Assembly: GCA_013177805.1 (NCBI GenBank)
Contig: JABLXU010000001.1
Coordinates: 124,001-188,000 of the forward strand
Source: Candidatus Omnitrophota bacterium
GTDB lineage: Bacteria; Hinthialibacterota; Hinthialibacteria; Hinthialibacterales; Hinthialibacteraceae
Length of the DNA stretch: 64,000 nucleotides
Direction: 5' to 3'
Shown here piece by piece: positions 1 to 64,000 of this stretch. Each line of letters opens with the position of its first letter. The stretch's first letter is position 1. Below the pieces are notes generated by a model. That model did no database searches. It saw only the letters and a list, made by a program, of their open reading frames with translations, and had not been told where the DNA came from. The position numbers and the translations under genes were made by a program.

Positions 1-504
1 TGCCTGGCCAAGACGCTGGTGCACGATCCCGACGTGCTGATCCTCGACGAGCCCGCTTCCGGCCTCGATCCCCGCGCCCGCCATTACATCAAGGAACTGC
101 TCAAGGAACTGCAGCGGATGGGCAAGACCATCTTCATCTCCTCGCACATCCTGGCTGAACTGGCCGATTGCTGCAACAAGATCGGCATCATCGAGCGGGG
201 CGTCCTTCTGGCTTCAGGCGACATCAAGACCATCATGAGCCAGGTGCGCGAGAACATCATCCTCGAAATCGAATTGCTGCAGCCCGATCCGCGCCTGGAA
301 AAAATCCTCTGGGGCTTTCCCGGAGTTCAAAACGTGGAAGCGATGGGCCAGGTGACCCGCGTGGAATACCAGGGCGACCTGCGCGAAATCCCCAAACTCC
401 ATAAAAAACTGATCGAAGAGGGCGTGGAACTCCTCTACTTCCGCGACCTGCCCGCCGACCTGGAAGAGGTCTTCATGAAAGTCACCAAGGGCGAAGTGGC
501 CTGA
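1..504 (+). CDS. ABC transporter ATP-binding protein, 3' part
   Basis: The reading frame is open from the first base, so the N-terminal part with Walker A lies outside the window. The 167 visible residues begin just after the signature motif and hold Walker B (LILDEP, fragment residues 13-18), the D-loop SGLDP and the H-loop ISSH. The roughly 80-residue tail resembles the C-terminal part of ATPases of ABC-2 type exporters. The protein would hydrolyse ATP at the inner face of the cytoplasmic membrane to drive a permease, which should lie outside the window because the next gene is a histidine kinase. The substrate cannot be told from this piece. The family is clear, the specific role is not. 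Confidence 0.93.
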   Translation, partial: CLAKTLVHDPDVLILDEPASGLDPRARHYIKELLKELQRMGKTIFISSHILAELADCCNKIGIIERGVLLASGDIKTIMSQVRENIILEIELLQPDPRLEKILWGFPGVQNVEAMGQVTRVEYQGDLREIPKLHKKLIEEGVELLYFRDLPADLEEVFMKVTKGEVA

Positions 505-550
505 CCCGGAATCCCCACTAGGTTTGAATGAGGCCCCCGGGGGGGCCGCA

Positions 551-601
551 ATCCCGGGGTCCAAATCTTGTGGTACAATAAAACAAACACGACCCCGGGA
601 T
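551..601 (+). promoter_or_regulatory. Inverted repeat enclosing a -10-like box before the histidine kinase gene
   Basis: Perfect 11-bp arms ATCCCGGGGTC (551-561) and GACCCCGGGAT (591-601) enclose 29 bp that contain TACAAT (574-579), a good -10 match. The right arm ends 4 bp before the ATG at 606 and covers the place where a ribosome binding site should be. The arms could be a split operator or could form an RNA hairpin that hides the start. No convincing -35 box is visible. Confidence 0.4.
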
Positions 602-605
602 ACAC

Positions 606-2339
606 ATGTCGGAGAACCCCTTGATTCCCACCGTGCCTGATGACGAAGCGGTCCAGCGCCAGCGGCTGATCTGGCTGGCCGGCCTGCGCCGCTACGCCGC
701 CGTGGGAATGGCCGCCGCGGCGGTCGCCGGCCGCTATGTTTTGGGAATCCACATCCCCGTGGCAATTCTGTTGCTGCTGGCGGCCGGCGTGGAGCTGTAC
801 AACTGGTATTTCGCCCGGCGGCTGGAGAAACGGCCGTACAATCCCCGGATCGCGTTTCACCAAATCATCCTCGATGTCATCTTTCTGTCCTTGGCTTTGT
901 TTTTCACCGGCGGATTTTTGAATCCTTTCTTCACGGTCTATTTCTTCGTCGTCATCACCGCCTGGATCACCCTCAGCCGCTGGCAGAGCCTGGTCATCAC
1001 GCTGATGGTCTTATGCGCCTTTGGATTGCAGGGCCTCTCGCCCCGGGTGATCCCCATCGACATGCGCCTCAGCGGCGAAGGGCTGCTGCACATGGGCGAA
1101 CTGCCCTTCCACGTGGTCGGCGCGCCGTTCAGCTTCGTCCTTACCACCCTGCTCACCGCCTATTCCGTTTCGGTGATCATGCGCGACCTGCGCCGCCAGG
1201 AACTCGAAGTCCGGGCGGCCCGCCAACAGGCCGAACTGGAACTGAACAAACTCGACAACATCCTGCGCCACGTCGAAGCGGGCATGTTGGTCCTGGACGG
1301 CCACAACCGGGTGGAATGGGCCAACGACCGGGTGTCCGCCTGGTTCGGATCCGAAGGCATGGACGAAACGCGGGCCTGCTACCGGGTCAGCCAGGCCGCC
1401 CGCCGGCTCCAGGCGCGCGCGGGGGGGAAAGGATCCGGAAGCGAGACCGCGCATTATTTCGAAACTCGGCTGCCCACACTCGCGCAAGGCGTCCGCGATT
1501 TCGAAATCGTCGTCAATCCCATTAGCGACGCGCGGGGCGAACAGGTGCGGATGGTAGTCCTGATTCTGGATGTCACCGAACAGAAAAAAAACCAGGAACA
1601 ATGGGCGCAGGCCCAGAAACTCGCGGCGATCGGCCAGCTGGCCGCCGGCATCGCGCACGAAATCAACACCCCGCTGGGCACCATCAACATCTTGGCGCAC
1701 GAAGCCCAGGATATCCTGCGCGGGGCCAAGGATCTCCGCGATTGCCCCTGCCGCGCCGAGCTGGAAGAATTCCTCGCCACCATCCACGGCCAGACCCGCC
1801 GCTGCAAGGACATCATCCAAAACCTGCTGAACTTCTCCCGCAAACCCGTCCCGGCGCGCGCACTGTGCAATCTCAACGAGCCGGTCCGCCAGGCGGCGGA
1901 GCTGATCCACGCCAAAACTTCCCGCGTCACGTTGGTGGCAGAGTTGGACGAATCCCTCCCCCTCACGGTCACCGACGCCCAGGGAATCGAACGGGTGGTC
2001 TTCAACCTCCTGCTCAACGCCGCCGACGCCCTGGAAGAGGTCCACGACAATCCGCGCATTCACGTGCGGACGGCACATAGCAACGGCGTCCTCACCATCC
2101 AGGTGAGCGACAACGGCGCGGGCATCCACCCGGACGACCTGCCCCATATTTTCGAGCCGTTCTACACCACCAAGACGGTCGGCAAGGGTACCGGCTTGGG
2201 CTTGTACGTTTCGTACGGCACCATCCGGGACCTGGGGGGGACCTTGGAAATCGCCAGCGAACCGGGCCGGGGAACCACCGCCACAATCTGCTTACCGGTG
2301 AACCATGAATTCAATCACGGGAACGATTTTGCTGGTTGA
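606..2339 (+). CDS. Membrane-bound PAS-containing sensor histidine kinase (NtrB-like)
   Basis: This 577-residue protein has a hydrophobic N-terminal half with about six membrane segments (residues about 25-195), a short coiled linker and a PAS-like domain (about 210-330). The HisKA helix follows with the phospho-acceptor H351 in AAGIAHEINTP, then a HATPase domain with N-box NLLLNAADAL, G1 DNGAGI and G2 GKGTGLGL. It should autophosphorylate on H351 and pass phosphate to the response regulator whose gene overlaps its 3' end by 35 bp in another frame, so the two are probably translationally coupled. No periplasmic sensor domain is visible, so the signal may be sensed in the membrane or by the PAS domain. 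The upstream inverted repeat may control it. Confidence 0.93.
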   Translation: MSENPLIPTVPDDEAVQRQRLIWLAGLRRYAAVGMAAAAVAGRYVLGIHIPVAILLLLAAGVELYNWYFARRLEKRPYNPRIAFHQIILDVIFLSLALFFTGGFLNPFFTVYFFVVITAWITLSRWQSLVITLMVLCAFGLQGLSPRVIPIDMRLSGEGLLHMGELPFHVVGAPFSFVLTTLLTAYSVSVIMRDLRRQELEVRAARQQAELELNKLDNILRHVEAGMLVLDGHNRVEWANDRVSAWFGSEGMDETRACYRVSQAARRLQARAGGKGSGSETAHYFETRLPTLAQGVRDFEIVVNPISDARGEQVRMVVLILDVTEQKKNQEQWAQAQKLAAIGQLAAGIAHEINTPLGTINILAHEAQDILRGAKDLRDCPCRAELEEFLATIHGQTRRCKDIIQNLLNFSRKPVPARALCNLNEPVRQAAELIHAKTSRVTLVAELDESLPLTVTDAQGIERVVFNLLLNAADALEEVHDNPRIHVRTAHSNGVLTIQVSDNGAGIHPDDLPHIFEPFYTTKTVGKGTGLGLYVSYGTIRDLGGTLEIASEPGRGTTATICLPVNHEFNHGNDFAG

Positions 2340-3687
2340 CGACGATGCCGTGTTCCGGCAAACCATGGGCCGTGCCCTCGAACGCCGCGGCCACACCATC
2401 GTCTACGCGGAAAACGGGGAAGATGCCCTGCGCGCCGCCCCGTTTCCCGAACTCGACGCGGCGGTGATCGATTTGCGCATGCCGGGAATAGACGGCTTGG
2501 AACTGCTGCGCCGCCTGCGCGAGACCGATCCCGCCCTGCCCGTCATTGTCCTCACCGGCCACGGCTCCATCGGCACCGCCATCGAGGCCATCCAGCAGGG
2601 GGCCTTCCATTACCTGACCAAGCCTTGCGACATCCCCGAACTGGAAGTCTATCTCCTCAAGGCCATCGAGCAGCGGAACGTGCGGCGCGAAAACGAGCAG
2701 CTGCGCGGCCTCATCCAGCGCGCGCGGGAAACCCACGGCATCGTCGGCAACAGTCCCGCCATCCGCCACCTGCTCACCCTCATCGAACGCCTGAAGGACG
2801 CGGACGCCCCCGTGCTGATCACGGGCGAAAGCGGCACCGGCAAAGAATTGGCCGCCCAGGCCCTCCATTACCAAGGCAAACGGCGCGAGCATCCCTTCAT
2901 CGCCATCAACTGCGCCACGCTCAAGCCCGAACTGCTCGAAAACGAACTCTTCGGCCATGTCTCCGGCGCGTTCACCGGAGCCGTGAACCGCAAGGAAGGC
3001 CTGCTGGCGGTGGCCGGCCAGGGCACCTTGTTCATCGACGAAATCGCCGACATGAATCCCAACGTCCAGGCCAGCTTGCTGCGTGTCATCGAAACCGGCG
3101 AATACCGCCCCCTCGGCTCCACCAAACTCTACAAAACCACCGTGCGCATCGTCGCCGCCGCCAACCGGGATCTGGCCAAGGAAGTCGCCGCCCAGCGCTT
3201 CCGCCAGGACCTCTACTACCGCCTCTCCGTGCTGGTGATCCACACCCCGCCGCTGCGCGAAAACCTGGATGACATCCCCCTGCTGGTCGAGGCCTTCCTG
3301 GACCGCTCCCACGCCCGGCAAAAGGGATTTCAATTCTCCCCCGGCGCGATCGATGCTTTGCGAAGGTATCCCTGGCCGGGCAACGTGCGCGAACTCTTCA
3401 ACATCTGCGAACGCGCCGTGCTCCTGTCCAACGACAAGATCATCACCAGAGAAACCATTCACGCCTTGCTGTCGACCGGAACCGCCTTCACCCCGGTGGA
3501 ACCGGTTGTCCCGCCGGTGGGGGCCACGGAACACCGCCTCCGCTCGCTTGAGGAGATGGAAAAAGAACACATCGAGAAGATTTTGTCTCAGGTGGGCGGC
3601 AACGTTTCGCAGGCGGCCGACGTTTTACGGATCGACCGCCGCACCCTGCAACGCAAAATGATCAAGTACGGTTTGCGGGGGATATGA
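2305..3687 (+). CDS. NtrC-family sigma-54-dependent response regulator
   Basis: The 460 residues show the classical three-domain order. The receiver domain (about 6-120) has D56 as the likely phosphorylation site. The AAA+ domain has Walker A GESGTGKE at 174-181, the sigma-54 contact loop GAFTGA at 221-226 and Walker B around LFIDEI. The C-terminal Fis-type helix-turn-helix spans about 432-457. It should activate sigma-54 promoters when phosphorylated by the overlapping upstream kinase. No clear -24/-12 promoter was recognised in front of the neighbouring genes, so its targets are unknown. Confidence 0.95.
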   Translation: MNSITGTILLVDDDAVFRQTMGRALERRGHTIVYAENGEDALRAAPFPELDAAVIDLRMPGIDGLELLRRLRETDPALPVIVLTGHGSIGTAIEAIQQGAFHYLTKPCDIPELEVYLLKAIEQRNVRRENEQLRGLIQRARETHGIVGNSPAIRHLLTLIERLKDADAPVLITGESGTGKELAAQALHYQGKRREHPFIAINCATLKPELLENELFGHVSGAFTGAVNRKEGLLAVAGQGTLFIDEIADMNPNVQASLLRVIETGEYRPLGSTKLYKTTVRIVAAANRDLAKEVAAQRFRQDLYYRLSVLVIHTPPLRENLDDIPLLVEAFLDRSHARQKGFQFSPGAIDALRRYPWPGNVRELFNICERAVLLSNDKIITRETIHALLSTGTAFTPVEPVVPPVGATEHRLRSLEEMEKEHIEKILSQVGGNVSQAADVLRIDRRTLQRKMIKYGLRGI

Positions 3688-3790
3688 GAAACGCGGAACC
3701 GGTTTTCCCTCACCTTCCCGCTGTGAGGTTCGAGGGATTTTCCCGCAAGTTCCCAATCGGATCCAGGCGAAAAGAACCTGTCGGCCGCCC

Positions 3791-5428
3791 TTAGCGAACC
3801 AGCACCAACGCGTGTTCCCCCGCCGGAACGGCCCTCCCCTGCTTTTTCAATTCCTCCATGAATTCCATCCCATACTTCATTAAGTAGGGAAAAATGTTGA
3901 AAATCCGCTCTTGCAATCCGGATTCGGGAACCAACGCGTTCCGCAACGATTCGATATGTTCCCGGATTTTGGTCTCGTTATCCGCCAGGCGGCGGACCAG
4001 AAGCGATTCGCTGTTCTCGATTTCCTTGCGGATTCTGCCGAGATTCTTCTCCAACACCGCGACGATCGTGGGATCGGCCTCCCGCGCTTGATGCATCCAG
4101 TTCTCGAATAACGCCGCCAGGGCCGCCTCCAAAGAGGCCTTCGCTCCAGACCAATCGGCTGCGGAGGCGGCGCGCGTAATCCGCTTCACCAGGGCGGCGG
4201 GATGCTCGAGCCAATCTCCCGGAGCCAGGCCATACCGTTCCAGGAGGTTCATCTCACGCCCTTCGATCAACGTGCAACCGAACCGGGGAACCAGAACCGG
4301 CCGGGGCACGCCGTGATGTTCATACACGTCCCGGAGCAAGAGATGATACCCCGCTTCGCTGGGCCCCAAAACAAAGCCCGCCGTGGGGAACACCGCGTCC
4401 TGAATCACCGGCCGCAGGATGGCGGAGCTCGAAAACGCGCCGGGTTGCCGTTCCAGCCGCCGCCGAAGTGCATCCCGCGTGTACGTTTTGCTCTCCCCCG
4501 CGAACCGGCCGTCTTCCATGATCCGCAAGGGGATTCGCTGGTCCTCCTCGATTAAAAAGAACGAAGCCCGGTCGGCGCGCTTGTGCAATTGGACGGGATA
4601 TCCCCGGCGGCCCCATTGCCCGCCCAAGGCTTCCACGCTGGCGGCGGCCTTGGCGGGCCAGAGGATTTCCCGCTCCATCACCGGCCGCGCGGCTTCCCGG
4701 ACGAAGGGATCATCCGGACGGAGAATCAACAAGCCCTCGTTCGGAAACATGGTCCAAATCAACCGGTCAATGAAGTCCGGATACCACTCGGCCTGCCGGG
4801 CACACGCACGGATGGCCTCCAGGATGGATGCCACAAACTCGGTGGGATGAAGGCTGGATTGAAGTTGCTGAAGAAGTGCCTCCCACGGGCATTCCGTTTG
4901 CGGGATGCGAAAATACGGCCGCCGGCTTCGCGCGTCCCCCGGCCAGGTGAACGTGGCGAGAGTTTTGTCCTTGGTCAGCCATTTGAACACCGCAATTTCG
5001 GGAAAATCATGATCCTCCGCCGCGTTCCAATACGCGGGGAGGTATGTTTCCGGCCGTTCCCGCGTCATCTGCTCCGCCAAGACAATAGCGTGCAGAATCT
5101 TATACACTGCCAGCAGGGGTCCGCCCAACAGCCCCGGCTGCTGCCCCGCCACGATCAGATACACATCGGGATGGTTTAATTGTTCGATCGCCGCCATTGT
5201 GGAGGCCGGCGCGCCCCGGCGTTCGTGCGATTCTTTCAGCGAACGCGCCAACTGTCCCCGGTCGATCTGTTTCGCGATAAAGTTCCTCCGCTCACGCAAC
5301 ATTGCCTCCCATCGCGGCATGAGGGGTGGCAACCAGTTCTCCAGAGACGGATCCGGATTCAGCAAGAGTTGATAAAAAGGCCGCGGCCCCACCAAGGGAG
5401 ACACATCCCACTGCGTTACCAATTTCAT
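3791..5428 (-). CDS. bshC: Bacillithiol biosynthesis cysteine-adding enzyme BshC
   Basis: The 545-residue protein carries the BshC hallmarks AGQQPGLLGGPL (about residues 93-104) and YWNAAEDHDF, and ends in the family's long helical coiled-coil segment. BshC is assigned to the last step of bacillithiol synthesis, joining cysteine to glucosaminyl-malate in the cytoplasm. bshA and bshB are not in the window, so the pathway must be completed elsewhere. An AGAGG ribosome binding site lies before the ATG. The gene is divergent from the RNA methyltransferase gene, with a 9-bp inverted repeat between them. Length and motifs fit the family well. Confidence 0.93.
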   Translation of the reverse strand: MKLVTQWDVSPLVGPRPFYQLLLNPDPSLENWLPPLMPRWEAMLRERRNFIAKQIDRGQLARSLKESHERRGAPASTMAAIEQLNHPDVYLIVAGQQPGLLGGPLLAVYKILHAIVLAEQMTRERPETYLPAYWNAAEDHDFPEIAVFKWLTKDKTLATFTWPGDARSRRPYFRIPQTECPWEALLQQLQSSLHPTEFVASILEAIRACARQAEWYPDFIDRLIWTMFPNEGLLILRPDDPFVREAARPVMEREILWPAKAAASVEALGGQWGRRGYPVQLHKRADRASFFLIEEDQRIPLRIMEDGRFAGESKTYTRDALRRRLERQPGAFSSSAILRPVIQDAVFPTAGFVLGPSEAGYHLLLRDVYEHHGVPRPVLVPRFGCTLIEGREMNLLERYGLAPGDWLEHPAALVKRITRAASAADWSGAKASLEAALAALFENWMHQAREADPTIVAVLEKNLGRIRKEIENSESLLVRRLADNETKIREHIESLRNALVPESGLQERIFNIFPYLMKYGMEFMEELKKQGRAVPAGEHALVLVR

Positions 5429-5476
5429 GCCCGCCTCTCAGAACACGGATCATTCGCCGGATCACGCGCCGATTCA

Positions 5477-5510
5477 CCTTAGTATGCCACTGATTCCATT
5501 TATACTAAGG
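5477..5510. promoter_or_regulatory. Inverted repeat in the divergent bshC / methyltransferase promoter region
   Basis: CCTTAGTAT (5477-5485) and ATACTAAGG (5502-5510) are perfect 9-bp arms 16 bp apart. Each arm carries a -10-like hexamer for the outward direction: TATACT on plus (5501-5506) and CATACT on minus. The spacing of about 25 bp between arm centres would suit a dimeric regulator. This is sequence geometry only. Confidence 0.35.
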
Positions 5511-5559
5511 GACGATACTCAAAGTCCAAATCCTGACGCGATCGGAAACCAAACCGCAT

Positions 5560-6774
5560 ATGCGTTCTCCGGCGGAACCGAAATTCCCATTCTTGACCAT
5601 CCATTTGAAACCTCGCGGGGGCAAACGGGCCAAAGCCGGCCACCCCTGGATTTTCAGCAACGAAGTCGCGCATCCCGCGCCATTGCCGGAACCGGGCACG
5701 CTGGTCCATGTCATTGATGACGGAGGCAACTTTGTCGGCTATGCCACGTACAATCCGCACAGCCTCATCGCCTTGCGCCTCCTGTCCCGCGATCCGGAGG
5801 ACATCCCGGGATCGGTGGACTGGTTCGCCTCCCGGATCGAACGCGCCGTCTCCTTGCGCCGGCGGCTTTATCCTGACCGCCGCTCCTGCCGCTTGATTTA
5901 CGCGGATTCCGATTTTCTGCCGGGCGTGATCGTGGACCGGTATGAAGAGATCTTGGCCGTCCAGGTGCTCAGCGCGGGGATGGAACGCCTCACTTTACCC
6001 TTTTTGGAGGCCTTGAAACAGATTGTTGCTCCCAAAGCCATTGTGTTGCGCAACACCAACGAAAAACGGAAATTGGAAGGCCTTGCCTTATACGAAAAAG
6101 TGGCGCATGGCGCTTTGTCCGGACTTCAGGAAATCGAGGAAAACGGCATAAAGTTGCTGGTGGATGTCCAATCCGGACAAAAAACCGGCCACTTTTTTGA
6201 CCAAGTGGAAAACCGCCGGGCCCTGGCGGCTTACGCCCATGACGCGGAAGTCTTGGATTTGTTTTGCCATACCGGCGCCTGGGCGTTGACGCTGCTGCGG
6301 GCGGGTGCGAAAAACGCCATCGCCGTCGATTCCTCCGCCGCCGCCTTGGATCTCGCCCAAAAGAACGTGGAAGTAAACGGACTGGCCAACCGGATGAAGT
6401 GCGTCCTGGCCGACGCCTTTGCCTGGCTCTCTCAGGCGCGGAAATCCGGATGGCGGTTTGATATCGTGGTAGTGGATCCTCCCGCGTTCGCGAAAACCGC
6501 CAAGGATACCCACAAGGCGCTGCGGGGGTATGAAGACCTCAACCGCCAAGCCCTTCACGTGGTTCGGGACGGCGGCGTTTTCTGTTCCTGCTCTTGTTCG
6601 TCCTACATCACCGGGGACCAATTCCTCCAAACGCTGCAACGGGCGGCGGTCCGCGAGCGCCGGCGGATCAACGTCCTCGAAATCCGGGGACAAGCCCGCG
6701 ATCATCCGGTCCTGCTGGCCATGCCTGAATCACGCTACCTGAAATGCGTGATCGGGATTGTGGAGCCGTTGTAA
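5560..6774 (+). CDS. rlmI: Class I SAM-dependent RNA methyltransferase, RlmI-like
   Basis: The 404 residues begin with a PUA-like RNA-binding domain (about 15-90), followed by the central EEHEE-type domain of this family and a Rossmann methyltransferase domain. Visible motifs are DLFCHTGAW (SAM site), DIVVVDPPAF (motif IV) and a CSCSCSS run holding the likely catalytic cysteine (motif VI). E. coli RlmI makes m5C1962 in 23S rRNA; the same activity is probable here but the modified base is inferred. The gene is convergent with the TPM gene, with an 8-bp gap. It stands divergent from bshC. Confidence 0.87.
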   Translation: MRSPAEPKFPFLTIHLKPRGGKRAKAGHPWIFSNEVAHPAPLPEPGTLVHVIDDGGNFVGYATYNPHSLIALRLLSRDPEDIPGSVDWFASRIERAVSLRRRLYPDRRSCRLIYADSDFLPGVIVDRYEEILAVQVLSAGMERLTLPFLEALKQIVAPKAIVLRNTNEKRKLEGLALYEKVAHGALSGLQEIEENGIKLLVDVQSGQKTGHFFDQVENRRALAAYAHDAEVLDLFCHTGAWALTLLRAGAKNAIAVDSSAAALDLAQKNVEVNGLANRMKCVLADAFAWLSQARKSGWRFDIVVVDPPAFAKTAKDTHKALRGYEDLNRQALHVVRDGGVFCSCSCSSYITGDQFLQTLQRAAVRERRRINVLEIRGQARDHPVLLAMPESRYLKCVIGIVEPL

Positions 6775-6782
6775 TCTATCCC

Positions 6783-7619
6783 TTACCACCTCCCGCTGGC
6801 CCCTCCACCGCCGGAGAGGCCCCCCCCGAACCCACCGAAATGGCTCCCGCCCCCGAATCCCCCGCCGAAATGCGAGCCGCCACGCCAATGCCCATCCCGC
6901 CGGCTGCCGCCTCCCATCAGCAGGTAGAGCAAGAACAAATTCGGATGCCGGAGAAAAAAGTAGAATACCAGCAGCGTAAAAAACAGACTTAAAAGCGATT
7001 GAAAAACCCCCCCCTCCCCCTGGGAGGACGAAGTCCGGCCCGGTTCCCGCGCGGAGGAGGGATTCACATTGAATTCACTCAGGGGGATGTTGTATTCCCG
7101 GGCGATTTCCGCGATCAGCGCGGTGCACAGATTCAGCAAGCCCTCTCCGTATTGCCCCTGCCGGAACGCGTTGGGCAGCAACGTCCGCCCCAGGCGTGAC
7201 GCCACGGCATCCGGTACCGCCCCTTCCAGGCCATAACCCACCTCCACCCGCCATTCCCGTTCCTTCAGGGCCACCAGAATGAGGAGGCCGTTGTTTTTTT
7301 CTTTTTGACCGATCCCCCACTGCTCGAACAGGCTGACCGCCGCTTCCTCGATGCTTCCAAATCCCCGCTCCCGCAGGCTAGGAACTGTCACTACCGCCAG
7401 CTGGGCCGTAGTTTTCTCGTACAGGCGCCGGGCCAGCGCGTTGAGGCTTTCCTCTTGCGGAGCGGGGATCACCTCCGCGAAATCCGAAACATAGTTCACC
7501 GGCCGTGGCCACGGAACCACCGCCGCCCCCGCAGAGAAGGTGGCCGCATACAAACAAACAATCACCCAGCCGGCCCCTATGCCAGACCGGCGCGCACATC
7601 TGAATGCCAATTGCTTCAT
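6783..7619 (-). CDS. TPM-domain membrane protein with glycine-rich tail (YgcG-like)
   Basis: The chosen ATG at 7619 follows an AAAGG site and avoids a 74-bp overlap with the upstream gene that a longer frame would need. The 278-residue product has a signal peptide (about 1-34), a TPM domain (about 40-165, formerly DUF477), a hydrophobic helix pair near the C-terminus and a tail rich in Gly, Ser and Phe. TPM proteins with this layout sit in the membrane with the TPM domain outside; a phosphatase-like or photosystem-repair-like role is known for some members, but none can be assigned here. It lies 25 bp downstream of the nucleotidyltransferase-like gene, probably in one operon. Confidence 0.85.
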   Translation of the reverse strand: MKQLAFRCARRSGIGAGWVIVCLYAATFSAGAAVVPWPRPVNYVSDFAEVIPAPQEESLNALARRLYEKTTAQLAVVTVPSLRERGFGSIEEAAVSLFEQWGIGQKEKNNGLLILVALKEREWRVEVGYGLEGAVPDAVASRLGRTLLPNAFRQGQYGEGLLNLCTALIAEIAREYNIPLSEFNVNPSSAREPGRTSSSQGEGGVFQSLLSLFFTLLVFYFFLRHPNLFLLYLLMGGGSRRDGHWRGGSHFGGGFGGGSHFGGFGGGLSGGGGASGRW

Positions 7620-7644
7620 GGCTGCCTTTCTGCGGTCCGATCCG

Positions 7645-8406
7645 CTATGCCACGCCATTCTGCTCCCACCGGTCGATCCAGCGCGCCAACTGCGCCAGAA
7701 CCTCCACATATTCTCCATACACCGTCACCACCTCCCCGGCGGGAATGGCGGCATGTCCCGCGGCGTGTTCCCGTATCCGGCGGAGCGGGATCATCGAAAA
7801 ACGCAACCGGGTTTCCAGCGTTTGCATGATCATGTCCTTATTCAAGGGAGGCGTTTCGACACCCACAAACCGCAGCAGATTGCGCAGCACGGGAAACAGA
7901 TTTTTCTGCGCGTCCACCAGAAAATCCGTCAATTCCCGGTCCGGACCGCGATGCTCCATGTAGATCTGCCTCAGGCGGATCAATTTTCCCCGGATTTGTT
8001 CCTCGATCTTGACCCGCAAATGTTCCTTGGGAATGGTCAGCGAGGCCATCCGGTCCATTGCCCCATGGATGCAGACGTGCTTGTCCCGGATCTCGATAAA
8101 CTCCAAGGGAAACGTGTCTGTGGAACGCTCCAAGGCATCCACCGGCAGGCACAACGGAGCCACGATCCGCTTCTTCAATCCTCCCTGGACCACGGGCTGC
8201 ATCCGCTGGGCATCCTCAAAATGGAAGGAGTCGAAAAGCACCAGGGAGTTGATGTCGGATTGCCCCGGCAAATAATCATCCGTCACCACACTGCCGTGCA
8301 GGTAGATTGAATCCACCCGCTTATCAAACACCGCGAGCACTTGTTCGAAAAAATTCTGCACGGCTGGCCGGACGGTTTCCCGAACAGTTTCCAAATTTTT
8401 CAGCAT
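7645..8406 (-). CDS. Nucleotidyltransferase-fold protein, possibly inactive
   Basis: The 253-residue protein contains YLHGSVVTDDYLPGQSDIN (about residues 34-52), which resembles the active-site start of pol-beta-type nucleotidyltransferases: the GS pair is followed after about ten residues by a metal-binding D-x-D. Here the second Asp is Asn (DIN), so catalysis is doubtful. The rest is mostly helical and not recognised. It shares an operon with the TPM-domain gene downstream. The substrate is unknown, and assignment rests on this one motif. Confidence 0.6.
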   Translation of the reverse strand: MLKNLETVRETVRPAVQNFFEQVLAVFDKRVDSIYLHGSVVTDDYLPGQSDINSLVLFDSFHFEDAQRMQPVVQGGLKKRIVAPLCLPVDALERSTDTFPLEFIEIRDKHVCIHGAMDRMASLTIPKEHLRVKIEEQIRGKLIRLRQIYMEHRGPDRELTDFLVDAQKNLFPVLRNLLRFVGVETPPLNKDMIMQTLETRLRFSMIPLRRIREHAAGHAAIPAGEVVTVYGEYVEVLAQLARWIDRWEQNGVA

Positions 8407-8908
8407 GTTCTGCTCCTGTCCGTTTCGTTCCCCCCACCCCCAGGGAATTGACTCTCGTTTGTATCAAGCGAAATATACCGGATTCTGTTCCACCGAACCA
8501 GAACCGGAATCCTCCACAAGAAAAAATTCCACCGGGGGGAAGATAAGAATCGGAAAAGAATGCCTTCGCGTTTGTTGTCCGGCGCCGGATTTCCACGGAA
8601 CCTCCGTTTTCAAAAATCCTATAAAATCACCAAACCCCTGACAGATATCCAAAGTTTTTCTATATTTAATGAAGATGCCGGTTGGACGCGGAGGGGAGCA
8701 TGCCCGAAGAGATGTAAAGCCCATCATGAAAGTAAAAAAATATGCAATCGATTGGCTTCTTCCGGTATAAAAAGACAAAAAGGCGGTCCGGATTCGGGTT
8801 TGATTTCCCTTGTTCCCGGACCGCGTCAGGGAAATGGATATGGTGAAAAGCCGATAGGATAAAATAACATCGTACCCGTACATCAACACAACCGCTAGAG
8901 GATTCATC
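8407..8908. other. Intergenic region between divergent genes
   Basis: About 500 bp without a convincing gene separate the minus-strand nucleotidyltransferase-like gene from the porin gene. An imperfect hairpin with GGATTC/GGAATCC ends lies near 8480-8512. The second half is AT-richer than its surroundings, as expected for promoters. No clear sigma-70 pair was found. A GAGG site precedes the porin ATG. Confidence 0.5.
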
Positions 8909-10294
8909 ATGTACTTCTACTTTCACCGGATAGGATTCGCCAGCCTTATCTTCGCCTTCTGGTTCACGCCCTTGGTTCCGGACAGCCAAGGTCAAGAATC
9001 CGTTGAGGAACGGGTGCAAAAACTGGAAGAAGAAAACAAGGCCTTGCGCGGCCTCGTGGAAGATCTGCAAAAACGCCTCGACCAACTGGCGCCCGCCAAA
9101 CCAGAAAAACCAACAGCCGAAGAAGAAAAACCTAAGAAGAAAAAGGAGAAAGAAGCCGCGCCGGCCGCCGTGGAACCCGCCGCCCCAGCTGAGGGAAAAG
9201 CCCCCCCCGAAGCGGAAGCGCCGCCGGAAAAGACGAAAAAAGATTATTGGCTTCCCTCTTTGAAAGGGGAATATTTCAGCTTGGGCGGCCGGTTGCAATT
9301 CGAATATTTCGATCCGGAAAATGAGACGGCGTTGCGGTCCGCGATGCCCGATAATCCCAACGGCAGTTTCAAAGTGGACGAATTCCGCATCTACCTCGAC
9401 GCCGACTTCAAAAACAACGTCCGCTTCCATGGTAAATACGACGTGGAAGGCGAAGAAGGCAATCTCGTCGAAACCTACGTCGATTTCGAGAATCTGCCCC
9501 TGTGGTCCGCACTGCGCGTGGGCGTTCAACCCCGCTTTTACCGGCCGGACCGCTATACCGAGAGCTACCCCTTGGCGGGGAACGCCTTTTGGCGGAAACG
9601 GGACCTGGGGATCACTTGGAAAGGGACGCTGGATCCGGTGTACGCCTTTATGTCCGTCTCCAACGGCGCCACGCTGGACCGGGAAGAAGTGGGAGAGGAC
9701 CAGGGCGACCGCCTGATTGGAGAAAACCTCACGGAATTGGATTTCAACGGAAACAAGGAGTTCAGCGCCGGACTCGGCCTGGATCTGAACCTGGATCCCT
9801 ACGGGAAACTCAACCTCATGGGATTCGGCATGGTAGGAGATCTGTCGGACGAAGACCTCCGGTTTCTCCAGTTGCAAGTCCCCGGCTATGGTTTCCGGAA
9901 CGACGACCAACGAGAGATGGCGGGCGTTAACCTGGACTACCGCATCGACGAATGGGATTTCTTCGCCCAGGCCATCGGGCGGCGCGACGGGGAGTTGGAA
10001 CGGTTCGGGTGGTACACGGAGTTGTCCTACAAGTTCAACTTCAAGGGAATGCGCTACCTCAACTCGCTGCGGCCCCTGGTCCGCTACGGGGAGCTGGATA
10101 CAAACTTGACTCCCCAACCCTTTATCGCCAACGGATCTTTGACCTGGGACCGGGAGCAATGGCTGTTCGCGGTGATCGCGGAACTGGTCCGCAACGTCTC
10201 GTTCCGGGCGGAATACATGCTGAACGAAGAAAAAACCGGCGGCCCCGGCGCCCAAAACAACGAATTGCTGTTCCAATTGGAAATCGTATTTTAG
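8909..10294 (+). CDS. Phosphate-selective-type outer-membrane porin (OprO/OprP family)
   Basis: The 461 residues start with a signal peptide (about 1-28). A short coiled coil (about 31-60, KLEEENKALRGLVEDLQK) follows, then a Lys/Pro/Ala/Glu-rich linker (to about 110) and an aromatic-rich beta-barrel domain. The sequence ends in Phe, the usual signal for outer-membrane insertion. The coiled coil plus linker may tether the trimer to peptidoglycan, as in other OmpM-like or OprP-like porins. The family name does not prove phosphate specificity. The DUF4956 gene begins 88 bp downstream in the same direction. Confidence 0.83.
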   Translation: MYFYFHRIGFASLIFAFWFTPLVPDSQGQESVEERVQKLEEENKALRGLVEDLQKRLDQLAPAKPEKPTAEEEKPKKKKEKEAAPAAVEPAAPAEGKAPPEAEAPPEKTKKDYWLPSLKGEYFSLGGRLQFEYFDPENETALRSAMPDNPNGSFKVDEFRIYLDADFKNNVRFHGKYDVEGEEGNLVETYVDFENLPLWSALRVGVQPRFYRPDRYTESYPLAGNAFWRKRDLGITWKGTLDPVYAFMSVSNGATLDREEVGEDQGDRLIGENLTELDFNGNKEFSAGLGLDLNLDPYGKLNLMGFGMVGDLSDEDLRFLQLQVPGYGFRNDDQREMAGVNLDYRIDEWDFFAQAIGRRDGELERFGWYTELSYKFNFKGMRYLNSLRPLVRYGELDTNLTPQPFIANGSLTWDREQWLFAVIAELVRNVSFRAEYMLNEEKTGGPGAQNNELLFQLEIVF

Positions 10295-10382
10295 CGATGA
10301 GCGCGGCGCCAACGGCATCCGCCTTGGCCGCCGGCTTCTTCCAAAAACACTTGTATATAGTATCAATTCAGAATTCTGTTCA

Positions 10383-11153
10383 ATGGATGAGGTTCACCAA
10401 ATCGCCATGTCTTCCGACCAGATAGCCAGCGCGACCGCATGGATCCCGGCCCCCATCACCCATTTTATCGACACCATGACGCAACAGGTATCTGCCCAGG
10501 GACCCAATTATCATGAACAAAAGACCTTTTTGGCCATTCTTGTTACCCTCTCGATCGCCGCCATTCTCGGCGCCGTGATCGCGTATCATCCCAAGCGCCA
10601 GATCGAGGGGTACGGCCCCGCCAGCGATCAGGAACTCAAAAATACCAAAATCATGATCTGTATCGCGGGCGCGATCATGGTGATCCTGATTCAAGGAAGC
10701 TTGGAACGCGCCTTCGGCCTGGTGGGTCTGGGCAGTTTCGTCCGGTACCGGACCGCCATGCGCAATCCATTCGATCTATCGCTTATTTTTATTCTTATTG
10801 GTTTGGGGATGGCATGCGGCCTCGCCAACTTCGAACTGGCGATCACCATCACGGGTTTCATTTATATTCTCTTGTACGTGCTTTCATTTACGGGCAGTTC
10901 TTACCGGTATCACTGGGAAGTGAAAATCACGACCAACAATCCCACCGGGGCCGAGCGGGCGTTCCGCAAAATAGCCTCCAAATATAAATTTCAAATCCTG
11001 CGAATGCAAAAAAGTAAGGAAACCGGCCGGTTCCGGAGCCGCTTCAACACCAAGCAGCCCCTCGATTCCGACCAACTCACGCAGGAGATGAAAGACCTGT
11101 GCGGGGAAAGCAGCATTTTCACCCGCTTTGAGTGGGATTTGCAGGAAGAATGA
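10383..11153 (+). CDS. DUF4956 integral membrane protein
   Basis: The 256-residue protein has four likely membrane helices between residues about 48 and 178. Between helices two and three lies the DUF4956 core around RAFGLVGLGSFVRYRTAMRN. A cytoplasmic C-terminal domain of about 75 residues follows. In other bacteria DUF4956 proteins often neighbour VTC-type polyphosphate polymerases, but no such gene is present here; instead a P-loop ATPase follows after 158 bp. The function is unknown. The neighbouring porin hints at an envelope or anion-related role. Confidence 0.8.
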   Translation: MDEVHQIAMSSDQIASATAWIPAPITHFIDTMTQQVSAQGPNYHEQKTFLAILVTLSIAAILGAVIAYHPKRQIEGYGPASDQELKNTKIMICIAGAIMVILIQGSLERAFGLVGLGSFVRYRTAMRNPFDLSLIFILIGLGMACGLANFELAITITGFIYILLYVLSFTGSSYRYHWEVKITTNNPTGAERAFRKIASKYKFQILRMQKSKETGRFRSRFNTKQPLDSDQLTQEMKDLCGESSIFTRFEWDLQEE

Positions 11154-11311
11154 TCCAGCCACGCGCGGTGCCCTCCGGGATCGAGTCCCTTCCACGCGGA
11201 TCGTCCGCCCATGGACAGTTTCCGCCTGCCCGACTATCGTACAATCGATCCCGGCACCGGGGATTTCCGGGTGCCGGCCCATTCCGAATCGGTCAAGGGT
11301 GAACGGTTTCC

Positions 11312-12802
11312 ATGTTTACACAGAAATGGCGTGAACACTGGGGATTGATGGACGATCCCTTTAATTCGGAAGATGCGGACAAGGATAGCATTCTTTCCGC
11401 GCTCGATTCTTCCGTGGTGCACTGGAGTTTTGACCGCATGTACGGCAATCCCCGCATGGCCGCGCCGGCCATCGTCTTCGGGGAAAAAGGCAGCGGGAAA
11501 AGCGGCCTGCGGCTGATGATCCGCCGGCGGTTGCTCGACTGGAATGAAAAACATCCCGATGAAAAGGTTTTTCTGATCGAGTACATCGACTTCAATCCCT
11601 ATCTGGCGCGCTTCCGGCGGGTGATCGGCGCCCGGGCCGACGACCGGCAGGCGGCTCAGGACGTGGTGAAACGCTGGAAAATCTCCGACCACCTGGATTC
11701 CATCCTCTCCCTGGGCGTAACGAAGTTCATCGACGGGATCCTGGCTTCCGGCACGCCGCCCCAATCCCTGACCCGCAAGCAGAAGATGTATCTCCTCCTG
11801 CTGACCACCCTCTATTACAACTCCGACCGCAAATCCACGGGGGAAGCGCTGCACTCCCTCAACCGGCTGATCCGGTATCGTTCTTTTCTCCCCACTCTGC
11901 GATGGGGGGTCACCATCGGTATGACCCTCCTCAGCTTCTTGCTGCTGCTCTTTCCGTATCTCAGTTCCATGGCCATCGGTCCGAACCAGTTGTGGTTCAC
12001 CCTTGGCGGGCTGGGTCTCCTGGGCACCTGGGGCTGGTGGCTGTACCACTATTTCTCCATACACACGCAATCTTCCTGGGCGGCCCGCAGCGTGAAAATC
12101 CTGGCCCGCAACCCGGCCAACCTGGCCCTGCTGTTAAGCAAGGTCTCTGCCAAGGAACGGAAAGAGTACATTCTCCCCCGCGGGTCCGAGGAGGCCACCC
12201 GCTATCATCTCCTGGACCGCTTCATGGACCTGCTGGAAACGGCCGGCTATCAGGGCGTGTATGTCTTGATGGACCGCGTGGACGAACCGTCCCTGCTCAG
12301 CGTCAGCGAAGACCTGATGCGCCAGTTCGTGGAACGGTTGCTGGACATCAAACTCCTGCAATATCCCCGGCTGGGTTTGAAACTCTTTCTGCCCATCGAA
12401 ATGGACATCATCCACCGCAACGCCGCGCCCGAGCAGTTAAAACACATGCGCCTCGACAAGTCCAATCTCATCGAACAGCTGAAATGGAGCGGGCAGGAAC
12501 TGTACGAAATCGCCAGCCAACGTCTGCGCGTGTGCCAGTCGCCGGAGGCCCCTCCCATTCAGTTGAGCGACCTGTTCGAGGATGGCTTCGATTTCGCCTG
12601 CCTGCGGGACACCTTGACCACCCTGGGCACGCCCCGCTACGCCTTCGGCTTCCTCTCCACGTTGATCACGGATTACGTCAAGGAGCTGCCCAACGACCTG
12701 CCGGATTCCGACCCCCGGTGGAAAATCACCCGCTCCCAGTTCGAAGTGGCGCGGGCCTTGTGGGTAGACCGCTCCGGCGTCCTGCGGCGGATTTTGAACT
12801 GA
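11312..12802 (+). CDS. P-loop ATPase with central membrane helices (KAP/AAA-like)
   Basis: This 496-residue protein has Walker A GEKGSGKS at residues 57-64 and a probable Walker B GVYVLMDRVDEP near 314-325. A pair of hydrophobic helices (about 195-245) sits between them. That layout, an NTPase interrupted by membrane segments, recalls KAP-type P-loop NTPases. The C-terminal half is mixed alpha/beta and not recognised. An AAGGG site precedes the ATG at 11312. The small gene 12817-13056 starts 14 bp after the stop, so the two are almost surely cotranscribed. It probably works at the inner membrane with the DUF4956 protein; the task is unknown. Confidence 0.72.
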   Translation: MFTQKWREHWGLMDDPFNSEDADKDSILSALDSSVVHWSFDRMYGNPRMAAPAIVFGEKGSGKSGLRLMIRRRLLDWNEKHPDEKVFLIEYIDFNPYLARFRRVIGARADDRQAAQDVVKRWKISDHLDSILSLGVTKFIDGILASGTPPQSLTRKQKMYLLLLTTLYYNSDRKSTGEALHSLNRLIRYRSFLPTLRWGVTIGMTLLSFLLLLFPYLSSMAIGPNQLWFTLGGLGLLGTWGWWLYHYFSIHTQSSWAARSVKILARNPANLALLLSKVSAKERKEYILPRGSEEATRYHLLDRFMDLLETAGYQGVYVLMDRVDEPSLLSVSEDLMRQFVERLLDIKLLQYPRLGLKLFLPIEMDIIHRNAAPEQLKHMRLDKSNLIEQLKWSGQELYEIASQRLRVCQSPEAPPIQLSDLFEDGFDFACLRDTLTTLGTPRYAFGFLSTLITDYVKELPNDLPDSDPRWKITRSQFEVARALWVDRSGVLRRILN

Positions 12803-12816
12803 CTGGACCGCCGGCC

Positions 12817-13056
12817 ATGCTGACCCGCGAGGAAATCCTGACCCTTCTGGATGAGATGATCGAACACCAGCACCGGAAGGTGTTGGACATCGCCCGGAAG
12901 ATGAATCCCCACCTCACGCCGGAAGATCTCCGCAATTTTGACGATTTCCCTGATCTGCGTGACAATCCCCGGTTTAACTTTGAGGATGGCATTCTGGCCG
13001 GCTACCTGAGCGCCCGCACCGCCCTCCTGGCCGAACTCAACCAGAAATCCACTTGA
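12817..13056 (+). CDS. Small acidic helical protein, unknown function
   Basis: The 79-residue product is helical, with many Glu, Asp and Leu residues and no cysteine or signal peptide. Its ATG lies 14 bp after the stop of the P-loop ATPase gene, in a different frame. The short gap suggests a partner or regulator of that ATPase. A much longer frame runs upstream across the ATPase gene but is only its shadow. No known family was recognised. Confidence 0.65.
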   Translation: MLTREEILTLLDEMIEHQHRKVLDIARKMNPHLTPEDLRNFDDFPDLRDNPRFNFEDGILAGYLSARTALLAELNQKST

Positions 13057-13225
13057 TCCTCCCCCCCCCGATTCCCCTGGGTGAAAGGCCGGGGGATGGT
13101 AACCACTCCTCCAAAGTTGAATCCGTAAATAACAGCTTCGCCGTTCCGCTCAAATCCATTACAATACCTGCGTGTACCAGAATGATGTCCTGAAAGATCG
13201 ATTTTCCAAGGCGGTTGTTCCTGCC

Positions 13226-14140
13226 ATGACCAAAGAATCCTCCAGTGCTCACGATCCCCTGGCCGAGCGGATCCTCAAGTCCCGCCGTATTCCTGTTCAT
13301 CCGGGCCGCACCCGCCGGTTCCGGGTGCGGCCGTTCCGGACCCAGCGCAAAAACATCAACCTGATTCACCTGCTGCCCAATGTGCTCACCAGTTTCAATG
13401 TGGCTTGCGGAGTCAGCGCCATCCTGTTCGCCACCGAAGGCCGGTTTGAAATCGCCGCGCAGATGATCTTGTTGGCGGGTTTTTTTGACCTGATCGATGG
13501 CAAGGTGGCGCGGCTGGTCGGGTCGTCCTCCCAGTTCGGGACGCAGTTGGATTCATTGGCGGATGTCATTTCTTTCGGTGCCGCCCCGCCGTTGCTGTAT
13601 CACGCGATGCTGTACCCCAACGGCCCCAACCGGCTCAGCGTCGCGCTGGTGTTGATCTACACCCTGTGCACCGCCTTGCGGCTGGCCCGGTACAACGTGC
13701 AGGCTTCCGGCGGGCAGAAACGCACCCATTTCACCGGCCTGCCCTGCCCGGCCCCGGCCGGATTTCTGGCCGCGCTGGTGCTGATCAGCTACGAATACAA
13801 CTTTTTACTGGTCCCCCCGGTCAACCCAGTGGTCAACATCGGGATTCATATTTTGCTGGTCAGCCTGGCGGGCATGATGGTCAGCACCATCACCTTTCCT
13901 GATTTCTCAACCATCCACGTGGAAAAAAAGAATGTGTACCAGTATAACGTGATCATCGTGCTGATCCTGTGCGTGGCGGTCCTCCGCTTCAAAGAAGTGT
14001 TCACCATTCTGGTCGGCACTTATATCATGGCCGGTCCGGTCATCACCATCCGCGAATACAGCCGCCGGCGCGCGGAACACGCCGCCGGATTGGAACCTTC
14101 CCCTGCCAAGAATCCAGAAACTCCCGTAGAGAATCCCTAA
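13226..14140 (+). CDS. pssA: CDP-diacylglycerol-serine O-phosphatidyltransferase
   Basis: The protein carries the complete CDP-alcohol phosphotransferase motif D-x2-D-G-x2-A-R-x8-G-x3-D-x3-D, reading DLIDGKVAR then G, D and D. It has about eight hydrophobic segments. It joins CDP-diacylglycerol and serine to make phosphatidylserine in the inner membrane, the precursor of phosphatidylethanolamine. A GTG at 13172 would add 18 residues, but a -10-like TACAAT at 13160-13165 would put transcription start at about that codon, so the ATG at 13226 (304 residues) is preferred. No decarboxylase gene is adjacent. Confidence 0.9.
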   Translation: MTKESSSAHDPLAERILKSRRIPVHPGRTRRFRVRPFRTQRKNINLIHLLPNVLTSFNVACGVSAILFATEGRFEIAAQMILLAGFFDLIDGKVARLVGSSSQFGTQLDSLADVISFGAAPPLLYHAMLYPNGPNRLSVALVLIYTLCTALRLARYNVQASGGQKRTHFTGLPCPAPAGFLAALVLISYEYNFLLVPPVNPVVNIGIHILLVSLAGMMVSTITFPDFSTIHVEKKNVYQYNVIIVLILCVAVLRFKEVFTILVGTYIMAGPVITIREYSRRRAEHAAGLEPSPAKNPETPVENP

Positions 14141-14188
14141 TTTCCGGCCGGAGACTCGAATGGCCCCGTTCACCACGGAGTTTTAGGT

Positions 14189-15322
14189 ATGGTCTTTTGG
14201 AAAAAGAAAGACAAAAATCATTCTTCCTCTCCTCAGGAAATTCAGCTGGCCCCGGGAACTCCGGCGCGGCCGGATCACGTGTTGGTATGGATCGACGCGG
14301 CATATGCCGATCTGCCGGCCCGGTTTGTCCGCGGCTTGGCCTTGGCGGAAGCCTTCCGGCAGGCCGCCGTGCCCAACGTCACCCTGGCCTGCCTTCCCAC
14401 CCGAAACCTCCCCGGCGCGGCCGAAGAACGGAACATCCACTGGCTGAACATCCGCCCCAACGGGGCCCCGGTGCTTTTCTCGGAGATTCTGGAAACCACC
14501 CAGGCCGACCTGGTCCTCGCGGATTGCCTTACGCCTCCCCGGTTTCAGCCCACTCCGTGGTTGGCCTTATTCGCCCTGATTTCCGATTCGTACTCGGATT
14601 CCCTGATCGCCTCTTCCGCGGTCGATTCCCTGCTCCTCCCCGGCTTGGTCAGCCCGCCGGTTTTTGCCGCTTTAAGCCTGCCACCCAGCCGCATGGCGGA
14701 TTGTTTCCACGGCACGCGGTATCTCCCCTTGCCGGCTCTCTATTTCGCGGATAAGACGAAAGCGGATGACGCTTCTGCAGGGCCTCCGGAAGAAAAACGA
14801 TTCCTGATCGCTGTCTCGGTCCATGTAAATCCGGACAGCATCGCCATGCTGGTGGAATGCCTCCGTGAATCCGGGACGGGCCGGATCCAAATCCTGGCCG
14901 ATGTGTCCCAAACCGCCGCGGACCGGCTGCGGGATAATCTCGCCGGAGACATCGAGTGGCTACATGATCCCCCTCTCGGCGGCCGCTGGCAAATCATCAG
15001 GGAGGCTTCGTGGATCCTGTCATATCCCGGCCTGCCCGTGTATGAATGCTTGCTGGCCGGCCAATCCGTGATTCTGCTCCCCCGTTCCGATCCCGAAGAA
15101 CGGATCTGCCGGTTGGTCGAATCCCGGGGCGCGGCCCGCGTGATCCCAGCCCAGATCACATCCGATAAGGAAAAATTGAAAACTTGCTTGAACGGCTGGC
15201 TCCATGATGAAACGCTGTACCAAAACTTGCGGCAAAACGCGCGGGAAGTGGTGGAAGGCAACGGCGCGCGGAACACCGTGGATATCCTGTTAAACCGCTT
15301 CCGCCACCGGAAGGGGAAATAA
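14189..15322 (+). CDS. GT-B-fold protein resembling PseG/MurG
   Basis: The 377-residue protein has no signal peptide. Its C-terminal part around SYPGLPVYECLLAGQSVILL resembles the nucleotide-sugar end of PseG and MurG, where a Gly-rich turn and a Glu bind the donor. The N-terminal half has a Rossmann-like pattern but no firm family. It follows pssA after 48 bp in the same direction and may share its transcript. It could be a glycosyltransferase or a UDP-sugar hydrolase. No pseudaminic acid genes are nearby, so a PseG role is not supported. Confidence 0.55.
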   Translation: MVFWKKKDKNHSSSPQEIQLAPGTPARPDHVLVWIDAAYADLPARFVRGLALAEAFRQAAVPNVTLACLPTRNLPGAAEERNIHWLNIRPNGAPVLFSEILETTQADLVLADCLTPPRFQPTPWLALFALISDSYSDSLIASSAVDSLLLPGLVSPPVFAALSLPPSRMADCFHGTRYLPLPALYFADKTKADDASAGPPEEKRFLIAVSVHVNPDSIAMLVECLRESGTGRIQILADVSQTAADRLRDNLAGDIEWLHDPPLGGRWQIIREASWILSYPGLPVYECLLAGQSVILLPRSDPEERICRLVESRGAARVIPAQITSDKEKLKTCLNGWLHDETLYQNLRQNAREVVEGNGARNTVDILLNRFRHRKGK

Positions 15323-15398
15323 ACGGTTCCCGGCAGCCGGAGAGTGTTCCACGGCCGGTGCTCAACAATCCCACCCACCGGCGGCATCGCGCCGGATC

Positions 15399-15438
15399 AA
15401 AAAAATCCACCCAATCCGTACATGCGGATTGGGTGGAT
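15399..15438 (-). terminator. Intrinsic terminator of the LamG protein gene
   Basis: Perfect 14-bp arms ATCCACCCAATCCG (15405-15418) and CGGATTGGGTGGAT (15425-15438) enclose a 6-nt loop. Read on the minus strand, the stem is followed by a run of seven T (A at 15399-15405 on plus). It lies 45 bp past the stop at 15483. Confidence 0.9.
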
Positions 15439-15482
15439 AAGCGCTTACCTGAGTAGTAGCGTTGCTTTCGTCCAGAATGGGA

Positions 15483-16874
15483 TTAGTACAGTGACCACTC
15501 GCTGACGCCGGCGGGATTCATCGGCGCGGTGAAATGGGCTTGGATCCGCTCCTCGGTCAATACGTTGCCGTACACCGCGACTTCATCGATATACCCGTTG
15601 AAGTTGTCGCCTTGATCCGAGCCGCCCACCACCACCTGATTGCCGGCGCTGGCGGTCGCGAGACCGGCGGTGGTTGACGCCAGGACACCGTCGATGTAAA
15701 TCCGGAATTCCCCGGCCGCCGTGTCGTTCACCATCACGCAATAATACCACCGGTCGGTTTCGTTAGGAATCGGCACCGCGGGACGCGTTCCGTCGCTCAG
15801 CGAGAAGAATTCCAACGTGTCCGTCTTATAGGCAAAAATGACCGCGCTTTGCGTTCCGCCAGTCCGCCGGAAAAAGAGGTAGGAGTTGGAACTTCGGAAT
15901 TTCGGATTGAACCACAACTCGTACGTGAAATCGTCCAGGTTGTACAGAATCTGCGCCTGGTTCGAGGTCACCCGGCCGAAAAGGGCTTTGTTGGGCGCGC
16001 CGCCCGGGCCGTCCACGAACTGCACTCCGCTGGGCAGCAAATGGTTGTTGCCCACCTCATCATTGAAATTGCCTTCAAAACGCCAGTAAATCACCGGATT
16101 ATCCGCTTTCACCGCGGCGGCATAACCGCCCGGGAACGCGGCCTGGAAATGCGCGGCGGCTTGCGCGGCGGTCAAGGCTTTGTCGTAAATGGCCACTTCG
16201 TCCAGATAGCCGTTGAAGACACGCCCTTCCGGATTCGTCCGCGTAGCGCCGATATAAAACTCGAAATCCTGCACGCCGAGGATCGGCTCTAAAAACGCCT
16301 CCTCGTTCCGGGCCGCTTCCTGCCCGTCCACGTAATAAATCAACGTCGCGGACTGATAATGGTACGACATCACCAAGTGATGCCAGGCATCCGTCTGATC
16401 GGGCATGGCGACCACCGCCGGTTCCGCCAATTCACCCGCCCGCCCCACAAACGTAATCTGGCCATTCGCGTAAGTCAGCGAGTTTTCCCCCCCGCCGGTC
16501 CCCCCCGCGAACCGCTGTAAAATGTATTTTCCTTCGTTGACTCCTTTCAGATTGATCCACATTTCGTAGGAAAAATCTTGCACCCCGCTCAGAATGTCGA
16601 CACCAAACGCGGCCGCCCAAGCTTTCCCTTCACTCGAGGAATAGGCTTGGTTGCCCTGACCGGGGCCGGTGACGAAATTTGGCGACACCGCCGGATCCAG
16701 ATTCAAATGGCCCTGCGCGTCCTGCAAGTCATTGGTGAACCGCCAATAGGTCAGCGGATTGTCAGCGGTCACCTGCTCCGCATACAGCTGCGCGCCGGCC
16801 GGCAACGCCACCGCCGCCATCAGGCCGCCCATGAACGCAACGGCGAACAGATTTCTTCTGCGTCTCATCATCAT
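15483..16874 (-). CDS. Secreted protein with two LamG-like domains
   Basis: The 463 residues begin with a signal peptide (about 1-28: Arg-rich start, hydrophobic core, AGA cleavage region). Two repeats of a concanavalin A/LamG-type jelly roll follow, about 32-250 and 255-455. Each opens with the same pattern, V(T/K)ADNP(L/V)(T/I)YWRF, and closes with a GYLDEVAIYDKALT-like stretch. LamG domains bind carbohydrate or protein ligands outside the cell. No catalytic domain or sorting tail is visible. An AAAGGAG site lies 6 bp before three successive ATG codons. The gene is monocistronic, with its own terminator. Confidence 0.85.
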   Translation of the reverse strand: MMMRRRRNLFAVAFMGGLMAAVALPAGAQLYAEQVTADNPLTYWRFTNDLQDAQGHLNLDPAVSPNFVTGPGQGNQAYSSSEGKAWAAAFGVDILSGVQDFSYEMWINLKGVNEGKYILQRFAGGTGGGENSLTYANGQITFVGRAGELAEPAVVAMPDQTDAWHHLVMSYHYQSATLIYYVDGQEAARNEEAFLEPILGVQDFEFYIGATRTNPEGRVFNGYLDEVAIYDKALTAAQAAAHFQAAFPGGYAAAVKADNPVIYWRFEGNFNDEVGNNHLLPSGVQFVDGPGGAPNKALFGRVTSNQAQILYNLDDFTYELWFNPKFRSSNSYLFFRRTGGTQSAVIFAYKTDTLEFFSLSDGTRPAVPIPNETDRWYYCVMVNDTAAGEFRIYIDGVLASTTAGLATASAGNQVVVGGSDQGDNFNGYIDEVAVYGNVLTEERIQAHFTAPMNPAGVSEWSLY

Positions 16875-16967
16875 GTTTCGCTCCTTTGAAATAGAGAATA
16901 CCCAAATGAATGCTTGTCCGGTATAGAAGTTTTCCTAAGGACTGTCAAGTGAAAATAGGGTTGATCC

Positions 16968-16989
16968 ATGGAATTATCATGGAATTATC
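16968..16989. repeat. Exact 11-bp tandem duplication
   Basis: ATGGAATTATC occurs twice head to tail (16968-16978 and 16979-16989) and is followed by a decayed third start, ATTGAATT. It lies in the 285-bp gap between the divergent LamG and glycoside hydrolase genes. Confidence 0.9.
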
Positions 16990-17159
16990 ATTGAATTTCC
17001 ATACGATCGATCGAACGCAAAAAGCAAGGATCGTTCCGAAATCCCATCAACCCCGCAGGGTGGAATCAGGGTTCGATCCGCCCAGATATATGGTATAAAC
17101 TCCATCGATGGCTCAATGGCGGCCTTTGTTTACTATGCCCCAAGAAAAGGAGTTCGGCT

Positions 17160-19349
17160 TTGAATCGTTGGATTCGATTGACGCTAAGCGTCACGTTGGG
17201 TTTCGTTTCCATTTCCCCGTCTCCCGTTTCCGCCGAACCGGTTTATCCCGCGCATCTCTACCAGCCGCGGGACGGCGACTGGCTGGTGCAACCCGTGGCG
17301 GAACGGGCGGAGATCCACGCCGATGGGAATGAGGGCGTTCCCGCGCAAAAGCCGGCAACGCCCCGTTATCTCGTGATGGACAACGGCCTCGTTTCCCGCG
17401 TCTTTTATCTCGGGCCGAATTTCGCCACCGCCGACCTCGTCAACCGCATGACCGGCGATGGCCTGCTGCGCGGTGTGAAGCCTGAGGCGCGCATTTCACT
17501 CGATGGAGTGACCTGCGACATCGGCGGCCTCACCGGCCAACCGGATCTCGGGTATCTTGATCCAACCTGGCTGGCCGAAATGCCGGCCGATCCCAACGCC
17601 TTCGTCTTTACCCGCCTCGAAACCGGAACTCCCCGCGCGCGCTTTCCCTGGCAGCCGCGGCGATTTTCCGAAAACGCCCCCTGGCCGCCGCATGGCGTCG
17701 CCCTGACCGTCCATTTCGATCCTCCCACCCCAGCCATGGAGAAATACAAAGGGCTGGACGTGGCCGTGCATTACGAACTCTACCACGGCCTCCCGGTGAT
17801 GGCCAAGTGGATTTCGGTCACCAACGGCACGCCCGCCGAGGTCCATATCGATTCCGCCACGGTCGAGATCCTGGCCGTCAACGAAGCGCAAACTTCCCGC
17901 TTCCACGCGGAAAGCACCTTCGCCTTCGACGGCATGGAGACCAGCCACTGGGGCCCCGACCTCGCGTACACCTCCCAGGTGGATTACCTGTATCAGTCGC
18001 CGGTGCTCTTCACCAGTTCCTATCCCCGCGGCCCCGGCGTGATGCTGGAGCCGGGTGAATCCTTCGAATCCTATACCGTCTTTGAAATTCTGCACGACAG
18101 CGACGGCCGCGAACGCCAAGGCCTGTTCATCCGCCGCATGCTCCGGACCCTGCTGCCCCAGGTCACCGAGAACCCCATCTTCATGCACGTCCGCAACGCC
18201 GATTCGGAGTCCGTGCGCCTGGCCATCGGCCAGTGCGCGGCGGTGGGCTTCGAAATGGTCATTCTCACCTTCTGGAGCGGCTTTGACATCGAAAGCGAAG
18301 ACCCCGCTTACATCGCCCGCTTCAAGGCCGATGTGGAATACGCCCACTCCCAGGGGATCGAGATCGGCGGCTATACCCTGATGTGCGCCTCGCGGGATGC
18401 CGGCCCCGAAAACAATTGCGTCGATCCCGCCACCGGCAAACCGGGGAGCAAATTCGGCCAGAGCGCGTGCCTGGCGAGTGAATGGTCGGACGGGTATTTC
18501 CGCCGTGTCTTGAATTTCATCGACGCCACCGGCCTGGACATGATCGAAACCGACGGCCCTTACCACGGCGACGTGTGCGCCGCCACCACCCATCTCCACC
18601 ACCGCGGCCTCGAGGATTCGCAATACCATCAATGGAAACGGTGCGCCGCTTTTTATGCCCAATGCCTCCAGCGGGGGATGTACATCAACACCCCGGACCG
18701 CTACTACTTCAACGGCGCGCAGAAATTCCCGATGGGCTACCGCGAGACCAACTGGAGCCTGCCCCGCTGGCGGCAGATTCTCCTGGCTCGCCAGAACATC
18801 TTTGATGGGACCTGGCTCAAGCCGCCCACGCTGGGCTGGATGTTCGTCCCGTTGGTCGAATACCACGGCGGCGGCCCGGCGGCCACCCTCGAACCGCTCT
18901 CCGAACATCTCACCGAATACGAATGGCATCTGGCATTGAATTTCGGCAGCGGGGTGATCGCCTGCTACCGCGGCCCCCGTCTCTTCGACACGGACGAGAC
19001 GAAAGCGGTGGTGAAAAAATGGGTCGATTTCTACAAAAAATACCGGGCTATCCTCACTTCGGACATCATTCACGTCCGCCGGCCGGATCACAAATCGATC
19101 GACTGCGTGCTTCACGTCAATCCGGCCTTGAAAGAACGGGGCCTGGCCATGGTGTACAATCCCTTGGACCAAGCCCTCGAAACGACTTTGCGCCTGCCGC
19201 TCTATTACACAGGCCTCACGGGAACCGTTTCCATCCGCGAACAAGAAGGCGAAAGCCGCCGGATGGAACTGACACGGGATTCCAGTCTCGATCTGCCGGT
19301 GAAGATGCAACCCCGCTCCATCACCTGGTTCATCGTGGAAGAATCATGA
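17160..19349 (+). CDS. Secreted glycoside hydrolase, alpha-galactosidase-like (clan GH-D type)
   Basis: The best start is a TTG at 17160 preceded by AAGGAG at 7-8 bp. The product of 729 residues has a signal peptide (about 1-25). An N-terminal beta-sandwich (about 30-330) is followed by a TIM-barrel region (about 340-620) and a C-terminal beta domain. The barrel holds GLDMIETDGPYHG, similar to strands that carry the catalytic Asp in GH36/GH27-type enzymes. It probably cleaves alpha-linked sugars from plant or algal polymers outside the cytoplasm. Family membership is judged from this architecture only, and the substrate is unknown. A TATAAA at about 17092-17097 may be its -10 box. Confidence 0.7.
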   Translation: MNRWIRLTLSVTLGFVSISPSPVSAEPVYPAHLYQPRDGDWLVQPVAERAEIHADGNEGVPAQKPATPRYLVMDNGLVSRVFYLGPNFATADLVNRMTGDGLLRGVKPEARISLDGVTCDIGGLTGQPDLGYLDPTWLAEMPADPNAFVFTRLETGTPRARFPWQPRRFSENAPWPPHGVALTVHFDPPTPAMEKYKGLDVAVHYELYHGLPVMAKWISVTNGTPAEVHIDSATVEILAVNEAQTSRFHAESTFAFDGMETSHWGPDLAYTSQVDYLYQSPVLFTSSYPRGPGVMLEPGESFESYTVFEILHDSDGRERQGLFIRRMLRTLLPQVTENPIFMHVRNADSESVRLAIGQCAAVGFEMVILTFWSGFDIESEDPAYIARFKADVEYAHSQGIEIGGYTLMCASRDAGPENNCVDPATGKPGSKFGQSACLASEWSDGYFRRVLNFIDATGLDMIETDGPYHGDVCAATTHLHHRGLEDSQYHQWKRCAAFYAQCLQRGMYINTPDRYYFNGAQKFPMGYRETNWSLPRWRQILLARQNIFDGTWLKPPTLGWMFVPLVEYHGGGPAATLEPLSEHLTEYEWHLALNFGSGVIACYRGPRLFDTDETKAVVKKWVDFYKKYRAILTSDIIHVRRPDHKSIDCVLHVNPALKERGLAMVYNPLDQALETTLRLPLYYTGLTGTVSIREQEGESRRMELTRDSSLDLPVKMQPRSITWFIVEES

Positions 19350-19433
19350 TGCTCGATGCCCAATCACTTCGGCAAGGCCAGGAATCGCGTGGCGCACAAA
19401 ACGGGGATTGGACTAACTCAGAGAGGAAAAAAA

Positions 19434-19506
19434 TGGGCCATGAAGGAATCGAACCTTCAACCTGCCGATTAAGAGTCGGATGCTCTACCAATTGAGCTAA
19501 TGGCCC
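19434..19506 (-). tRNA. tRNA-Lys (anticodon CTT)
   Basis: On the minus strand a 73-nt cloverleaf runs from GGGCCAT to ATGGCCC plus discriminator A. The anticodon loop is CTCTTAA, giving CTT, and the T-arm carries GGTTCGATTCC. CCA is not encoded, so a CCA-adding enzyme is needed. Confidence 0.97.
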
Positions 19507-19818
19507 GTGGATGTTTGCGGATGGATTCGTTACGGCGCGACAAAGTGTTAATGTTAATGAGCCGCCGCGATTTGTCAACCATCCGCCCCGCCTGGAAGGT
19601 CCGGATCCTCCCTCTTCTTTCTCGGCGAACCTCCCCCGGACATTTCCCCATCTTTCCGCTAGCCATCCATGACAGTTGATTCTATACTTCTCACTCAAAA
19701 CAAATGATGGATTTTGTGATATGATGATAGATCGAGGAGAAAGGCGGGGGGATTCCAAGCACCTCGCGTCCCACTTATTAAACGCGGGAACACCGTGCAG
19801 AAATGGTATGGAGACACT

Positions 19819-20274
19819 ATGCTCTCACGTTTGATTGAAATGGTCAGCTACATCTTGGCGAAAACCCTGGAAAGCGATGACGATGACTGGGGCTTGCTCC
19901 GCAGCGAGTTGACTGAACAATTGGAAGGCCGGGGATTCAAGGACCACGAAATCGATATCGCTTTCGAAGTCGCCAACCGCATTCGCTCCCGGGTGGAAGA
20001 CGGCCCCGCCATTCCCTTCCCGCTCCGGACGAACCAGATCTACCAGTTCCTAGAGCGGATGAAATTGACACTCAAAGCCCGCGGTTATTTAATGACGCTC
20101 GTGAACGAAGGCGTCCTGACTCCCGAACAGCGGGAAGAAGTGGTCGAGCGGGCGTTTTTCCTGGATGGCTCCGAAGTGGACGTGGAAGAAATTCAATACT
20201 TGGTGAATCAGATCCTGGGCGGCGATTCGTGGCCGGGGGAAGATTCCCCATCCATGAGCTATCTCATCCAGTAG
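19819..20274 (+). CDS. DUF494 (Smg-like) protein
   Basis: The product is 151 residues long when started at the ATG at 19819, which has GGAG 5 bp upstream; a GTG at 19795 has no such site. The helical N-terminus (MLSRLIEMVSYILAK) and the pattern RAFFLDGSEVDVEEIQYLV near the end match the Smg/DUF494 family, which in E. coli lies beside topA/dprA-region genes. The function of the family is not established. The C-terminal 20 residues are variable and acidic. It is followed by pheA after about 150 bp, possibly on one transcript. Confidence 0.75.
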   Translation: MLSRLIEMVSYILAKTLESDDDDWGLLRSELTEQLEGRGFKDHEIDIAFEVANRIRSRVEDGPAIPFPLRTNQIYQFLERMKLTLKARGYLMTLVNEGVLTPEQREEVVERAFFLDGSEVDVEEIQYLVNQILGGDSWPGEDSPSMSYLIQ

Positions 20275-20425
20275 GAGCGGATCGGGAATCGCCGGGTTTT
20301 CCTTCTTTCTGGTTCCCCTCATGCCATCCTTTTTGGTGTTCCCCGTGTCCGCTGGGATCGGCGGGGTAGCGCCGGTCCGGAGACCATCGCCGGCTGCCAT
20401 CCAGGTGTCGAGGGAGGATACACGA

Positions 20426-21559
20426 TTGAAACATTTCGATTCATCCGCCGGAGAACTCACGGCCAGACTGACTGAATTACGCCAGGCCATTGACGATATC
20501 GATGACCAACTCCTCCGGCTTTTCAACCAACGCGCCCGGATCGCCCAAGAGGTGGGCAAGGTCAAAAACCGCTTTGATACCGAATCGTACATCCCCACCC
20601 GGGAAAAAGAGATCTTGAAACGCGTCCGCGCCCGGAATCCGGGGCCGCTTCCCTCCGAAGCCGTCGAAGCCGTGTTCCGGGAAGTCATCAGCGCCTGCCG
20701 CGCCCTCGAAACCAATCTCGCCATCGCCTATCTGGGCCCCGAAGCCACGTTTCACCACACCGCCGCGCAATCCCATTTCGGCCGGTCCGCCCGCTACATC
20801 CCCATGGACACCATCCGCGCCGTGTTTCAGGAGGTGGAATGCCGCCGGGTTCATTATGGAATCGTGGCCATCGAAAACTCCATCGAAGGCAGCGTCACCC
20901 AGACCATCGATTTCCTCGCCCATTCCAACATCCGCGTCACCGGCGAAATCTTCCTGCCCATCACGCACAACCTCATCAGTTTCGCCGAGTTGCACGACAT
21001 CGATAAGGTCTATTCTCATCCCCAGGCCCTGGCCCAATGCCGCAATTGGCTCGAAACCAATCTCCCCCAGGCGCGGCTGATTGATGCCCCCAGCACCACC
21101 GAAGGAGTCCGCTTTTGCCTGCAAGACCGCAAGGCCGCGGCCATCGGCAGCGCGTTGGCCTCCGAAATGCTGGATGTCCCCATCCAGGTCCACGGCATCG
21201 AGGATTACGCCGGCAACACCACCCGTTTCTTTATCATCGGCTTGAATACCGTCCCGCCCACCGGCGACGACAAGACCTCCATGGTGGTCTTCTTGCGCGA
21301 CCAGGTCGGGGCGCTTTTCTCCATGCTCGAACCTTTTAAAAACCGCGGCATCAACCTGACCAACATCCAGTCCCGCCCCACCAAACAGGAAGCGTGGCAA
21401 TACATGTTTTTTCTGGAATGCCAAGGCCATTATGAAGATGAAAACGTCCGGCAAGCCTTGGAAGATATCAAGTCCAGCAGCCTGTATGTGAAAATCCTCG
21501 GTTCCTATCCGTTCTCCCGGATGACCGCGCCGGAAATCAAATCCCCGAGTGGATCATGA
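20426..21559 (+). CDS. pheA: Bifunctional chorismate mutase / prephenate dehydratase
   Basis: Three domains follow each other: AroQ-type chorismate mutase (about 8-85, with LTELRQAIDDIDDQLLRLF), prephenate dehydratase (about 92-275, with the TRF motif in NTTRFFIIG) and an ACT domain (about 290-365). The enzyme turns chorismate into prephenate and then phenylpyruvate for phenylalanine. The ACT effector motif usually written ESRP reads QSRP here, so feedback by phenylalanine may be altered. A TTG at 20426 with AGGGAGG 8 bp upstream is the preferred start; an ATG at 20321 lacks a ribosome site. tyrA overlaps or abuts the 3' end. Confidence 0.93.
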   Translation: MKHFDSSAGELTARLTELRQAIDDIDDQLLRLFNQRARIAQEVGKVKNRFDTESYIPTREKEILKRVRARNPGPLPSEAVEAVFREVISACRALETNLAIAYLGPEATFHHTAAQSHFGRSARYIPMDTIRAVFQEVECRRVHYGIVAIENSIEGSVTQTIDFLAHSNIRVTGEIFLPITHNLISFAELHDIDKVYSHPQALAQCRNWLETNLPQARLIDAPSTTEGVRFCLQDRKAAAIGSALASEMLDVPIQVHGIEDYAGNTTRFFIIGLNTVPPTGDDKTSMVVFLRDQVGALFSMLEPFKNRGINLTNIQSRPTKQEAWQYMFFLECQGHYEDENVRQALEDIKSSSLYVKILGSYPFSRMTAPEIKSPSGS

Positions 21560-21575
21560 GGGCGGAAACCGGAAC

Positions 21576-22442
21576 GTGAATGCACCACTCCCCTTTCACC
21601 GCCTGGGCATCGCCGGAGTCGGCCTCTTGGGAGGATCGTTGGGATTGGCCCTCAAGTCCCGCGCGCCCCGCCTCCACATCGTCGGCATCGGACGTTCCGA
21701 GGAACGCCTCGCCGAAGCCCTCCACCGCGGGGCCATCGATCAATATACCCGCGATCCCGCCGCCCTCGATCCGCCCCTCGACGCCGTGGTGCTCTGCACC
21801 CCCGTCCGGCTCGTGCCCGTTTCACTGCGGAGCGTGCTGCCCGCGCTGGCTCCCCACGCCTTGGTTACCGATGTCGGCAGCACCAAGGCCGGCATCGTGC
21901 GTCAATGCGAGGCCATCGCCGGCAACGCCGTCTGGTTCATCGGCTCGCACCCCATCGCCGGTTCCCACAAGACCGGCGTCCAGGCCGCCCGGGCCAACCT
22001 CTTTCACAACAAAATCTGCATCGTCACCCCCACTCCACGTTCCCATCCCCCGGCCTTGGAGGCCGTGACCGGTCTGTGGCGGTTTCTGGGGATGAAAGTA
22101 ATCTGCATGGATCCGGAAGCCCACGACGCCTTTCTCGCGGTGTCCAGCCACCTGCCCCATATCGCCGCCGCCGCCCTGTGCCACACCGCCAAAGCGAAGG
22201 GATCCCGCATCGAAACGCTCTTGGGGACCGGCTTCCGCGACACCACCCGCGTCGCCGAGGGCGATCCCACCCTCTGGCTGGACATCTGCCTGGAAAACCG
22301 GGAACCGTTGCTCGAAGCCTTGCGCGGGTACCGGCAGGTGCTCGACAACTTTCTTTCCCAATTGGAACGCGGGGATGAAGAGGCCCTGTTCCACTTCCTG
22401 ACTGACGCCCAGGAATGGAAAAAACGCGCCCGCCCCCGCTGA
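21576..22442 (+). CDS. tyrA: Prephenate dehydrogenase
   Basis: The 288-residue protein begins with the NAD(P)-binding motif GIAGVGLLGGSLG and carries the family's conserved HPIAGSHKTG segment with the catalytic histidine. It oxidises prephenate to 4-hydroxyphenylpyruvate for tyrosine. The GTG at 21576 has GAGGGCGG upstream; a GTG at 21549 would overlap pheA by 11 bp. Together pheA and tyrA form an aromatic amino acid operon and compete for prephenate. No ACT domain is present at the C-terminus. Confidence 0.92.
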   Translation: MNAPLPFHRLGIAGVGLLGGSLGLALKSRAPRLHIVGIGRSEERLAEALHRGAIDQYTRDPAALDPPLDAVVLCTPVRLVPVSLRSVLPALAPHALVTDVGSTKAGIVRQCEAIAGNAVWFIGSHPIAGSHKTGVQAARANLFHNKICIVTPTPRSHPPALEAVTGLWRFLGMKVICMDPEAHDAFLAVSSHLPHIAAAALCHTAKAKGSRIETLLGTGFRDTTRVAEGDPTLWLDICLENREPLLEALRGYRQVLDNFLSQLERGDEEALFHFLTDAQEWKKRARPR

Positions 22443-22537
22443 GATCTCCCCCTCTTCTCCTCCTAGCCGCTTGGAAATCTCAATGTTATATTGATTTTTT
22501 TGTATCCCAACTCCGGCGAAAGAAAGGAGATTTGATC

Positions 22538-24739
22538 ATGACGGTGCCGGTCCTTGAACGGATGCCTCCACCCCCCCGGCGGTGGAATGTTGCTCCCGCT
22601 CTGGTCACGGCCTTGGCGCTGACCGCCGTTCTGGAAACCGCCACGCCGGCCGGGGCGGAAGAAACCGCTCCCCCGGCTCCCCAGGTCCTTCCCGCGTATG
22701 GATTGTTCGAGATCTCCTTTCCGGTCGCCCTGGAATACACCAATCCCTTCGATTCCTCCAGCGTTGAGGTGAACGCGGACATCCATACCCCGGACGGTAC
22801 GGTTCTCACCGTACCCTGCTTTTACGATGGGGACGCGGGCTGGAAGATGCGTTTCACGCCCTCCCGGCCCGGCGATTATTCCTATCGGATCACGGCCAAA
22901 ACCCCAGCCGCCCAAGCCGAAACGGCGGCCGGCCGGTTCCGGGTGGAACCGGGCCCGGAGCCGGGTTTCGTGCGGGTGGGTCAAAACACCTCCCGCCATT
23001 TTGTTTTCGATAATGGGGACTCCTATTTCCCCGTGGGCGAAAACATGGGTTGGGTGCATTGGGGAAGTTCTTCCTCCCTCTCCACCTGGATCAGTTATCT
23101 GGAAGAGTGCCAGCAGGCCGGCGTGAATTGGATCCGGATCTGGATGTGCCCGTGGGGCATGACCGAACTGGTCTGGACCCCCCGCAACAACCGGTACCAT
23201 GGTTACCAGCAATACGACCTCGACAACGCCCGGGGAAATGACGGCATCTTCCAAGAGGCCCAAAAACGGGGGATCTACATCCAATGGGTCATCAATCACC
23301 ACGGCCAGTATTCCATCAACACCAATCCCGAATGGGACAACAATCCGTATAACGTTAAAAACGGCGGATTTCTGGAATCGCCCGAGCAATTCTTCACCAA
23401 CGAAGAAGCCAAGCGGCATTACCGCGACCGCCTGCGCTACCTCGTGGCCCGGTGGGGATACAGCACCCATCTGCTCGCCTGGGAATTCTGGAACGAAGTG
23501 GATCTCACGCACCGCTACGATCCCGCCGTGGTCAAAGCCTGGCACGAGGAAATGTCCGCGTACCTCCGCGGCCTCGATCCCTACGATCACCTCCAGACCT
23601 CCAGCACCTCCAGCAACCGGCCGGAATTGTACGAAGCCCGCGGATTGGATTTTCTGCAATCCCACGCGTACGTGCAAAACATCATCGGCACCCAGATGAC
23701 CACCTCCCGCCAGCGGTATGAAGCCTACCCGAACCATCCGCATTTCTTTGGGGAAATGTCCTACGACTGGCGCGGGCCCAATACCGGCGATAAGGAAGGC
23801 GTCATCCTGCACAATCAACTCTGGGCGTCGGTCCATTCGCATGACGCCGGCACGGCCATGACCTGGTGGTGGGACAACTGGGTCCGGCCCTACAACCTGT
23901 ACTATCATTTCCGCGCCGTGGCGAACTACGTGGAGGGCATCCACTGGGATAAGGAAAATCTCCTGCCCATGGAAACCCGGATCGAACCGGTCTCCGCCAA
24001 CCGCACCGATTTGACCTTCATCCCTTTGCTCGATTGGGAAAAAAGCGGGCGCCGCTACTTCATCATCCAACCCGATGGCCGCGTGGAAGGTTTGGAAGAA
24101 TGCACTCATTTTGTCCATGGCGCGGCCCATCGCGAAATGGCTCCCAATCCGCTGTTCCGGTTCACCCTCGATCAGCCGTCCCGGTTCCTTATCCAAATCG
24201 ACCGGGTGGCGGCGGCCGGCGCGGTGTGCGTGGTCGAACTGGATGGGGCCGAGGTCTTCCGGCGGGCATTCGCTTCTCAAGAAAATGATTCTACAATGAC
24301 GGGCGAGGAAGGAAGTGTCGCCATCCCGGTCCCCGCGGGCAGTCATACCCTCTCGGTCCTTAACCCGGGACGGGATTGGTTCCGGGTCCAGTCGTACACC
24401 CTGGAAAATTTCGTGGAACGGGCCGTGGCCTACGCGCGCGGTAACGCGGACCGGGTGCTGGTCTGGGTGCACGACCGGCCGCATCAGTACGCCCTGATCG
24501 CCCGGTACGCGGCGTTTGGCCCCACCGAACCCACGATGCTGGTCCTCCCGGACCTCCGGGAGGGCGAATTCCGGGTCGAACCTTTCGATCCCTATACGGG
24601 CGTGGCCGGTTCCCCTTCGGTGACGACCGCCACCGGCACGGGATTGAATATTCCACTTCCCTCTTTTCGGAAAGATACGGCATTCCGCATCCGGCGGGTA
24701 TCCAACCGGGTGGAGTGGCCTCTACCCTCAATCCGGTGA
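22538..24739 (+). CDS. Secreted DUF5060-domain glycoside hydrolase
   Basis: The ATG at 22538 has AAAGGAG 8 bp upstream and gives 733 residues. A signal peptide (about 1-42) is followed by a DUF5060 beta-sandwich (about 55-140), a TIM-barrel (about 150-490) and C-terminal beta domains. The barrel holds LAWEFWNEVDLT, where the Asn-Glu pair fits the acid/base of clan GH-A enzymes, and FFGEMSYDW, where Glu may be the nucleophile. Such proteins hydrolyse plant cell wall glycans. The exact family is not certain. It forms a same-strand run with the parvulin gene 35 bp downstream. Confidence 0.8.
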   Translation: MTVPVLERMPPPPRRWNVAPALVTALALTAVLETATPAGAEETAPPAPQVLPAYGLFEISFPVALEYTNPFDSSSVEVNADIHTPDGTVLTVPCFYDGDAGWKMRFTPSRPGDYSYRITAKTPAAQAETAAGRFRVEPGPEPGFVRVGQNTSRHFVFDNGDSYFPVGENMGWVHWGSSSSLSTWISYLEECQQAGVNWIRIWMCPWGMTELVWTPRNNRYHGYQQYDLDNARGNDGIFQEAQKRGIYIQWVINHHGQYSINTNPEWDNNPYNVKNGGFLESPEQFFTNEEAKRHYRDRLRYLVARWGYSTHLLAWEFWNEVDLTHRYDPAVVKAWHEEMSAYLRGLDPYDHLQTSSTSSNRPELYEARGLDFLQSHAYVQNIIGTQMTTSRQRYEAYPNHPHFFGEMSYDWRGPNTGDKEGVILHNQLWASVHSHDAGTAMTWWWDNWVRPYNLYYHFRAVANYVEGIHWDKENLLPMETRIEPVSANRTDLTFIPLLDWEKSGRRYFIIQPDGRVEGLEECTHFVHGAAHREMAPNPLFRFTLDQPSRFLIQIDRVAAAGAVCVVELDGAEVFRRAFASQENDSTMTGEEGSVAIPVPAGSHTLSVLNPGRDWFRVQSYTLENFVERAVAYARGNADRVLVWVHDRPHQYALIARYAAFGPTEPTMLVLPDLREGEFRVEPFDPYTGVAGSPSVTTATGTGLNIPLPSFRKDTAFRIRRVSNRVEWPLPSIR

Positions 24740-24774
24740 GGGACCAATCGAACGTTTGAGGAGGACGTCGTTCC

Positions 24775-27729
24775 ATGTTTGAGTGGATGAATCGGCACAA
24801 GAAAGACATCATGACCTACACCCTGTGGCTGGTCATACCATCCTTTATCGTGCTGTACGGCTACGGGGAATGCCAAAAACCCCAATTGATCCAATGGGCG
24901 GCCAACGTGAACGGAACCCAAATCACGGATCAGGAACTCGCCGTCCTGCGCGAAAACATCCAGCGCCAGTACCAGCAATTCGGCCAGGACCTGGATTACG
25001 AGGAACTGCAATCCCAGGCCTTGCGCCGCGCCATCGTCTCCGCCTTGAACGAACAAGTGGCCCGCGAACTCGGCTTGCACACCACGGATAGCGAAGTGTC
25101 CCGCTCCATCAAAGCGATGGAATATTTCAAGGACGAGGCCGGCAACTTCAGCCCGGCCCGTTTCCGCAACATCCTCCTGGCCAACAACATCCATCCCATC
25201 CAGTTCGAGGAAGAACAGCGGGACAACCTCACCCGGATGAAGGTCCAATCGTTTGTCGCTTCCTCCCTCTACCCTTCCGCCAGGGAACTGGAACGGATCA
25301 AAAACCAGGAAGAACAAAAAATTCTGGTCGAATACCTGGCCTTTGAACCCAGCCGCTATACCCAGGAAATTCAGGTGGACGCGGATAAACTGAAGGACTT
25401 CTTTGAAGGCCGCAAAAAACAATACGAGGTGCCCGAACAACGCCGTGTCGATTACGCGGTCTTCCAACCCGCATCCTTCATCGGCAGTGTCACCTTCAGT
25501 GAAATCCAATTGACCCGCTTTTTTGAAGAAAACCAGGAAAACTACCGCATTCCCGACAAGGTCCGCGTGGATTACCTGTCTTATACCGCCAAACAATTCG
25601 CGGATCAGGTGCCCGTCACGGAAGAGGAAATCCAAAAATACTACAACGACCATCTCGCTTCCTACCAGCATCCCGAAAAAATCCGGGTCCGCTACGTGGC
25701 TCAGCCCCTGGCGCCCTTGGCCGGCCAGGAATCCATCCCGGACGAGGCTATTCAGAAATACTACGAAGACCACCCGGCCCGCTTTCAGCATTCGGAAGAC
25801 CTGGCCCGGGCCAGCCACATCCTGCTGCGGGCTACACCGGAAGCGGCGGCCGGGGAACTGGAGTCTCTGAAAACCCGGATCCTGGCCATCCGCCAGGAGA
25901 TCGCCGACGGCAAGATCACCTTCGCCGACGCGGCCCGGAAATATTCCCAAGACGGCAGTGCTTCCCAAGGCGGCGATCTGGGTTTCTTCCCCCGCGGCCG
26001 CATGACCGCCGCGTTCGAAAAAGCGGCCTTTGAACTTCCCCTGGGGCAAATCTCCGAACCGGTTCAAACCGAATACGGGTTTCACCTGATCCTGGTCGAG
26101 GACCGCAAGGCCAAGGGGACCGATCCCCTGGAAGCGGTGACGGACGAAATCCGTGACACCCTCCAAAAACAAAACGCTTTCCAAAATTTTCAGGCCCGGA
26201 TGGCTTCAATCCGGTCCCTCGATGAACTCGCCGGGCAATATGAAATCCAGACCACCGATTGGTTCGCCCGCGGCGACGATATCCCCGGCATTCCCACCCG
26301 CGACCGGCTGATCTTCTCTTCCGCCGCTTTCCAGACCAACCCCGAAAAGCCGGTCCTGACCGCCGGCCGCGAATTCAACGAAAATCTCTACGTCATCGAA
26401 TTTTTGGAACGGCAACCCGCCACCCCCATGACCCTCGAGGAAGCCCGGAGCCAGGTGGTTCAGAAATTGAAAGAATCCAAAGCCGCCTCCCTCGCCGGTG
26501 AATTCGCCCAGGCTGACCTCGCCCGGATCCAAAAGGAATCCCTGAAACTCGAAGACATCGCCAAAGAACGCGGCCTGGAAATTCAAACGTCCGGCCTCTT
26601 CGGCCGCGAAGAAATGTATGTCCCCGGTTTCGGCCCCCGCCCCACGGAATTGCTCAGCACCGCGTTCACCTTGAATGTCGGTGAAACCGGCGGCCCCATC
26701 CACACCCAGGACGGCAGCCACCTCATCCGCCTGGTGGCCCGCGAGCCGGAACACCTCCCCGAACTGGCCGAAGTGCGGGACCGCGTGGTCAAGGACTATA
26801 TCCAATCCCGCGCGGAAGCCTTGGCCCGGGTGGAAGCCAACAATTTCGCTTACTTCGTAATCGACAATGCTCTGACCATTCCCGAAGCCGCCGCCAAGCA
26901 GAATATCGCCTGGGGAACCACACCGCTCTTCAAGGCCGGCGATCCTATCGAAGGCATCGGCCCGCAACCCTCTATCAGTTACGCGGCGTTTCAGCTGGAA
27001 AAAGCCGGAGAAGTCTCCCTCCCGATTCCTCTGACGCAGTCCCAACCGGCCAATCCGGCGGCGGCCGCGCCGGTGCAGGCGTACTACATTATGAAACTCA
27101 TGGAAATCAAGGAACCTTACATTCCCGATCTCGACGAAGTGCGCGAGAAGGTGGAAGAAGACTACCGCCTCTTTATGGCCGGCGGCTTAGCCATTCAATA
27201 CGCGGAACAAACCTTGCAAATGCTCCAGGACGCCCTCGCTTCCGCCCAGCCGGTCTCCGCTACCCAGACGCTTGAACTGAAACAATTTGAAGATTTGAAC
27301 AGCGAACGGCCCACCGGCAAGGGCGCTGTGTACCGCGGCCCCAGCGAGATCACGGGCAACGGATTTGTCCCGGGGATCGCCGGCCGGGCGTTGCCGTTCA
27401 CCAAAACCGCCCTCGCCCTCGAACCCGGGAAAATCTCCAGTGTCGTGAAGGTGTATCAGGAACGCTTAGATGAAAACAAACAGTGGGTCCGCGACCGCCT
27501 GACCGGGGCGTATATCCTTCAGGTATTGGGAAAAACCCCGCCGCCGGAAAAGCCCGTGACCGAGATCCCCAGTCTGCAGCAATTTGAACAACGTCTGAAA
27601 TCCGCCGCCTTTCAGGCTTGGATCGAAGAAGTCAGCGCCACGGCCCGCATTGAATACCACGCGGATACCATTTCCGCAAAGCCGCAACCGGCGGGGGAGA
27701 ATATCTCCGCGGCCACATCCGCCAGCTGA
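24775..27729 (+). CDS. Large membrane-anchored parvulin-type foldase (SurA/PpiD-like)
   Basis: The 984-residue protein has one N-terminal membrane helix (about 13-32) with a short cytoplasmic start, as in PpiD. A SurA_N-like region follows (about 40-200), and then a clear PpiC rotamase domain (about 343-445) with ASHILLRA, GGDLGFFPRG and YGFHLI. Residues 450-950 look like further degenerate parvulin-like and helical modules. It should assist folding of exported and outer-membrane proteins in the periplasm. It is over 300 residues longer than E. coli PpiD (623). GAGGAGG lies about 12 bp before the ATG. A hairpin follows the stop. Confidence 0.87.
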   Translation: MFEWMNRHKKDIMTYTLWLVIPSFIVLYGYGECQKPQLIQWAANVNGTQITDQELAVLRENIQRQYQQFGQDLDYEELQSQALRRAIVSALNEQVARELGLHTTDSEVSRSIKAMEYFKDEAGNFSPARFRNILLANNIHPIQFEEEQRDNLTRMKVQSFVASSLYPSARELERIKNQEEQKILVEYLAFEPSRYTQEIQVDADKLKDFFEGRKKQYEVPEQRRVDYAVFQPASFIGSVTFSEIQLTRFFEENQENYRIPDKVRVDYLSYTAKQFADQVPVTEEEIQKYYNDHLASYQHPEKIRVRYVAQPLAPLAGQESIPDEAIQKYYEDHPARFQHSEDLARASHILLRATPEAAAGELESLKTRILAIRQEIADGKITFADAARKYSQDGSASQGGDLGFFPRGRMTAAFEKAAFELPLGQISEPVQTEYGFHLILVEDRKAKGTDPLEAVTDEIRDTLQKQNAFQNFQARMASIRSLDELAGQYEIQTTDWFARGDDIPGIPTRDRLIFSSAAFQTNPEKPVLTAGREFNENLYVIEFLERQPATPMTLEEARSQVVQKLKESKAASLAGEFAQADLARIQKESLKLEDIAKERGLEIQTSGLFGREEMYVPGFGPRPTELLSTAFTLNVGETGGPIHTQDGSHLIRLVAREPEHLPELAEVRDRVVKDYIQSRAEALARVEANNFAYFVIDNALTIPEAAAKQNIAWGTTPLFKAGDPIEGIGPQPSISYAAFQLEKAGEVSLPIPLTQSQPANPAAAAPVQAYYIMKLMEIKEPYIPDLDEVREKVEEDYRLFMAGGLAIQYAEQTLQMLQDALASAQPVSATQTLELKQFEDLNSERPTGKGAVYRGPSEITGNGFVPGIAGRALPFTKTALALEPGKISSVVKVYQERLDENKQWVRDRLTGAYILQVLGKTPPPEKPVTEIPSLQQFEQRLKSAAFQAWIEEVSATARIEYHADTISAKPQPAGENISAATSAS

Positions 27730-27758
27730 ACCATTGTTTCCAACCGTTGATCAATCCG

Positions 27759-27789
27759 GGGTACCCATCTTCCCGCAGGGTGGGTACCC
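27759..27789 (+). terminator. Hairpin after the parvulin gene
   Basis: GGGTACCCA (27759-27767) and TGGGTACCC (27781-27789) form a 9-bp stem with a 13-nt loop, followed by only three T. It sits between the parvulin stop and the next gene's ribosome site. It may be a weak terminator or a processing site. Confidence 0.45.
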
Positions 27790-27810
27790 TTTGAATGAGG
27801 ATGAATCTCC

Positions 27811-30800
27811 ATGGGGAATACCATCGTTCCTCCCCGGCTGCTCCTCATGGCGGCCTTGACTTGGCTGGGATGGGCCGGTTCCTCCGGCTCCCTGGCGCAA
27901 ACGGACGCGCTGATGGCCGGTTTTCCCACGAAAGCCGGCGTGGTGGTCCTGGATGCCCAGGGGATTCCTCAAGGCCTGTATCCCGTCCCCGGAACTCCTA
28001 CCGACGTGGCGGTCCTTCCCGCGCAGGCCCATTTTGCGGTGACTACGCTCTCCGGCGATTTCCTCATTTACTCCGGCGACGGCACTCAGGTATTCAAATC
28101 TTCCTTCGAGCCGCTCCACGATGTCGATGTTCTGGATATGGAGCCCGGCCTCTTCCTCCTGACCTCCCGCCCGGGCCAACGGGTTTTTTTGTATAACCGG
28201 GAAACCGGTTCGCACGAGAACGTGCCCTACTCCTTCCAAGGTCCTGTGGACGCGGATTGGCTGCCGAATGGCAACTTTCTCGTCTGTGACGCCCAGGCCG
28301 GCTCCGTCCTCGAAATCACCCGCGACGGCCAAGTGATCTGGAGTTTCGAGCAGGGCCTCACGCAGCCCATGGATGCCCTGCGCCTCCCCAACGGAAACAC
28401 TCTCATCTCCGACTTCGACAACCACCGCGTTCTCGATGTCCAGCCCTCCGGCCAAATCGCGCGCGAATACCGGGGATTCAACCACCCCGTGAAACTCACC
28501 GCGCTGCCCTCCGGATCGATCCTCATCGCCGATGGCGACCATCAACGAATCCAGGAACTGACTCCCGGCGGCGAACTCAAGGTCTTCCGCCAGCAACTGA
28601 ATTTCATTCAGGCCGTGGAGTTTTTTCATGAAGCCAATCTGTACTTGTGCCTCGTGCAAGATAAGTTTCCCCCGCCCTCCGAAATCATCTCCTCCAGGCA
28701 ACCGGCGGTTCAGCCCCCCGCCGCCTCCTGGGCCGGATCTTCGCTCTGGAACGCGTACGGGGGACTGCTGGCGGCAGGATTGGCTTGGTGGTTGAGTTTA
28801 CGCCGCCCTCCGGGAAGCCGGATCGCCCGCGCCTTGGTGACGGCGGCCTACGGACTGGCGTTCGGAATCACCTATCATGCCCATGCCCTTGCCGCCGCGG
28901 CGCCCGGCCACCGGCCGGGATGGCCTTTCTGGCTCGGTTGCGTCCTGCTGCTCCTGTTCACCTTCCGGCACGCGGCGGACGCCTATCTTTCCCGGGAACG
29001 TTGGCCGTCCGCAGACGGGATCCATCTTTTCCCCTTCACCAAGCGCCAAACGCTCCTCTTGATTATCATTCCCTTGATCCCGCTATTCTGCCAGTATTTC
29101 CACATCCGGGGATTTGCGGGAGGCGGCCCTTGGCCCTGGTATTGGCCCATGGTGGCCTGGGGCATCTCGCTGGCCTTTCTGTTTCGCTGCCTTCCCCGTC
29201 CCGGAAACCAAGGCTGTTTCGAATCCGGCCTGCTGCGGATCGGGCCGTTGACCTTCGCGCTGCCGGTTTCGTTTCAGCGGGAACCATCCAAGGATCTTGA
29301 AAACGGAAATCCCGATTCCCCTGACGCGGCGCCAATCTCCGATTCTTCCTCCCGGATGGCGGAGTACCGGACGGCGGAGTATTGGGGCAACACGGCCGTA
29401 GCGCTCATCGTGCTGCTGGGCGCGTGCCTGTACACCATCGGCTCCCCATCCATTCCCACCGATGTGCACGGTGACGAAGGCGAAGTCGCCCTGCAGGCGA
29501 TGCGCATCCGGGACGCGGGCAATTGGAACTTCTTCGACCTGGGGTGGTACCAGATCCCCTGCCTGTTTTATCTCATCCCCTCATGGGGCATGTGGTTGTT
29601 TGGTGACAATTTGTTCGGCGTGCGCCTGACGGGCGCGCTGATTTCTCTGGCCGCCATCCCCGTGTTTTATCTCCTGGCCCGGCGGTTCCTGCGGCCCGCC
29701 CCGGCCGTGCTGGCGGTCTTTTTGTTCACGGTTTCTTCCTACATGGTGCATTTTTCCCGGATCGGCATCGGGTACAATCAGACCACGCTGTTCACCGTGG
29801 CCGTCCTCTATTGCCTGGCGCGAGGCTTGCAAGACGGAGACGGCCGGTTTCTCGGGTACGCGGGGGTGCTTGCCGCCGTGGGGGAACTCTCGTATCAGGC
29901 CACCAAACTGCTGACACCGCTGGTTTTATCTTCATTGATTCTATTGGGGTTGACGCGCGCCCTCCGCTTCCGTTCGCTGCTGACCGGCGCCTTCGCGTAC
30001 CTTCTGGCCTTTTGGGTGGGCGTATCGCCTCTGGCTGGCACCTACCTCGCGTCGCCGTCGGCTTCGGTCTCCCGCGCGCAAAGTGTGAGCATCTTCTCCT
30101 CCAGCGGCCGGGAGCTGATCAAGCGGGATTACCCCGCCGATATCACGTTTTCCGATATGTTGTGGTGGCAGTTCGAGCGCAGCCTGCTCGCGCCCATCAC
30201 ATTCGAAGACCTCAGCCCCTACCTGATCAACAGCAGCCAGGGCGGCATGCTCGATCCCATCCCCGCCGTGTTGTTTATGGTGGGTTTCCTGATGCTGTTC
30301 ACGATGCTTCGCCATCCGGCGGCCCGCCTGCTGATTTATTGGAGCACGGCTACGGTGATCACGGGCAGCGCCCTGACCGATCATGCCCCCGCTTATCAGC
30401 GCCTGGTGGGCCTCATCCCCCTGCTCATCCTGATCGCCGCCCCGGTGCTTCACGGAGGAGTGAGCCACCTCAGTGGAGTCTGGCAATGGTCCGAACGCGC
30501 CCGCGCCGGATTTACGGCCCTGGTCCTGGCGCTGATCCTCATCCTGGGCATGCACCGCTATTTTCATCAGATCCAGGCCAAGCCCCAGCTGCTGGACGAA
30601 TGGACCCGCATCGCCCGCTACCTCCATGACGCGGGACCTACCCAGTACACCTATTTCTTCGGCCCGCCTCATCTGTATTTCCACTATGGAACCATCCAGT
30701 TCCTGGCTCCCCAGGCCCAGGGCAAGGACGTCTTGGAGCCGGAGCAATTTCTCAAGACGAAGATTCTCCGCCGCGGCCCGGTGTGCTTCCTGTTCGTCCG

Positions 30801-30915
30801 CTCGAACCGCAAGTACTTGAACCAAGTCCGCCAGCAGTATCCCGGCGGCCGCGAGGAACACCACTACAACGCGGAAGGCGCTGCCCCGTTCTCGACATAT
30901 GTGGTGGATTTGTGA
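27811..30915 (+). CDS. Beta-propeller / GT39-type membrane glycosyltransferase fusion
   Basis: The 1034-residue protein has a signal-like N-terminus (about 8-30), then NHL/arylsulfotransferase-like propeller repeats (about 35-285, such as DADWLPNGNFLVCDAQ and ALRLPNGNTLISDFDNHR). A first helix bundle (about 310-465) is followed by a linker of about 60 residues. From about 530 on lies a second multi-helix region with GT39/ArnT features: DVHGDEGEVAL at 551-561 in the first outer loop, with the acidic pair expected for catalysis, then at least eight helices. GT39 enzymes move sugars from polyprenyl phosphate to proteins or lipids in the periplasm. The propeller fused in front is unusual and may select the acceptor. 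Confidence 0.75.
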   Translation: MGNTIVPPRLLLMAALTWLGWAGSSGSLAQTDALMAGFPTKAGVVVLDAQGIPQGLYPVPGTPTDVAVLPAQAHFAVTTLSGDFLIYSGDGTQVFKSSFEPLHDVDVLDMEPGLFLLTSRPGQRVFLYNRETGSHENVPYSFQGPVDADWLPNGNFLVCDAQAGSVLEITRDGQVIWSFEQGLTQPMDALRLPNGNTLISDFDNHRVLDVQPSGQIAREYRGFNHPVKLTALPSGSILIADGDHQRIQELTPGGELKVFRQQLNFIQAVEFFHEANLYLCLVQDKFPPPSEIISSRQPAVQPPAASWAGSSLWNAYGGLLAAGLAWWLSLRRPPGSRIARALVTAAYGLAFGITYHAHALAAAAPGHRPGWPFWLGCVLLLLFTFRHAADAYLSRERWPSADGIHLFPFTKRQTLLLIIIPLIPLFCQYFHIRGFAGGGPWPWYWPMVAWGISLAFLFRCLPRPGNQGCFESGLLRIGPLTFALPVSFQREPSKDLENGNPDSPDAAPISDSSSRMAEYRTAEYWGNTAVALIVLLGACLYTIGSPSIPTDVHGDEGEVALQAMRIRDAGNWNFFDLGWYQIPCLFYLIPSWGMWLFGDNLFGVRLTGALISLAAIPVFYLLARRFLRPAPAVLAVFLFTVSSYMVHFSRIGIGYNQTTLFTVAVLYCLARGLQDGDGRFLGYAGVLAAVGELSYQATKLLTPLVLSSLILLGLTRALRFRSLLTGAFAYLLAFWVGVSPLAGTYLASPSASVSRAQSVSIFSSSGRELIKRDYPADITFSDMLWWQFERSLLAPITFEDLSPYLINSSQGGMLDPIPAVLFMVGFLMLFTMLRHPAARLLIYWSTATVITGSALTDHAPAYQRLVGLIPLLILIAAPVLHGGVSHLSGVWQWSERARAGFTALVLALILILGMHRYFHQIQAKPQLLDEWTRIARYLHDAGPTQYTYFFGPPHLYFHYGTIQFLAPQAQGKDVLEPEQFLKTKILRRGPVCFLFVRSNRKYLNQVRQQYPGGREEHHYNAEGAAPFSTYVVDL

Positions 30916-31028
30916 CCGGAGGGAAAGAGTGGATCTGGTGAAAAATATTTCATCCCCTGAATGTGTACTTTATGGCATTCGGGTTCGGCTGCCCGTCGAC
31001 CGGGTTGGCCGGGTAGATCAAAGCCTTA

Positions 31029-31070
31029 TTCCCTCTCCCTCTGGGAGAGGGCGAGGGTGAGGGAATTTTT
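31029..31070 (-). repeat. Dispersed CCCTCACCC-type palindromic repeat, copy 1
   Basis: The core CCCTCTCCC-TCT-GGGAGAGGG is a 9-bp hairpin (31031-31051), flanked by GAGGGTGAGGGAATTTTT. On the minus strand it reads in the same orientation as the copies at 36278 and 51831. It lies in the gap between the GT39 fusion gene and the leuA terminator, where it could also end plus-strand transcription because T5 follows. Confidence 0.8.
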
Positions 31071-31138
31071 ATAGAGGGACCTTCGTGTCCGCTCCGGTTG
31101 CCCGGTTTTCATCCAAGTAAACAAAAAACCCCCTGAAC

Positions 31139-31175
31139 AAAAATCCCGGGGGCATCCATCGCGAATGCCCCCGGG
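31139..31175 (-). terminator. Intrinsic terminator of leuA
   Basis: Arms CCCGGGGGCAT (31145-31155) and ATGCCCCCGGG (31165-31175) form a perfect 11-bp stem with a 9-nt loop. On the minus strand it is followed by ATTTTTG. It lies about 30 bp past the leuA stop. Confidence 0.9.
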
Positions 31176-31206
31176 CTGTGATTCATTCCCGTATTGGGGT
31201 GGGAAA

Positions 31207-32751
31207 TCACACCGACGGCGTGACCTCTTTCGCCCGCTCGGCGGCCGTGCATAGCCGGTTGACCGCGTTGAGAAACGCTTTCACGCTGGCCCGGATCACG
31301 TCCGTGTCCGTCCCGCGGCCCACTGCTTCCTGGTTGTCTTTCTTGAGCACCACCCGCGCGGAGCCTTGCGCGTCCGTCCCCACCGTGATCGCCCCGACGT
31401 GGTAATCCACCAGTACCGCGTCCTGCATGCCGGTCAGCTGCTTGATGATCGAAAACGCGGCGTCCAGCGCACCGTCTCCCGTCCCGCTGCCTTCCAGCGA
31501 GTCCCCGTTGGCCTGGATGCGCACGGTCGCGGAGGGTTTCATGTCCGGCCCGATCTTGATGAACAAGTCCTGCAGCACGAACCGCGCCTGCTCGACGCTC
31601 CGGGTCTGCTCGTCCACGATGGCGATCAGGTCTTCGTCAAAGACGGTCTTCTTGCGGTCGGCCAGTTCCTTGAAGGCGCTGAAGGCATTCTCCAACGCCT
31701 GCCCTTCCAGGGTGACGCCCAGTTCCGAGAGCCGCGAAACGAACGCGTGCCGCCCCGAGTGCTTCCCCAGCACCATCGAACTGCCCGTCCACCCCACGGT
31801 GGACGGCCGCATGATCTCGTAGGTCGTCCGCTCCTTGAGCACCCCGTCCTGGTGAATGCCCGCCTCGTGCGCGAAAGCGTTCGCTCCCACAATGGCCTTG
31901 TTCGGCTGCACCGCGATCCCCGTAAAGCGCGTCAGCATCCGGCTGGCGGGATAAATCTGTTCCGTGTTGACGTCCGTGTGGAAGGGGAAGAAATCCTGCC
32001 GGGTCTTGATGTTCATCACGATCTCTTCCAGCGAGGCATTGCCCGCCCGCTCGCCGATCCCGTTGATGGTGCATTCCACCTGCCGCGCCCCGTGGCGGAT
32101 GGCCGCCAGCGAATTGGCCACCGCCAGGCCCAGGTCGTTGTGGCAGTGCACGCTGATGATGGCCTGGGTAACATTGGGGACCTTCTCGAAGATGTACGCG
32201 ATGAGATCGCCGAATTCCCACGGATTGGAATACCCCACCGTGTCGGGGATGTTAATGGTCGTAGCCCCCGCGTCGATCGCCGCCTCCACCACTTCGCAAA
32301 TATACTCCCGCTCCGTGCGCGCGGCGTCTTCCGTCGAAAACTCCACGTTGTCCGTGTATTTCCGGGCGTGCCGGACGGCCTGCACCGCCAGATCCCGCAC
32401 TTCTTTGCGGGTTTTCTTGAGCTTCTTCTCCATGTGCACTTGGCTGGTGGCAATGAAGGTGTGGATGCGCGGCCGTTTGGAATACTGCACCGCTTCCCAG
32501 CAGCGGTCGATATCCTTCTCCAGCGCCCGCGCCAAGCCGCAGATTTGCGGTCCCTCCACCTGCTGAGCGATCGCCTTCACGGATTCAAAATCGCCGGGCG
32601 ATGAAATCGGGAACCCGGCTTCGATGATATCCACGTTCAGCCGCTTCAGCTGCTGGGCAAACTCGATTTTTTCCTGGATGTTCATGCTAAAACCGGGGGA
32701 TTGTTCCCCGTCCCGCAGCGTCGTATCGAAGATTATGATTTTTTCACTCAT
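31207..32751 (-). CDS. leuA: 2-isopropylmalate synthase
   Basis: The 514-residue protein shows the HMGL-like TIM barrel with DTTLRDGEQSPG at the start and HCHNDLGLAVANS and NGIGERAGN further on, followed by the C-terminal LeuA dimer domain that binds leucine. It condenses acetyl-CoA with 2-oxoisovalerate, the first committed step of leucine synthesis. Citramalate synthase is a possible alternative, but length, motifs and the leucine-type T-box favour LeuA. The gene stands alone between its own T-box leader and terminator; leuBCD are not in the window. Expression should rise when charged tRNA-Leu falls. Confidence 0.94.
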   Translation of the reverse strand: MSEKIIIFDTTLRDGEQSPGFSMNIQEKIEFAQQLKRLNVDIIEAGFPISSPGDFESVKAIAQQVEGPQICGLARALEKDIDRCWEAVQYSKRPRIHTFIATSQVHMEKKLKKTRKEVRDLAVQAVRHARKYTDNVEFSTEDAARTEREYICEVVEAAIDAGATTINIPDTVGYSNPWEFGDLIAYIFEKVPNVTQAIISVHCHNDLGLAVANSLAAIRHGARQVECTINGIGERAGNASLEEIVMNIKTRQDFFPFHTDVNTEQIYPASRMLTRFTGIAVQPNKAIVGANAFAHEAGIHQDGVLKERTTYEIMRPSTVGWTGSSMVLGKHSGRHAFVSRLSELGVTLEGQALENAFSAFKELADRKKTVFDEDLIAIVDEQTRSVEQARFVLQDLFIKIGPDMKPSATVRIQANGDSLEGSGTGDGALDAAFSIIKQLTGMQDAVLVDYHVGAITVGTDAQGSARVVLKKDNQEAVGRGTDTDVIRASVKAFLNAVNRLCTAAERAKEVTPSV

Positions 32752-32965
32752 GATTGAATTTCTCCGTTCTGGCCAGGCGGTGGTCCGTGCCCCGCGCCGG
32801 CGGATAGGGTATGCTTGGCGTTCTCATGCGGTATTTCAGCTTCCGGCCCAAGTCACAAAGGTCACTCAGGTCGCTTTCTTCGCTGCCTAAACCCAACACG
32901 GTCACCACCTCCTTCCGGATCGAAGAACAATTGGACGGCCGGCCGCGCCGGTATTCCAATTCGGT

Positions 32966-33241
32966 AAAAAAACAAAAACCCCGTCCCGTGTCAGGGACGA
33001 GGTTCATTTTCGGTCTCCTCGTGGTACCACCCTGCTTCGGCGGCCGCTTGCGCCGCCCTCGTTTCCGCGATGTCACGGTCGCGTCCCGGCCTCAACTACC
33101 ACCCGGATCTCCGGGCTTCGCGGAGGCGACTCCGAGGCGAGTTCAACGTGCGCGGAAACCGGTTCGCACCACCCACCGGCTCTCTCCATCCCGGCGCAAC
33201 GCTTACTACTCCTCTTCACCGTCTTTATTGGCCTATGTTCT
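32966..33241 (-). promoter_or_regulatory. T-box leader of leuA, specifier CUC (Leu)
   Basis: On the minus strand the conserved T-box sequence AGGGTGGTACCACG lies at 33033-33020. It is followed by a terminator with arms CCTCGTCCC/GGGACGGGG (33002-32994 and 32987-32979) and a T-rich run to 32966. Upstream lie stem I elements (GAGTAGTAAGCG, then a GGTGGTGCGAACCGG-like distal part) and GTTGAACTCG. Within it, CTC at 33141-33139 follows GAA and fits the specifier position for leucine. Uncharged tRNA-Leu would pair with the specifier and the T-box bulge and stabilise the antiterminator. The stem I fold was read by eye. Confidence 0.9.
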
Positions 33242-33247
33242 GAGGGG

Positions 33248-33275
33248 ATTATAGTCCTCCTTCCCAAACTGTCAA
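33248..33275 (-). promoter_or_regulatory. Sigma-70 promoter of the leuA T-box transcript
   Basis: On the minus strand a consensus TTGACA (33275-33270) and a consensus TATAAT (33253-33248) are 16 bp apart. Transcription would start near 33241, directly before the T-box stem I region. This is the best promoter match found in the window. Confidence 0.88.
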
Positions 33276-33541
33276 CTCAAGATCCGTAAGAAATTCGGCT
33301 CAGCCGGCCCGGGTGCACTTTTTTCCGGTCATCGATCCTCATTCCTTCGTAACGACCGATGAAAACCTCACCCAAAATTCTCTTCCTCTGGGAGAAGTTC
33401 AAAGTGAGCGTAGTCTTGAATTGATGTAAGATATCCATCCTCTGCCATGGAGCAACCCGTGATTCAGATAGAGGTCCCTTGTCCGTCCTGTCCGTGAATG
33501 GTATGAAATCAATGCGCCCAATCTACTTGGAGGATAACAAC

Positions 33542-35101
33542 ATGACCGTTTCGAACCACCGATCACCCTGCACGATGTGCCTCATGAACCGGCGGAACTT
33601 CCTCAAAACCGGATGCACGGCCGGCGCGGTGGGGCTTGTGGCCGGCCCGCAACATCTCCTTGCCGCGGCAACACGGGACAAAGTTAAAATCCGTATCCTC
33701 TATTCCTTGCATGATGTAGTCCAACCCCAACCGGATTGGCCATATTCCGGTTTCGATTTCGCCCCGGTGATGGAACGCATTACCAGCGAACTGACAAAAC
33801 GCTGCCCCGGATTTGAGTTCGTCACGGCCATGGCCAAAGGCCCGGAAGAGGCGAAAGCGGTTCTCGAAAGCGACCAAACCGCCGGGATCGACGGCTACCT
33901 GGTCTACCAACTGAATTGTTGGAACCGGGTCGTACAAACCATCGTGGAATCGGGCAAGCCGGTTTTATACGCGGATTTCCAATACGGCGGCAGCGGGGGA
34001 TTTCTGGTGTACACCGCCGAATTTCTCCGCAAGCCATCGCCGAATTTGGCCTTTGTGGCTTCTTCGGATTTGGAGGATCTTACGGAAGCGGTCCGCTGCT
34101 TTGCCTTGGTGAAGCAGGGCGGTTCCCCAGCGGACTTCTCGGCGGCGGTCACGCAAAAGCGGATCTCACGCACTCCGGCTCCCGGCAACCTCTCCTGCCT
34201 GGCCGATCCGCTCAAGACCCTCTCCCCGGACGAATGTGTTCAACGGTTAAAGCAATCCCGAATTCTGGCCGTTCGGGATGAGACCGCGAAAACCGCGGAA
34301 CCCATTTTCGGCATTCCCCTGGAATACATCCCGTTCGCGGAGGTGAATGAAGCCTGGAAAAGCGCGGACCGGGACGCGAGCCGGGAAGTCGCGGAGCGTT
34401 GGAAAAAAAACGCGGCCGAAGTGATCGAGGTCTCCGATGAAACCCTGGCCACCTCCGCTGCCATGTACCTGGGCATGAAAGAAGTCCTGAAAAAACATGA
34501 AGCCAACGCCATTACCATCAATTGCCTGGGGGGATTCTACGGCGGACACATCCACGCCTATCCCTGCCTCGGATTCCATGAATTGAACAATGAAGGGCTT
34601 ATCGGCGGATGTGAATGCGATATTCGCTCCGCGGCCACCATGGTGATGATCACCGCGCTGACCCAGGGACGCCCCGGTTATATTTCCGATCCGGTGATCG
34701 ACACGGCCAAGCGCCAAATCATCTACGCGCATTGCGTGGCCTCCAACAAGGTCTTCGGCCCCCAGGGTCCAACCAATCCCTTCAGCATCATGACCCACTC
34801 GGAAGACCGCCAGGGAGCCTCGGTACGGTCCATTCTGCCTTTAGGCTATATGACTACCACGTTGGAAATCGAGCCCGCGCGCCAAGAGATTCTGTTCCAT
34901 CAGGGGAAAGCGGTGGCGAACGATCCGGATGACCGCGCCTGCCGCACCAAACTGGCGGTGGAGCCCGTGGGCGATCTCGAAAAACTCTTCACCCTGTGGG
35001 ATCAATGGGGCTGGCACCGGGTCACCGCCTATGGTGATTTGAAAGAACCGGTCTATGCCCTGGCGGATCACATCGGGTGGAAAGTCGTGGAAGAAGCGTA
35101 G
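33542..35101 (+). CDS. Tat-exported sugar-isomerase-like protein
   Basis: The ATG at 33542 has GGAGG 8 bp upstream and gives 519 residues. A twin-arginine signal, NRRNFLKTG, lies near residues 16-24 and is followed by a hydrophobic stretch, so folded export is likely. The body resembles the L-fucose/L-arabinose isomerase fold: residues around GGFYGGHIHAYPCLGFHELN and GGCECDIRSAATM correspond to the metal- and substrate-binding part of those enzymes. Periplasmic members of this group have no firmly known reaction. It stands alone on the plus strand, facing the minus-strand hydrolase gene. Confidence 0.65.
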   Translation: MTVSNHRSPCTMCLMNRRNFLKTGCTAGAVGLVAGPQHLLAAATRDKVKIRILYSLHDVVQPQPDWPYSGFDFAPVMERITSELTKRCPGFEFVTAMAKGPEEAKAVLESDQTAGIDGYLVYQLNCWNRVVQTIVESGKPVLYADFQYGGSGGFLVYTAEFLRKPSPNLAFVASSDLEDLTEAVRCFALVKQGGSPADFSAAVTQKRISRTPAPGNLSCLADPLKTLSPDECVQRLKQSRILAVRDETAKTAEPIFGIPLEYIPFAEVNEAWKSADRDASREVAERWKKNAAEVIEVSDETLATSAAMYLGMKEVLKKHEANAITINCLGGFYGGHIHAYPCLGFHELNNEGLIGGCECDIRSAATMVMITALTQGRPGYISDPVIDTAKRQIIYAHCVASNKVFGPQGPTNPFSIMTHSEDRQGASVRSILPLGYMTTTLEIEPARQEILFHQGKAVANDPDDRACRTKLAVEPVGDLEKLFTLWDQWGWHRVTAYGDLKEPVYALADHIGWKVVEEA

Positions 35102-35249
35102 GGCCAATTCCACCGACCGGTAGGGGGCAGGGCCCAGCAAACAAGGCGGAACCCTGCCCGGACCGAATGGATTATTTAATCCCGCCGGGATTGGGATTTC
35201 TTGTTCAGGATACCGCCGGCTGCCGCCTGCGGCTATTCGCATGGATCCC

Positions 35250-36059
35250 CTACGGGGATATGCCGCCTTTCTTCACATACGCATCCAGAAAAGCCTGAAT
35301 CCCTCTTAAATATTCTGTTTCAGAAACCACATATCCATCATTATGCCCACCCCGGATTTCCAGAAATTGTTTGGGGCCAGGCGCGGCCTCGAACAAGGTT
35401 TCGCCATGATGAAAGGGGACAATCTCATCCTCGCGGCTATGGATCACCAGCACGGGGATTCTAACCTGTTGGATTTTCGCGACGCTGTTGTATTGCGTCC
35501 GGACCAGCCACTTCACCGGCAGGATCGGGAACAGTTCCTGGCCAATGGCCGGGACCGAGGTAAAGCCACTCTCGGCGATCAAGGCCGCTCCCTTGCCCCG
35601 GGCGGCCAGATCGATGGCCACCGCGGCTCCTAACGACCGGCCGAAAAGAATGATGGGAAGTTCCGGGCAACGGCCTTGCAGCCAATCATGCGCGGCCTGC
35701 GCGTCCAGGTAAGTCCCTTCCTCACTTGGCCGCCCTTCGCTGCGTCCATAGCCCCGGTAATCGAAAATGAAGACATTCAAGCTGAGGGCATGCCATTGCC
35801 GCAGCGATTCGGTCCGGTGGCTGACATTCCCGGCGTTGCCATGGCAAAAAAGCAACGCCGCCTTGGCCTTCGCGTGAGGCAAGTACCACCCGTGCAGGCG
35901 CACATCATCGGCGGTTTTGAATTCAACGTCCTCGTAAACGAGGCCGGCCGCCTCCGGCGTGGCGAAGAAATCCCGCCGGGGCATCCAGATGTTCGACCGC
36001 TCGAACCAACGGAAAAAGAAATAGAGAGCAACAAGAATCAGGCCAACGCGCAAAAACAT
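35250..36059 (-). CDS. Membrane-anchored alpha/beta serine hydrolase (YfhR/ABHD13-like)
   Basis: From the ATG at 36059 the protein has 269 residues; an ATG at 36107 would add 16. The first 20 residues form a membrane helix. The alpha/beta hydrolase core shows FCHGNAGN (oxyanion region), the nucleophile elbow GRSLG, an Asp in SREDEIVP and a final His in GGHNDG, completing the triad. Homologues are annotated as thioesterases, depalmitoylases or peptidases without firm substrate. The gene is convergent with the isomerase-like gene, and no operon partner is evident. Confidence 0.83.
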   Translation of the reverse strand: MFLRVGLILVALYFFFRWFERSNIWMPRRDFFATPEAAGLVYEDVEFKTADDVRLHGWYLPHAKAKAALLFCHGNAGNVSHRTESLRQWHALSLNVFIFDYRGYGRSEGRPSEEGTYLDAQAAHDWLQGRCPELPIILFGRSLGAAVAIDLAARGKGAALIAESGFTSVPAIGQELFPILPVKWLVRTQYNSVAKIQQVRIPVLVIHSREDEIVPFHHGETLFEAAPGPKQFLEIRGGHNDGYVVSETEYLRGIQAFLDAYVKKGGISP

Positions 36060-36277
36060 GCCGGGGATGTTCCTTGTCGTGAAATATCCAGCATACCCAT
36101 GAACCATAATGAGTCATCATGCCCGCTTCGGATTGATCCCGGAAGGGTTGATTTATTCTCGCAGAAAAGCACGGCCTGGCTGGAATAAAAGGGGAATGGG
36201 GAATGGGAGAAACCACGCCTTCCCATTCCAAAACCCGGGATTTCCGCTTATCGAAGGATTGTCGTTTCGGCAAGGGT

Positions 36278-36311
36278 TTCCCTCACCCCGGCCCTCTCCT
36301 AGAGAGAGGGA
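36278..36311 (+). repeat. Dispersed CCCTCACCC-type palindromic repeat, copy 2
   Basis: TTTCCCTCACCCCGGCCCTC is followed by a CCCTCTC/GAGAGGG stem. It matches the copies at 31029 (opposite strand) and 51831 with a few changes. It lies between the hydrolase gene and the tRNA-Ser genes. Confidence 0.75.
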
Positions 36312-36444
36312 GTTGAGAAGGGAGGTTTGAGGGTTTGATGGGTGACGCAATGACACACGAATCCATCCCACTTCCACATGCGAAAATCCATCAGCCCTCA
36401 GGGCTTGAAGCGGACTCACCCCAAAAATACAAGAGAGATTCAAC

Positions 36445-36531
36445 CGGAGGGGGTGGGATTCGAACCCACGATACAGTTTCCCGTATGCCGGTTTAGCAAA
36501 CCGGTGCCTTCAGCCGCTCGGCCACCCCTCC
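36445..36531 (-). tRNA. tRNA-Ser (anticodon GCT)
   Basis: On the minus strand an 87-nt class II tRNA with a long variable arm runs from GGAGGGG to CCCCTCC-type acceptor ends. The anticodon loop TTGCTAA gives GCT, and the T-arm has GGGTTCGAATCCC. CCA is not encoded. Confidence 0.97.
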
Positions 36532-36622
36532 CTGGTTCTGTCGTGGATCGAATCCCCCGGGCGGGAGATTTGAGAAACGCGATCGATCCGGCAAGCCGCC
36601 AGAATAGCGAAGTATTGTATCA

Positions 36623-36709
36623 CGGTGGGGGTGGGATTCGAACCCACGGTACAGTTTCCCGCACGCCGGTTTTCAAGACCGGTGCCTTCAACCGCTCGGC
36701 CACCCCACC
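36623..36709 (-). tRNA. tRNA-Ser (anticodon TGA)
   Basis: On the minus strand this is an 87-nt class II tRNA whose anticodon loop CTTGAAA gives TGA. D-arm, variable arm and T-arm are nearly identical to the tRNA-Ser(GCT) 91 bp away, so the two look like an old duplication or share strong serine identity constraints. CCA is not encoded. Confidence 0.97.
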
Positions 36710-36882
36710 CGCACGTGAACAGACTATTTATAGCAGGCTTGGACGGATATTCAAGGAATTGTGAAGGTATAGTACAGTAGTGTGATATTCTTTCTTTAAG
36801 AAATAAAAAAGTGGGATCCGAATCGTCCAGAAACTCCTCCATATCACAGGAGTTCATCAAGACCAAGGAGGCATTCCTCATC

Positions 36883-37218
36883 ATGCTTCAAACCACACCG
36901 GAATACCTTCCTATACAAACCAGCGTGGATGGCGTGGCCCGGGTTGGTGGACCCCGTGTCCCGCTGGAAACCATCATCGCCGCCTTTTCCGAGGGCGCCA
37001 CGGCCGAAGAAATCGCCCCACAATATCCTACCTTGAATTTAGCCGGTATTTATACCGTTTAGGGATAGTACCTGTGACACCCTTCCGCAGTTGAGACCTA
37101 TTTGCGGTCTCGAATTGAACAAGCCGAAGCGGTACGGAAGGAAAACGAACTCCGTTTCGATTCCCAGGGCGTGCGGCACCGTCTATTGGCCCGCCGGGTG
37201 ATTCATTTGATACTATGA
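36883..37218 (+). pseudogene. DUF433-type antitoxin gene with three in-frame stops
   Basis: An AAGGAGG site precedes ATG at 36883. The first 59 codons look like a DUF433 protein (RVGGPRVPLETIIAAFSEGA, then EEIAPQYPTLNLAGIYTV). The same frame then meets TAG (37060), TAG (37066) and TGA (37075), but continues with family-like sequence (HPSAVETYLRSRIEQAEAV, then RFDSQGVRHRLLARR) to a TGA at 37216. No frameshift is needed: three single-base nonsense changes would explain it. DUF433 proteins usually pair with a DUF5615 PIN-like toxin, and none is seen here. TAG ends other genes in this window, so recoding is unlikely. Confidence 0.75.
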
Positions 37219-37252
37219 TTCAGGCGAGAAACGAATCAGAAGAATCCGAATC

Positions 37253-37456
37253 ATGCCCAAATCCATCAAAGCCGTATTGGATGGCGAAGTTTTTTGCCCG
37301 AAAGAATCAGTCCCACTTCAACCCAATACTCGAGTGCGGATTTCGATCTAGACCGTCCCATTCACGGAAAATGAATGCGCCTCTTTTTTGGAAACCGTTC
37401 GCCATCTCAACCTGGAAGGCCCCCCGGATTGGTCCCTGCGTTTGGAAGGATTGTAA
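37253..37456 (+). pseudogene. Antitoxin of the AF2212/DUF104-like family with an in-frame stop
   Basis: ATG at 37253 opens a 67-codon frame ending with TAA at 37454. The start MPKSIKAVLDGEVFCPKES, then LQPNTRVRISI and the end HLNLEGPPDWSLRLEGL match small AF2212-like (DUF104) antitoxins. Codon 33 is TAG (37349-37351), where relatives commonly have Glu or a similar residue, so one GAG-to-TAG change would inactivate it. No PIN-domain toxin gene follows. It lies 34 bp after the decayed DUF433 gene. Confidence 0.7.
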
Positions 37457-37484
37457 GTTTTATTTTTACGGATCCAAATCCCCC

Positions 37485-38495
37485 CTACCCCCCAATCTGC
37501 GACATCGTCCGCAGCGGGCGGATGAAATAAAACTCGTTGATATAATGCCGCTCGGGCTTCACGCGCATGGCTTGATAAAGCATCTCCCGCAGGCCTTCAT
37601 CGGATACGCCGGAGCGCATGGGCCGCAGAAAATCGATCTCCCCGTCCGCCATCAGGCAGCCCCGCAACTTCCCGTCGGGCGTCAGACGGATGCGGTTGCA
37701 GCGCGCGCAGAACTCGTCGGTCACCGCGCCGATGAATCCCAACTCCCCCGCCGCCCCGGGTATCCGGAAACGCGAGGCGGGACCGGCCAGCGAAAAATTG
37801 CCGGCCACGGGCTCCAGTCCGTAGGTTTCTTCGATTTGCCGCTGGATTGCGATGACCGACAACACCTCGCCCCGTTCCCAGGACGCGTGCGGGCTCATCG
37901 GCATCGGTTCGATGAAACGGACATGATATCCCGGATCGAGGGTCAGGCGGGCGAAATCCAACACCTCATCGTCGTTGAATCCCCTTGAAGCCACCACGTT
38001 GATCTTGACCGGACCGGGGATCACGGCGCGGGCCGCGTTCAGTCCCTGTAAAACCCGCCTCAGGTCGCCGCCCCGGGTGATACGCTTGAATTTTTCAGGA
38101 TCGAGGCTGTCCAGGCTCACGTTGACGCGCATCAATCCGGCCCGGGCGAGAATTTCAGCCTGTTCGGCGAGCAAGTGGCCGTTGGTGGTCAGGCACAGCT
38201 CCCGCAGGCCGGGCAGGCGGCTGAGATCGCGCACCAGGATGTGCAGATCATGCCGCAGAAGCGGTTCGCCGCCGGTCAGACGGATTTTGCCGATGCCTTC
38301 CTCCACGAACACCCGCCCCAGGCGCGCCAGTTCCTCGAGGGTGAGCAACTCGTAACGCCCGAGTTCGCGCAGGCCGCCCGCGGGCATGCAGTAGGTGCAG
38401 CGAAAGTTGCACCGGTCGGTTACCGACATACGCAGGTACGTGATCCGACGGCCGAATTGATCGAACAATTGTCTGGAATCCATACGATCCACCAT
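37485..38495 (-). CDS. moaA: GTP 3',8-cyclase, molybdenum cofactor synthesis
   Basis: The 336-residue radical SAM enzyme has the N-terminal cluster motif CNFRCTYC, the SAM-binding GGEP, and the C-terminal second cluster motif around CARCNRIRLTPDGKLRGC. It ends in Gly-Gly, which is essential in MoaA. It converts GTP to (8S)-3',8-cyclo-7,8-dihydroguanosine triphosphate, the first step to molybdopterin. No other moa, moe or mob gene is in the window, so it is an isolated member of the pathway. The ATG at 38495 is used; an ATG at 38483 is possible. Confidence 0.95.
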   Translation of the reverse strand: MVDRMDSRQLFDQFGRRITYLRMSVTDRCNFRCTYCMPAGGLRELGRYELLTLEELARLGRVFVEEGIGKIRLTGGEPLLRHDLHILVRDLSRLPGLRELCLTTNGHLLAEQAEILARAGLMRVNVSLDSLDPEKFKRITRGGDLRRVLQGLNAARAVIPGPVKINVVASRGFNDDEVLDFARLTLDPGYHVRFIEPMPMSPHASWERGEVLSVIAIQRQIEETYGLEPVAGNFSLAGPASRFRIPGAAGELGFIGAVTDEFCARCNRIRLTPDGKLRGCLMADGEIDFLRPMRSGVSDEGLREMLYQAMRVKPERHYINEFYFIRPLRTMSQIGG

Positions 38496-38826
38496 CCCGG
38501 GTTGGTGTATCAGTATACCGAAACCCGGTTGAAAAAAAAGGAATTTTTCCGCATCCGCCCGGTGCAGACGCTGGTCATGTTGTCCAAATCCCCTTGAATC
38601 CTTCTTCGCTAGGCTCCAGAATCCCGTATCGGGCGCTTCCCTTCCCTGTCGCGCTTTTCTTGAATTCGTTGGGCAACGGGAATTTTCTTATTGCCAAAAT
38701 GGCGGACTTTTGTTAGCGTATCAACCAGTTCACTACCAGGTTCGGCAAAAATCGTGTATTCAAGGTTGTTCCGGAAGGGTGGAATTACGCGGGTTGTTAT
38801 TCTTTATAAAAAAGGAGAACGTGATC
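38496..38826. other. Intergenic region upstream of HU
   Basis: These 330 bp between the divergent moaA and HU genes hold no convincing gene. The part just before HU is AT-rich (TTCTTTATAAAAAAGGAG) and must contain the HU promoter, but no clear -35/-10 pair could be chosen. Confidence 0.4.
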
Positions 38827-39111
38827 ATGAATAAAGGGGAGCTGGTGGAAGCTATCGTCAAGGAAACCAACCTGTCCAAATCCGACAGCGAGAAAGCCCT
38901 GCAGGCCACTCTGGAAGCCATTACCAATGCCCTGAAAGAAGGTGACAAAGTGCAAATCACCGGATTCGGGACCTTTTCCGTGCGGGAACGCAAAGCCCGT
39001 AAAGGACGCAATCCGGCTACCGGGGAAGCCATCGAAATCGGTGCCACCGTCACTCCCGTTTTTGCCGCAGGTAAAGCCTTCAAGGAGGCCGTGAAGGCCA
39101 AAAAGGATTAA
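38827..39111 (+). CDS. hup: HU-family histone-like DNA-binding protein
   Basis: The 94-residue protein starts MNKGELVEAIV and has the HU core TGFGTFSVRERKARKGRNP, including the beta-arm that wraps DNA, and the Lys-rich end. HU dimers bend and compact DNA with little sequence preference. AAAGGAGA lies 8 bp before the ATG, so the longer in-frame extension upstream is not used. IHF subunits are similar, but the arm reads RNPATGE as in HU. The gene is monocistronic and followed by a hairpin. Confidence 0.95.
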   Translation: MNKGELVEAIVKETNLSKSDSEKALQATLEAITNALKEGDKVQITGFGTFSVRERKARKGRNPATGEAIEIGATVTPVFAAGKAFKEAVKAKKD

Positions 39112-39144
39112 TCCCGCCGGATCCACCATCCGTCGCGGGATTTC
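39111..39144 (+). terminator. Probable terminator after HU
   Basis: ATCCCGC pairs with GCGGGAT, with an inner CGGAT/ATCCG stem, and three T follow. It begins at the HU stop codon. The stem is interrupted and the T run is short. Confidence 0.5.
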
Positions 39145-39377
39145 AGGGTATACGAGTTCTCTTGTTCGTCCGGCCGGTGAAGCGGGGTGGATACGAAAAA
39201 CCTAATCCATCCATTCTGATATTCCATACTTAATCCCGGCCATCCAATATAAACCCATATATCCGAGTTTCGGCCTAACGGGGAGAAGGAATGTTGATGG
39301 TTGGTGTGTTTTGTCAGGGGGAGTGCGTGTGGGGTGCCAAGGGGTGAGAGCAATGGAGAAAGACTTCCTGCGCGTTT

Positions 39378-40373
39378 TCAGGTAAATTGCTGGAGGGCGC
39401 GAGCACGCATTTCATCTTCCCAATCCACCAGATGGGTCTGGCGGCCGGCAACCGCCTCGAAACTGCGCCGGTTCAGGGAGCGAAGCCACCGGATCAGCGC
39501 GTAAAACCGCAAGGCCACCAGGCCTTCCCAAAAGCTGATGCTTTCCATGGGGGTGCCGGTATTCTGGACATAGCGGGCTAGAAAGCGGTTGGCCAAAAAG
39601 CGGTCGCGCGGCCGTTGCAGGGTAATGGAACAATGCGCCACGTCCCAACGGGGATCACCGGCCGCCGCATGCTCCCACTCAATCACCGTGCGTATCTTGC
39701 CGTTCTGGATCAGGACATGATCCAGGTCGAATGCCCCGTGCAGCAACACAAAAGGCAGCGGCAGAATGAACTCGTATTGATTCCAACATCCCTCGAAACA
39801 ACGGGCCAGATCGTCATCCTGGAGATGGGCCACCCGTGCCCAGAGCTGTTTCAACACGGTCTCCACTTCAACCGCGGGCAGGCCGGGATGGGTGGGCGGC
39901 ACGGCCTGGTGAAGCAAGGACAACTGATCGGCCAGCGAATCCACCACTTCGATCTGCATGGCCCTCAGGCTGTGGCTCAATTCCCACCACCGGCAACCAT
40001 CGCCCGGATCCTGCAGCAAAAAGGGGACTCCAAAGGGCCGTTTGGTTACACCGACGCCATAGGGAAACGGCGCCGGATAACCCGCTTGGTAGGCATGCCG
40101 CATCACGTTGAACTCTTTTTGATGTTTCTCGTGTTCGATTCCTTCCCAGATGGATAGGCGGCCCTGGAGTAAGCGTAACATCACCTTGAATTCCGTATCC
40201 GGAGAACGGCACACGAAATCGAAATCGCGATGGCCGGGCAGGCGGTTCAAGCGGGGCGACACGGAATGAATCGTCAGCGCGGGTTCGGTGGGGAAAAATT
40301 GGTGGCACACCGATAAAATCGCGTCTTCAAACCAATCGCAGGTTCCTCTGAAGTAGGTCGTTGTCGTTTCCAC
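39378..40373 (-). CDS. APH/choline-kinase-fold phosphotransferase with altered catalytic loop
   Basis: The 331-residue protein has the C-lobe layout of aminoglycoside phosphotransferases: [13 protein letters not shown] corresponds to the Brenner motif (usually HGDxxxxN), and VIEWEHAAAGDPRWDVA to the metal-binding IDWExxxxGDPxxDLA segment. The catalytic Asp of HGD is Ala, the Asn is His, and the metal Asp is Glu, so normal kinase chemistry is doubtful. It may be a pseudokinase or use shifted residues (Asp two positions later). The N-lobe lacks an obvious Gly-rich loop. No operon partner is present. Confidence 0.7.
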   Translation of the reverse strand: METTTTYFRGTCDWFEDAILSVCHQFFPTEPALTIHSVSPRLNRLPGHRDFDFVCRSPDTEFKVMLRLLQGRLSIWEGIEHEKHQKEFNVMRHAYQAGYPAPFPYGVGVTKRPFGVPFLLQDPGDGCRWWELSHSLRAMQIEVVDSLADQLSLLHQAVPPTHPGLPAVEVETVLKQLWARVAHLQDDDLARCFEGCWNQYEFILPLPFVLLHGAFDLDHVLIQNGKIRTVIEWEHAAAGDPRWDVAHCSITLQRPRDRFLANRFLARYVQNTGTPMESISFWEGLVALRFYALIRWLRSLNRRSFEAVAGRQTHLVDWEDEMRARALQQFT

Positions 40374-40671
40374 TCTGTCATCCCATTAAGCGTGAGATCC
40401 GGGAACGCACTCTAATTTTATCGGTTCTTGCAGTTTGAAACTACAGTTTTTTTATGCCACGTTAAGAATACCAGCGCCATCCGCCGCGATCCCAGCCGCG
40501 GTAGCTCATCCCGGAATTCTTGATATCCTGGCAGTCACCACCCTCTCGTTGGAGCGGATATCCCCTTTTCCTGGCAGGGGTACAATGCCCGAAGCCCCTG
40601 CGATCCCACATTCAAGGCCGTAAGATCGGTTTCTCCCGCTTACCGTCACCCCTCCGCCGGGAAAGCAAGAA
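40374..40671. other. Intergenic region, no gene seen
   Basis: About 300 bp separate the APH-like gene from the 3' end of the lipid kinase gene; both are on the minus strand. Short open frames lack ribosome sites and family resemblance. It presumably contains the promoter of the APH-like gene. Confidence 0.4.
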
Positions 40672-41583
40672 TCACACCATCACCTGCAACGCGCCGGGGA
40701 GAACCTCCACTCGGATCCGTTGAGCCTCGATCACTTCTCCATCCATCATAATGTATCCCGGCTCTTTCATTTCAATTTCACCTTCGGAAAACGGCGCCAC
40801 GCGCACCTTCGGATGTCTCAAATGGGTTCCCTGGGGCAGCTGCAGAAACAATTTCAGAATTTCCAACGGCGAAATGTTTTCCGCGTACAGCAAGTCGAAC
40901 CGGCCGTCATCCACCCGCGAATGGGGCGACAGCCGCATATCATGCCCCGTAAATTGAGAGTTGCAAACGGCCAGGAGAGGGACCCGCACCGGGAATTCTT
41001 TTCCCCCCTCCAGGCACAGAGTTGCCGGACGGTTTTTCATGATCATCAACTGGTTGAAAAACGCCGCGTGATACGCGTAACGCCCCATGAAACCAAACCG
41101 CACATGCCGTAAGCGGCAGGCCTCCGCCATTAGTCCCAATCCCAGCATGTTGTGAAAATACAGCGGAGGACGCGATCCATCCACCGGCCAGGTCACCCGG
41201 CCCACATCGATTGGACGCGTTTTGCCCGCTACGATGCGGGCCGCGGCCGTCCGCCAATCGCGGATGTCAAAATCCCGCAAGAACGAATTCCCTGTGCCCA
41301 GGGGGAGAATCCCGAACCGGACACTCCCCGCCGCACCGCTCGATAGAATCCCATTGATGACTTCGAACGCGGTGCCATCGCCCCCCGCCGCGGCCAGATC
41401 GCGTTCTCCCGCCTCGATCAAGGTTTTGGCCAAGGCGGCCGCTTCTCTCCCTTCCCGGGTAAAATGCGGACAAACGGCGATTCCCTGGTGGTGGAAATAG
41501 TCCGCCACCGGTTCCCATTTGGTTTTCAACCGGCCGCCCGCCGCGGCGGGATTGACGATCGCGTGCAGCGTGCGGGCAGTCAT
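40672..41583 (-). CDS. Diacylglycerol kinase-family lipid kinase
   Basis: The 303-residue protein has the DAGK catalytic motifs: NPAAAGG near the N-terminus, GGDGT at about residues 67-71 and LPLGTGNSF soon after. A C-terminal beta-sandwich with MDGEVIEA completes the YegS/DgkB fold. It phosphorylates a lipid hydroxyl, most likely of diacylglycerol, at the inner membrane. Its start overlaps the stop of the small upstream gene by 4 bp (ATGA), which indicates translational coupling. Confidence 0.9.
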   Translation of the reverse strand: MTARTLHAIVNPAAAGGRLKTKWEPVADYFHHQGIAVCPHFTREGREAAALAKTLIEAGERDLAAAGGDGTAFEVINGILSSGAAGSVRFGILPLGTGNSFLRDFDIRDWRTAAARIVAGKTRPIDVGRVTWPVDGSRPPLYFHNMLGLGLMAEACRLRHVRFGFMGRYAYHAAFFNQLMIMKNRPATLCLEGGKEFPVRVPLLAVCNSQFTGHDMRLSPHSRVDDGRFDLLYAENISPLEILKLFLQLPQGTHLRHPKVRVAPFSEGEIEMKEPGYIMMDGEVIEAQRIRVEVLPGALQVMV

Positions 41584-41783
41584 TCGCCCTGCCCATCCAC
41601 GCTCAAACCCCGGCGGCGGGCTTCCAATTTCAGGTGGTTCAAATTGCTCATCCTCCGCCGCAAGTCCTCGGCTTCCACCGTGCCTTGGCCGGTTTCCAAC
41701 TGCTGGCGGAGGTGGTCCAGCTGCCGCCGGTGCCGGTGGATTTCTTCCAGCAACGCGTCATCTGTGAGAGATTCCAGGTCCAT
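41580..41783 (-). CDS. Small coiled-coil protein coupled to the lipid kinase
   Basis: The 67-residue product starts at an ATG at 41783 with GGGAGG 5 bp upstream; a longer frame to 41822 lacks such a site. It is almost entirely a charged helix with heptad-like leucines (ALLEEIHRHRRQLDHLRQQL). It overlaps the lipid kinase gene by 4 bp, so it is probably expressed with it. No family is recognised and the role is unknown. Confidence 0.65.
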   Translation of the reverse strand: MDLESLTDDALLEEIHRHRRQLDHLRQQLETGQGTVEAEDLRRRMSNLNHLKLEARRRGLSVDGQGE

Positions 41784-41932
41784 GATGGCCTCCCATGGCG
41801 TCACACATTGAAAACCTTTCATTTAATTCAATTGTTTGGGTGATCCGGGTCTAGCCGGTATAATGAAATCAAACAAAACCAATTCTTTCGCCACGAAGAA
41901 TCTATCCTATGTAAATTCAAGCGGATCGAGCG

Positions 41933-43027
41933 ATGAAACGCCATACCTTCTGGCCTCAAGGCCGGGAACTTTATCTTTGCCTTGTCTTGATGGCCGTAAT
42001 TCTGGGAAGCGGCTATATCACCTATTGCCATGTCGCTACCCGGATCGATAGTGAATGCCGCATGCCGTCCTGCTCCCGGTCCACCGCTCTGGTTTCGCTT
42101 GCCTTTAACCTCGAAAAAGCGTGTATTCCCGCCGGGAAAATCTACCACGGCGGCCCCCCCAAGGATGGCATTCCCGCGCTGAATCATCCGCTTCTGATCC
42201 CCGCGGCGGAAGCCGGTTACCTCAACCCGGAGGACCGGATCATCGGAGTGAAGATGGGGGGGGAGGCCCGTGCGTATCCCTTGCGGATCATGGCATGGCA
42301 CGAGTGTGTCAACGACTCCATCGGAGATCAGCCGTTTTTGGTCACCTACTGTCCTTTGTGTGATTCCACCGCCGTGTTTGACCGGCGCGTGGGTGGTGAA
42401 ATCCTGGAATTTGGGGTTTCCGGTTTCTTATATCAAAGCAATCTGCTGTTTTTCAACCGCCGCGACAATCCTGAGGAAGAAAGCCTCTGGTGCCAGCTGA
42501 TGGGTCAGGCCGTCTCCGGCCCGCTGAGCGAAACCCGGTTGCGCCCGTTGAGTTATCAGTTGGTTACATGGGGCCACTGGCGCGCGCGGTATCCTGATTC
42601 CCGCGTCTTGTCGCTCCAAACCGGCCACAAGAGAAATTATGACCAAAATTTCTACGCTGACTATGCTGCCCAGCCGGGCCTCTATTATCCCGTCGATCAC
42701 TCCAGGAACCTTTTCGACTTGAAAGAGCCGGTGATTGGCGTCCGGGCCGGAGAAACCACCAAGGCCTACCCTTTCCACCGGATGGACAAACAGGTTCGCC
42801 GGATCGAGGACATCGTGGAGGGAAAACGTGTCATTCTCGAACGGCTCGATGACGGCCAGGTGCTCGTGGAGAGCGAGGAAGGCGTGGAATTCGCGCATTC
42901 ATTCTGGTTTGCCTGGTACGCATTGCATCCCTCCACGGCGGTTTACGACGGTCCAGGCTTCAACTTGGCCGCCTGGCTGGAATCCCGTCCCCCGGAGGAA
43001 ATCCAACAGACCGCTCACATCCGCTGA
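41933..43027 (+). CDS. DUF3179-domain membrane-anchored protein
   Basis: The 364 residues start with one membrane helix (about 13-33). A DUF3179 domain (about 75-345) follows, with the typical RAYPLRIMAWHECVND, VTYCPLCDSTAVFDR and FGVSGFLYQSNLLF blocks. The conserved CPLC pair and His suggest metal or redox chemistry, but no reaction is known for the family. The domain would face the periplasm. Its 3' end overlaps the convergent epimerase gene by 13 bp. Confidence 0.85.
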   Translation: MKRHTFWPQGRELYLCLVLMAVILGSGYITYCHVATRIDSECRMPSCSRSTALVSLAFNLEKACIPAGKIYHGGPPKDGIPALNHPLLIPAAEAGYLNPEDRIIGVKMGGEARAYPLRIMAWHECVNDSIGDQPFLVTYCPLCDSTAVFDRRVGGEILEFGVSGFLYQSNLLFFNRRDNPEEESLWCQLMGQAVSGPLSETRLRPLSYQLVTWGHWRARYPDSRVLSLQTGHKRNYDQNFYADYAAQPGLYYPVDHSRNLFDLKEPVIGVRAGETTKAYPFHRMDKQVRRIEDIVEGKRVILERLDDGQVLVESEEGVEFAHSFWFAWYALHPSTAVYDGPGFNLAAWLESRPPEEIQQTAHIR

Positions 43028-43971
43028 GACGTTTGCAGATCCCGGTGCCACGCGTATTGCCGTTCCAATCCTTCCCGGAGACTGACCTGTGGACGGAAGT
43101 CCAGCAGCCGTTGCGCTTTTTCAGTGCTGGCCCACGTATCGCGGACGTCTCCCTTGGCTGACGGTTGGTGGATTACCGGGATGGCGCGGCCGGTGATCTC
43201 TTCCAACAGGGTCACCACCTCCCGCAAGGAAATCCGGCTGCCTCCCCCGATGTTGAACACCTCCCCTTCCGCGGGCCGGCGGGCCGCGGCGCAGTTGGCC
43301 GCCACGATATCGGAGACGTAGGTAAAATCGCGGGTTTGCGCGCCATCGCCCAGAATGGTGAGCGGCTTGTTCTCCAGGATACTCCGGCAAAACAGGTGAA
43401 ACGCCATGTCCGGCCGCTGGCGGGGGCCATACACGGTGAAATACCGCAAAGCCACGACGGGAATCCGGTAGTTGGCATGATAAGCCAGGCACAAATGTTC
43501 GGAGGAGAGTTTGGTCACTCCATAGGGTGAAAAGGGCTGTGGGACCGCGGATTCAGTCATGGGGAGCTGATTGGTGTTCCCATAAACCGACGAGGAGGAC
43601 GAAAACACTACTCTGATTTCTCTCCCCGAATTTTTAATGCTCTCCAACAGCCGTTGCGTAACCAGAAGGTTTTGCCGGATATAGGTGTGAAACTCTTCCC
43701 CCCAGCTGAGGCGGACTCCCGGTTGCGCGGCGGTATGAAACACGCAATCCACTTTCCGCAGCCATTCGTCCAGATTCGTTTCCAGCAAATCCTCTTCCAC
43801 CCAGGTGAAATTCTTGCATCGCGTGAGATTTTCCAAGTTATGGCGCTTGATCCGGGGATCGTAATAGGGCGTGAGGCAATCGATACCGATGACCTCTTCC
43901 CCTTGCTCCAATAGCCGTTCCGACAAATGGCTCCCGATAAAGCCCGCGCAGCCTGTCACCAAATACGCCAT
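43015..43971 (-). CDS. NAD-dependent nucleotide-sugar epimerase
   Basis: The ATG at 43971 has AGGAAGG 6 bp upstream and gives 318 residues; the longer frame is not needed. It is an extended short-chain dehydrogenase with GCAGFIGSHL at the NAD site and catalytic YGVTK. The sequence most resembles UDP-glucuronate or UDP-glucose 4-epimerases (PYYDPRIKRHNLENL, YGPRQRPDMA). It would supply an epimerised sugar for surface polysaccharide; the exact substrate is not certain. The next genes (glycosyltransferase, methyltransferase) lie on the other strand. Confidence 0.88.
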   Translation of the reverse strand: MAYLVTGCAGFIGSHLSERLLEQGEEVIGIDCLTPYYDPRIKRHNLENLTRCKNFTWVEEDLLETNLDEWLRKVDCVFHTAAQPGVRLSWGEEFHTYIRQNLLVTQRLLESIKNSGREIRVVFSSSSSVYGNTNQLPMTESAVPQPFSPYGVTKLSSEHLCLAYHANYRIPVVALRYFTVYGPRQRPDMAFHLFCRSILENKPLTILGDGAQTRDFTYVSDIVAANCAAARRPAEGEVFNIGGGSRISLREVVTLLEEITGRAIPVIHQPSAKGDVRDTWASTEKAQRLLDFRPQVSLREGLERQYAWHRDLQTSQRM

Positions 43972-44172
43972 AATTTCCTTCCTTTTTTGTCGAAATCCAC
44001 CCTTCCCGGCCACTTGAACACCGCTTGCGTCAACCGGATACTGGATTCCAGAGGCGGCCGTTCCCAGGCAAGATTACTTTAACCAAGTTCGGTGGTTATT
44101 TCATCCCATAGAACCTGAATCGGGTACATTGTTTTTTCTGAATGGCATGCTCTGATGGGATATTCGACCGGC

Positions 44173-45279
44173 ATGAATCTCACCATTCTCTCCCTCTGGG
44201 CCAACAAGCTGTTCCGGCCGGATGATCCGCAACCGTTCGGAGGCGCGGAACTTCAACTCTTTTTATTGGCACAGGAATTGGCGCAAACCCATAACGTACG
44301 CGTACATTTCATCACCCGCGGGCAAGGCCCAAGGGAACGTTTTGAACACCGGTCTCTCGAGGTCTGGAAAATCCCGTACCGGAATTCCGCCGGAGGCCGC
44401 AGTGTTCTGGGTGTCTTGGATTGTCTCCTGGCCTGCCTTTCAGCGCCCACCGATATTTTTTTACAGCGGGGCGGAGGCATCGAGACCGCGGTGACCGCCT
44501 GGGCCGCCCAGGTGAGGCGCAAACCGTTTCTGTTCATGACTTCCAGCCTGCTGGACGTGGATGGTACCCATGAACGCAAGAAAGGGCTGTTCGGACTTCT
44601 CTACCGTTACGGCCTTCGCCGGGCCACGGCGGTGATCACACAAACCCAGACCCAGCGGGACCTATTGCTCCAACGCACCGGCCGGGACAGTGAGGTTTTA
44701 CCTAGTTCTCATGTCATACCCGATCAAATTCCCGACAAGCCGCGATCCGTGTTGTGGGTGGGCCGCTGCGATAATTATAAAAATCCCGAGGCGTTTTTAG
44801 ACTTGGTGGAAGCAATGCCCGATACACCGTTCACCATGGTATGCCCCCTGGCCAATTCCCCCGATCAATTCGCGCGGGTGTCCCACAAAGCGGCCACGTT
44901 GCCCAACCTGTCGTTTTATCCTGGCGTTACGTACGAAGAAACTGAACGGCTATTCGCCAGCCATCGGATTTCCGTCAATACGTCCATCCAGGAGGGTTTT
45001 CCCAATACGTTTGTCCAGTCGTTCAAGTGGGGTACGCCAGTGGTTTCCGCATGCATTGATCCCGATGACATTCTGGAAACCCGCCGCATGGGAATCCGGG
45101 CGGGAACCGGAACGGCGGAGATGGCCCAAGCCGTGCGGCAACTTCTTCAGGATCATACTTTGTGGAATGAATACAGCGCCAATGCCCGGGCTTACGCCAA
45201 AATCCATCACGATATACGGACCAACGCCGCCCGGTTGTGCGAGCTGTTACATCAGCTGACCGGGACATTTCAAAAGTAG
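44173..45279 (+). CDS. Glycosyltransferase, GT4-like
   Basis: The 368-residue GT-B protein begins directly with the Rossmann strand MNLTILSLW and the FGGAE motif; an ATG at 44155 would add six residues. The C-terminal donor domain has VLWVGRCDNYKNPEAFLDLV and NTSIQEGFPNTFVQSF, where the Glu of the E-x7-E-like motif is visible. It transfers a sugar from a nucleotide donor in the cytoplasm. It belongs with the epimerase and methyltransferase neighbours as a small envelope-glycan cluster. Confidence 0.85.
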   Translation: MNLTILSLWANKLFRPDDPQPFGGAELQLFLLAQELAQTHNVRVHFITRGQGPRERFEHRSLEVWKIPYRNSAGGRSVLGVLDCLLACLSAPTDIFLQRGGGIETAVTAWAAQVRRKPFLFMTSSLLDVDGTHERKKGLFGLLYRYGLRRATAVITQTQTQRDLLLQRTGRDSEVLPSSHVIPDQIPDKPRSVLWVGRCDNYKNPEAFLDLVEAMPDTPFTMVCPLANSPDQFARVSHKAATLPNLSFYPGVTYEETERLFASHRISVNTSIQEGFPNTFVQSFKWGTPVVSACIDPDDILETRRMGIRAGTGTAEMAQAVRQLLQDHTLWNEYSANARAYAKIHHDIRTNAARLCELLHQLTGTFQK

Positions 45280-45498
45280 ATCGTGATAACAGAATCCGCG
45301 GGATTGAACCAAATACCCAAAACTCAGGCGCGGAGAGAAGGGCTTCCCTCCTCCGTGTCCCTCTTCCAGCGGAAGAAGGCAGCGGGAGAGTGGTTCTCAT
45401 TGATCCACTCGATGAGATCCACTGGTCATCTAGAGAAAAAAACAACACTTTTCCTGAATAAGTCCATTTTATACTGATCTTTGGAACATGCGATCTTC

Positions 45499-46695
45499 AT
45501 GAACTCCTCAAAAATCCAGGCCGATCTCTTCATGGAACAAGCGCGGACCGCGGCAGCGCAGGGGCGCATGGAAGAGGTGGTGGAAGCGTTGCGGCAAGCG
45601 GTCCAAGCCGCGCCTTTTCACGCGGAAGCCAACGCGCATTTGGCTTGGATCGATTCTCAAAATGGGTCCTATCGATCCGCCTTAGCCGCGTACGGGCGTC
45701 TCCTCCTCTGCCGTCCTTGGAGCGTCCACGTCCTCCTCCGGACCATTCAATGTACTTGGCTGCTCGGACGGCAATTGTACCACCATCATTTGGCCCCTCT
45801 CGCGCCTTTTGCCTATACGCAAAAAGGGGTTCGGAACATATTGGAATGGATTTCGCATGCCGGCGCTCGTGTCTTGGAAAAGGCGAAACATCGAAACTCC
45901 TTCATTTCTCAATGGATACGTCACCACCAACGAATCCGGCGGCAGGCTCCCGTCAATCCTTACGAATACTACAAAGTTTCGGAAATCGATTTCGTGCTTC
46001 ATCATTTACCGAAAAACGGGGGGATATGCGTGGATATGGGTTGTGGGCGCTCGGCTTTCCCCTCGTTCCTGACGACGCGGGGATATCGGGTTATTGCCGT
46101 GGAGTTACACTGGGAATCGCTGAGCGTTCAGCAGCATCTGTGCGGTTCGCATCATGGAGAATCGCTCCATCCCCTGGCCGCCGACTTTTTAAATATGCCC
46201 CTGTTGGATTCCAGCGTGGACGCCGTCACCTTGATCTCCACCATCGAGCACGTTCCCGGAGATGGCGACCGGCAAACTGTGCAGCGGTTGGCCCGGATCC
46301 TGAAACCGGGAGGCGGACTGATCATTACTATGCCGGTAGCCGCCCGGTACCGGGAAGAGTGGACGGCCGGGACGATCGGGCATGTGTACGCGGAGGCCCT
46401 TACCCACTCGGGGGGGCAAGGATTTATGCGGGTGTATGATCCAACGGGAATTCAGGAACGCCTGATCCGCCCCAGCGGATTGACTTTGGTCCGATTGGCG
46501 TATTTTGGTGAGCGGACCCAATGGGGGTGGCTGGGGCTGGGAAGAAATTTTGTGGATCACCGGGGTGGAGTCCATCCCAGTGTTTTCGCGGCGCCTTTGA
46601 ACCTGTTGTTCACCCGCGAGCTGCAGGAATGGGAGCTAATTGACGCGCGTTGGTCCATCGCGTGTGTGTATTTAAGAAAAAATTCATTATCATAA
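45499..46695 (+). CDS. TPR-like / SAM methyltransferase protein
   Basis: The 398-residue product has a TPR-like helical start (about 5-75, with AAAQGRMEEVVEALRQAVQA) and a helical linker. A class I methyltransferase domain follows (about 165-330), with VDMGCGRSAFPSFL for SAM and STIEHVPGDGD and ILKPGGGLIITMP further on. A TATACT at 45470-45475 would start transcription just upstream, which favours the ATG at 45499 over a TTG at 45481. The target is unknown; the neighbouring glycosyltransferase suggests a glycan or lipid-linked sugar. A parS-like palindrome begins 1 bp after the stop. Confidence 0.78.
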   Translation: MNSSKIQADLFMEQARTAAAQGRMEEVVEALRQAVQAAPFHAEANAHLAWIDSQNGSYRSALAAYGRLLLCRPWSVHVLLRTIQCTWLLGRQLYHHHLAPLAPFAYTQKGVRNILEWISHAGARVLEKAKHRNSFISQWIRHHQRIRRQAPVNPYEYYKVSEIDFVLHHLPKNGGICVDMGCGRSAFPSFLTTRGYRVIAVELHWESLSVQQHLCGSHHGESLHPLAADFLNMPLLDSSVDAVTLISTIEHVPGDGDRQTVQRLARILKPGGGLIITMPVAARYREEWTAGTIGHVYAEALTHSGGQGFMRVYDPTGIQERLIRPSGLTLVRLAYFGERTQWGWLGLGRNFVDHRGGVHPSVFAAPLNLLFTRELQEWELIDARWSIACVYLRKNSLS

Positions 46696-46711
46696 AGTTC
46701 CACGTGGAACA
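46696..46711. promoter_or_regulatory. parS-like palindrome (ParB binding site candidate)
   Basis: AGTTCCACGTGGAACA contains a perfect 14-bp palindrome centred on CACGTG. It differs in one end base from TGTTCCACGTGGAACA, the parS form known from pseudomonads, and fits the widespread consensus TGTTNCACGTGNAACA. It lies just after the methyltransferase stop codon. parA and parB are not in the window. Confidence 0.6.
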
Positions 46712-47213
46712 TTTGTTCAGGAGGCGATGATTGCCCAAAGTGTCTTTTTATCGCCTTTTCAAGGCTTCCCTCCTCTTACTCCTCTCCATAGGGAGATGAA
46801 ATGGGCTACCTTGGTCCCGGTTGATTCTCAGGGCGGAGGCCTTGGGTTAGTTCAAAATGCCGTTGGTGCTGTTTTGGCCATTCGCCATATCTGGAATTCA
46901 TTCATGACGAAAAACTCAACTGAGATAGGCGCGAGCAATCCAGTTTGAAACCGGCTGGGGAAAAAGGATGCGGGGAAAAAAGATGTAAAAAAGATATGAA
47001 ACGCGAAACGGCATCGCCACCGATGCCGTTTCCTCCTCATCGTCCTTAACTCTGGAAAGCCACATCAACAACGCATAGAAGAAAGTATATCCATTTTCAA
47101 GAATTATGCCATAGACTTTTTATTCATGCAACCACTTTTTCATGTTTTTTTATCTTTTTATAACCGAATTTCCTCTCATCCATTGATTCCAACCGCCGTT
47201 GCTTCTGCGGATT
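46712..47213. other. Intergenic region between convergent genes
   Basis: About 500 bp hold no convincing gene. A 73-codon frame from 46727 has AGGAGG only 2 bp before its ATG, and a 22-codon frame from a TTG at 46731 looks like a bare signal peptide (KVSFYRLFKASLLLLLSIG); neither has a recognisable body. A perfect hairpin lies at 47006-47031. The stretch 47080-47180 is AT-rich. Confidence 0.45.
47006..47031. terminator. Perfect 11-bp hairpin with tetraloop
   Basis: AAACGGCATCG (47006-47016), loop CCAC, CGATGCCGTTT (47021-47031). No T run follows on either strand, so it may be a weak terminator, a transcript-stabilising hairpin or a repeat unit. Confidence 0.45.
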
Positions 47214-47690
47214 TCAAGAATTTTCCTGGTTCAGTTGTTCTAGGTCGTGAGTCATTTTAGTCCGGAACTTTTGGAGTTTGGCCGTCAGCGCCGGATCCCC
47301 AATCGCCAACATTTGCACGGCCAGCAATCCCGCGTTATACGCGCCATCGATCGCCACCGTGGCCACCGGGATTCCTTTGGGCATTTGAACGGTTGAGAGC
47401 AAGGCATCCTGGCCGTTCAGCGCCGATCCGGACAAGGGGACCCCGATCACCGGGAGAGTCGTGTGAGCGGCCACGGTTCCGGCGAGATGCGCCGCCAACC
47501 CCGCGCCGCAAATCACGACCCGGATTCCCCGGTCCGGCGCCTTTCGCACATATTCCTGGACGAGAGCCGGCGAGCGGTGGGCGGACATGATTTTCAATTC
47601 GCAGGGAACCCCGAATTCGGCCAGAACTTCCGCGGCGGCTTGCATTTTCGGTTTGTCGGACAGGCTACCCATCAAAACGGCTACTTTCAT
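47214..47690 (-). CDS. purE: N5-carboxyaminoimidazole ribonucleotide mutase
   Basis: Starting at the ATG at 47690 the protein has 158 residues, the usual PurE length; the frame upstream to 47795 is AT-rich and not part of the family. The motifs VLMGSLSDKP near the start, SAHRSP and GVPLSGSALNG identify class I or II PurE. It moves the carboxyl group to give CAIR in purine synthesis. purK is not adjacent. The Ser-Asp pair of GSLSD matches the catalytic loop. Confidence 0.93.
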   Translation of the reverse strand: MKVAVLMGSLSDKPKMQAAAEVLAEFGVPCELKIMSAHRSPALVQEYVRKAPDRGIRVVICGAGLAAHLAGTVAAHTTLPVIGVPLSGSALNGQDALLSTVQMPKGIPVATVAIDGAYNAGLLAVQMLAIGDPALTAKLQKFRTKMTHDLEQLNQENS

Positions 47691-48246
47691 TTTCGCACCT
47701 GTGAATATCTGTGAGTAAATCGAATTGAACGAAAACTCCTTGTGTTCATTCAATTTAATCCATTGAATATAAAAGAGCGTGGAATGATAGATCATCCACG
47801 GCCCAATGGGAAGCCGGAGATCAATCCTTGATCATATAACATACTGATAATTCAGAAGATAGTTTCATAAACCCCTCAAGAAATCGGGTTCATTTGCCAG
47901 ACCGGCGCCAGCGAAACCGCGCTTCGTTTTACCCCGGGAGGTTGATTTGTCGCTATCCTTCCCGTTGTGGATAACTTGTGAAGTACGGGTGAGAAGGTTC
48001 TGATCAACCTGTCGAAAAGATCTTCAAATCCTATCAGCGCTACAGGATGTTCCGGCCATCCGCCCTCCCCTTGAGGAGGAAGATATGCCAAGGTATAAAA
48101 GATAATCAGTCCAGATACCCCGAACGCGCCGGGTTCAGGAATCGGTCCGGGAAGGCTGATCATCGGCCGTAAAACCCCAAATGACCCTCATCACTTGTTG
48201 ACAATGTTCAGCGCCGCAATATAATGCCTTCGGATTATTTGTCCAT
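47691..48246. other. Intergenic region with a PEP-CTERM-like relic
   Basis: About 550 bp lie between purE and tRNA-Leu. On the minus strand, 48163 to about 48077 encodes PGPIPEPGAFGVSGLIIFYT, which resembles a PEP-CTERM sorting tail (PEP, hydrophobic helix) but lacks a clear basic end and any upstream body. It may be a fragment of a lost exported protein or chance. Nothing else was recognised. Confidence 0.35.
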
Positions 48247-48328
<82 letters not shown>

Positions 48329-48463
48329 TTTGTAAAAAAACTCTGGGCCCGGTTTCCCTTGAGATGCAGGTCTATGGGATAATCACAAAGGTGTTCACAA
48401 CCGATCCTGTGTCTCACACTCCACCCCATACCGAATGAGAACATCAAAGGAGAGAGTTCATCG

Positions 48464-48559
48464 ATGCCCTGTGGAAAAAAACGCAAGCGCATGAAGATCG
48501 CCACCCATAAGCGGAAGAAGAAGAGAAGATTGAATCGTCATAAGAAGAAAAACAAGTAA
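48464..48559 (+). CDS. Tiny AURKAIP1/COX24-like ribosomal protein
   Basis: A 31-codon frame encodes MPCGKKRKRMKIATHKRKKK followed by RRLNRHKKKNK. The pattern GKKRKR-x-K-x-ATHKRKK...NRHKKK matches very short AURKAIP1/COX24-domain proteins that are ribosome components in Bacteroidota and related to mitochondrial mS38. AAAGGAG lies about 11 bp upstream. The charge of nearly 20 basic residues suits burial in rRNA. It lies between tRNA-Leu and spoVG and is easily missed by gene callers because of its length. Confidence 0.8.
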   Translation: MPCGKKRKRMKIATHKRKKKRRLNRHKKKNK

Positions 48560-48685
48560 GCGAAGTTACTTGGAGGCTACCGTTTTTGAAGATTCAAAGC
48601 GGAAGCAAGCGGATGATTGAGAGTCGCCGGTCTTTTTCCATGCCGCCGAGGCGGAATCCGCATTATTCAAGCGAGGCGAGGGATT

Positions 48686-49006
48686 ATGGATATCACAGAA
48701 GTAAAAGTCTATCCAGTCCGAAAACCAGATGACAAACTGAAAGCGTTTGTCACGATCATTCTCGATGATTGTTTCGTTATTCGAGATATGAAAGTGATCA
48801 ACGGAAACAGTGGACTGTTTGTGGCGATGCCCAGCCGGAAAAAAGCGGATGGAACGTATGCCGATATTGCCCATCCCCTCAACAGTGAAATGCGGAAAAA
48901 AATGGAAGACTTGGTGATCCGCGAGTACAAAAACCTCATCGCCCAGAATCCCAATGCCGGGGATCGTTCCGACGAAGGTTACGATCCGGAGGCCCATTTG
49001 AAATAA
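48686..49006 (+). CDS. spoVG: SpoVG-family regulator
   Basis: The 106-residue protein starts MDITEVKVYPV; a longer frame to 48617 is not needed. It shows the family blocks CFVIRDMKVINGNSGLFVAM and DIAHPLNSEMR. SpoVG proteins are site-specific DNA/RNA-binding regulators, named from Bacillus sporulation but present in many non-sporulating phyla including Gram-negative ones. The C-terminal acidic tail is somewhat longer than in Bacillus. The gene follows the tiny ribosomal protein gene and may share its transcript. Confidence 0.92.
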   Translation: MDITEVKVYPVRKPDDKLKAFVTIILDDCFVIRDMKVINGNSGLFVAMPSRKKADGTYADIAHPLNSEMRKKMEDLVIREYKNLIAQNPNAGDRSDEGYDPEAHLK

Positions 49007-49054
49007 AGTGCTTCCGGAGCGGAAGGGGGGAAAGAGGGGGACGGTAAGGCGTTC

Positions 49055-49723
49055 ATGCCCGAGCTATTCGACTACAAAACGGAAAAGGTGGCCCATCTGA
49101 TACGCCAGATTTGCCAACAACGCTTGGGGGAAGTGCTGGTAATCGGTTGCGGATCGGGTATGGAAGCCGCGATTTTAGCCCAACAATTGGGGGCTCATGT
49201 CGTGGGGATCGATGTGGAAGATGCCTTTGACCCTGAAGCCCGAACAATAGCCGAATTGCGGGTAGGAGATGCCGCCTCGCTCGATTTCGCGGATTCATCT
49301 TTCGATTTTGTTTATTCCTATCACACCTTAGAGCATATCCACCAACCCATGCCGGCTCTTCAAGAAATGCGGCGCGTGTTGCGGGACGGGGGAGCCTTCT
49401 GGATCGGCACTCCCAACCGCCACCGTCTCTTGGGCTACCTGGGGAGTAAAACAGCCACGACCAAAGAAAAAATCCGGTGGAATTTCGTGGACTGGAAAAT
49501 GCGGCTGCAAGGACGGTTTCATAATGAACATGGAGCCCATGCCGGATTTTCTGTGATGGAACTGCAGTCCATGCTTCAACAGGTATTTTCGCATGTGAAG
49601 GAGATGACCAACGCATATTATGAAGAAATCTATCATACCCGCCTGGGGCTGGTGAAAGCGCTCGAATTTACCCGCCTCTCCCACATTTTATTTCCCGCGA
49701 TTTATTTCGCCGGCCGCAAATAA
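49055..49723 (+). CDS. Class I SAM-dependent methyltransferase
   Basis: The 222-residue protein is a Methyltransf_11-type enzyme: VLVIGCGSGMEAAILAQQL binds SAM, VVGIDVED ends strand two with its acidic residue, and FDFVYSYHTLEHI plus EMRRVLRDGGAFWIGTP mark motifs II and III. The substrate is not shown by sequence. It is a free-standing gene between spoVG and uvrC in the same direction. Confidence 0.85.
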   Translation: MPELFDYKTEKVAHLIRQICQQRLGEVLVIGCGSGMEAAILAQQLGAHVVGIDVEDAFDPEARTIAELRVGDAASLDFADSSFDFVYSYHTLEHIHQPMPALQEMRRVLRDGGAFWIGTPNRHRLLGYLGSKTATTKEKIRWNFVDWKMRLQGRFHNEHGAHAGFSVMELQSMLQQVFSHVKEMTNAYYEEIYHTRLGLVKALEFTRLSHILFPAIYFAGRK

Positions 49724-49810
49724 GCACCGCCGTTTTTTTTGGCTTATCCGGAAAGCGCGCGTTCCGGCTACAATAACGGTAACTCCAGAATCCGTTTGGG
49801 GGCCGCGGTC

Positions 49811-51649
49811 ATGATCACAGGAGATCAACTCGCCCTGTTGCCGAATCAGCCCGGTGTGTATCTGATGAAAAACGCCGCCGGGGACGTGGTGTATGTTGGC
49901 AAGGCCATCGATATTCAAAAGCGGGTGCGGTCTCATTGCCAGCGGCGGGACGGGCGTCCGGCATCGCCCTTTGTCGAGCACGTGGTCCAGGTGGATGTCA
50001 TCATCACCGACAGTGACGCCGAGGCGTTGCTGCTGGAATACAACCTGATCAAGAAGCACAATCCCGTCTTCAATGTCAAGCTCAAGGACGACAAGCGGTA
50101 TCCGTACATTAAAGTCACCACGCAGGAAGATTATCCCCGCGCGTATTTGACACGCACTGTGGAGCCGGATGGCGCCCAGTATTTCGGCCCGTATCCCCAT
50201 GTCACTCCGGCACGGCGGACGTTATCAGCGCTCCACGAGATCTTTCCCATCCGCCCCTGCAAGTACGAATCGGACCGGTTGCTCCAGGTGCGTCCTTGCC
50301 TGGATTACGAAATGGGACGGTGCTGCGCGCCCTGCGGCGGGATCGTAACCCGGGAGGAATACCTGCAGCTGTGCCAGGGATTGATCGATTTTCTGCGCGG
50401 CCGCCCGGAAGCCGTGATCCGCGTTTTGCAAGAGAAGATGCAGGCGTGTTCCGAGCAGTTGTTGTTCGAGAAAGCGGCCTTTTACCGGGACATTTTGGAA
50501 GCGGCGAAACAGTTCGCCGGCCGGCAGAAGATGATGCAGCATACCGTGGAGAACCAGGACTTCGCGGGATTCGCGCGGGTGCATGACATCGCCTGCGTGG
50601 CCGTCATCCGGCGGCGCGGGGGCCGGGTGGTGGGAACGTCGCACCATTTTTTGGATGATGTCTCCCAAGCCGGCACGCCGGAGATTCTCAACGCCTTCTT
50701 GATCCAGTTCTACGCGGTGAACACCGATATTCCCAAGGAGATCTTTCTCCCCTCCACTATCGGCAAGGAATCGTCAACCAGCCTCGAGAAAGCGTTGTCA
50801 CGGCTTGCCGAAAAGCCGGTGGCGATCAAGATCCCCGTCCGGGGGATGAAACACGCCATGTTGCAGTTGGCGGAGAAAAACGCCGCCCATTACGCGGAAA
50901 AACAATACCGGCAGCTCCGCGGCGTGAAGAAAGGCGTGCCGCCCGAAGTGATCGCCTTGCAGGAATCGCTCAAGCTGGAGGTGTTGCCGTTGCGCATCGA
51001 GGGGTATGACATTTCCAACATTCAGGGGAACGAGGCGGTGGGGGCGATGGTGGTGTTTGAGGACGGGAAGCCCTGCAAGGCCGGTTACCGGCGGTTCAAG
51101 ATCCAGGGCGTGGAGGGGATCAACGATTACGCCATGATGCAGGAGATGCTGCGTCGGCGGTTTCAGCACGGCGGGGGGGATGAGGTGGAAAAGAAGCGTT
51201 TCGCCGAGCCGCCCGACCTGATCCTGATTGACGGGGGGAAGGGCCATCTGCGCGCGGCGATGGAGGTGTTGGACGAGTTGGACATCCAGCATTTTCCCAT
51301 TTGCAGCCTGGCGAAACAGGAGGAGGAAATTTATCTGCCGGGCGTTCCCCTGCCCATCCGGCTGGACCGGCGCCATGCCGGCCTGCGGCTGCTGCAGCAA
51401 GTGCGGGACGAAGCGCACCGCTTCGGGATCACCTATCACCGCGGTTTGCGGGGCAAGAAGATGCGCGAATCGAGCCTGCGCCAGATCCCCGGCATCGGCC
51501 CGGCGAAGGAGAGAGCCTTATTGCGGCATCTCGGCTCGCTGGAGAAGATCCGCTCGGCTTCGGTGGAGGAACTGCAAACCGTGCCCGGCATCGCGGAACA
51601 CCATGCGCGGCGGATTTATGATTACTTTCATGGGGAGGGGGGAGAATAA
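49811..51649 (+). CDS. uvrC: UvrABC system protein C
   Basis: The ATG at 49811 gives 612 residues. In order: GIY-YIG nuclease (about 8-92, PGVYLMKNAAGDVVYVGKA), Cys-rich region with CCAPCGG, UVR motif (about 205-240), the RNase H-like C-terminal nuclease with EGYDISNIQG and DLILIDGGKGHL, and tandem HhH motifs at the end (RQIPGIGPAKERALL, VPGIAEHHARR). UvrC makes both incisions in nucleotide excision repair. A TTG at 49739 would add 24 unrelated residues. No operon partner is evident. Confidence 0.95.
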   Translation: MITGDQLALLPNQPGVYLMKNAAGDVVYVGKAIDIQKRVRSHCQRRDGRPASPFVEHVVQVDVIITDSDAEALLLEYNLIKKHNPVFNVKLKDDKRYPYIKVTTQEDYPRAYLTRTVEPDGAQYFGPYPHVTPARRTLSALHEIFPIRPCKYESDRLLQVRPCLDYEMGRCCAPCGGIVTREEYLQLCQGLIDFLRGRPEAVIRVLQEKMQACSEQLLFEKAAFYRDILEAAKQFAGRQKMMQHTVENQDFAGFARVHDIACVAVIRRRGGRVVGTSHHFLDDVSQAGTPEILNAFLIQFYAVNTDIPKEIFLPSTIGKESSTSLEKALSRLAEKPVAIKIPVRGMKHAMLQLAEKNAAHYAEKQYRQLRGVKKGVPPEVIALQESLKLEVLPLRIEGYDISNIQGNEAVGAMVVFEDGKPCKAGYRRFKIQGVEGINDYAMMQEMLRRRFQHGGGDEVEKKRFAEPPDLILIDGGKGHLRAAMEVLDELDIQHFPICSLAKQEEEIYLPGVPLPIRLDRRHAGLRLLQQVRDEAHRFGITYHRGLRGKKMRESSLRQIPGIGPAKERALLRHLGSLEKIRSASVEELQTVPGIAEHHARRIYDYFHGEGGE

Positions 51650-51830
51650 GAGAGGGGGATAGGAACGGAATTCAGGCAGGGAGTTTGCTTTTTGGCGGCA
51701 AAGTCAGAGCGTTTGGCGCATAGGGGGAAGGAGAGGGTTGGTGTGGATTATTTTACACCAGCTGGCCGATGTGGTTTAAATCGATTCCATTCCCTCCGGG
51801 ATGCGGGCGGACACCAAGGTCCGCCCTTAC

Positions 51831-51876
51831 AAAAATTCCCTCACCCTAGCCCTCTCCCAGAGAGAGAGGGAATTTT
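51831..51876 (+). repeat. Dispersed CCCTCACCC-type palindromic repeat, copy 3
   Basis: AATTCCCTCACCCTAGCCCT is followed by a CCCTCTCCC/GAGAGGG stem and AATTTT, with an outer AAAAATTCCCTC/GAGGGAATTTT pairing. It lies between uvrC and the damaged hicA gene and matches the copies at 31029 and 36278. Confidence 0.8.
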
Positions 51877-51957
51877 GGGGGTGGTTTTCATCAATCATTT
51901 CGAAGAGATACGAACAGGCGAACTGAAAAAAAGTACGCACTTGCCGGATGAGTCATT

Positions 51958-52186
51958 TTACTTATCCATGAACTCATCAATGGATACACCAATTTCTCGA
52001 ATAATGGCTCTTATTGTCCCCTTTTTAATCGCTTTATTCCCATGATGTGGTACAGGTACTACACGACCATCGGAATCCCGTACCCAAAGTTCATGAGAAC
52101 CTTGTCCCTTTACGGTAAAACCGAAATCCAAAATAAACTAAACGCTGAGTTACTTCCTGATAAGTTAATTCTTTTAACTTGGCCAC
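51958..52186 (-). pseudogene. hicA: HicA toxin gene, frameshifted
   Basis: A GTG at 52186, directly after the hicB stop, opens AKLKELTYQEVTQRLVYFGF and reaches a TGA after about 31 codons. One frame over, from about 52113, the sequence continues KGQGSHELWVRDSDGRVVPV, then HHGNKAIKKGTIRAIIREIG, and ends at the TAA at 51958. Joined, this is a full-length HicA mRNA interferase with the catalytic His of GSHE. A single extra base near 52109-52114 explains the break. It may be real decay or an assembly error. Confidence 0.8.
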
Positions 52187-52445
52187 TTAGTCAATTATGC
52201 CGACAGGAAGTGCTACTGTCATGCGAGTGTTCTGTTTGAAGTCAACGATTTCAAATCCCAGGGATTCTCCCCGTTCGGCTCGATACGCGGCGATCATTTT
52301 GACGACATCGACACAGTTAAAAACGGCTTCCTCGATGGAATCCCCTTCCGCGAAAGCGTCTTGCAAACCGGGGACGGAGGCTAAATAGCCGTCATCGTTC
52401 ATTTCGATCACAATCGGGAGTAAAAAAAGCCTTTTTACTGCTCAT
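52187..52445 (-). pseudogene. hicB: HicB antitoxin gene, frameshifted near its start
   Basis: The frame from GTG at 52411 gives 74 residues with the HicB pattern MNDDGYLASVPGLQDAFAEG and IEEAVFNCVDVVKMI. Upstream in frame the family-like LFLLPIVIE continues, but a good ATG (52445, MSSKKAF) is in another frame. A run of seven T on the minus strand (52428-52422) separates them; six T would join MSSKKAF to LLPIVIE. The protein may still start at the GTG in shortened form. hicA follows without a gap. Confidence 0.7.
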
Positions 52446-52502
52446 GAGTAGGATGGCCTTTCAATGTCTGGAAAGGTAGGATACCCTGCACTCTATTATA
52501 CA

Positions 52503-52583
52503 TTATCCTTTTCCGACTTTGCGTAAGAACTCCACCACGCGGGCGGCTTCGGCGGGGGAGACGAGGGAGTGGGTGGGGAGGGT
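52503..52583 (-). pseudogene. 3' remnant of an aminotransferase-like gene
   Basis: On the minus strand, GC-rich sequence ending at the TAA at 52503 encodes RLITLPTHSLVSPAEAARVV followed by EFLRKVGKG. This resembles the C-terminal end of DegT/DnrJ-type aminotransferases (LPTH-L-x-E/A-D segment). The frame is cut at about 52583 by AT-rich DNA of the acetyltransferase gene and meets a stop upstream. It looks like the stub of a native gene left where the AT-rich island joined. Confidence 0.55.
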
Positions 52584-52585
52584 GA

Positions 52586-53200
52586 TTAGTCTATTTCCTT
52601 TGTGTATAGATTCATTTCACGGCCCAATGGGGTGACAAAACTTTTTTCTAAACTCCATCCATTTCGGAGATAAAATGAGTTTACTTTATCATTATTAAAT
52701 TTGTCAGTTGTGAGATAAACAGAACGAATACCTCTTTTATTTAATTCCTTTAAAAATGCATCGATCAATTGTTTACCGACATGCTTATTCTGATATTCTG
52801 GTAAAACGGCGATGGATGATAATTCGGCTCCGTCAACAGAATAAGCATCATTTTTTAGTCTCATTTTTACATTATGATATATCTTTTTGATTGTGCTCGG
52901 TTGATTAATGCATCGCATCAAAACAGCCAGGCCGAAACGAGGCCAATTCTTTCGTAATAAAATCTTGAAAAATTCCTTGGGTTTAGTGGAACCCGCAATA
53001 AATCCAATGACTTTTTCTTCTTTTTCTGTATCCACGGCCACAAGGGTGATAGCATTGGTTTTGTCATTTATGAATCCAGAATACATTATTTTCAAAAAAG
53101 TGGGACCGAGAAAAGTAAGGAAGAAATTGGGAAAAGACAACAGATGAACTGCAGTTATTTGATCTAAATAAAAAATATTTGCCTGAATTGTTTTTATCAT
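52586..53200 (-). CDS. GNAT-family N-acetyltransferase
   Basis: The 204-residue protein has the acetyl-CoA-binding motif A region AELSSIAVLPEYQNKHVGKQ (about 127-146) and the later VYLTTDKFNND and FYLRNGW. It is AT-rich, unlike the stub next to it. Its ATG overlaps the stop of the upstream glycosyltransferase by 4 bp, so it is the last gene of the polysaccharide operon. It probably acetylates an amino sugar of the repeat unit; this is inferred from context. Confidence 0.82.
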   Translation of the reverse strand: MIKTIQANIFYLDQITAVHLLSFPNFFLTFLGPTFLKIMYSGFINDKTNAITLVAVDTEKEEKVIGFIAGSTKPKEFFKILLRKNWPRFGLAVLMRCINQPSTIKKIYHNVKMRLKNDAYSVDGAELSSIAVLPEYQNKHVGKQLIDAFLKELNKRGIRSVYLTTDKFNNDKVNSFYLRNGWSLEKSFVTPLGREMNLYTKEID

Positions 53201-54312
53201 TTCATCAATATATTATTATAAATATCTCTTATTTTCTCTATTAATATCGACATTGAATAGTTCTCCTCTATATATTTTTTTAATTCAATGCCCATTTTCT
53301 TTGCCTCATCCCTATTGTCTGCTAAATATTCGATGTCTCTCACTACAGCATCGATATCACCCAATGGTTCCAAAAAACCAGTTTTTTCGTGGATAATAAC
53401 ATCGCTGCATCCAGGAATGTCATAGGAAATAACAGGTAAACCACAAGTTCCAGCCTCCAATACTACGCGAGGCATTCCTTCACGTTGAGATAAAAACAAA
53501 AGGGCATTGCAAGAATTCAAATATTTAATAATATCATATCGGAAACCTAAATAGTTTAGATAACCATTTTTTTCTTCGTTAATTATTTTTTGATGCAAGC
53601 TCTTGCAATTTCTTGAAATATCGCCCGCAAGCCAAAAAACAATATCGACGCGTTTGTTCTTAATCTTTTTACATACTTCAAGATAATCATATATTCCTTT
53701 TGATGGATGCAATCTTCCTACAAAAATTACATTAAATTTGCTTCTATCGACATCTTTGTGATAATCATTAAATGGTTTCATTGAGACAGCGCTTCCGACA
53801 AGTATATTTTTCCCTTTTGGAATATACATTTTTAATTCTTTTTCATCTATTCTATTTTGAAATAAAACACATGCTGCGCGTCTGGATGATAGTTTTAATA
53901 ATCTTAAAAATATTTTTCTCATTATTTTTTTGATCCATTTATCTTGGCCTACAAATAAACGTCCTAATCCACTAATTGTGATAATGCTTTTTTTATTGCC
54001 CGACAGAATAAACAAAGGGCCCAAAATATATAATTTTGTTGAATAAAAATGATAAATATCAAAGTGTTTTGTATTTACTTTTAAAAACAAATCCAATAAA
54101 TTCACCCATTCCGACCATAAAGAAAATCCTTCTCCCATCCTTAAATAATAATATTTTATTCCATCAATATTTCCGTTCATAGATGGCCAAAAAAAATTGA
54201 AATCATAAGTATCTTTTAATTCACTCGCAATTTTAAGCCGAAAGTCATTTCCAGGTAATTTTTTGTTAACAAAAATTGCTATTTTCTTTTTTGAATTATT
54301 TAATTCATTCAA
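53197..54312 (-). CDS. Glycosyltransferase family 4
   Basis: The 371-residue GT-B protein has FVGRLHPSKGIYDYLEV at the donor-domain start and the E-x7-E motif in SQREGMPRVVLEAG. It begins with a Lys-rich stretch and is cytoplasmic. It overlaps the polymerase gene upstream and the acetyltransferase gene downstream by 4 bp each, a tight operon. The composition is strongly AT-rich. It adds one sugar of the repeat unit; donor and linkage are unknown. Confidence 0.9.
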   Translation of the reverse strand: MNELNNSKKKIAIFVNKKLPGNDFRLKIASELKDTYDFNFFWPSMNGNIDGIKYYYLRMGEGFSLWSEWVNLLDLFLKVNTKHFDIYHFYSTKLYILGPLFILSGNKKSIITISGLGRLFVGQDKWIKKIMRKIFLRLLKLSSRRAACVLFQNRIDEKELKMYIPKGKNILVGSAVSMKPFNDYHKDVDRSKFNVIFVGRLHPSKGIYDYLEVCKKIKNKRVDIVFWLAGDISRNCKSLHQKIINEEKNGYLNYLGFRYDIIKYLNSCNALLFLSQREGMPRVVLEAGTCGLPVISYDIPGCSDVIIHEKTGFLEPLGDIDAVVRDIEYLADNRDEAKKMGIELKKYIEENYSMSILIEKIRDIYNNILMK

Positions 54313-55466
54313 TGATTAGTCCTCACATTAATTGAATTTATTACGCCAGAATTTTTTAGACTTTCATTTTTCAACAATAAAACAAAAGAAAGAAGTATCC
54401 AGAAAAGAGTAAATCGAAGACCTTGATGTGTTAAACCGTATGCAAGTGCAGGAACCAAATAAAGACAAACACGGAAACCACACATCATACATACGCGCAA
54501 AAGCGCAGCTCCAAAGAGTAGACTACCGGGTATACCATAGCAAAATATCAATGTCCCCCAACTTGAATGCAATTCACCCTGCATACTTGTATCATACCTT
54601 TCAAAAGCACCTTCACCAGCACCCAAAAATATCAAATCGTTATATAAAATGATTCTGTCATAACCTCGGCCTTCCCATGAATCATCCATGTCATGTCCAA
54701 TCATCATGATTCTGCCGAAAGCACTAGAGACAACTGTGTAACGAAACAAATAGTTTTCGTAATCTATACCAGCAATTAGAACGTAAGTGATTACAGACGT
54801 ACATATAATAATTAATAGTGCACGAATATTATTCAATGTATGTAAAATAATCAGAAAAAAAATGCCAACCATCGATGCCTTGGAAAGAGAAATGAGGGAT
54901 AAATATATAGATGCAGAAACACCTAGCATGGAAAGTAGCTTGTATTTGCCGATGTAATGATCATTTAAAAGGATCATAGATGTGGTGAGCAAGGCATAAT
55001 AACCCAGTTGGTTAGGATTATTAAAAAAACCTACTCCTCTTGCATTATCGATCGGCTCAAAATAAATAAATATAAACTGAGCAATAACTGTTAAAATTAA
55101 AGTAATTAGAAAAAAGTTGAAAAAATAATTTTTATATAAAGAATATAAATATAAAATATCAAAAATTACAACTAAATTAAATATATAATACAGTGAATTA
55201 ATTAGAATATGTAAATTATCAAGCGCAACCGACCAATAGATATTGATTATAAATGAATATATGGTGAACATAAGAAAAAAGATTAAAACCATTCTATTGC
55301 CTGACGGTATTTGAATTTTAGAAGACAAAATTATATCAAGAAAAATAAGAAAAGATAGGAAACAGACAACCCAATCTGCTATTTGCGGTGTGCCGCTTGG
55401 AAATAAATAAAAGGGACTTAAAAACATATACAAAAACCATGTAGTGAAAAAAAGGCATTTTTTCAT
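54309..55466 (-). CDS. O-antigen/polysaccharide polymerase, Wzy-like
   Basis: The 385-residue protein has about ten membrane helices over its full length and one large outer loop near residues 245-300, typical of Wzy/O-antigen ligase proteins, which share little sequence. The position between two glycosyltransferases and upstream of the flippase partner supports a polymerase that joins repeat units in the periplasm. It overlaps both neighbours by 4 bp. The composition is AT-rich. Confidence 0.78.
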   Translation of the reverse strand: MKKCLFFTTWFLYMFLSPFYLFPSGTPQIADWVVCFLSFLIFLDIILSSKIQIPSGNRMVLIFFLMFTIYSFIINIYWSVALDNLHILINSLYYIFNLVVIFDILYLYSLYKNYFFNFFLITLILTVIAQFIFIYFEPIDNARGVGFFNNPNQLGYYALLTTSMILLNDHYIGKYKLLSMLGVSASIYLSLISLSKASMVGIFFLIILHTLNNIRALLIIICTSVITYVLIAGIDYENYLFRYTVVSSAFGRIMMIGHDMDDSWEGRGYDRIILYNDLIFLGAGEGAFERYDTSMQGELHSSWGTLIFCYGIPGSLLFGAALLRVCMMCGFRVCLYLVPALAYGLTHQGLRFTLFWILLSFVLLLKNESLKNSGVINSINVRTNH

Positions 55467-56710
55467 TGTTGTTCACTGATAGATTTCAATTCGCTTAGAA
55501 TGCATGCCAGTTTTTCTGCTTGTGATCGTAGTGAATAGCAACGTACACGTTCTGATATTCCCACGTATCGGCTTGAATGATTCTTTATTTGATTCAAAAA
55601 ATGTAGAATTTCTTCCTCATTGGAGCAGAGACAACCTTTTCCCGTATCCTCCAAAATACCACCTATCTCTGAACCGGGACAAGCGACAGCCATGACGGGA
55701 GAAGGCAAAGGGAGGAGTTTTAAAAATTTGCCAGTCAATATACCTTTCTGGTAATCAAATTTTGGTGAAATATCTTCAAGAACTAAATTACAGAATGAAT
55801 GCCTTGCTTCTTTTATTGATTGTTGATGAGAAACCGGAGGTAGGATCTGAATATTTTTTGACAAATGATTTTTATTAGCAAAATTTAAAATAATGCTTTC
55901 GGATTTTCTAGGTCCTAAGGAACGCAATTTAATGAACAAATCTGGATGCATTCTCATCGCATTCAATACCATTAATATGGAAGGAATACGATTCTCATTT
56001 ATAGTACCACCATAAAACAAATACTGTCCATTCTGATTGAGCCGATCATGTAACGGTGCAGTATCATCATGCAAGTCTGACTGATTCCAACCATTGTAAA
56101 TTACATAACTACATTTATGAAAAAATGAATACAAAATACTTGCCAAATGATTGCTGATCGTTAGCAAGCCAACGGTATTACGAATTAGCTTCTCCTCCAT
56201 TAACCTATCAAAATAACTCAACAATTGATTTGAATAATGCAGCTGCCCCAGAGAACAAAGATCGCGATAATCCGCAATCCATGGAATTTTAAATTTCCTT
56301 GAAATATCATTTGCAATAAAGAAAGGGGCCGCTGGACCATATGAACCGATAATAAAATCCATTTGTGAAAAAATGGGGGCATATTGTTTTAAGGATCGTT
56401 GAACCGCCCAATACCAACGTAATGAATAATCAAAAATTTTTGAACGGCATTTTAACTTCATGACGATATTTCTTAACAACCCAATCCAACCATGAATTTC
56501 CTGAGATTTCTCATTATTTTTATGATTGAAACCGATTCGGATAATATTTTCTTCGGGAACTTTGCTAACCAGAGTACCGATGGAGTGGGTCGTTAGAATC
56601 CAGGATGTTATTCCATGATCACGTAAAAAACAGCTCAACTCATTGAAACGATGAGACGATATTACATTGAGTGGTGGAAAATTATAGGTGATAATGAGCA
56701 ATTTCATCAC
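55463..56710 (-). CDS. Glycosyltransferase, GT4-like
   Basis: The 415-residue protein starts MMKLLIITYNFPPLNVIS and contains IPWIADYRDLCSL, typical of the N-terminal domain of WcfI/WbuB-type GT4 enzymes. The C-terminal half shows FLKLLPLPSPVMAVACPGSE and an acidic GILEDTGKG in the donor pocket. It overlaps the polymerase gene by 4 bp. It is AT-rich and part of the same operon. The donor sugar is unknown. Confidence 0.85.
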   Translation of the reverse strand: MMKLLIITYNFPPLNVISSHRFNELSCFLRDHGITSWILTTHSIGTLVSKVPEENIIRIGFNHKNNEKSQEIHGWIGLLRNIVMKLKCRSKIFDYSLRWYWAVQRSLKQYAPIFSQMDFIIGSYGPAAPFFIANDISRKFKIPWIADYRDLCSLGQLHYSNQLLSYFDRLMEEKLIRNTVGLLTISNHLASILYSFFHKCSYVIYNGWNQSDLHDDTAPLHDRLNQNGQYLFYGGTINENRIPSILMVLNAMRMHPDLFIKLRSLGPRKSESIILNFANKNHLSKNIQILPPVSHQQSIKEARHSFCNLVLEDISPKFDYQKGILTGKFLKLLPLPSPVMAVACPGSEIGGILEDTGKGCLCSNEEEILHFLNQIKNHSSRYVGISERVRCYSLRSQAEKLACILSELKSISEQQ

Positions 56711-56728
56711 AGTAGGAAGGATATCTTA

Positions 56729-57601
56729 TCATATTTCAAAGGGCAGGTAACCACGGATTAGGCACAAATCATTGATAACAAAATTTCCAATGCCTTTTAT
56801 ACTCAATAAAAACATTAAATTATTTAAATTACGATAATCATTAAGATTAAATTCATATTTATATCTAGATTTTGTTAATGAAATCATTTTTGGTTTTAAA
56901 TAACGGTGTTTGGTTTGATTATCATTATTTGAATATATTGATACTATAGGTTCAATGGTTAGATCATCACTTGTAGTTAGATTTAGTGTATAGATTATTG
57001 TGTAGAAGCCTCCTTTTTGAAAAACTGGCAAATTCGAATTAGGCACATCAATAGTTATCCTTGCATTGCCACCCGAAAAATCGCCTCTAATGGCATAAGG
57101 GGAATAGCCACCGCTAACAATTTCACCTACAATATTCGCTGGACTAGAATTGTATCTTTTAACAAAGCAATTCGGCAAAAAACTACCTTCCAGATTGATA
57201 ATTTTAATATGACCAGATTTAGCTATATTTTTTTCTAGGTCAAACAATAAATTATCTTTTGGCTCCAGTTTGGGTTCCAGGAGGACCCATCGGCCGTCTT
57301 TGAATTCGCATTTGGCGCCGGTGAGTTCGTCGGTGTCGCCTTTGTAGAGTCCGCAGTCGGTGAAGAGGACCACCTGGCCTTCTTTCTCGTAATCCGCCCG
57401 CTTGTCCCACAGGGTTTCGGGAACCGGTCCGGTGGCCTGGGTCACGGTCTCCGCGGCCGGTTGTGTGGCGGCCGCGGCCGGTGGCTGGCTCTGTCCGCTG
57501 CCCGGGGAGGCCGGGCCGCAACCCGCCGCCAGCAAGAAGGCGGCCAGCAACAGCAGAGTATTCCAACTTAGCACGCTATGATTTTTAAGTAAAAATAGCA
57601 T
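56729..57601 (-). CDS. Mosaic lipoprotein of the polysaccharide locus
   Basis: The 290-residue product has a signal peptide ending in lipobox LLAAGC (Cys near 28). A Pro/Ala/Gln-rich linker follows (to about 60), then a GC-rich coded part to about residue 115, and a beta-rich domain that may bind sugar (FSGGNARITIDVPNSN, FYTIIYTLNLTT). Composition changes abruptly: codons 1-15 AT-rich, 16-115 GC-rich, 116-290 AT-rich. It is probably anchored in the outer membrane or inner membrane and placed outside. No family is certain. It lies 18 bp before the glycosyltransferase gene. Confidence 0.7.
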   Translation of the reverse strand: MLFLLKNHSVLSWNTLLLLAAFLLAAGCGPASPGSGQSQPPAAAATQPAAETVTQATGPVPETLWDKRADYEKEGQVVLFTDCGLYKGDTDELTGAKCEFKDGRWVLLEPKLEPKDNLLFDLEKNIAKSGHIKIINLEGSFLPNCFVKRYNSSPANIVGEIVSGGYSPYAIRGDFSGGNARITIDVPNSNLPVFQKGGFYTIIYTLNLTTSDDLTIEPIVSIYSNNDNQTKHRYLKPKMISLTKSRYKYEFNLNDYRNLNNLMFLLSIKGIGNFVINDLCLIRGYLPFEI

Positions 57602-57626
57602 TCTTCTAACTCCTTGACATTATGAA

Positions 57627-57662
57627 TATACATCCTGCTGAAATTATACATCCTGCTGAAAT
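57627..57662. repeat. Exact 18-bp tandem duplication at the wecB stop
   Basis: TATACATCCTGCTGAAAT occurs twice head to tail (57627-57644 and 57645-57662). The second copy contains the last codons of wecB (FQQDV) and its stop, and the first copy repeats them after the stop. It lies at a junction between AT-rich and GC-rich DNA. Confidence 0.92.
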
Positions 57663-58720
57663 CCGGCATTCAACAGAATTTCGACGCATTTTACGGATGC
57701 CCGGCCGTCTCCGTATAGTGTTTCATGGAACACGCCGGGGGACAAGGCCCACGCGAAGAGCGCATCCACGTCCCCGGACAGATCGCCGCCGAGGCGGTTG
57801 GCGTCCAGGGCGGTCAGTTCCACCCATTCGGTTTGGTCGCGGGCGGTGATGCATTTTTTCCCGGCGAAGTAGGCCTCTTTTTGCAGGCCGCCCGAGTCGG
57901 TGATCACAAAGGCGCAGGCCCGCAGGTGGCCCAGTATGTCGAAATAGGAGAGCGGTTCTCGCAGTTCGACCCTGTGGTTGGGGCGGATGCCCTGATGATC
58001 CAGGATTTTTCGTGTGCGGGGGTGGAGAGGGAGCACCACCGGAACGGGCGAGCGCTCGAGCGCGTGGAGGATGTTCGCGAGGCGCGCGGGGTCGTCGGTG
58101 TTCTCGGCGCGGTGGATGGTGGCCAGGGCGAAGGGGCCGGGCCGGCCGGGGACGATGGCTTTCGCCTGGTAATGCAGAAACGCGTCGTACATGACATCGC
58201 CGATGACATGCGCGCCGCGCGTTATGCCTTCGCGTTCCAACTGCCGCCGGGCGTTTTCGGAGGGGCAGAGGAGGAGATCCGCGACGTGATCAGCGACGAT
58301 CCGGTTGATTTCCTCGGGCATGGCGCGGTTGAAACTGCGCAGGCCGGCTTCGACGTGCGCGACCGGGATATGGAGTTTGGCCGCGGCCAGCGCTCCGGCG
58401 AGGGTGGAATTGGTATCGCCGTACACGAGGACCCGGTCCGGCCGGCGATGGAGCATTTCGCGTTCCAGTCCCGCGAGCATGGCGCCGGTCATGGCGCCGT
58501 GCGGTCCCGAGCCGATGTTGAGGTTGGCGGCGGGCGCGGGGATTTCCATTTCGTCGAAAAACACCTGGCTCATGCCGTGGTCGTAGTGCTGGCCGGTGTG
58601 GATGATTTCCTCGTGGATGGGGCGTTCCGGGTGGTTCCGGTTATGTTCGGCGATGGCGCGGGTGACGGCGGCCGCCTTGATGAACTGGGGCCGCGCACCG
58701 AGGACGGTCAGGAAGCGCAT
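57644..58720 (-). CDS. wecB: UDP-N-acetylglucosamine 2-epimerase (non-hydrolysing)
   Basis: The 358-residue GT-B-like epimerase has HTGQHYDHGM, GDTNSTLAGALAA, HVEAGLRSFNRAMPEE and DSGGLQKEA, all standard WecB motifs with the catalytic Asp, Glu and His. It converts UDP-GlcNAc to UDP-ManNAc, a precursor of ManNAc-containing surface glycans. It is strongly GC-rich while both neighbours are AT-rich, so it belongs to the native part of the locus. Its start overlaps the upstream gene by 13 bp. The 18-bp duplication lies at its stop. Confidence 0.94.
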   Translation of the reverse strand: MRFLTVLGARPQFIKAAAVTRAIAEHNRNHPERPIHEEIIHTGQHYDHGMSQVFFDEMEIPAPAANLNIGSGPHGAMTGAMLAGLEREMLHRRPDRVLVYGDTNSTLAGALAAAKLHIPVAHVEAGLRSFNRAMPEEINRIVADHVADLLLCPSENARRQLEREGITRGAHVIGDVMYDAFLHYQAKAIVPGRPGPFALATIHRAENTDDPARLANILHALERSPVPVVLPLHPRTRKILDHQGIRPNHRVELREPLSYFDILGHLRACAFVITDSGGLQKEAYFAGKKCITARDQTEWVELTALDANRLGGDLSGDVDALFAWALSPGVFHETLYGDGRASVKCVEILLNAGFQQDV

Positions 58721-59859
58721 GGTGATGGAACTTTCATTAATAATCTTTCAATTTCTTTTAACAAAATATTAGCATTTACTTCAAAACATAGTTCATCTGC
58801 TGCTCGATGGCTTGCTTCTTTAAATTTTTTAATGTCTTGACTTGATAGAGAATTTAATATATTCGCAAGATCTCTTGGATCAAATGATTTTGCAACTACA
58901 CCTAGTTTGTAACGATTTACAATGTTTGCCATTTCAGGAGAAGGTCCAATAGCAACCGCAAGTCTTGCTTGTATATATTCAAATAATTTATTCGGTAATG
59001 AATGCATTTGATTAAAACCATTTGGCTCCAAGATATATAATCCGATATCATATTCATTTATTCTTTGGCATATATGTGGCATAGGAACAGGTTCAACAAA
59101 ACGAATTCTTTTATTATTCGCAGCCAGTTTTCTCAATTTTGTAAGATATTTTGGTTTAGATGGCATCAGCATAAAATCCAAAGTATATCGATCATCCAAG
59201 TATTCCATCAATTTAATCATTTTTTCTTGTTTTCTAGATGGATTGGTTCCGCCATGATGAATTATACGTATTGTTGCATTTTGAATAGGAGAAGGGTTCA
59301 AATTTTCACGATAGGGTGCATTTGTTATTACTCTTGAGTTTACCTTATATACTCGTAGGTACTCTTTCGCAATTCCTTCGCAAACGGTGATCATTCCCGA
59401 AACACGAGGCAGGTATGTTTTACATATATAATTTTTATAAGGCATAACAATCATCCGCCAAAGTAATCGGTCTTCAAACTGCCTTGGTGCATATTCATGG
59501 GCATCAAGCAATACCGGTCTACCGGATGCTAGTTTAAGGGCCAACGGAAGAGTTTCGACATCATTTGCAATAACAAGATCAAATTTCTGATTAATTATCT
59601 TTTCCACCCCACTTCGAACACACGAATTATGCCAATAGATTTGTTCATAACTTTTTAAAAGATATTGAATGACGAGAACTAACTTTTGCCAAAATGTCTT
59701 TCTTATATTATTAAACTTAATGTATTTTATGTTGAGATCAGGCTTGCAGCCAAATCCTGCAACAGTAATTTGGTATTGATTATTCAGAGTACGTATTTGC
59801 CTCAAGACCCGAGGATCACGCCGTATCTCGGAAAAAGATATTATCAAAATTATAGGCAT
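58708..59859 (-). CDS. Glycosyltransferase, GT4-like
   Basis: The 383-residue protein starts PIILIISFSEIRRDPRVLRQ, a common start for GT4 enzymes, with VIANDVETLPLALKL and LLDAHEYAPRQFED in the acceptor domain and YILEPNGFNQMHSLPNKLFE in the donor domain. It is AT-rich and overlaps wecB by 13 bp. It is part of the minus-strand polysaccharide operon. The sugar is unknown. Confidence 0.86.
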   Translation of the reverse strand: MPIILIISFSEIRRDPRVLRQIRTLNNQYQITVAGFGCKPDLNIKYIKFNNIRKTFWQKLVLVIQYLLKSYEQIYWHNSCVRSGVEKIINQKFDLVIANDVETLPLALKLASGRPVLLDAHEYAPRQFEDRLLWRMIVMPYKNYICKTYLPRVSGMITVCEGIAKEYLRVYKVNSRVITNAPYRENLNPSPIQNATIRIIHHGGTNPSRKQEKMIKLMEYLDDRYTLDFMLMPSKPKYLTKLRKLAANNKRIRFVEPVPMPHICQRINEYDIGLYILEPNGFNQMHSLPNKLFEYIQARLAVAIGPSPEMANIVNRYKLGVVAKSFDPRDLANILNSLSSQDIKKFKEASHRAADELCFEVNANILLKEIERLLMKVPSPCAS

Positions 59860-59893
59860 ATTAAAATCCCATCCATAAGAATATCACTAATGA

Positions 59894-60544
59894 TTATATT
59901 CTTCTTAGAATAAAATATAGTTGGTAAGATGCAAATCTCATTTTCCCATAACGAACAATTGTAAAATATTTTGAAATTATTTTTTTTATTTGATTCATGG
60001 ATGTATTTAAAGATGAATCTATCTCCCATTGATGAGATTTAGATATATGAAATGTTCTTCTGGCTAATGAAAAACCTAGTAATTTGGATCCCACGAACGG
60101 CAATTGTATATACCATTGGAAATTTAGAAACAACTTTTGAGCACGAGGAATTGTAATGATCGCGTGAGTACTGATTTTTGAAATATTTTGAATGTATTTT
60201 TCGAAATTTTCGAATTCGGTATGCTCCAAAACCTCCGCACATAGGACCATGTCAAATGTCCTATCTTGGAAATGTTTTCCTAAATCATCAATCGATCCAA
60301 CGATATCGGGTTCAAGATTGGGATTGATATCATATGTCAATACCGATATGCCAATTGATTTTAAATAATTAGAAACAAATCCGTTCCCTATGCCAATCTC
60401 AAGAACTGTTGCCGGTTTAAGCTCGCGGACTAGCCATATTTGTTCAATAAAGCTCATGATCTGTATAAATGAAAAATATTGATCATTTAAATACATTGAT
60501 TTAGGTAAAATGGACTCATCATATATACTACGCTTTTTTTCCAT
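59894..60544 (-). CDS. SAM-dependent methyltransferase of the polysaccharide locus
   Basis: The 216-residue protein has VLEIGIGNGFVSNYLKSIGI (SAM site), VLTYDINPNL and FDMVLCAEVLEHTEFENF, a class I methyltransferase. A short helical start precedes the Rossmann domain. It may cap or modify the glycan chain, or act on a lipid-linked sugar; no substrate evidence is visible. It is AT-rich and separated by 34 bp from the glycosyltransferase. Confidence 0.85.
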   Translation of the reverse strand: MEKKRSIYDESILPKSMYLNDQYFSFIQIMSFIEQIWLVRELKPATVLEIGIGNGFVSNYLKSIGISVLTYDINPNLEPDIVGSIDDLGKHFQDRTFDMVLCAEVLEHTEFENFEKYIQNISKISTHAIITIPRAQKLFLNFQWYIQLPFVGSKLLGFSLARRTFHISKSHQWEIDSSLNTSMNQIKKIISKYFTIVRYGKMRFASYQLYFILRRI

Positions 60545-60591
60545 TATTTTACTTTTATCATGGAAATTATTCAGAAATGTGAATGTAATAA

Positions 60592-61845
60592 TTATAGGTA
60601 AGGTATATTGACTTTCGCTTTTACCTTAGATTTCATAAATTCACTTAAACTTAGCAACATTAATGCTTGTCCCCATCTTATGAAAGGAATGGATATCTTA
60701 TATTCAAAATTCATAATTTTCACAATTTTATAAATGAACCATCCATTTTTTTCCTGCATATTTCTGATGATCCAAGGTAGCAATTCTGATAATAATTGAT
60801 CTGATTCGCTAAAATCATTTGATAAGACAACATTGCACAATATGGCTTCAGCACAAGCGTGTATATCAATTGGATACACACGATCAGGACGTATTTTGGG
60901 GATCACTGAATTATGCATTTTGAAAAGCAGATTATTTTTATAATAATCAAAATAATTCAATAAACTTAACTTAAATTTCTCTTCATTCGTCAATTTCCAC
61001 ATTCTATATAAGCAACGTATTTCAAAGCCGCTGTGATATCCATCAATATGATTTGGATTATTATGATTTTGTTTCTTCCCCCAATAATAAATAGAACCAT
61101 CAGAATTTTGCTCATCTAGGGCATATTGTGCAGCTTTCATACCTATATCAATATAGTCATTATTACCAATTTCAATACCTATTCGAGTCAGAAATTCAGC
61201 TATCATTAAGTTGGAATTGTGAATGCAAAAATCATCTAATGGAGAATAACTAAAGCAAATTGAATATTTATCATTGTGAGTTATTCTATAATCATTTAAA
61301 AAATGCTCACATATTTTAATGCAAAAATTAATCCCTTTTTCATAATTTTCTGTTTTATAAGCTTCCCAGAATGCATCACCGGCAGCACAACTTACGGTAG
61401 AAAATGGAGTCCCAGAAGGAAAGAAAACAACACTATCCCAATCAAAGCAGTGTCCCCATCCTACCCCACAATATTCGCTACTTGCATTTTCTTCCAACCA
61501 ATTCAAGCAATGGAAAGCCTTTTCTCTAAAGCTATTTATTCCTGTTATACTCAATAAATTAAAATAAGATTTAGCGAAAAGCGCCATCGCAAGAGGATTT
61601 ATATGTTTCTTAACACCTAATAATTTGCGTATTTGAATAGGAAAAAGATTTTCAAAAATAATGATAGGATATCTTGTGAACTTAAGTATTAATGAACGAT
61701 TTTTATTAGTGAAAAGGTATCGATACAAAGGTATTGATTTAATGTCATACGGATCGTATCCATCCCATCCATTTGAATCAACCCACTTTTCCAATCGCAG
61801 AATGGAATCCCAAACAAGTTCTTGTATTTCATGTTCAAGTATCAT
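60592..61845 (-). CDS. (alpha/alpha)-barrel protein of unknown function in the polysaccharide locus
   Basis: The 417-residue cytoplasmic protein shows repeated helix pairs with aromatic and acidic patches (GVGWGHCFDWDSVVFFPSGT, NHIDGYHSGFEIRCLYRMWK), as in (alpha/alpha)6 toroids of glycan lyases, epimerases and cyclases. Similar proteins occur in O-antigen loci under various names, some of them misleading. It may act on a lipid-linked sugar. It overlaps the flippase gene by 4 bp. AT-rich. Confidence 0.6.
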   Translation of the reverse strand: MILEHEIQELVWDSILRLEKWVDSNGWDGYDPYDIKSIPLYRYLFTNKNRSLILKFTRYPIIIFENLFPIQIRKLLGVKKHINPLAMALFAKSYFNLLSITGINSFREKAFHCLNWLEENASSEYCGVGWGHCFDWDSVVFFPSGTPFSTVSCAAGDAFWEAYKTENYEKGINFCIKICEHFLNDYRITHNDKYSICFSYSPLDDFCIHNSNLMIAEFLTRIGIEIGNNDYIDIGMKAAQYALDEQNSDGSIYYWGKKQNHNNPNHIDGYHSGFEIRCLYRMWKLTNEEKFKLSLLNYFDYYKNNLLFKMHNSVIPKIRPDRVYPIDIHACAEAILCNVVLSNDFSESDQLLSELLPWIIRNMQEKNGWFIYKIVKIMNFEYKISIPFIRWGQALMLLSLSEFMKSKVKAKVNIPYL

Positions 61846-63317
61846 GTTCTTGTTTTGTTGAATGAATAATTCAGAAAGTCAAAGCTATAAATATAATAAA
61901 GAAGGACTATAGCTAGAGAAACAAGCAAAACATCTCTAGACTCAAATTTGTATAATTTCATAATTACTAACAACAATCCAAGTGGAAGAAAATACAAGGA
62001 ATTATTTCCAATAAGAACGATGTATCGAGTAAATGAGTTTCCTGATATTATCAATATCCAAATAAACAAGTATCCGTATATAATAACCCCACTAGCAGTA
62101 AATAATAATAAGGTCAAATACACACTATCAAATACTCCTCCCAGGAATAATGAAAGAAAACGAGTCGCTAACAAAAATAATTGTATGAAAAAAGCCACCT
62201 CTAATTTTTCGAAAATATTTATTAATGAAGCTAATGGCGCAGAAATAAATTGCATAAATATCCATAAGCTCATTATTTGGATGTACACACCAGCTTCAGA
62301 CCAATTCAATCCAAAAACCACTATACAAAAGTCCTTACCAATTACTGTAAGTAGCAGCATCGGAAACAGGCCGATCATCAACAAGCGACGAAAGGTAATA
62401 TCTACAAGTAATGATATTGTACCTTCCTTTTTGGCTATTGCTGCCCGTTGAAAAAAAACCTGTCCAATCGCAGCACCTATCAAACTCATCGGCATACTTA
62501 ATATTCGATGGCCTAGGGAATAGAATCCCACAACTGACGAAGAAAAAAACACCGAGAGCAATAAAGCCGGCAATTGAGAAGAGGTCGTGTTTAATAGTGT
62601 TGACCACGTGCTTATCATCGGGAACTTCTTATATCTCCTCCCCCCCCTGGCCATTCCTTGCCAGCGGATGGCTTTCCAGAAAGTGGCCCGGTCGTCGCGC
62701 CAGATTTGCTCGCCGAGGACGGCCGTGGAGATGGTCTTGCCCACCACGTTGGCCCCGATAAGGCTCCCGCCGGTGGCGTAGCCGGCGTATCCCGCGCCCA
62801 GTTGCGTGGAGACCGTCGCGGCCGAGCTGGTCACCCGGGCGATTGACAGGCGGCCGAATTGCTTGGTACGCGAGTTCCAGTAGTTCAAGGCTTGGAACAC
62901 CCCATCCAGCAGGACGGTCACGGGAATCAACCAGAGGTACGGCTTCAGGCCGGGAGCGTTAAGCCAGCCCAGCAAGGTTTCTCCTCCCCACCCGATCGCG
63001 AGAGTGGTCAAGCACGTGACTATGAGAGAGAAACCCAGGCTTACGGCCAGGAGATTGGCGGCTTCCTCATCCGACTCGGGAAGCATGATGGCCAGTTCGT
63101 AACGCAGGCAGGCGATGACACCCACGATGCTGGTGATGGAGAGATAGATCGCCAGTGTGCCGAAATCCTCCGGTGTGTACAACCGCGCCAGAAAGGGCGA
63201 GGCCAGCACCATCAGTCCTTGGGCGATGGTCGTGCCGGAGACCAGTTTGAACACGTCCCCGGCGAAGGAGGAGGATTTAGGGGTGGCGGCGGTTGATTCC
63301 ACGGGAGGTGTTTTCAA
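61842..63317 (-). CDS. Polysaccharide flippase, Wzx-like, chimeric composition
   Basis: The 491-residue protein has about twelve to fourteen membrane helices of the MOP/PST family, starting with FKLVSGTTIAQGLMVLASPF and LARLYTPEDFGTLAIYLSI. It moves undecaprenyl-linked repeat units across the inner membrane for the Wzy polymerase. Codons 1 to about 225 (down to 62640) are GC-rich and the rest is AT-rich, with the switch just after MARGGRRYKKFPM. No frame break occurs, so the gene is intact but mosaic. The downstream barrel gene overlaps by 4 bp. Confidence 0.9.
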   Translation of the reverse strand: MKTPPVESTAATPKSSSFAGDVFKLVSGTTIAQGLMVLASPFLARLYTPEDFGTLAIYLSITSIVGVIACLRYELAIMLPESDEEAANLLAVSLGFSLIVTCLTTLAIGWGGETLLGWLNAPGLKPYLWLIPVTVLLDGVFQALNYWNSRTKQFGRLSIARVTSSAATVSTQLGAGYAGYATGGSLIGANVVGKTISTAVLGEQIWRDDRATFWKAIRWQGMARGGRRYKKFPMISTWSTLLNTTSSQLPALLLSVFFSSSVVGFYSLGHRILSMPMSLIGAAIGQVFFQRAAIAKKEGTISLLVDITFRRLLMIGLFPMLLLTVIGKDFCIVVFGLNWSEAGVYIQIMSLWIFMQFISAPLASLINIFEKLEVAFFIQLFLLATRFLSLFLGGVFDSVYLTLLLFTASGVIIYGYLFIWILIISGNSFTRYIVLIGNNSLYFLPLGLLLVIMKLYKFESRDVLLVSLAIVLLYYIYSFDFLNYSFNKTRT

Positions 63318-63329
63318 AAGGAAGAAATC

Positions 63330-63551
63330 TCATCCTTCACTTGATGCAAACGGAACTTGATGCAAACGGACCCGCGTAGGTTTTGCTTGGGGATCGTCAA
63401 AATAACAATCGATGGCATCTTTGATATTTTTCTTCAAATCTTCGATGATTTCACCCTGCGTGTGAATACCTACACCCAGGGCGGAAGTTACAAAACCGCC
63501 ATCCACTTCATCCTCTTTTACTTCAAAAATCAATTCGGAGAAACTTGTCAT
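63330..63551 (-). CDS. HicB-like antitoxin with altered C-terminus
   Basis: The 73-residue protein fits the HicB-like (HicB_lk_antitox) pattern: FEVKEDEVDGGFVTSALGVG and IHTQGEIIEDLKKNIKDAID, then RVRLHQV. The usual end after RLH-x-V is charged (such as RDE). Here a 16-bp tandem duplication shifts the frame so that the protein ends PFASSEG; removing one copy restores VKDEISSF and a stop. No hicA gene is adjacent. It lies 12 bp before the flippase gene. Confidence 0.72.
   Translation of the reverse strand: MTSFSELIFEVKEDEVDGGFVTSALGVGIHTQGEIIEDLKKNIKDAIDCYFDDPQAKPTRVRLHQVPFASSEG
63339..63370. repeat. Exact 16-bp tandem duplication in the HicB-like gene
   Basis: ACTTGATGCAAACGGA occurs twice head to tail (63339-63354 and 63355-63370). 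Because 16 is not a multiple of three, it changes the reading frame of the last codons of the HicB-like gene. Confidence 0.95.
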
Positions 63552-63560
63552 AGTATCCGT

Positions 63561-64000
63561 TTACCATTCCGCGATCCGTTTCACCACCATTTCTTGTTGT
63601 TCCGCGGTGAGTTCGGGGTAGATGGGCAAGGCCAGGGTGGTGTTCGCCGCGTGTTCGCTGACGGGCAGGCTGCCCCCGGAGTAGCCCAGGCGCGCGAAAC
63701 ATTTCTGGAGGTGCATGGGCACGGGGTAATAGATCTCGGTCCCGATGCCGTTCTGTTTCAGGTGAGCCATCAGGGCGTCGCGGTTTTCGACCTGGATCAC
63801 GTATTGATTGAAGATATGCCGGTTTTGTTTAACGGCGGGCAATTTGATTTTCGTTCCCGCCAGGCCGGCTTCTTCGAACAAGGCGTCGTATGTCCGGGCG
63901 TTGCGCTGGCGGGCGGCGGTCCATTCGTCCAGATGGCGCAGTTTCACGCGCACGATGGCTGCTTGCAGCGCGTCGAGGCGGAAGTTGCCGCCCACGAGGC
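63561..64000 (-). CDS. DegT/DnrJ/EryC1-family aminotransferase, C-terminal part
   Basis: The frame is open to the right edge, so the N-terminal part with the PLP lysine lies outside. The visible 146 residues hold [18 protein letters not shown], which follows the PLP region in this family, then [10 protein letters not shown] and [15 protein letters not shown], ending with [18 protein letters not shown]. These enzymes transfer an amino group to a keto-sugar nucleotide. GC-rich, like wecB. It would supply an amino sugar for the polysaccharide, possibly the one acetylated by the GNAT protein at 52586. Confidence 0.93.

Follow-up and report, generated by a model that had tools for sequence, protein, structure and literature searches.

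A very probably chimeric wzx flippase gene at the edge of an AT-rich cassette, with its seam between the two helical bundles

Wzx flippases carry sugar chains across the membrane. In a genome of a Candidatus Omnitrophota bacterium, a wzx-type gene changes its composition partway through one open reading frame, and this raises a question: is it a single gene of odd composition, or have two wzx genes been joined in it, and if so, where in the protein does the seam fall? By the window we mean the whole stretch of 64,000 nucleotides that was analyzed (GenBank assembly GCA_013177805.1, contig JABLXU010000001.1, positions 124,001 to 188,000 of the forward strand). The gene sits there in a surface-polysaccharide cluster, together with transferases and a chain-length (Wzz-like) protein, and the features that concern us are these, in window coordinates:

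63561..64000 (-): DegT/WlbC-type aminotransferase gene, 3' part, GC-rich, upstream of wzx; it continues past the window (L040:3561-4688)
61842..63317 (-): wzx-type MOP flippase gene, very probably chimeric, 491 aa, with PF13440 and PF01943 and a MurJ/WzxE fold
62649..63317 (-): GC-rich 5' part of wzx, codons 1-223, TM1-TM6 (N-bundle), chromosome-like codon usage
62619..62642 (-): seam, that is, the support interval of the composition break, at the end of the inter-bundle helix (residues 219-228), with an 8-G run at its upstream edge
61842..62648 (-): AT-rich 3' part of wzx, codons 224-491, TM7 onward (C-bundle), cassette-like codon usage
60592..61845 (-): AT-rich cassette, ORF of 417 aa with no Pfam or NCBIfam match
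59894..60544 (-): AT-rich cassette, SAM-dependent methyltransferase
58708..59859 (-): AT-rich cassette, glycosyltransferase family 4-like
57644..58720 (-): wecB/wlbD-type UDP-HexNAc 2-epimerase, GC-rich, of backbone-like composition (codon log-odds +277)
56729..57601 (-): second ORF with a switch from GC-rich to AT-rich, at codon 113 (~57263)
52586..56710 (-): second AT-rich block, with a family 1-type glycosyltransferase, a GNAT acetyltransferase and two ORFs without Pfam match

The composition switch inside wzx is both large and abrupt. GC3 falls from ~0.79 in the 5' part to 0.32 in the 3' part; measured per 20 codons, it ranges from 0.65 to 0.95 up to codon 220 and from 0.2 to 0.5 from codon 241 onward. 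The maximum-likelihood GC break, located to the single base, is at nucleotide 683 (window 62635, LLR 59), and its 2-unit support interval (62619-62642) spans only ~25 bases. The GC3 change-point has an LLR of 58.7, compared with a maximum of 11.9 among 5000 codon shuffles. We also scored codon usage by log-odds under two tables, one for the chromosome (75,766 codons) and one drawn from the seven AT-rich cassette genes: codons 1-223 score +155 nats and codons 224-491 score -117 nats, with the optimum for the switch at codon 226 (window 62640). A sequence-only reading of this DNA had described 225 codons of chromosome-like usage, ending at about 62640, followed by codons like those of the downstream transferase genes; the change-point, the codon-usage optimum and the two log-odds scores all bear this out.

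How unusual is such a switch? Among 308 ORFs of at least 150 codons (123,161 codons) from ~448 kb of sampled, partly overlapping sequence of this genome, wzx ranks first for an internal GC3 switch; because two sampled stretches overlap, it was entered twice. Next come the ORF at 56729-57601, in the same window, and a Tad-pilus-type gene on another contig. The latter encodes a TadE/G-like pilus protein (L055:4682-5887, G000 contig C10), lies inside a pilus-assembly cluster and drops from GC3 0.75 to 0.33 at codon 152. Homologues were compared as well: the N-minus-C difference in GC3 is ~0.47 in wzx and at most 0.17 across 84 homologues from Anaerolineae, Desulfobacterota, methanogens and others. 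The switch is thus not a family property of these flippases.

The frame (61842-63317, minus strand) begins with a TTG start codon and is open throughout; its translation matches PF13440 (6.5e-24, 85 bits against a cut-off of 23) and PF01943 (41 bits against a cut-off of 28) in Pfam. A sequence search of the PDB gave no useful match, but a comparison of folds did: the AlphaFold model (mean pLDDT 87.7) consists of two helical bundles, and Foldseek matches it to MurJ and WzxE (E ~1e-6, TM up to 0.79). The product shares its fold and two-bundle layout with these proteins (PMC11706664; PDB 6nc6, 5t77, 9g9n), while differing from them in sequence (~13% identity) and, at 491 aa, from WzxE in length (~410 aa).

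Placing the seam on this model shows where the two parts meet. TM6 (183-216) and TM7 (231-257) are connected by a short helix (219-228) that links the N-bundle with the C-bundle; the seam, at codons 224-226 by codon usage and 225-233 by base composition, falls in or just past this helix. In WzxE, it is the movement of TM7 that switches the bundles between the inward- and outward-facing states (PMC11706664). Homologues align across the seam without a gap, beside the conserved motif R-Y-K-K-F-P. The run of eight G at 62640-62650 is a place where slippage would shift the frame; runs of at least eight G or C occur 18 times in the ~448 kb sampled, so that they are uncommon but not unique. Since homologues align gaplessly through the seam, a frameshift or insertion at this run is ruled out, and the earlier description of a frame that runs through without a break is upheld.

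The genes on either side of the seam belong to different compositional classes. Upstream of wzx, codon usage is chromosome-like in the genes for an UpxY/RfaH-type regulator, the Wzz-like protein, a large membrane protein, WlbA, WlbB and DegT, and it is so again in wlbD, unlike in the cassette genes between. Between the WlbB and DegT genes, immediately to the right of the window, is a HepT-like protein gene of intermediate codon usage (L040:4714-5175). Going by family matches, WlbA, WlbB, DegT and the WlbD-type epimerase resemble the UDP-diacetamido-sugar pathway. In other genomes, too, related wzx genes have these pathway genes as neighbors (WlbA, WlbB, DegT, wzx and WlbD co-occur, for example, in L123, L128 and L131), an arrangement consistent with AT-rich cassettes interrupting a resident backbone that is GC-rich.

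The ends of the AT-rich segments are informative. The last codons and the stop of the glycosyltransferase gene (58708..59859) lie in wlbD sequence, and the wlbD start codon directly abuts AT-rich DNA; the other edge of the cassette (~58722) is thus also at a gene overlap (58708-58722). The second AT-rich block starts at ~57263, again within an ORF (56729-57601), in which GC3 goes from 0.73 to 0.21; this ORF has a lipoprotein-like N-terminus by eye and no Pfam match. By eye, too, one of the two Pfam-less ORFs in that block (52586..56710) encodes a Wzy-like membrane protein and the other a transferase-like protein. A 26% homologue of the 417-aa cassette ORF is located downstream of wzx in L129. 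The 3' part of wzx matches the adjoining transferase cassette in codon usage and the upstream genes match the chromosome, in agreement with the proposal that the seam is the edge of an AT-rich cassette.

Do the two halves also differ in ancestry? Judged by protein similarity, they have partly different nearest relatives. The nearest relative of the N-half is an Anaerolineae protein (L061/L005, isolate MO53) with 66% identity, whose C-half is only 43% identical to ours; it comes from a cluster that likewise contains WlbB, DegT, WlbA and WlbD, and its gene has no comparable GC3 step (0.43 to 0.48). The excess of N over C identity between the query and L061 is the largest among 1035 pairs (core-family mean N minus C -2.5, SD 6.1). 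In the N tree the two are joined (support 99/94); in the C tree L061 groups with L070 (95/92) and the query is placed elsewhere. With the C data, the AU test rejects a grouping of query and L061 (p 0.007; p 0.015 without long branches). Taken alone, the sub-blocks of residues 224-320 and 320-478 do not reject it (p 0.14 and 0.11). The phylogeny thus lends moderate support to different histories of the two halves.

The separate searches proposed in the sequence-only reading divide: L061 distinguishes the halves, while L070, also from Anaerolineae, is among the closest relatives of both (60% N, 51% C). The exact break is not placed by protein similarity alone, and similarity to L061 by itself would put it near residue 300. 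Given this, the non-significant sub-blocks and the closeness of L070 to N-half and C-half alike, it is on DNA composition that the placing of the seam rests. The C tree pairs the query with L003 as sisters, but weakly (91/80, on two long branches); this grouping is not rejected by the N data (p 0.46) and was not used as a claim of parentage. Neither a parental gene nor a sister strain turned up among the relatives or in the collections, which contain no close strains, and the plasmid collection held distant relatives only (at most 36%). Within the genome, no stray parental copy of either half was found, and the other PF13440 gene (L153) matches neither half.

Together, composition, codon usage, the conserved frame, the gapless seam and the partly different relatives concur with the original suggestion of a chimera: with one half GC-rich, the other AT-rich and the seam in the inter-bundle linker, the gene is very probably a hybrid that arose when a block of sugar-coat genes was spliced in, the edge of this AT-rich cassette recombining in frame within wzx. 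The incoming block would have comprised the 3' part of another wzx and its downstream transferase genes, and would have entered, by recombination, a resident cluster of GC-rich surface-polysaccharide genes (regulator, Wzz-like protein, large membrane protein, WlbA, WlbB, DegT, wzx, WlbD), its two ends falling at the bundle linker within wzx and at the beginning of wlbD; the joined wzx would have kept its frame. In MOP flippases each bundle moves as a semi-rigid body. For this reason, and since both parts fold together in the prediction, the hybrid probably yields a complete flippase. It would flip a repeat unit that retains the resident diacetamido sugar, with the remainder made by the incoming transferases.

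One part of the original account found no support. The N-terminal helices had been called native, and the locus was to be compared in related genomes; yet in 13 further genomes of the phylum, none of the flippases found is similar to either half (best ~22% over 114 aa), and 'native' is unsupported. Because the nearest relatives of the N-half are Anaerolineae (Chloroflexota) proteins, its chromosome-like GC shows only longer residence or a donor of similar GC. These comparisons also bear on where the recombination took place: the chimera, or a larger part of the mosaic cluster, may have been assembled in another species and imported ready made, the boundary being an old seam. This reading differs from in-frame recombination at the present locus in place, not in mechanism, and we regard it as possible but rather unlikely. 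The 13 genomes speak for it, as do the best same-family matches to WlbD (36%) and WlbB (59%, as part of longer ORFs), so that the GC-rich backbone need not be ancestral; on the other hand, the GC-rich genes and the N-half fit the local codon usage, as a recent unrelated import need not.

A broader proposal is that flippases of this family repeatedly exchange their halves as modules, the bundle linker being a hot spot for the joins. In other pairs, too, the N and C parts point to conflicting relationships (L070/L095 rejected on the C data at p 6e-5, L072/L075 at p 0.018), although N-tree support for several of these is weak, and a stray C-half gene in the Anaerolineae genome G066 points the same way. 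The similarity of adjacent 80-residue blocks, however, remains correlated at 0.51-0.58 across positions 200-230 in the bacterial set, without a dip at the linker, and the correlation drops at 305-350 instead. The scan gives no support to the linker as a family-wide hot spot, and we consider recurrent exchange doubtful. The same low confidence attaches to the specific version in which the C-bundle would travel with the repeat-unit transferases, the N-bundle would stay with the resident cluster, and hybrids would arise repeatedly at the TM6-TM7 linker.

The stray gene of G066 (L133:10792-11754, 320 aa) merits description of its own. It stands beside a full-length wzx, is 60% identical to the C-half of the wzx of G348, with which it groups at 100/100 in the tree, and some of the same gene kinds follow it. 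Its beginning looks like the captured start of an acetyltransferase gene: by eye, 12 of the first 18 residues resemble those that open one such gene in G348 (L134:8118-8672).

Two further readings are very improbable. A single wzx of odd internal composition, owing for instance to a C-half under relaxed constraint or with a hydrophobic codon bias, would find some backing in the slightly higher N-half GC of several homologues and in the distal C-half, the fast-evolving part of the family, but not in a step that is far beyond the range of the 84 homologues, takes ~25 bases and leads into a C-half like the neighboring cassette genes. A misjoin of contigs from two organisms in this metagenome-derived draft (93 contigs, 5.2% estimated contamination, an 8-G run at the seam) is contradicted by the kept frame and gapless alignment at a homologous position, by GC-rich sequence on both sides of the AT-rich block (>50 kb left, ~20 kb right) and by the second in-frame switch at ~57263.

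Mosaic polysaccharide clusters with junctions inside genes are already known (PMC3715488), and mosaic genes as such are a known kind of event; the point of interest here is the position of the seam between the two bundles. In the mosaic O-antigen clusters of Salmonella, the junctions lie in sugar-synthesis genes or fuse unrelated genes (PMC3715488), whereas here a full-length flippase appears to combine two wzx parts that meet at homologous positions, and the lineage is known here from a draft genome only. A literature search, with most subscription journals outside its scope, did not turn up any Wzx chimera with its joint between the bundles. Which part of Wzx chooses the cargo is still unclear (PMC8561386), and a natural hybrid joined between its bundles would be a ready-made test object for flippase specificity. 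A working hybrid would mean that each bundle can function with a foreign partner, and specificity for the incoming sugars may then reside in the incoming half. The locus would also add one more clear case of a surface-polysaccharide cluster altered by recombination that ends within a gene.
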